A stretch of DNA of 16,035 nucleotides, taken from an uncultured Gemmatimonadota bacterium. GTDB taxonomy: Bacteria; Gemmatimonadota; Gemmatimonadetes; Gemmatimonadales; Gemmatimonadaceae. Location of the stretch: positions 1 through 16,035 of the forward strand of contig CAMLHT010000059.1 of NCBI GenBank assembly GCA_946479895.1. The letters run 5' to 3'. A model generated the notes under the pieces. That model saw only the letters and a program-made list of their open reading frames with translations, ran no database searches and was not told where the DNA came from. Shown piece by piece: positions 1 through 16,035 of this stretch (within the stretch, counting starts at the first letter, position 1; each line of letters opens with the position of its first letter). Position numbers and translations under genes: made by a program.

Positions 1-304
1 GAGCCGGCCCGGCAGCGTGCTCGACGTGTACACCTCGGGGGCGAAGGCCAAGCTGCAGGAGATCCAGGAGCGCGTCCACCGCCGCACCAAGCGCCGCGTG
101 ACCAGCGTCGTCGCCGGCGGGGACATCGTCGATCGCCTGGTGCAGTACGCCGCCGAGCAGCGCTGCGACCTGATCGCGCTCGGCGCGCACGAGGCGGGCA
201 TGCTCGAGCGGCTGCTCGCCGGCAGCGTCCGGACGCGCGTGCTGCGCGCGGTGGGCTGCGCGGTGCTCGTCGCGCCGCCCGCGCCTCGCCCGCAGGAGGA
301 ATGA
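1..304 (+). CDS. Universal stress protein, C-terminal part (truncated by window edge)
   Basis: The frame is open from the first bases of the window (codons from position 2) to a TGA at 302-304, so the true start lies outside. The visible ~100 residues are the second half of a UspA-fold (Rossmann-like, ATP-binding) domain: a strand ending DLIALGAHE, the loop and a Gly-Ser (AGSV), then a final hydrophobic strand CAVLVAP. In the family motif G-x2-G-x9-G-S/T the second Gly is replaced here by Glu (GAHE). ATP binding is therefore uncertain. The GTG at 17 is internal, because homology-like sequence extends to the edge. The next USP gene starts 3 bp after the stop, so the two are almost certainly cotranscribed and translationally coupled. 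Whether the full gene has one or two USP domains cannot be told. Confidence 0.85.
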   Translation, partial: SRPGSVLDVYTSGAKAKLQEIQERVHRRTKRRVTSVVAGGDIVDRLVQYAAEQRCDLIALGAHEAGMLERLLAGSVRTRVLRAVGCAVLVAPPAPRPQEE

Positions 305-307
305 ACG

Positions 308-1192
308 ATGAATGGCGCGGTCGTCATCGGCGTCGACTTCTCGCCGGTCATGCTCCGCGCCGTTCCCTGGATTCGCGAGCATCTCCTCCCCGATTCGTCG
401 TTCATCGCGGCGCATGCCGTCGAGCGGGGAGCGGTTCCCGCCTTCCTCCGTGATCTCCTCGGGCCCGAGGCCGTCGCCGACCAGGATCTGGCCGCGGCGC
501 GCGTGCGCCTCAGGGAGTGGTGCGAGACGGTCGGACTCCGCCACTGCGAGCACATCGTACGCGAGGGACGCGCCGACCAGGTATTGCGACAGGCCGCATT
601 CGACGCCGGCGCGAAGCTGATGGTCATCGGCGCGCATGGCGGCCGGGAGCGCCCCTGGCTGCGGCTCGGCACCACGACCGAGCGCCTGCTGCGCGCGGCC
701 GAGAGCTCGCTGCTGGTCGTTCGCGGACCGATGGCGGGCCCGCCGCGCCGCATCCTCGTCGCCGTGGACGACGTCGAGATCGCTCCCCGCGTGCTGGCCG
801 TCGCCGGCAGCTTCGCCGACCGATTCGAGGCCCGGCTGCACGGCGTGCACGTCCTCAGCAACGCGTCGTACAGCCACGCTCTCTCCGCCGAGGCCGCGGC
901 GACGCACTCGGAGGCCGAGAAGCTGGCGAAGCTGCGCGAGGAGCTCGCGGCGGAAGCGCTGCGCTGGCTGCGCATGATGTGGGAGCACACTCGGCACCAT
1001 GGCCAGCTCGAGATCGACACGCCGCATGGCGTCCCCGGTGACGAGATCCTCCGGCTGGCGAAGGAGGACGCCGCCGACCTGATCGTGATCGGGCGCTACG
1101 GCGTCGGCAGGGTGATACCCGCCGTCCTTGGGAGTGTGGTCGGCTCCGTCGTCGCCGGCGCCGAATGCCCCGTGCTGGTGGTGACCTCGTAG
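308..1192 (+). CDS. Tandem-domain universal stress protein
   Basis: This is a cytoplasmic 294-aa protein of two UspA domains. Domain 1 (about residues 1-140) begins VVIGVDFSP and carries an intact nucleotide loop G108-A-H-G, nine residues, G121-T122. Domain 2 (about 147-294) begins RRILVAVDD and carries G262-R-Y-G, nine residues, G275-S276, then the closing strand CPVLVV. Both loops fit the ATP-binding class of USPs. The length matches two-domain USPs such as mycobacterial Rv2623 (about 300 aa, from memory). The start is ATG 308 because a strong Shine-Dalgarno AGGAGGA lies at about 293-299, inside the end of the upstream USP gene. The last 97 bp overlap the 3' end of the convergent ATPase gene. 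Confidence 0.93.
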   Translation: MNGAVVIGVDFSPVMLRAVPWIREHLLPDSSFIAAHAVERGAVPAFLRDLLGPEAVADQDLAAARVRLREWCETVGLRHCEHIVREGRADQVLRQAAFDAGAKLMVIGAHGGRERPWLRLGTTTERLLRAAESSLLVVRGPMAGPPRRILVAVDDVEIAPRVLAVAGSFADRFEARLHGVHVLSNASYSHALSAEAAATHSEAEKLAKLREELAAEALRWLRMMWEHTRHHGQLEIDTPHGVPGDEILRLAKEDAADLIVIGRYGVGRVIPAVLGSVVGSVVAGAECPVLVVTS

Positions 1193-1809
1193 TCCTTCGC
1201 GCGCGGCGGCCGGCAGCAGGGCGGAATCTCGTCCCGGATGATCGAGAGCGCCTGCTGGGCCTTGGTGATGAAGTCCGGCGACGCGTCGATGATGAAGCGG
1301 CGGGCATGCCCCTCCCACGCGTCCAGGATGCGGTCGTCGATCGCCCGTGCCTCGGCCGCCGACTCGATGCGCAGCGGATTCTGGTGGTCGTAGCCGTTCG
1401 GACCGTCAGGCGCGCGCAGGTGAATCACGGCGTCGTAGCGCGCGATGGCCGCCGCGCGCGTGGTGCCGACGGCGTCCCAGAAATCGCCGGGGCCGGGCCA
1501 GTAGGCCGAGCCGTCCACCACGCCGCGGTCGTGCAGGATCATCGCCGCGTTCGACTCGGCGGCGATCGTCTCGATCTCGAGCTGCACGTGATAGATCGCG
1601 CGCTGGGTGGCCGCGCGCCGCCGAGGGTCCGACCCTCGCGGGAACCCGCCGGCAAAGAGAATTCCGGCGGCCTCCCTCGTCACGATCACGTGCGAGCAGA
1701 TCTCGTGCGCGAGCATCTCCAGGACGGCCGTCTTTCCGGCCCCCGGTCCGCCGGTGAGGACGACGCGCTTCGGATGATGGATCAACTTGCAGCCGCAGGC
1801 TCTCGGCAC
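1096..1809 (-). CDS. P-loop ATPase/kinase-like protein (AAA_28-type)
   Basis: This 237-aa protein has a Walker A motif GGPGAGKT at residues 20-27 and a kinase-like DRG at 94-96, followed by a helical region. It resembles the small AAA_28/NadR-kinase-like P-loop NTPases; its substrate is unknown. The GTG at 1809 is preferred because GGAG lies about 6 nt upstream; a TTG at 1785 (just before IHHPKRVV) is an alternative. The conserved fold seems to end near residue 200. The last ~35 residues are Thr/Pro/Ala-rich, low in complexity, and largely encoded antisense to the end of the upstream USP gene. This suggests a C-terminal extension into the neighbour after loss of an earlier stop. A terminator-like hairpin with a T-tract lies just upstream of the start (1832-1873). 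Confidence 0.8.
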   Translation of the reverse strand: MPRACGCKLIHHPKRVVLTGGPGAGKTAVLEMLAHEICSHVIVTREAAGILFAGGFPRGSDPRRRAATQRAIYHVQLEIETIAAESNAAMILHDRGVVDGSAYWPGPGDFWDAVGTTRAAAIARYDAVIHLRAPDGPNGYDHQNPLRIESAAEARAIDDRILDAWEGHARRFIIDASPDFITKAQQALSIIRDEIPPCCRPPRAKDYEVTTSTGHSAPATTEPTTLPRTAGITLPTP

Positions 1810-1831
1810 GATGGCTCCGGATTCCGGTCAC

Positions 1832-1873
1832 GAAAAACCAGAGCCCTCGCCCGGTGACCCGGGCGAGGGTTCT
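1832..1873 (-). terminator. Intrinsic terminator-like hairpin, minus strand
   Basis: A 15-bp stem with one G-T wobble is formed by 1840-1854 and 1859-1873 around the 4-nt loop TGAC. Read on the minus strand it is followed at once by GGTTTTTC (T-tract at 1836-1832), the classic Rho-independent layout. It lies just upstream of the ATPase start at 1809, with no minus-strand protein gene before it. It therefore either ends an unannotated minus-strand RNA from 1875-2120 or attenuates the ATPase gene. The loop and stem-edge bases GGTCAC (minus, 1859-1854) can also pair with GTGACC (minus, 1831-1826) just downstream, giving a possible alternative fold. Confidence 0.75.
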
Positions 1874-2120
1874 GTTCGCTGGTGAGCACCGATCTGTTGG
1901 GGTTCGATCCGGATTCGATTGGACTTGCGACCCTCGTCATCCGACCCTTCGATGCTCTTGCTCGACATGAACGGGTTCATATCGGGTTGCCCGCTTCCTC
2001 ACGGGCCTCAGTTGTGTCCAGCGACCTCACAACCTGGTGAATCGTATCGAACTTCGATTCACCGTCCTCCGACGGTACGCCGCGAGAGGGATCCGCTCCG
2101 GAAATCCCGTTCCGGAACGC
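1874..2120 (-). ncRNA. Candidate structured non-coding RNA / leader (hypothetical)
   Basis: No supportable protein gene covers 1810-2244. The stretch looks less GC-rich than the genes around it and holds a string of perfect inverted repeats. ATGAAC/GTTCAT lies at 1967-1980, GCCCG/CGGGC at 1989-2006, GTTGTG/CACAAC at 2011-2033 and GGTGAATCG/CGATTCACC at 2036-2063. ACCGTC/GACGGT (tetraloop) lies at 2061-2076 and TCCGGAA/TTCCGGA at 2097-2116. The minus strand is favoured because it ends in the T-tract hairpin at 1832-1873. A TTGACC at 2128-2123 with a poor -10 (ATTTCC) 17 bp on is a weak promoter candidate. I do not recognise tmRNA, 6S, SRP RNA or a known riboswitch. The repeats could instead be protein-binding sites. 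Confidence 0.3.
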
Positions 2121-2155
2121 AGGGTCAATCTCGCCGCGACGCCCGTGGCGGGGAG

Positions 2156-2221
2156 TAGGAAAAACCCCGGTAATCCTCGGGAATTCCCCCATCGCAGGGC
2201 GCGGGCAGGCCGGCCTACCAT
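2156..2221 (+). promoter_or_regulatory. Promoter with tandem palindromic operator-like sites, upstream of the USP gene at 2245
   Basis: The distal site TAGGAAAAACCCCGG (2156-2170, centre 2163) and the proximal site TCGGGAATTCCCCCA (2177-2191, centre 2184) are 21 bp apart, on the same helical face. A candidate -10 TACCAT (2216-2221, in context GGCCTACCAT) starts 53 bp after the distal centre and 32 bp after the proximal one. The same 53-bp distance recurs at 3894-3959. Transcription would start near 2227-2229, giving a short leader containing GGAGG (2234-2238) before ATG 2245. The arrangement implies an activator bound at about -43 and -65. Confidence 0.6.
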
Positions 2222-2244
2222 GAAGCATCCACCGGAGGCCGGAG

Positions 2245-3192
2245 ATGTTCAGGAATATCATCGTCCCACTCGACACCTCCTCGCTCGCCGAGCAGGCGCT
2301 CGGCTCGGCGACGTCCATCGCGCGCGCGAGCGGCGCATCGATCGAGCTGCTGCTCATCCACACCGGGGTGTCCTACGACGGCATCTCCCACGGATCCGCG
2401 GCCGGCGCGCCCGAGGAGCACGTCTACGTCCAGGGCCTCGCGCAGGAGGTGGCCCACCGCTTCGGCATCACCGCGACCGGCCACGTCGAGCGCGGGATCC
2501 CCGTCGAATCGATCGTGCGCCGCGCCCGCACCGTCGGCGCCGACCTCATCGTCATGACGTCGCACGGGCGCACGGGCTTCAGCCGCGCCTGGCTGGGCAG
2601 CGTCGCCGATGGCGTGATCCGCGAATCGACGATCCCGGTCCTCATCGAGCGGCCCGTCGAGGGACGCCGGTGGCGCAGCACCGCCATGCAGCCGTTCCAC
2701 CGCATGCTGATCCCTCTCGACGGCACCGCGCTTTCGGCGGCGGTCCTCCAGCCGGCGATCGACCTGTGCCGCGGGATGGAGGCACGCCCGATCCTCACGC
2801 GCGTCGTCCTTCCCGTCACCATCGACGTCACCGACGCCGGCGTGCCGCTCTACCCGCCGCAGATCGTGGATCCCGAGCTGACGCGGCATTACGTGAACAA
2901 GGCGCAGGACGAGCTCACGGAGATCTCGCTCACGCTCGAAGCGGATGCGCGCGTGGAGGCCGAGACGGAGGTCGCGGTCGGCGAGAACGTGGCCGCCACG
3001 CTGATCGACGTGGCGAAGCGGCGCCGCGCGGACATCATCGCGATGTCTACGCATTCGCGCGGGCCGTCCCGCCTCCTGCTCGGCAGCGTCACCGACAAGG
3101 TGCTCCGGGGCACCAGCCTGCCGATCCTCGTGCTTCATCCGTCAGTCATCCCCGCCACGACGTCCCCGGCTGTCGCGCGACAGCACGCCTGA
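2245..3192 (+). CDS. Tandem-domain universal stress protein
   Basis: This 315-aa cytoplasmic protein has two UspA domains. Domain 1 (residues 1-140) starts FRNIIVPLDTSS and has the loop TSHG(105-108)-x9-G118-S119. Domain 2 (about 150-300) starts FHRMLIPLDG and has THS-RGPSRLLL-G280-S281. There the second motif Gly is missing and the loop is one residue short, so domain 2 may bind nucleotide differently or not at all. The start is ATG 2245, with GGAGG at 2234-2238. It is the first gene after the tandem-site promoter at 2156-2221. The hydrolase gene begins 9 bp after its stop, forming a two-gene operon. It is close in sequence style to the USP at 8771-9754 (MFRKLLIPLDGSSLAEEA against MFRNIIVPLDTSSLAEQA), so the two are probably paralogues. 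Confidence 0.94.
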   Translation: MFRNIIVPLDTSSLAEQALGSATSIARASGASIELLLIHTGVSYDGISHGSAAGAPEEHVYVQGLAQEVAHRFGITATGHVERGIPVESIVRRARTVGADLIVMTSHGRTGFSRAWLGSVADGVIRESTIPVLIERPVEGRRWRSTAMQPFHRMLIPLDGTALSAAVLQPAIDLCRGMEARPILTRVVLPVTIDVTDAGVPLYPPQIVDPELTRHYVNKAQDELTEISLTLEADARVEAETEVAVGENVAATLIDVAKRRRADIIAMSTHSRGPSRLLLGSVTDKVLRGTSLPILVLHPSVIPATTSPAVARQHA

Positions 3193-3201
3193 GCCACCTC
3201 G

Positions 3202-3888
3202 ATGAACCTGACAATCCATTCAGAGCGGGTGATCATCCCCGCCGGCGCCCGCCTCGAAGGAGACCTGGCGATTCCGGAGCATCCGCGCGGACTCATCGTG
3301 TTCGCGCACGGCAGCGGCAGCAGCCGCAACAGCCCGCGCAATCAGTGGGTCGCTGCTCAGCTCCAGGCCGACGCGTTCGCGACGCTGCTGTTCGACCTGC
3401 TCACGCCGCAGGAGGAGTCGTTCGACCAGCGCAGCGGCCGGCTGCGGTTCGACATCCCCTTCCTCGCCCGGCGGCTCATGGACGCGACGCGGTGGGTGCA
3501 CATGCAGGAGCCCCTGCGCACCACCGGCATCGGTCTCTTCGGGGCGAGCACGGGAGCCGCCGCCGCGCTGGTGGCCGCCGCCCGGATGCCGGACATCGTG
3601 CGGGCCGTCGTGTCCCGCGGCGGACGCGCCGACCTCGCCGGGGCGATGCTTCCGCGCGTCTTCGCGCCGACGCTGCTGATCGTCGGGGAGAAGGACCGGC
3701 CGGTGCTCGCCATGAACCGCGCGGCCCTCGAGGAGATCGGCGCCGAGGAGAAGGAGCTGAGGATCGTCCCGGGGGCGTCGCACCTCTTCGAGGAGCCCGG
3801 CACGCTGAGCCATGCGGCCATGCTCGCGCTGGGGTGGTTCGAGCGTCACGTCGCGATCGACACGACCGTTCCGTCGGATCGATACTGA
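3202..3888 (+). CDS. Alpha/beta hydrolase, dienelactone-hydrolase-like
   Basis: This 228-aa cytoplasmic hydrolase has a visible catalytic triad. The nucleophile is Ser116 in the elbow GASTG, the acid is Asp165 in GEKDRP, and His194 lies in GASHLF. HGSGSS at 36-41 forms the usual oxyanion region after strand 3. It resembles the dienelactone-hydrolase-like proteins that in other bacteria are fused to a phosphoribosyltransferase domain, as in M. tuberculosis Rv0571c (recalled, not searched). Here the phosphoribosyltransferase is a separate gene at 8103-8768. The substrate is unknown. The ATG at 3202 has only a weak ribosome-binding site and lies 9 bp after the USP stop, so translation is probably coupled to the USP gene. 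Confidence 0.88.
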   Translation: MNLTIHSERVIIPAGARLEGDLAIPEHPRGLIVFAHGSGSSRNSPRNQWVAAQLQADAFATLLFDLLTPQEESFDQRSGRLRFDIPFLARRLMDATRWVHMQEPLRTTGIGLFGASTGAAAALVAAARMPDIVRAVVSRGGRADLAGAMLPRVFAPTLLIVGEKDRPVLAMNRAALEEIGAEEKELRIVPGASHLFEEPGTLSHAAMLALGWFERHVAIDTTVPSDRY

Positions 3889-3893
3889 AGCGG

Positions 3894-3959
3894 TAGGGCA
3901 TTCCCCTATGCATATTCGGGCCTGAACCGACCGACGGCCGGCGTCGGCCCGGCTACCCT
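3894..3959 (+). promoter_or_regulatory. Promoter with tandem palindromic sites, upstream of the YceI-like gene
   Basis: A near-perfect palindrome TAGGGCATTCCCCTA (3894-3908, centre 3901) is followed 22 bp on by a weaker TCGG-N7-CCGA (3916-3930, centre 3923). A candidate -10 TACCCT (3954-3959, context CGGCTACCCTT) starts 53 bp from the first centre and 31 bp from the second. This is the same geometry and nearly the same core as the promoter at 2156-2221. The expected start of transcription coincides with the GTG codon at 3965, which implies a leaderless mRNA. Confidence 0.6.
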
Positions 3960-3964
3960 TCGAC

Positions 3965-4597
3965 GTGAGGATTGCCCAGATACCCCCGTCGTCCACACCT
4001 GCCGTGCTCGCCCTTGCCCTGCTGACCTTCGCCACGACCGCCGCCGCCCAGGGGCGTGACACCGTGCGCGTGGAGACCGGCCGCGGGAGCCGCGTGTGGA
4101 TCGAGGGCGGGTCGAACGTGGCGGACTGGGCATGCCGCGCCACGACCTTCGACGCACGGGTCGAGCTCGATGCGTCGCCTCCGCGCGCTGAATCCATGAC
4201 CGAGGGGATCCGGCGGGTGAGCGTCAGGCTGTCGGCCCGCGACCTCAAGTGCGGCAACCGCAAGATGGAGCACGACCTCTACACCGCTCTCAAGGCGAGC
4301 GACCCGGCGAAGCCTTCGTGGATCGTGGCCGCCTTCAATACGGTCGGTCATCCCTCCGCGGACACCGTGGATACCCAGGGTACCCTGCTCGTCGCCGGCG
4401 TCGAGAAGTACGTCGAGACGCGCATCACCACCGAGCGGCTGCCCGACGGGTCGCTCAAGGCTCGCGGAGCCGTGCCGCTCCTCATGACCGACTTCGGCAT
4501 CAAGCCGCCGGTCGGCCTCTTCGGCCTGATCCGCAGCAAGAACGAGATCGTGGTGAAGTTCGAGCTCGTCATCGGCGCGCGCGCGCAGACTCCATGA
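3965..4597 (+). CDS. YceI-family exported protein
   Basis: This is a 210-aa protein with a Sec signal peptide (hydrophobic 13-24, AxA-type cleavage near A28/Q29), so it acts in the periplasm or outside. The mature part has the YceI lipocalin-like pattern: an early G-x-S-N-V-x-W segment, a KMEHDLYTAL segment, a GTLLVAGVEKYVE strand and a C-terminal MTDFGIKPP turn. YceI proteins bind isoprenoid-type lipids and are often induced by stress; the ligand here is unknown. The GTG at 3965 is the only normal start codon between an in-frame TGA at 3923 and the signal peptide. It has no Shine-Dalgarno and lies 5 nt after the -10 hexamer, as expected for a leaderless transcript. Its last 29 bp overlap the convergent ppsA gene. 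Confidence 0.85.
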   Translation: MRIAQIPPSSTPAVLALALLTFATTAAAQGRDTVRVETGRGSRVWIEGGSNVADWACRATTFDARVELDASPPRAESMTEGIRRVSVRLSARDLKCGNRKMEHDLYTALKASDPAKPSWIVAAFNTVGHPSADTVDTQGTLLVAGVEKYVETRITTERLPDGSLKARGAVPLLMTDFGIKPPVGLFGLIRSKNEIVVKFELVIGARAQTP

Positions 4598-6944
4598 GCA
4601 GCCGCTGCTCGGCCCGCGCCACGTTGCGCCGCGCCTGATCGATCGCGTCGACGTTCACCGAGATCGAGTCTATCCCCCAGCGCACCAGGCGCTCGGCGTA
4701 CTCCGGATGCACCGACGGAGCCTGCCCGCAGATGGAGCAGGTCAGGCCGAGTGAATGGCTCGTCTCGATGATGAGCCGGATCGCTTCCAGCACGGCCGGA
4801 TCGCGCTCGTCATAGCCCGACCCGAACAGGTCGCTGTCGCGATCCACGCCGAGCATGAGCTGCGTCAGGTCGTTGGAGCCGATGGACACACCGTCGATTC
4901 CGAGCTTCGCGTAGGCGGGCAGGCTGTAGATCACCGAGGGGACTTCGGCCATGATCCAGCGCTGCATTCCACGATCCTGCCCGCAGGCGCTCTCGTCGAC
5001 GAGACGAAGGCACGTCTCGAGCTCCGCCGCCGTCCTCACGAACGGAATCATCAGGTGCAGGTTGTCGCGCTCCTTCCGCACCGCGGCGATGGCCGCCAGC
5101 TCCAGCGCGAAGAGATCGGGCTCTCGAACGTACCGCAGGCATCCGCGATAACCGATCATCGGGTTCGCTTCCACCGGCTCGTGCGTCTCGCCGCCGGCGA
5201 GGTTGCGGAACTCGTTCGACTTGAAGTCCGTCGCGCGATACACCACCGGGCGTGGATGGAATGCACGGGCGAAGACCATCAGCCGCTCGGCCAGGCGGGC
5301 CACGAGCTCCTCCGGCTTGTGCCGGCGAAGGAATTCACGCGGGTGCATCTGCTCGAGCGCGTCCCCGAGCATGAACTCCGCGCGCAGGAGGCCGACGCCG
5401 TCCACGTCCCGCGCGGCGATCTCCGCGGCGCGTTCGGGCTCGGCGAGGTTCACGTAGAGCCGCGTCGCGGTGATCGTCCCCGTTGTCGTCGCCGGTGCCG
5501 GCGCCGGGGCAGTCGCGGCCTGGACAGGTGCCGGCGCCTGGGCGCCGGCGAAGACTGAGCCGGTAGACCCGTCCACCGTCACCACGATGCCGTTCGCGAG
5601 CAGCTTCGTGGCCTCGTGCGCGCCGACGATGCACGGAACTCCCAGCTCACGCGCGACGATGGCCGCGTGGGACGTCATTCCGCCCGAGTCGGTCACGATC
5701 GCCGCCGCGCGCCGCATGATCGGCACCCAGTCCGGCGAGGTCATGCGCGTGACCAGCACGTCTCCCGCGCGAAGCGTTGATCCCTCGCCGGGCGACGTGA
5801 GCCTCCGCACCGGTCCCGACGCCTTGCCGGGGCTCGCGCCGAGGCCGTGGACGATGGGCTTCGCGGAAGCGCCCGAGGGCCCGGTCGCCGTCGCTGTCGC
5901 ATTGCCGGCGGGGGGCACCCCGGCGAGCGTCGTGATCGGACGGCTCTGGGTGAGGTAGATCTTCTCCCCCTCGATCGCGAACTCGAGGTCCTGTGGCACC
6001 CCGTAGTGCCGCTCGGCGCGGCGGGCGAGGTCGGCGAGCGCCCGCACTTCCTTCTCCGTCAGGACGGGAGCAGTGGATTGAGCGGTCCCCGCGAGATCGA
6101 CACGCACCGTTTCGCCCTTCGCTTCGTCCCAGCGGAGCAGGAACTCCTTTTCCATCACCCGCGTTTCCCGCGCGACGAGCGATTCCTTGTCGACGACGTG
6201 CCGGTCGGGCGTGACGGCGCCCTGCACCACCGATTCGCCGAGTCCCCAGGCAGCCTCGATGACCATGCGGGACGCGTCGCGCGTCGCCGGATCGGTCGTG
6301 AAGATGACTCCCGACTTGTCGGAGTCGACCATGCGCTGCACGACAACCGCCACCGGCATCTCCACCGGCATGCGCTGCTTGAGACGATAGAACAGCACGC
6401 GCGCGCCGAAGGTGGATGCCCAGCAGGCCTTCACCTTCTGCGCGAGGTCGTCGGCGCGCACGTTCAGGTAGCTCTCGAACATCCCGGCAAAGGAGAACTG
6501 CGCCGTATCCTCGGCCGTCGCCGAAGAGCGCACGGCCACGCGCGGCGACCGGGAACCGTGGACGAGGGCGGCGAACGCTTCGGCGATGTCGGCGCGAAGG
6601 GTCTCCGGCATCGGCGTCGCGTGCACCAGTGACTGAAGCGCGGCCGACACCCGGTCGAGCGCGGCCGGGTCGTCCGGGTCGAGGTTCGCCAGCTCCGCGG
6701 TCACGCGCGGTCCGAGCTTGTTCGCCTCGTAGAAGGCCCGGTAGCCGTCGATCGAGACGATGAATCCCGGGGGAATCGGCAGCCCGGCCGCCGTCATCTC
6801 ACCGAGATTGGCTCCCTTGCCGCCGACGCGCCCCACGTCGGAGCGGCGCGCCTCGGCAAACGGCACGATGACGCGCGGAGCGGGAGTACTGGAGGCGACC
6901 GCCGGTGCGGCGGCGTCACGCGTTGGCGAAACGGCGGTCGTCAT
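4569..6944 (-). CDS. ppsA: Phosphoenolpyruvate synthase
   Basis: This 791-aa enzyme is the length of E. coli PpsA. It makes PEP from pyruvate and ATP, releasing AMP and phosphate, and so opens gluconeogenesis. The N-terminal ATP-grasp domain starts with GGKGANLGEM (41-50) and has AVRSSATAEDT (137-147). The swivelling phosphohistidine domain carries His426 in GGMTSHAAIVARE. An Ala/Pro/Thr-rich linker (about 468-490) leads to the TIM-barrel PEP-binding domain, with RAEFML (521-526), ATDFKSNEFRNL, GSNDLTQL and the catalytic Cys739 in CSICGQAPS. It starts 4 bp after the stop of the OsmC-like gene, with GGAGGATGAA as its ribosome-binding site, so it is the second gene of that operon. Its presence among stress genes suggests metabolic rerouting in energy-limited cells. 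Confidence 0.96.
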   Translation of the reverse strand: MTTAVSPTRDAAAPAVASSTPAPRVIVPFAEARRSDVGRVGGKGANLGEMTAAGLPIPPGFIVSIDGYRAFYEANKLGPRVTAELANLDPDDPAALDRVSAALQSLVHATPMPETLRADIAEAFAALVHGSRSPRVAVRSSATAEDTAQFSFAGMFESYLNVRADDLAQKVKACWASTFGARVLFYRLKQRMPVEMPVAVVVQRMVDSDKSGVIFTTDPATRDASRMVIEAAWGLGESVVQGAVTPDRHVVDKESLVARETRVMEKEFLLRWDEAKGETVRVDLAGTAQSTAPVLTEKEVRALADLARRAERHYGVPQDLEFAIEGEKIYLTQSRPITTLAGVPPAGNATATATGPSGASAKPIVHGLGASPGKASGPVRRLTSPGEGSTLRAGDVLVTRMTSPDWVPIMRRAAAIVTDSGGMTSHAAIVARELGVPCIVGAHEATKLLANGIVVTVDGSTGSVFAGAQAPAPVQAATAPAPAPATTTGTITATRLYVNLAEPERAAEIAARDVDGVGLLRAEFMLGDALEQMHPREFLRRHKPEELVARLAERLMVFARAFHPRPVVYRATDFKSNEFRNLAGGETHEPVEANPMIGYRGCLRYVREPDLFALELAAIAAVRKERDNLHLMIPFVRTAAELETCLRLVDESACGQDRGMQRWIMAEVPSVIYSLPAYAKLGIDGVSIGSNDLTQLMLGVDRDSDLFGSGYDERDPAVLEAIRLIIETSHSLGLTCSICGQAPSVHPEYAERLVRWGIDSISVNVDAIDQARRNVARAEQRLLMESARARR

Positions 6945-6948
6945 CGCT

Positions 6949-7422
6949 TCATCCTCCGGCGACTCCGGCGACGGCCCGCGCGGGGAATTCCACTCCCACC
7001 TTCACCTCGGACCCATGCGCGAGCGTGTTGTGCGCCGGACAGACGCGCGCCACGGCTTCCAGCATCGGCCGGTAGACCTCCGGGATCTCGTCCGACAGCA
7101 CCACCTTCACCTCGAACTGCGCGATGCGATTGGGATTCTGCGCGCCGTGCTGCGCGACCTCGACGCGGAGCGATCCCGTCGGCAGGTGGCGCGCGACGAG
7201 GAACTGGTGGACGTAGAGCGCGACGCAGGTTCCGAGCGAGGCGCCGAGCAGCTCGATCGGCGCCGGGCCGGCGTCGTTGCCGCCGCCGCGCTCCGGCTGG
7301 TCGACGATCAGCGTGTGCGACCGGATCTGTGCCGCGAAGCGCAGCCCATCCTGGTGCGTGACGACGATGGCCTTCTTCGCCGGCCGCGGGCTGGAGTCGT
7401 TTGCTGCCGAATGGTCGATCAT
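6949..7422 (-). CDS. OsmC-like peroxiredoxin-family protein
   Basis: This is a 157-aa cytoplasmic protein of the OsmC/Ohr fold. The two conserved cysteines are visible: Cys66 in LGASLGTCVALY, at the start of the long helix, and Cys128 in ARVCPAHNTL. The family uses this pair to reduce hydroperoxides with thiol or lipoyl electron donors. The Pro-rather-than-Ser context of the second Cys (VCPAHNTL) fits the broader OsmC/YhfA-like branch more than Ohr. Specificity is therefore open. The ATG at 7422 has a weak Shine-Dalgarno; no better start is visible. It is the first gene of the osmC-ppsA operon, with a tandem-site promoter at 7468-7533 and a leader of about 40 nt. Confidence 0.88.
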   Translation of the reverse strand: MIDHSAANDSSPRPAKKAIVVTHQDGLRFAAQIRSHTLIVDQPERGGGNDAGPAPIELLGASLGTCVALYVHQFLVARHLPTGSLRVEVAQHGAQNPNRIAQFEVKVVLSDEIPEVYRPMLEAVARVCPAHNTLAHGSEVKVGVEFPARAVAGVAGG

Positions 7423-7467
7423 CGTGAGAGCGGGGAACGGTGTGGGAGGTGAATGGAGCCCACGGGA

Positions 7468-7533
7468 ATGAGAACGCCCGCGGCGCGCGAAAACCGTCGG
7501 GGAGCGGCCGTGGACCCGCCGGGGAATCGCCTA
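7468..7533 (-). promoter_or_regulatory. Promoter with tandem palindromic sites, upstream of the osmC-like/ppsA operon
   Basis: On the minus strand, TAGGCGATTCCCCGG (7533-7519, centre 7526) matches the sites at 2156 and 3894. A weaker site ACGGCCGCTCCCCGA (7511-7497, centre 7504) follows 22 bp downstream. The hexamer TCTCAT (7473-7468) begins exactly 53 and 31 bp from these centres, but it is a poor -10 box. The distal site is convincing; the -10 assignment rests on spacing. Confidence 0.5.
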
Positions 7534-7546
7534 CGGCGCCGTGTGT

Positions 7547-7612
7547 CAGGCATGGCCCGACAGTCCACGGGCAACCCGCACGACTTCGCGACGGGCCCCC
7601 GAGCCGCATCAT
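7547..7612 (+). promoter_or_regulatory. Possible weak promoter of the same class for the lipoprotein gene
   Basis: CAGGCATGGCCCGAC (7547-7561, centre 7554) keeps the AGG and CCC arms of the site family. The hexamer CATCAT (7607-7612) starts 53 bp from its centre. A perfect CGGG-CAA-CCCG lies between them at 7568-7578. The match is much weaker than at 2156 or 3894 and could be chance. The divergent osmC promoter is next to it. Confidence 0.25.
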
Positions 7613-7638
7613 GGACGCACTCATTCAGGAGTCTTCAG

Positions 7639-8139
7639 ATGCGCATCGGTGTCCTTGCAGCCAGCGCCGGGATCCTCGTGCTGGCAGCCTGCCAGTACAA
7701 GCCGACTCCGGTGGCCATCGCCGGCGACCCCGGCAGCATTCGCGCGCTCGCCGGCACCTGGTCCGGCACCTACCTCGGCACCGACACACGCCGCACCGGC
7801 AACATCACGTTCACCATCCGCGTCGACGGAGACAGCGCATTCGGGGACGTGCTGATGGAGCAGCCGCCAGGGGCGGCGAACCTGCTGCCGGCCGACGACC
7901 CGACCCTGCACCGCGCCCACGCGCGCAGCCCGCAGCTCCTCGCGGTGCGCTTCGTCGGCGTCATGGGTGGCGAGGTGTCCGGGGCGCTCGAGCCTTACGT
8001 CGCGCCCGACTGCGACTGCACCGTCCGCACGACCTTCACCGGCCGCGTTCGCGGCGACACGGTGAGCGGCACCTTCGAGACGCGGGCGCCGATGATCCCG
8101 GTTCAGACCGGCGTGTGGAGCGTCGTCCGGGAGCGCTGA
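7639..8139 (+). CDS. Small lipoprotein of unknown function
   Basis: This 166-aa protein has a typical lipoprotein signal: a short basic start, a hydrophobic core and the lipobox LAAC with Cys18 as the lipidated residue. It should be anchored in a membrane and face the periplasm or the outside. The mature part looks beta-rich, with a GTWSGTYLG start and repeated G-x-V-x-G-T strands, as in small lipocalin- or beta-barrel-like lipoproteins. A DCDC motif lies in the second half. I do not recognise the family. ATG 7639 is chosen because AGGAG lies just upstream and the signal peptide follows directly. An upstream in-frame extension lacks both. The last 37 bp overlap the convergent phosphoribosyltransferase gene. 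Confidence 0.78.
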   Translation: MRIGVLAASAGILVLAACQYKPTPVAIAGDPGSIRALAGTWSGTYLGTDTRRTGNITFTIRVDGDSAFGDVLMEQPPGAANLLPADDPTLHRAHARSPQLLAVRFVGVMGGEVSGALEPYVAPDCDCTVRTTFTGRVRGDTVSGTFETRAPMIPVQTGVWSVVRER

Positions 8140-8768
8140 GCGTTCGCGAGCAGCTGGCGCACCTCGTCGTCCGTGGTCTGCGCGAAGTCCTCGTACCACA
8201 TCCCGACGCCGTGAAAGGGCTCGGGTGCGACGACGCATGCCCAGTCGTCGGCGGCGTTGCGTATCAGGCTGAGCGCGTCGCGTGACGCCACGGGGACTGC
8301 CGCCGTGATGGACCGTGGCCCGAGCGCACGCAGCGCGCGGATGGCCACGAGCATCGAGGCGCCGGTCGCCATGCCGTCGTCGACCAGGATCACGGCGCGA
8401 TTGCGGAGGGCCTGCGCTTCGCCTCCCTCGCGATAGAGAGCCTCCCGCCGCGCCAGCTCACGGGACTCGTGGGCGATCGCCCGGTCGATCTCCGCGGGAG
8501 TGATGCCGAGCTTGTCCACGATCTCGTCGTTCATGACGATCGCGCCGCCGCTGGCAATCGCACCCATGGCCAGCTCCTCGTTGCCGGGCGTGCCGAGCTT
8601 GCGGACGAGGAAGATGTCCAGGGGCGCGTCGAGCGCGCGCGCCACTTCATGTGCCACCGGCACTCCACCGCGCGGCAGCGCCAGCACCACGGGATGCACG
8701 GTCGCGTAGGTGCGCAACAGTGCGCCGAGGGATCGTCCGGCCGCCCGGCGATTCCGGAATCGGGTCAT
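8103..8768 (-). CDS. Phosphoribosyltransferase-family protein
   Basis: This 221-aa protein is a type I phosphoribosyltransferase. The PRPP-binding loop is VILVDDGMATGAS at residues 126-138. An early LALPRGGVPVA (29-39) and IFLVRKLGTPGNEELAMGAI (52-71) form the rest of the site. Its closest known style is the stand-alone or fused PRTase domains found with dienelactone hydrolases or erythromycin esterases (Rv0571c and Rv2030c in M. tuberculosis). The true substrate of this group is not established. It starts 2 bp after the USP stop at 8771, with AGGAGG upstream, so it is the last gene of the DUF2892-USP-PRTase operon. It ends inside the convergent lipoprotein gene; there is no terminator between them. 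Confidence 0.9.
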   Translation of the reverse strand: MTRFRNRRAAGRSLGALLRTYATVHPVVLALPRGGVPVAHEVARALDAPLDIFLVRKLGTPGNEELAMGAIASGGAIVMNDEIVDKLGITPAEIDRAIAHESRELARREALYREGGEAQALRNRAVILVDDGMATGASMLVAIRALRALGPRSITAAVPVASRDALSLIRNAADDWACVVAPEPFHGVGMWYEDFAQTTDDEVRQLLANAQRSRTTLHTPV

Positions 8769-8770
8769 GG

Positions 8771-9754
8771 TCAGCCTCCTGATCCGGCGAGCGCCGGCAA
8801 CTGGCTGGTGATGCTCTCCTCGGTGAGCGGAACCGGCTTCACCGCCTTGCGTGGGTGCTCGATGAGCACCGGCACCTCGAGCTCGCGCCGCACCTTGTCG
8901 GCGACGCTGCCGATGAGCAGCCGCGACATCCCGCGTCCACGGGTCGTCATGGCGACGGCATCGACGTGCTGCGCGCGGGCGAAATCACAGATCGCCATCG
9001 CCACGGCGGGCGAGACGACGACCTGCCCGTCCACCGATGCCGCGCCGGCGCGGCGCAGCGTCTCCGCCGCCGTGGCCAGCTGCTGCTTCGATGCGGCGAC
9101 GAGCCCTTCCGTGGCCACGTCGTCCACGGCCGACGGCAGGTAGTTGAAGGGCATGCCGATGTCGAGCCCGACGAGGGCCACCGGCTGCACCACCTGGAGC
9201 AGCGTGATGCGGGCATTCGAGCAATGCGCGAGGTCGACCACCGGTCCGGCGATCTCCATGGCCGCCGGCGATCCGTCGAGCGGCACGAGGATGTGCTGGA
9301 AGAGGTGACGCATCGCCCGGCCGTCCTTCGCCGACTTCACGGGACGGAGCATGAGGACCGGCATGACCGCATGCCGGCTCACGGCATCGGCGACGCTGCC
9401 GATCCATGCCCTGCTCCACCCGGTCCGGCCGTGCGAGGTCATCACGATGAGATCCGCCGAGCCGTCGGTGGCCCGGTCACAGATGGCCTTCGCCGGATCG
9501 CCATTCACCACGGCGAAGGTCGTGGTGATCCCCGAGCCCGACGCCAGCTCCGCGGCGATGCCGCGCAGGTACCCGGTCTCCTCGGCCATCCGCTTCTTCG
9601 TCCACACGGGCTCTTCGCCACCGGCCGGATACGGCTCGTGGACCAGGACGAGGTCCATCCGCGCGTTCGACGCGATCGCGATCGCGGCCGCGCGGCCGAT
9701 CGCTTCCTCGGCGAGCGAGGACCCATCGAGCGGGATCAGCAGCTTCCTGAACAT
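8771..9754 (-). CDS. Tandem-domain universal stress protein
   Basis: This 327-aa cytoplasmic protein has two UspA domains. Domain 1 (1-140) starts FRKLLIPLDGSS with the loop TSHG (106-109), nine residues, G119-S120. Domain 2 (about 150-302) starts FQHILVPLDGSP with TTRG-RGMSRLLI-G282-S283; this loop is one residue short, as in the paralogue at 2245-3192. A C-terminal tail of about 25 residues follows the fold. ATG 9754 has a strong GAAGGAGGA ribosome-binding site overlapping the end of the upstream DUF2892 gene (15-bp gap). It is the middle gene of a three-gene operon. Its regulation is probably by the promoter at 10022-10087. Confidence 0.94.
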   Translation of the reverse strand: MFRKLLIPLDGSSLAEEAIGRAAAIAIASNARMDLVLVHEPYPAGGEEPVWTKKRMAEETGYLRGIAAELASGSGITTTFAVVNGDPAKAICDRATDGSADLIVMTSHGRTGWSRAWIGSVADAVSRHAVMPVLMLRPVKSAKDGRAMRHLFQHILVPLDGSPAAMEIAGPVVDLAHCSNARITLLQVVQPVALVGLDIGMPFNYLPSAVDDVATEGLVAASKQQLATAAETLRRAGAASVDGQVVVSPAVAMAICDFARAQHVDAVAMTTRGRGMSRLLIGSVADKVRRELEVPVLIEHPRKAVKPVPLTEESITSQLPALAGSGG

Positions 9755-9769
9755 GACGTCCTCCTTCAG

Positions 9770-9973
9770 CTAGGCCGGCAGCTGGCCTTTCGGCTTGCCC
9801 GTCGAGACGCCGAGCAGCCGATACATGGGGCAGTAGCCCGCGAGACCAGTGGCCAGCGGGATGAGTCCCAGCCATCCCCAGTTCGTGCGTGGTCCGACGA
9901 AGACCAGCGAGAGCAGGACGATGCCGGCGATCACCCGCAGCCAGCGATCGAGAGATCCGACGTTCACGCGCAT
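9770..9973 (-). CDS. Small DUF2892 (YgaP-like transmembrane) membrane protein
   Basis: This is a 67-aa inner-membrane protein. An amphipathic start with the family-like pattern N-V-G-x-x-D-R-W-L-R is followed by two hydrophobic segments (about 14-26 and 33-46). The conserved turn GYCPMYRLLGVST follows, as in the membrane part of YgaP rhodanese proteins (DUF2892, PF11127 from memory). There is no rhodanese domain here. The start is ATG 9973, with GGAGG about 6 nt upstream; longer in-frame extensions to 10225 lack a ribosome-binding site and family sequence. The single Cys could be redox- or sulfur-linked, but the function is unknown. It is the first gene of the operon, 15 bp before the USP gene. 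Confidence 0.87.
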   Translation of the reverse strand: MRVNVGSLDRWLRVIAGIVLLSLVFVGPRTNWGWLGLIPLATGLAGYCPMYRLLGVSTGKPKGQLPA

Positions 9974-10021
9974 TGGCGCCTCCAGTGGTTCGCGCCGCGG
10001 TGCGTCCGCGGGCGTTGTCGC

Positions 10022-10087
10022 ATAATCGGAGTCGTCTGGGCTCCAAACCGTCCTGCCGCGCCTGAATCTCTGTGCGGGAAACCCTCG
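10022..10087 (-). promoter_or_regulatory. Promoter of the DUF2892-USP-PRTase operon with a palindromic site
   Basis: On the minus strand, CGAGGGTTTCCCGCA (10087-10073) contains the perfect palindrome GGGTTTCCC centred at 10080. A good -10 hexamer GATTAT (10027-10022) starts exactly 53 bp downstream, matching the spacing at 2163 to 2216 and 3901 to 3954. The arms are one base closer than in the other sites, and no clear second palindrome is seen 21-22 bp downstream. Transcription would start near 10015, giving a leader of about 40 nt. Confidence 0.5.
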
Positions 10088-10203
10088 TGGTCCGGCGGCT
10101 GAAGGCAGGGTGGTGAAATTCCGCACGCGCCGCGGATGGAGTCCCGACTGCTCGTCGTGCCGGTACCCCGCAGACTGGATCGACTTCCGATCCCGAGCGA
10201 GCC

Positions 10204-11583
10204 ATGACGACGGCAGTGGAATCACGGACCCTCGACGTCATCCGCCGGTACGCGCATCCGCTTACCGGGGACGCACACGACTTCGAGCCGGTGCTGCACC
10301 GGGTCGGCGACGCGCACCTCGTGCTCATCGGCGAGGCCTCGCATGGCACCCACGAGTTCTACCGCGTGCGGGCCGAGATCACCAAGCGCCTCATCCGCGA
10401 GAAGGGCTTCACGGCCGTCGCCGTCGAGGCCGACTGGCCCGACGCCTTCCGCATCAACCGGTACGTGCGGGGCCGGGGCGCCGACGCCGAAGCGAGCGAC
10501 GCGCTCGGGGGCTTCGAGCGGTTCCCGCAGTGGATGTGGCGGAATGCCGACGTGCTCGATTTCGTCGGATGGCTGCGGGCGTACAACGACGCCGTCACGC
10601 TGCCGCGCCTCAAGGCCGGCTTCTACGGCCTCGACGTGTACAGCCTGCAGGCGTCGATCGCCGCGGTGGTCGACTACCTGCGGGCGGTCGATCCGGACGC
10701 CGCGCAGGTGGCGGAGACGCGTTACAGCTGCTTCGACCCGTTCGCCGGCGACCCGGTGAAGTACGGGCTCGCCACCATCTCCGGCGAGCGCCTCTCCTGC
10801 GAGGCGGAAGTCGTCGCTCGGCTCATCGACCTGCGGGAGTCGGCGGCCGAATACGCGCGGCGGGACGGCCGGTTCGATCCGGACGCCGTCTTCTACGTCG
10901 AGCAGAACGCCCGGATCGTCCGCAACGCCGAGCGATACTACCGGGCGATGGTCCGCGGCGGCGCGGCTTCGTGGAACCTGCGGGACCGCCACATGGCCGG
11001 CACGCTCGAGGCGCTGCGCCATCACCTGCGCCAGGGCAGCAACGAGCCGAAGATCGTCGTGTGGGCGCACAACTCGCACCTCGGCGACGCCCGGTGGACC
11101 GAGATGTCCGCGCGCGGCGAGACCAACGTCGGCGAGCTCGTGCGCGTCCGGCATCCGCACGACGTCGTGAGCATCGGCTTCACGACGTTCAGCGGCACCG
11201 TGACCGCCGCGAACGACTGGGACAGGCCGGCGCGTCGCATGTGGGTCGTGCCGGCGCTCAACGGCAGCTACGAAGAGCTGCTCCACTCGGCGGTCGCTGG
11301 CGGGCAGGAGCCGGGCGCGCGGAACTTCATGCTCTCCTTCGACGCCGGCCATGCGACCCGCGACGAGCTGCTCCATGCGCTCGACGGTCCGATGCTCGAG
11401 CGCGCCATCGGCGTGATCTACCGGCCGGCGACGGAGCGGATGAGCCACTATTTCATGGCGTCGCTGTCGCGGCAGTTCGACATCGTCCTGCACTACGACG
11501 TGACGCGGGCCGTCGAGCCGCTGGAGCGGACCGTCCGCTGGGAGCGGGGCGAGGAGACCGAGACCTTCCCGTCAGGCCTCTGA
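10204..11583 (+). CDS. Erythromycin-esterase-family protein
   Basis: This is a 459-aa cytoplasmic protein of the EreA/EreB-like family (PF05139 from memory). The active-site signatures are visible: GEASHGTHEF at 43-52 (Glu44, His47), VEADWPD at 74-80 (Glu75), and VWAHNSHLGDAR with His289 and His292. Chromosomal members of this family are mostly not macrolide resistance enzymes. Many are fused to or neighbour phosphoribosyltransferases and sit in stress regulons, as M. tuberculosis Rv2030c does. The C-terminus ends ETFPSGL. The ATG at 10204 is preceded by GAGCGAG, a moderate ribosome-binding site. I found no convincing palindrome-type promoter in the plus direction. It converges on the CBS gene across a strong hairpin. 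A resistance role should not be assumed. Confidence 0.9.
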   Translation: MTTAVESRTLDVIRRYAHPLTGDAHDFEPVLHRVGDAHLVLIGEASHGTHEFYRVRAEITKRLIREKGFTAVAVEADWPDAFRINRYVRGRGADAEASDALGGFERFPQWMWRNADVLDFVGWLRAYNDAVTLPRLKAGFYGLDVYSLQASIAAVVDYLRAVDPDAAQVAETRYSCFDPFAGDPVKYGLATISGERLSCEAEVVARLIDLRESAAEYARRDGRFDPDAVFYVEQNARIVRNAERYYRAMVRGGAASWNLRDRHMAGTLEALRHHLRQGSNEPKIVVWAHNSHLGDARWTEMSARGETNVGELVRVRHPHDVVSIGFTTFSGTVTAANDWDRPARRMWVVPALNGSYEELLHSAVAGGQEPGARNFMLSFDAGHATRDELLHALDGPMLERAIGVIYRPATERMSHYFMASLSRQFDIVLHYDVTRAVEPLERTVRWERGEETETFPSGL

Positions 11584-11596
11584 GTGTTGCGGCGCC

Positions 11597-11633
11597 GTCT
11601 CCTGCCGGCCGCGCTCTAGGCCGGCTGGGAGAC
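11597..11633. terminator. Bidirectional hairpin between convergent genes
   Basis: GCCGGCC (11604-11610) and GGCCGGC (11619-11625) pair perfectly around an 8-nt loop. The stem continues, after a small mismatch, through GTCTCC/GGAGAC (11597-11602 with 11628-11633). It lies between the 3' ends of the esterase-family gene and the CBS gene, and the CBS stop codon (11616-11618) sits in its loop. There is no T-tract on either side, so it may slow polymerase or protect 3' ends rather than act as a textbook terminator. Confidence 0.6.
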
Positions 11634-12047
11634 GTGACGAATGACTTCGACGACGCGCGGCTCCTCGACGTGGAGCTTGCGGACGATGTCGGCCTGGGCG
11701 ATCACCCCGATCACGTGCTCGGCATCGTCGACGACCGGCAGGCGGCGGACCAGTGCCCGGTCCATGCGCTCGAGCACCACGTCCGCGGAATCGTCCGGGT
11801 GCACGGTCACGATCGGCCGCTGCGTCATGTGGTCGCGGACCCTGCATCCGCTCGGGTGGTGCTCCCCGACGCACCGCACCGCGATGTCGCGGTCCGTGAT
11901 GACGCCGGCCAGCCGCATGCTCTGGCGGTCGTCCACGATCGGGATGAAGCCCACCTCGTGCTCGCGCATCAGCCGGGCCGCGAGCGACAGGTCGTCGCCC
12001 GCCGTCGCGACCGCCGGGAATGAGCTCATGAGTTCTCTGGCGTTCAT
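11616..12047 (-). CDS. CBS-domain-pair protein (Hrp1/Rv2626c type)
   Basis: This is a 143-aa stand-alone pair of CBS domains (about residues 1-60 and 70-130). The repeat pattern is clear: MSSFPAVATAGDDLSLAARLM, then VGFIPIVDD and LAGVITDRDIAVR, followed by the second copy with DHMTQRPIVTVHPDD, LVRRLPVVDD and VIGVIAQADIVRK. Such modules bind adenine nucleotides or similar ligands and act as energy sensors. The size and design match M. tuberculosis Hrp1 (Rv2626c, also 143 aa as I recall), a DosR-regulon protein. ATG 12047 is chosen because GGGGGAGGAAG lies just before it; an upstream in-frame ATG at 12128 has no such site. It lies 96 bp downstream of hsp20 on the same strand, across a hairpin, and may be partly cotranscribed. 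Confidence 0.92.
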   Translation of the reverse strand: MNARELMSSFPAVATAGDDLSLAARLMREHEVGFIPIVDDRQSMRLAGVITDRDIAVRCVGEHHPSGCRVRDHMTQRPIVTVHPDDSADVVLERMDRALVRRLPVVDDAEHVIGVIAQADIVRKLHVEEPRVVEVIRHVSQPA

Positions 12048-12071
12048 GTCTTCCTCCCCCCTGTGTGGACG

Positions 12072-12107
12072 TCGCGCATCACCATCAGCGGTGATGGCGA
12101 TGCGCGA
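12072..12107. other. Strong stem-loop between hsp20 and the CBS gene
   Basis: TCGCGCATC (12072-12080) and GATGCGCGA (12099-12107) form a 9-bp perfect outer stem. A nested alternative pairs CATCACC (12077-12083) with GGTGATG (12090-12096). No T-tract follows in either direction. It could be a terminator-like barrier, an mRNA processing site or an end-stabilising structure that sets different levels of Hsp20 and CBS protein. Confidence 0.55.
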
Positions 12108-12143
12108 TGTCCCTTCGCTCCGCTTCACTGTCCTGCGGACTGC

Positions 12144-12632
12144 CTAGCTGACCTCGATCTCGATCTTCCGTCCCTTCGCCTGGGCGTTCGGCGTCTTGGG
12201 CATCGTCACCTTCAGCACGCCATTCCTGAACTCGGCGCTGATCTTCGACGCGTCCACCGTGCGCGGGAGCGTGAACGAGCGGCGGAACGAGCCGTAGCTG
12301 CGCTCCCAGAGGTGATACTTCTTGTCCTCGCTGCCCTCGGTCTTCTCCTCCGTCTTCTCGCCGCTGATCGACAGCATGCCGTCTTCGCTCACGGAGATGT
12401 CGACGTCCTTCTTCTCGAGTCCCGGAAGCTCGGCCGTCACCTCGAGGCCGTTCGCGTTCTCGGTGATCTGCATTGCCGGCATCCACCCGATGGGTGACTC
12501 GACGGCCTCCGGCTCGAGGTTCATGAGCATGTCATCCATGATCCGGCGCATCCGGTTCTCCATGTCCTCGAAGGCCGGAACCGACTGGAACGCCAGGCGC
12601 GGCGGGCGCCGCGTGAATCGAACGAGTGCCAT
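12144..12632 (-). CDS. Small heat-shock protein, Hsp20/alpha-crystallin family
   Basis: This is a 162-aa ATP-independent holdase chaperone of the cytoplasm. After an Arg-rich, Met-rich N-terminal arm (1-50) comes the alpha-crystallin domain (about 52-145). It contains ELPGLEKKDVDISV, an ERSYGSFRRSFTLP strand pair and the family signature AEFRNGVLKVTMPK. The C-terminal tail carries an I-x-I anchor (IEI) needed for oligomer assembly. ATG 12632 follows GGGAGGT about 5 nt upstream; the upstream in-frame extension has no such site. It is divergent from the release-factor-like gene, with a 191-bp shared region, and is upstream of the CBS gene on the same strand. HspX in the DosR regulon is the mycobacterial counterpart. 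Confidence 0.96.
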   Translation of the reverse strand: MALVRFTRRPPRLAFQSVPAFEDMENRMRRIMDDMLMNLEPEAVESPIGWMPAMQITENANGLEVTAELPGLEKKDVDISVSEDGMLSISGEKTEEKTEGSEDKKYHLWERSYGSFRRSFTLPRTVDASKISAEFRNGVLKVTMPKTPNAQAKGRKIEIEVS

Positions 12633-12663
12633 TGTGACCTCCCTGATTTGTTGTGGCACGCCC

Positions 12664-12706
12664 ATAGTCGCCTGACCGGGGAAACCGTCAGTCGGGAGTT
12701 GCCCGC
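12664..12706 (-). promoter_or_regulatory. Probable hsp20 promoter with palindromic site
   Basis: On the minus strand the hexamer GACTAT (12669-12664) is a reasonable -10. A palindrome of the same type, GCGGGCAACTCCCGA (12706-12692, GGG-N5-CCC, centre 12699), is centred 30 bp upstream of it, close to the 31-32 bp of the proximal sites elsewhere. No distal partner is found 53 bp upstream. A second GG-TTT-CCCC sequence (12690-12676) lies between. Transcription would start near 12657. Confidence 0.4.
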
Positions 12707-12823
12707 CGCCATGTACGGACGACGATGTCAGTCACGGACGACCCTACAGCGCGTGGCCGGAATCCCGACTGGTGCGACCGCGGGATGCCCGCAGCTTGGA
12801 GCAGCCTCCTCGAGGATCGTCCC

Positions 12824-13921
12824 ATGGCCATGCTCGACCGCAAACAGCTCACCGCCCTGACCAGCCCGCTGCGCGGGCAGCTCGTGCTCAGCGTCTACAT
12901 CGACGGCACCTCTTCGGGGCCGGCCCAGCGTCATCAGTGGCGCACCGCCCTCGACCACCAGCTCAAGCTGGTGCGTGAGCTCGCCGCGTCCGGCACGCAT
13001 CAGGAGCGCATGGCGCTCGAGCGGGCCATCGGCCTCCTCGACGAGCAGCTCGCGGCGTTCACCGGCGAGATCGGCGCGCCGGGCTGGGTCGCCTTCATCG
13101 GCCCTCGCGTGGTCCACTACGCCGGGCCCAGCCCGGTGCGGATGCCGACCCTGGTCGCGTGGGACCAGGGGGCGCACATCGCGCCCTTCAGCAGGGCGCT
13201 CGCCGCGACACGGCGCGCCGTCGTCGCGCTCGTCGATGCGCGGAAGGCGGACCTCTTCGTGTGGCATGATGGCCACCTCGATCGGATCGACAGTCTCCAT
13301 GCCCATCACGCCATGGACGAGCCCATGCACATGGGCAGCGTGCCGAGGTCGGGGTTCCATACCGGCACGCGCGGCGGGACGGGCCACGACAAGGTCCAGC
13401 GTGCGCTCAACGAGGGCAGCGCGCGCATGCGGCGCGAGGTGGTCGCGCGGGTTCTCGAGCTCGCCGGAGCGGATGCGTACGTCCTCGTCGGCGGAACGCC
13501 CCAGCACCGGCACGAGGTCGCGGCCCTGCTGGCGGAGAGCGCGCGCGACCGGCTCGCCGAGCTCGAGTCGCTCGACATTCACGCAACGTTGGCTTCGCTC
13601 ACCGCTGCCGCCCGCGAGGCCTGTGAGGGCCTGAGGATGCGCGAGCTGCGCGGCCAGGTGGATTCACTGATCGAGAGCGCCGGCGGGCGCGGTGCCGCGG
13701 CCCTCGGGCCCGAGACGACGCGCTGGGCCCTCGAGCAGTCGCGGGTGCAGGCGCTGTACGTCACGCCGCGCTTCGTCGAGGAGCATGCCGACGCCGCCGA
13801 GACGGCGATGCGGGCGGCGCTCGACCAGAACGCGACGATCGAGGAGGTGGACGACGAGACCGCCGCGCGGCTCGATGCGCATGGCGGTGTCGCCGCGCGC
13901 CTGCGCTATCGACTCGTCTGA
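12824..13921 (+). CDS. Release-factor-like protein (baeRF/eRF1-related, Rv2629 type)
   Basis: This 365-aa cytoplasmic protein resembles the bacterial relatives of archaeo-eukaryotic release factors. The middle domain (about 130-225) begins AVVALVDARKADLFVWHDG, like the start of the eRF1 middle domain. A loop with RGGTGHDKVQR (183-193) sits where eRF1 has its GGQ loop, and a basic helix follows. The C-terminal part (about 300-365) resembles the eRF1 third domain. The catalytic Gln is replaced by Thr (G184-G185-T186), so classical peptidyl-tRNA hydrolysis is doubtful. M. tuberculosis Rv2629, a DosR-regulon gene of about the same length, is the likely relative. ATG 12824 is chosen because GAGG lies about 9 nt upstream; an ATG at 12725 has no ribosome-binding site. 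The degenerate USP gene begins 10 bp after its stop. Confidence 0.82.
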   Translation: MAMLDRKQLTALTSPLRGQLVLSVYIDGTSSGPAQRHQWRTALDHQLKLVRELAASGTHQERMALERAIGLLDEQLAAFTGEIGAPGWVAFIGPRVVHYAGPSPVRMPTLVAWDQGAHIAPFSRALAATRRAVVALVDARKADLFVWHDGHLDRIDSLHAHHAMDEPMHMGSVPRSGFHTGTRGGTGHDKVQRALNEGSARMRREVVARVLELAGADAYVLVGGTPQHRHEVAALLAESARDRLAELESLDIHATLASLTAAAREACEGLRMRELRGQVDSLIESAGGRGAAALGPETTRWALEQSRVQALYVTPRFVEEHADAAETAMRAALDQNATIEEVDDETAARLDAHGGVAARLRYRLV

Positions 13922-13931
13922 GAGGTGGACC

Positions 13932-14945
13932 ATGTCACGGCCTCGCGACCGCATGAGCAACGACAGGCCGACCCTCACCCTGGACACGAATGTCCGTGAG
14001 GCGCCGGGGGATTCCGGATCAGCGCTCCTTCCCCGGAAGCGGCAGTCGCTTCGGCTCCTTCCCGACCGCGTGCCGGAGCCTTCGCCCGTCTGGCCGGCGC
14101 GCGTACTGGTCGCGAGTGACGGCTCTCCGCCCGCGGAGACCGCGGTCGTCGCCGGGCTGACGCTCGCCGCACGGAGCTCCGCCGCCATCGAGGAGGTGGC
14201 GATCTACTCCCCGAACGTCCCGCCACCGGCGGGCATGCCCATGAAGTCCTGGTCCCCCTCGGATCGGCGCGCGGCGGCGAAGCTGCTGCGCGACGTGCGC
14301 CGCCAGCGCCGGTCGGTTTCGCCCGTCGCGCGGAGCGCCGGGCCCGTTCCGGTCCGGATCGAGATCGGCGACGTCGGGCCGGCGATCACGCGCGTTGCGT
14401 CGGAGCGGGACGCCGATCTCATCGTCCTGGGGATCCGGTCCAGCATCGCCTCCCGCCGTCGAACCGCGATCTGCGCCGCGCGATATGCGACCGTCCCGAT
14501 CCTCGCGGCGGCCCAGGGCGCGGCTGCCATCACTCGCGCGGTGTTTGCCCTCCCGGACGGCGGGCTCGACCTCGCCACTGCCCGCGCCGCCACGGCGCTC
14601 CTCCTGCCGCACAGTCGCATCTGGTTCGCGGTCCGGGCCCGCCCGGGCGCCTCCACCGCCGCCGCGACCCAGCAGCTCCTCGGCGAGATCGCCGCCGGCG
14701 CCGGCGAAGAGTGGAACGTGAAGGCGCGCGTCCATTCGGCGGACCTCGTCGAGATGGACGGCGACCCCGTCGTCGAGGTTCTCCGAATCGCCGAGAGGGT
14801 CCGGGCGCAGCTCATCGTCGTCCGCAACCACGGAACACCCGGTCCCGTGCGCGCGTTCCTCCCGAACATCGTCCAGCCGCTGCTCTTCGCGGCCCCGTGC
14901 TCCGTGCTCGTCGTGCCGGTAGACGGATCCCGCGCCGGGAGATAG
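13932..14945 (+). CDS. Degenerate tandem universal stress protein
   Basis: This 337-aa protein still has the outline of two UspA domains. An ARVLVASDGSPPAETA start lies at 56-71 and ends in ADLIVLGIRS and VPILAA. A second domain ends in AQLIVVRNHG and CSVLVVP (323-329). The nucleotide loops are broken: GIRSSIASRRRTAIC in domain 1 has no second Gly and no Gly-Ser, and domain 2 has NHG-x9-PN in place of G-S. ATP binding is therefore unlikely. A basic, Pro-rich N-terminal extension of about 50 residues precedes the fold. ATG 13932 has GAGAGGT just upstream, and the gene is coupled to the release-factor-like gene 10 bp before it. It ends 10 bp from the convergent adaptor gene. The two may act together. 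Confidence 0.78.
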   Translation: MSRPRDRMSNDRPTLTLDTNVREAPGDSGSALLPRKRQSLRLLPDRVPEPSPVWPARVLVASDGSPPAETAVVAGLTLAARSSAAIEEVAIYSPNVPPPAGMPMKSWSPSDRRAAAKLLRDVRRQRRSVSPVARSAGPVPVRIEIGDVGPAITRVASERDADLIVLGIRSSIASRRRTAICAARYATVPILAAAQGAAAITRAVFALPDGGLDLATARAATALLLPHSRIWFAVRARPGASTAAATQQLLGEIAAGAGEEWNVKARVHSADLVEMDGDPVVEVLRIAERVRAQLIVVRNHGTPGPVRAFLPNIVQPLLFAAPCSVLVVPVDGSRAGR

Positions 14946-14955
14946 ATCCCGCGCG

Positions 14956-16035
14956 CTACAGCGCCCGCGGCGCCACGCGCGCTCCGGGCTTCACGCGGTC
15001 GGACGGGAACACCACCACCTGCTCGCCTCGCGTCACGCCCTCGAGGACCTCGGCATCGGCGCCACCGAGGTGACCGATGCGCACCTGCCGCTGCTCGACG
15101 CTCGCGCCGCGGATGACGAATGCCGTCCACGATCCGGAGCCCGTCCCCGGCAGCAGCGCGCTGCGGGGGATCGTGAGCGCCGACGGCGACGTCCAGACGA
15201 TGATCGCCACGTTCACGCGGAACCCGTCGCCGATGCCTCGCGGGACCTGGTCGAGATCGGCGATCACGTTCACCCGCTGCTCCTCGATACCGAGCGCCGA
15301 GATCTTGGTGAAGCCCGCCGGCTCGATGGTGCGGACGCGGCCCGTCACGGTCGAGACGCCTTCGCTCGTTCCGTTCACCGACCAGTCCACGAATCGCACC
15401 CGGTCGCCGGGCCGCACCGTTGCCACGTCACTCGACAGCAGGTCGGCGACCACCTCGAGCGACCCCGGATCGCCGATTTCCATGAGCGGCGTTCCGGCGG
15501 CGATGATGCGCTCGCTGCGCTCGGCGATGCGCAGCACCCGTCCGCTCGCCGGCGCCCGGACCACGACCGGTTGCGCGCTGCCGTTCGCGCGGGCGTCGAG
15601 GACGGCGCGCGCCTGGCGCACGTCGGCCTGGGCCGCGGTCACTCGCGCGTCGGCGCCGCGCGCCATCTCTTCGGCGTCGATGGTGGCCAGCACCGCCTCC
15701 TCGAACACCCGCGGCGCGACGCCGCCAGCTTCGAGGAGCCGCGCCACCCGCCCCCGCTCACGCACGCGCTGCTCGAGCGCCGCGTGTGCCGCACGCGCCT
15801 GCCCCGCGGCCTGGAGCTCGATGGCGCGCGCGGCGTCCACTCGCGCCTGCGCCTGCGCGAGCGCCTCGCCGTCGAGAGGCGCCGGCGCCAGTCGCGCCAC
15901 CACGTCCCCGGCCCGCACGAGGTCGCCCTCGGCGCGCTCGATCCGGTGCACGCGGCCCGTCACGGGGGCGACGATCATGTAGCGCTCGCGCACGCGCGTC
16001 CGCCCGTACGCCTCGACGACGCTCTCCATCGGGCG
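14956..16035 (-). CDS. RND/HlyD-type efflux periplasmic adaptor subunit (5' end outside window)
   Basis: The frame stays open to the right edge; the ATG at 16029 is probably internal, since no signal peptide or membrane anchor is visible yet. The ~359 visible residues show the adaptor layout. First comes half of the lipoyl-like domain (VAPVTGRVHRIERAEGDLVRAGDVVARL region), then a long Ala/Arg-rich alpha-hairpin. The second lipoyl half follows (APASGRVLRIAERSERI), then a beta-barrel and a membrane-proximal domain. This protein links an inner-membrane RND or ABC pump to an outer-membrane channel in diderm bacteria. Transported substrates are unknown, and partner genes should lie to the right or elsewhere. 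It is convergent with the degenerate USP gene, with no terminator in the 10-bp gap, and may not belong to the stress island. Confidence 0.9.
   Translation of the reverse strand, partial: RPMESVVEAYGRTRVRERYMIVAPVTGRVHRIERAEGDLVRAGDVVARLAPAPLDGEALAQAQARVDAARAIELQAAGQARAAHAALEQRVRERGRVARLLEAGGVAPRVFEEAVLATIDAEEMARGADARVTAAQADVRQARAVLDARANGSAQPVVVRAPASGRVLRIAERSERIIAAGTPLMEIGDPGSLEVVADLLSSDVATVRPGDRVRFVDWSVNGTSEGVSTVTGRVRTIEPAGFTKISALGIEEQRVNVIADLDQVPRGIGDGFRVNVAIIVWTSPSALTIPRSALLPGTGSGSWTAFVIRGASVEQRQVRIGHLGGADAEVLEGVTRGEQVVVFPSDRVKPGARVAPRAL

What the first reader, a model, noticed from the sequence alone, without database searches (positions are those of the whole stretch)
2156..10087. A recurring palindrome placed exactly 53 bp before candidate -10 boxes at four promoters
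TAGGAAAAACCCCGG (2156), TAGGGCATTCCCCTA (3894), TAGGCGATTCCCCGG (7533, minus) and the shorter GGGTTTCCC site (centre 10080, minus) are each centred 53 bp upstream of TACCAT, TACCCT, TCTCAT and GATTAT. At the first three a second, weaker palindrome lies 21-22 bp downstream, in helical phase, about 31-32 bp before the -10. This looks like tandem sites for a NarL/LuxR-type response regulator, as with DosR boxes, but with its own sequence. The regulator is not in the window. I judged the matches by eye.
Basis: partly seen in the sequence, partly recalled or inferred. Interest (0 to 1): 0.88.

Follow-up and report, generated by a model that had tools for sequence, protein, structure and literature searches.

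The report
Tandem regulator boxes before stress genes
The window carries short mirror-image DNA boxes set a fixed distance before stress-gene promoters; related soil bacteria have the same boxes, in helical phase, before stress genes, the gene for the enzyme that destroys nitrous oxide, and a conserved sensor-regulator gene pair that probably reads them.

Summary
The four palindromes lie where stated, each centre exactly 53 bp from the first base of a -10-like hexamer. A matrix from three window sites, scanned over 0.98 Mb of 41 Gemmatimonadaceae genomes, prefers intergenic DNA: 33 of the top 50 hits, 9.2 for permuted matrices. The refined box is GTC[A/G]GGGA-W-TCCC[T/C]GAC. Around 107 strong sites, 20 second boxes lie at exactly 22 bp (mean 0.65 per other offset). 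TANNNT peaks 53 bp downstream in relatives (7 of 111). The probable reader, not in the window, is a NarL-family response regulator matched in 142 of 179 family genomes, usually behind a short two-helix membrane kinase. Boxes gather before that operon: 23 upstream, 2 downstream of 30 regulator genes, though 15 loci show none. Clade II nosZ genes carry a box in 22 of 30 (permuted mean 1.8). Gene content resembles a DosR regulon; box and kinase differ. Against: whole-genome counts of the strict box do not exceed a scramble. Binding, signal and transcription starts are inferred, not shown.

The parts
2156..2170 (+). distal box, usp2 promoter (TAGGAAAAACCCCGG, centre 2163)
   Evidence: exact string; 10.7 bits under the matrix built from relatives
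2177..2191 (+). proximal box, usp2 promoter (TCGGGAATTCCCCCA, centre 2184), 21 bp from the distal centre; strongest box of the window
   Evidence: 16.9 bits; not among the three seeds yet 15.4 bits with the seed matrix
2216..2221 (+). -10-like TACCAT, 53 bp from distal and 32 from proximal centre
2245..3192 (+). usp2, two-domain universal stress protein
   Evidence: Pfam PF00582, 1.2e-47
3202..3888 (+). alpha/beta hydrolase (DLH-like), probably in the usp2 operon
   Evidence: Pfam; 9-bp gap
3894..3908 (+). distal box, promoter of the 3965 gene (TAGGGCATTCCCCTA, centre 3901)
   Evidence: 15.2 bits
3916..3930 (+). weak half-site 22 bp downstream (TCGGGCCTGAACCGA)
   Evidence: -1.1 bits
3954..3959 (+). 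-10-like TACCCT, 53 bp from centre 3901
   Evidence: ends 5 bases before the GTG at 3965
3965..4597 (+). probably secreted protein of unknown family
   Evidence: no Pfam hit; homologs at 30-40% identity in stress clusters of relatives
7519..7533 (-). distal box, osmC-ppsA promoter (TAGGCGATTCCCCGG, centre 7526)
   Evidence: 11.1 bits
7497..7511 (-). weak half-site 22 bp downstream (ACGGCCGCTCCCCGA on the minus strand, centre 7504)
   Evidence: -0.6 bits
7468..7473 (-). -10-like TCTCAT, 53 bp from centre 7526
6949..7422 (-). OsmC-like protein, first gene after site 3
   Evidence: Pfam PF02566
4569..6944 (-). phosphoenolpyruvate-synthase-like protein
   Evidence: Pfam PPDK_N and PEP-utilizers
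10076..10084 (-). weak box core GGGTTTCCC (centre 10080)
   Evidence: 8.8 bits for the 15-mer
10022..10027 (-). -10-like GATTAT, 53 bp from centre 10080
9770..9973 (-). YgaP-like membrane protein, first gene after site 4
   Evidence: Pfam PF11127
8771..9754 (-). usp3, two-domain universal stress protein
   Evidence: Pfam PF00582
8103..8768 (-). phosphoribosyltransferase
   Evidence: Pfam PF00156

Best explanation
The palindromes are operator boxes of a two-component system that is conserved across Gemmatimonadaceae. A short membrane histidine kinase (two hydrophobic helices with almost no loop, HAMP-like segment in several, HisKA_3) is inferred to phosphorylate a NarL-family response regulator. 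Dimers of the regulator would bind 15-bp boxes (TCRGGGA-W-TCCCYGA, or TAGGG...CCCTA variants) stacked every 22 bp on one face of the helix. The promoter-proximal box sits about 31 bp before the -10 (about -42.5 from the start, overlapping the -35) and further boxes 53 and 75 bp before it, so the regulator would recruit RNA polymerase to promoters lacking a good -35. In the window it would switch on universal stress proteins, OsmC-PEP synthase, a phosphoribosyltransferase operon and a probably secreted protein; in relatives also clade II nosZ, PEP synthase, 2-oxoacid oxidoreductase, sigma factors and its own operon. The likely occasion is oxygen loss or an energy or redox change felt in the membrane. 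Shown by sequence: box, spacing, intergenic placement, -10 register, association with the kinase-regulator operon and nosZ. Inferred: binding, phosphorylation, activation rather than repression, and the signal.
For: Seed matrix from three window sites: 33 of top 50 hits in relatives intergenic, permuted mean 9.2, 2 of 300 permutations as high. Refined matrix: 97 of 119 positions of 12 bits or more intergenic, background 14%. Spacing: around 107 strong sites (window's included) 20 second sites at exactly 22 bp, 2 each at 21 and 23, mean 0.65 and maximum 4 at the 60 other offsets from 8 to 70. Partly independent promoter set (nosZ and kinase-regulator; 25 of 30 and 13 of 30 fetched loci given): second sites of 0 bits or more at +22 in 11 of 31 promoters, +44 and +45 in 6 each, +21, +23 and +34 in 5 each. 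-10: TANNNT at +53 in 7 of 111 site-gene pairs of relatives, binomial p 6e-6 before correction for about 80 offsets; at +75 in 7 of 45 sites of the nosZ/regulator set. Regulator: matched in 142 of 179 genomes; 23 sites upstream against 2 downstream of 30 regulator genes; 10 of 48 listed strict-consensus places within 10 kb of it, all upstream, 0 of 34 listed scramble-only places. nosZ: 22 of 30 with a box within 450 bp upstream. Closest solved structures are NarL and DevR/DosR.
Against: The window holds no regulator and its own genome is not held, so the link is by relatives only, with PEP synthase at most 66-72% identical. Whole-genome counts of the strict consensus do not exceed a scrambled palindrome (112 against 108 of 179 genomes with a match). 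15 of 30 regulator loci showed no box of 10 bits within the DNA held upstream (at most 1.5 kb). Some genomes with boxes gave no regulator at E <= 1e-70 (G104 is listed without a match, G161 is not among the matched), perhaps because assemblies are incomplete. Window sites 2-4 have weak or no second boxes. In the nosZ and regulator set the +53 peak is weak (2 of 45); the -10 there fits +75 better. Universal stress protein enrichment downstream of boxes is only twofold over controls from the same loci (22 of 99 against 11 of 100). Outside the family the upstream excess is small (12 against 4). Paralogous regulators were not tested as controls.
Confidence: 0.77

Rival explanations
1. The boxes are real and read by a LuxR/NarL-type dimer, but a paralogous response regulator is the true reader; the conserved pair is merely one of its targets.
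For: Genomes hold many response-regulator-like candidates (16-167 first-look candidates in the genomes listed). A kinase-regulator operon can be a downstream target. Half of the 30 regulator loci lack a box in the DNA held upstream.
Against: The pair is family-wide and mostly single at E <= 1e-70; 10 of 48 listed strict sites lie upstream of it within 7 kb, as autoregulation would give. Paralogs were not tested.
Confidence: 0.15
2. Chance: by-eye palindromes in a GC-rich window with loosely chosen -10 boxes.
For: TAGG-N5-CCCC alone is expected about 1.3 times (my estimate); the -10 boxes are weak; whole-genome strict matches are no commoner than for a scramble.
Against: Intergenic enrichment in other genomes from window-only seeds, the 22-bp spike, the +53 peak in relatives, nosZ.
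Confidence: 0.02
3. The boxes belong to a CRP/FNR-family regulator, which also uses dyads and controls anaerobic genes.
For: Targets such as nosZ and 2-oxoacid oxidoreductase would suit FNR; a site at -42.5 is a class II position (recalled).
Against: The box is a 15-bp dyad with one central W and GGGA/TCCC arms, not TTGAT-N4-ATCAA (recalled), and occurs in 22-bp stacks.
Confidence: 0.04
4. The boxes bind a repressor or the unphosphorylated regulator; arrays block RNA polymerase and are released by the signal.
For: Placement alone does not tell activation from repression; the proximal box overlaps the -35.
Against: Boxes at fixed distances upstream of the -10 are the pattern of activator-dependent promoters (inference; the -35 was not scored).
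Confidence: 0.08

Closest known systems
DosR/DevR regulon of mycobacteria
   Same: NarL-family regulator; two or more close-packed sites, the start-proximal one overlapping the -35, autoregulation (passages seen in PMC3029386). Gene content: universal stress proteins, Hsp20, CBS, phosphoribosyltransferase, erythromycin-esterase family, PEP synthase, baeRF (the DosR gene list is recalled).
   Different: The DosR box is a longer dyad (about 20 bp, recalled) with GGG and CCC arms further apart; its kinases DosS/DosT have GAF domains (recalled), whereas Pfam reported no GAF in the five partner kinases scanned here. nosZ is among the targets here.
NreBC of Staphylococcus
   Same: Kinase with a response regulator that binds a GC-rich palindrome and turns on anaerobic respiration genes (passages seen in PMC8139620 and PMC5694512); the recalled half-site TAGGG matches.
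   Different: NreB senses oxygen with an Fe-S cluster (same passages); the kinases here are short two-helix membrane proteins with no PAS domain reported. The recalled NreC dyad has a 4-bp centre, here 5.
LiaRS / VraRS
   Same: Kinase layout: two helices with a short loop, HAMP-like segment, HisKA_3; NCBIfam LiaS matches below its cut-off; VraR among the closest structures.
   Different: Targets are stress proteins and N2O reductase, not envelope genes (recalled); below the LiaS family cut-off.
NarXL
   Same: NarL is the closest solved structure.
   Different: The NarL heptamer (TACYYMT, recalled) differs; the L130 regulator is below the NarL cut-off (148.9 of 250 bits).

Membership tests
NarL/FixJ (LuxR-type) response regulator regulon | regulator with receiver and LuxR-type HTH domains | tested here: met
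   near full-length matches to NarL, DevR and VraR structures and to NarL/UvrY-type NCBIfam models, all below equivalog cut-offs
NarL/FixJ (LuxR-type) response regulator regulon | regulator shown to bind the box | not testable with these tools
   only genomic association:
NarL/FixJ (LuxR-type) response regulator regulon | short dyads in helical phase upstream of -10 | tested here: met
   22-bp spike, -10 at +31/+53/+75
DosR regulon | DosR box (about 20-bp dyad, arms recalled) | tested here: not met
   15-bp dyad with one central base; columns beyond +-8 nearly uninformative
DosR regulon | GAF-type sensor kinase partner | tested here: not met
   no GAF in the five partner kinases scanned; two-helix N-terminus. 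PAS-GAF kinases do lie next door in L175 and L135
DosR regulon | gene content (Usp, Hsp20, CBS, phosphoribosyltransferase and others) | tested here: met
   the reference list is recalled, and Hsp20, CBS and esterase genes of the window have only weak boxes
DosR regulon | induction by hypoxia | not testable with these tools
   nosZ as a target is suggestive only
NreBC | oxygen-sensing Fe-S kinase | tested here: inconclusive
   membrane kinases without a reported cytoplasmic sensor domain; cysteine clusters were not examined
LiaRS/VraRS | equivalog score for the kinase | tested here: not met
   LiaS 91.3 and 70.1 of 450 bits in two kinases

The most novel reading that the evidence does not exclude
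A previously undescribed two-component system, family-wide in Gemmatimonadaceae and perhaps traceable in other members of the class, senses the state of the membrane or respiratory chain through a kinase with no separate sensor domain, and through 22-bp-phased box arrays jointly switches on clade II N2O reductase and a DosR-like survival set: one switch linking dormancy to a major soil N2O sink.
Probability: 0.5. Interest if true: 0.8.

Novelty: new variant of a known kind. Interest (0 to 1): 0.63.

Why it matters
My searches found no description of what switches it on (in an open-licence library only). The box, its spacing rule and a named kinase-regulator pair make that directly testable and give a promoter grammar for a poorly studied phylum. 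It also shows a DosR-like regulon layout outside actinobacteria, with a different box and a different kind of kinase.

Tried and rejected
Exact window strings (TAGG-N5..7-CCCC) in the ten closest PEP-synthase loci gave scattered hits that I did not pursue; a matrix and upstream regions of homologs were needed to see the motif. The first look at upstream regions ignored that the genome search does not turn minus-strand loci; 13 loci were redone. A strict IUPAC consensus over 179 whole genomes gave no excess of genomes with a match over a scrambled palindrome; the scramble shares some matches (TCGGGG...CCCCGA), and three genomes (G061, G065, G071) carry a repeat-like TCGGGGCAGCCCCGA that I left out. 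The place listings are capped and end near G070, so the 48 and 34 places are only those listed; the regulator places used there were typed from the capped listing. Eight relative genomes and one further locus were dropped before because my simple gene caller covered under 75% of them. For some searches I gave 25 of the 30 nosZ loci and 13 of the 30 regulator loci (13 of the 15 with a box); for, 26 of the 30 loci fetched. I first took two 634-residue genes as nosZ; one search showed 2-oxoacid oxidoreductases, and one search found the true nosZ genes. CRP/FNR and chance are ranked low. Rfam, fold prediction and the large protein search were not used. Literature: ten searches used; no paper on such a regulon found with the terms.
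Full report
What is there. The window (16,035 bp, 70% GC) encodes five universal stress protein genes (one cut by the edge), an alpha/beta hydrolase, a PEP-synthase-like protein, OsmC, a phosphoribosyltransferase, a YgaP-like protein, an erythromycin-esterase-family protein, a CBS protein, Hsp20, a baeRF protein, an AAA_28 protein and the end of an HlyD-type protein. No whole genome is held for it. Its PEP synthase is closest to Gemmatimonadaceae assemblies (66% best segment; 67-70%, and 72% for a fragment), so the source is probably a member or neighbour of that family.

The observation. All four palindromes and -10-like hexamers are where stated, and centre-to-hexamer distance is 53 in each. 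The hexamers have 4, 3, 4 and 4 matches to TATAAT; 3 or more occurs at 3.9% of window positions. Frequency of the string alone is not remarkable; placement is. At site 1 the promoter-proximal palindrome, 21 bp on, is the strongest of the window; at sites 2 and 3 the second element is only a half-site, and site 4 is weak.

Test in other genomes. From loci chosen for universal stress protein or PEP synthase homologs I fetched regions and called genes with a simple codon model. A symmetric matrix made only from the three window sites was scanned over 980,814 bp of 41 relative genomes; loci with under 75% gene coverage were dropped first. Of the top 50 hits 33 were intergenic (background 14%); 300 column-permuted matrices gave 9.2 on average, and 2 of 300 reached the observed number. 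A first pass on 14 relative genomes gave 75 of 168 top hits intergenic, 25.5 expected. Iterating gave 164 intergenic sites in 36 genomes and the box GTC[A/G]GGGA-W-TCCC[T/C]GAC; at 12 bits or more 97 of 119 positions are intergenic.

Spacing. Around 107 strong intergenic sites (the window's included), second sites of 6 bits or more number 20 at exactly 22 bp, 2 each at 21 and 23, and on average 0.65 (maximum 4) at the 60 other offsets between 8 and 70. The training did not use spacing. In promoters of nosZ and of the kinase-regulator operon (25 of 30 and 13 of 30 fetched loci given; 31 with a box of 10 bits), second sites of 0 bits or more occur at +22 in 11, at +44 and +45 in 6 each, at +21, +23 and +34 in 5 each; half-sites at +22 in 9 and +44 and +45 in 6 each, mean 0.56 per offset. 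This is a stacked array with two helical turns per step.

The -10. For 47 tandem pairs aligned on the proximal box, A at +32 and T at +36 each reach 0.55 (both gene directions at divergent promoters, and one window site, included). For 117 site-gene pairs of 31 relative genomes, TANNNT peaks at +53 (7 of 111), with 3 at +52, 3 at +31, 4 at +32 and also 4 at +22; background 0.6%. The +53 p value, 6e-6, is before correction for about 80 offsets. In the nosZ and regulator promoters the peak is at +75 (7 of 45) and +76 (5), with 3 at +31 and only 2 at +53.

The regulator. A NarL-type response regulator is transcribed away from a universal stress gene with a tandem box between them in genome G171 (L130 11531-12217). 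Relatives in eight loci form alignment A1, 50-58% identical to it. The family model matches 142 of 179 Gemmatimonadaceae genomes at 1e-70, most of them once. In 28 of 30 fetched loci a gene of the length and layout of a kinase directly precedes it (one contig gave no such frame, and one has a multicopper oxidase there); 26 of the 28 show two or more hydrophobic stretches close together. Kinase domains were confirmed for six: Pfam finds HisKA_3 in five of five scanned, HATPase_c in four, HAMP in three (two of these just under the Pfam cut-off), and no PAS or GAF; NCBIfam matches a sixth to kinase models (L228). Boxes of 10 bits or more: 23 in 43.7 kb upstream, 2 in 44.0 kb downstream of the regulator; 20 of the 23 lie 1.17-1.40 kb upstream, which is just before the kinase gene. 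15 of the 30 loci have at least one and 15 have none in the DNA held; two of the 15 with a box (G171, G174) had contributed to the matrix. In L161 a laccase-like multicopper oxidase gene precedes the kinase, with a box before it; such longer operons may explain some misses, but I did not test this. The number of genomes with a match is no higher than for the scramble (112 against 108 of 179).

Targets. Of 99 genes downstream of boxes, 22 are universal stress proteins, against 11 of 100 control genes from the same loci; six have sigma-70 regions, five are PEP-synthase type, four have receiver domains, none of which is in the 25 families listed for the controls. The loci were chosen by stress and PEP-synthase genes, so those numbers are biased. 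NCBIfam identified clade II nosZ behind a tandem box in G174 and behind a box in G119. Testing nosZ separately: 84 of 179 genomes have a match at 1e-100; of the 30 loci fetched, 22 have a box of 10 bits or more within 450 bp upstream (less was held for two), mostly 45-120 bp before the start as judged from the alignment; permuted matrices average 1.8, maximum 12, and 0 of 100 reach 22. Two of the 30 (G174, G119) had contributed to the matrix, and two others show the same upstream sites. Three of the 48 strict places also fall about 140-155 bp before the matched start of a nosZ (compare).

Outside the family. In 40 genomes of the wider class, 24 have an A1 match at 1e-50; in the 26 loci I scanned (of 30 fetched), boxes number 12 upstream and 4 downstream of it, six of them 1.07-1.21 kb upstream: a weak but similar trend.

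How it works, most likely. Dimers of the phosphorylated regulator bind the dyads, stack every 22 bp, and hold RNA polymerase from a proximal position near -42.5. That matches DevR/DosR practice: several close-packed sites, the start-proximal one over the -35, cooperative binding and autoregulation (passages in PMC3029386). It works like DosR but is not DosR: the box and the kinase differ. NreBC is a second functional parallel (passages in PMC8139620 and PMC5694512). The signal is unknown; a kinase with no separate sensor domain suggests membrane or respiratory-chain sensing, and nosZ suggests oxygen loss (N2O reduction by G. aurantiaca follows O2 depletion; passage in PMC9530729).

Open tensions. 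At site 2 the hexamer ends 5 bases before the GTG, so the transcript would be leaderless if that start is right. Hsp20, CBS and the esterase in the window have at best weak boxes.

Noticed in passing
window 12633-12823: Divergent hsp20/baeRF promoter region holds a weak box (centre 12699, 7.9 bits) with GACTAT 30 bp downstream on the minus strand, towards hsp20: a possible fifth promoter of the set.
   Followed up: partly
window 7553 and 10118: Further boxes (10.8 and 9.4 bits) before the lipoprotein-like gene at 7639 and the erythromycin-esterase gene at 10204, without a TATAAT-like hexamer at +53 for the first and with CAGACT for the second.
   Followed up: partly
L161 9041-10120; L238 374-1489: A laccase-like multicopper oxidase gene precedes the kinase-regulator pair (L161) or the regulator directly (L238); out-of-frame traces suggest the same in several other loci.
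   Followed up: partly
G061, G065, G071 (places): TCGGGGCAGCCCCGA is repeated, 10-14 matches of the pattern per genome, in three genomes; probably unrelated to the box.
   Followed up: no
L175 1238-2860, L135 13359-14957: PAS-GAF-HisKA kinases lie next to the kinase-regulator pair across a boxed promoter; a second sensor input is possible.
   Followed up: no
window 3954-3965: If the TACCCT -10 is right, the gene at 3965 would be transcribed leaderless from its GTG.
   Followed up: no
L013 19351-19956, L014 20559-21164: The two Mycolicibacterium PEP-synthase loci also carry a NarL-type regulator 34-35% identical to the G171 one.
   Followed up: no
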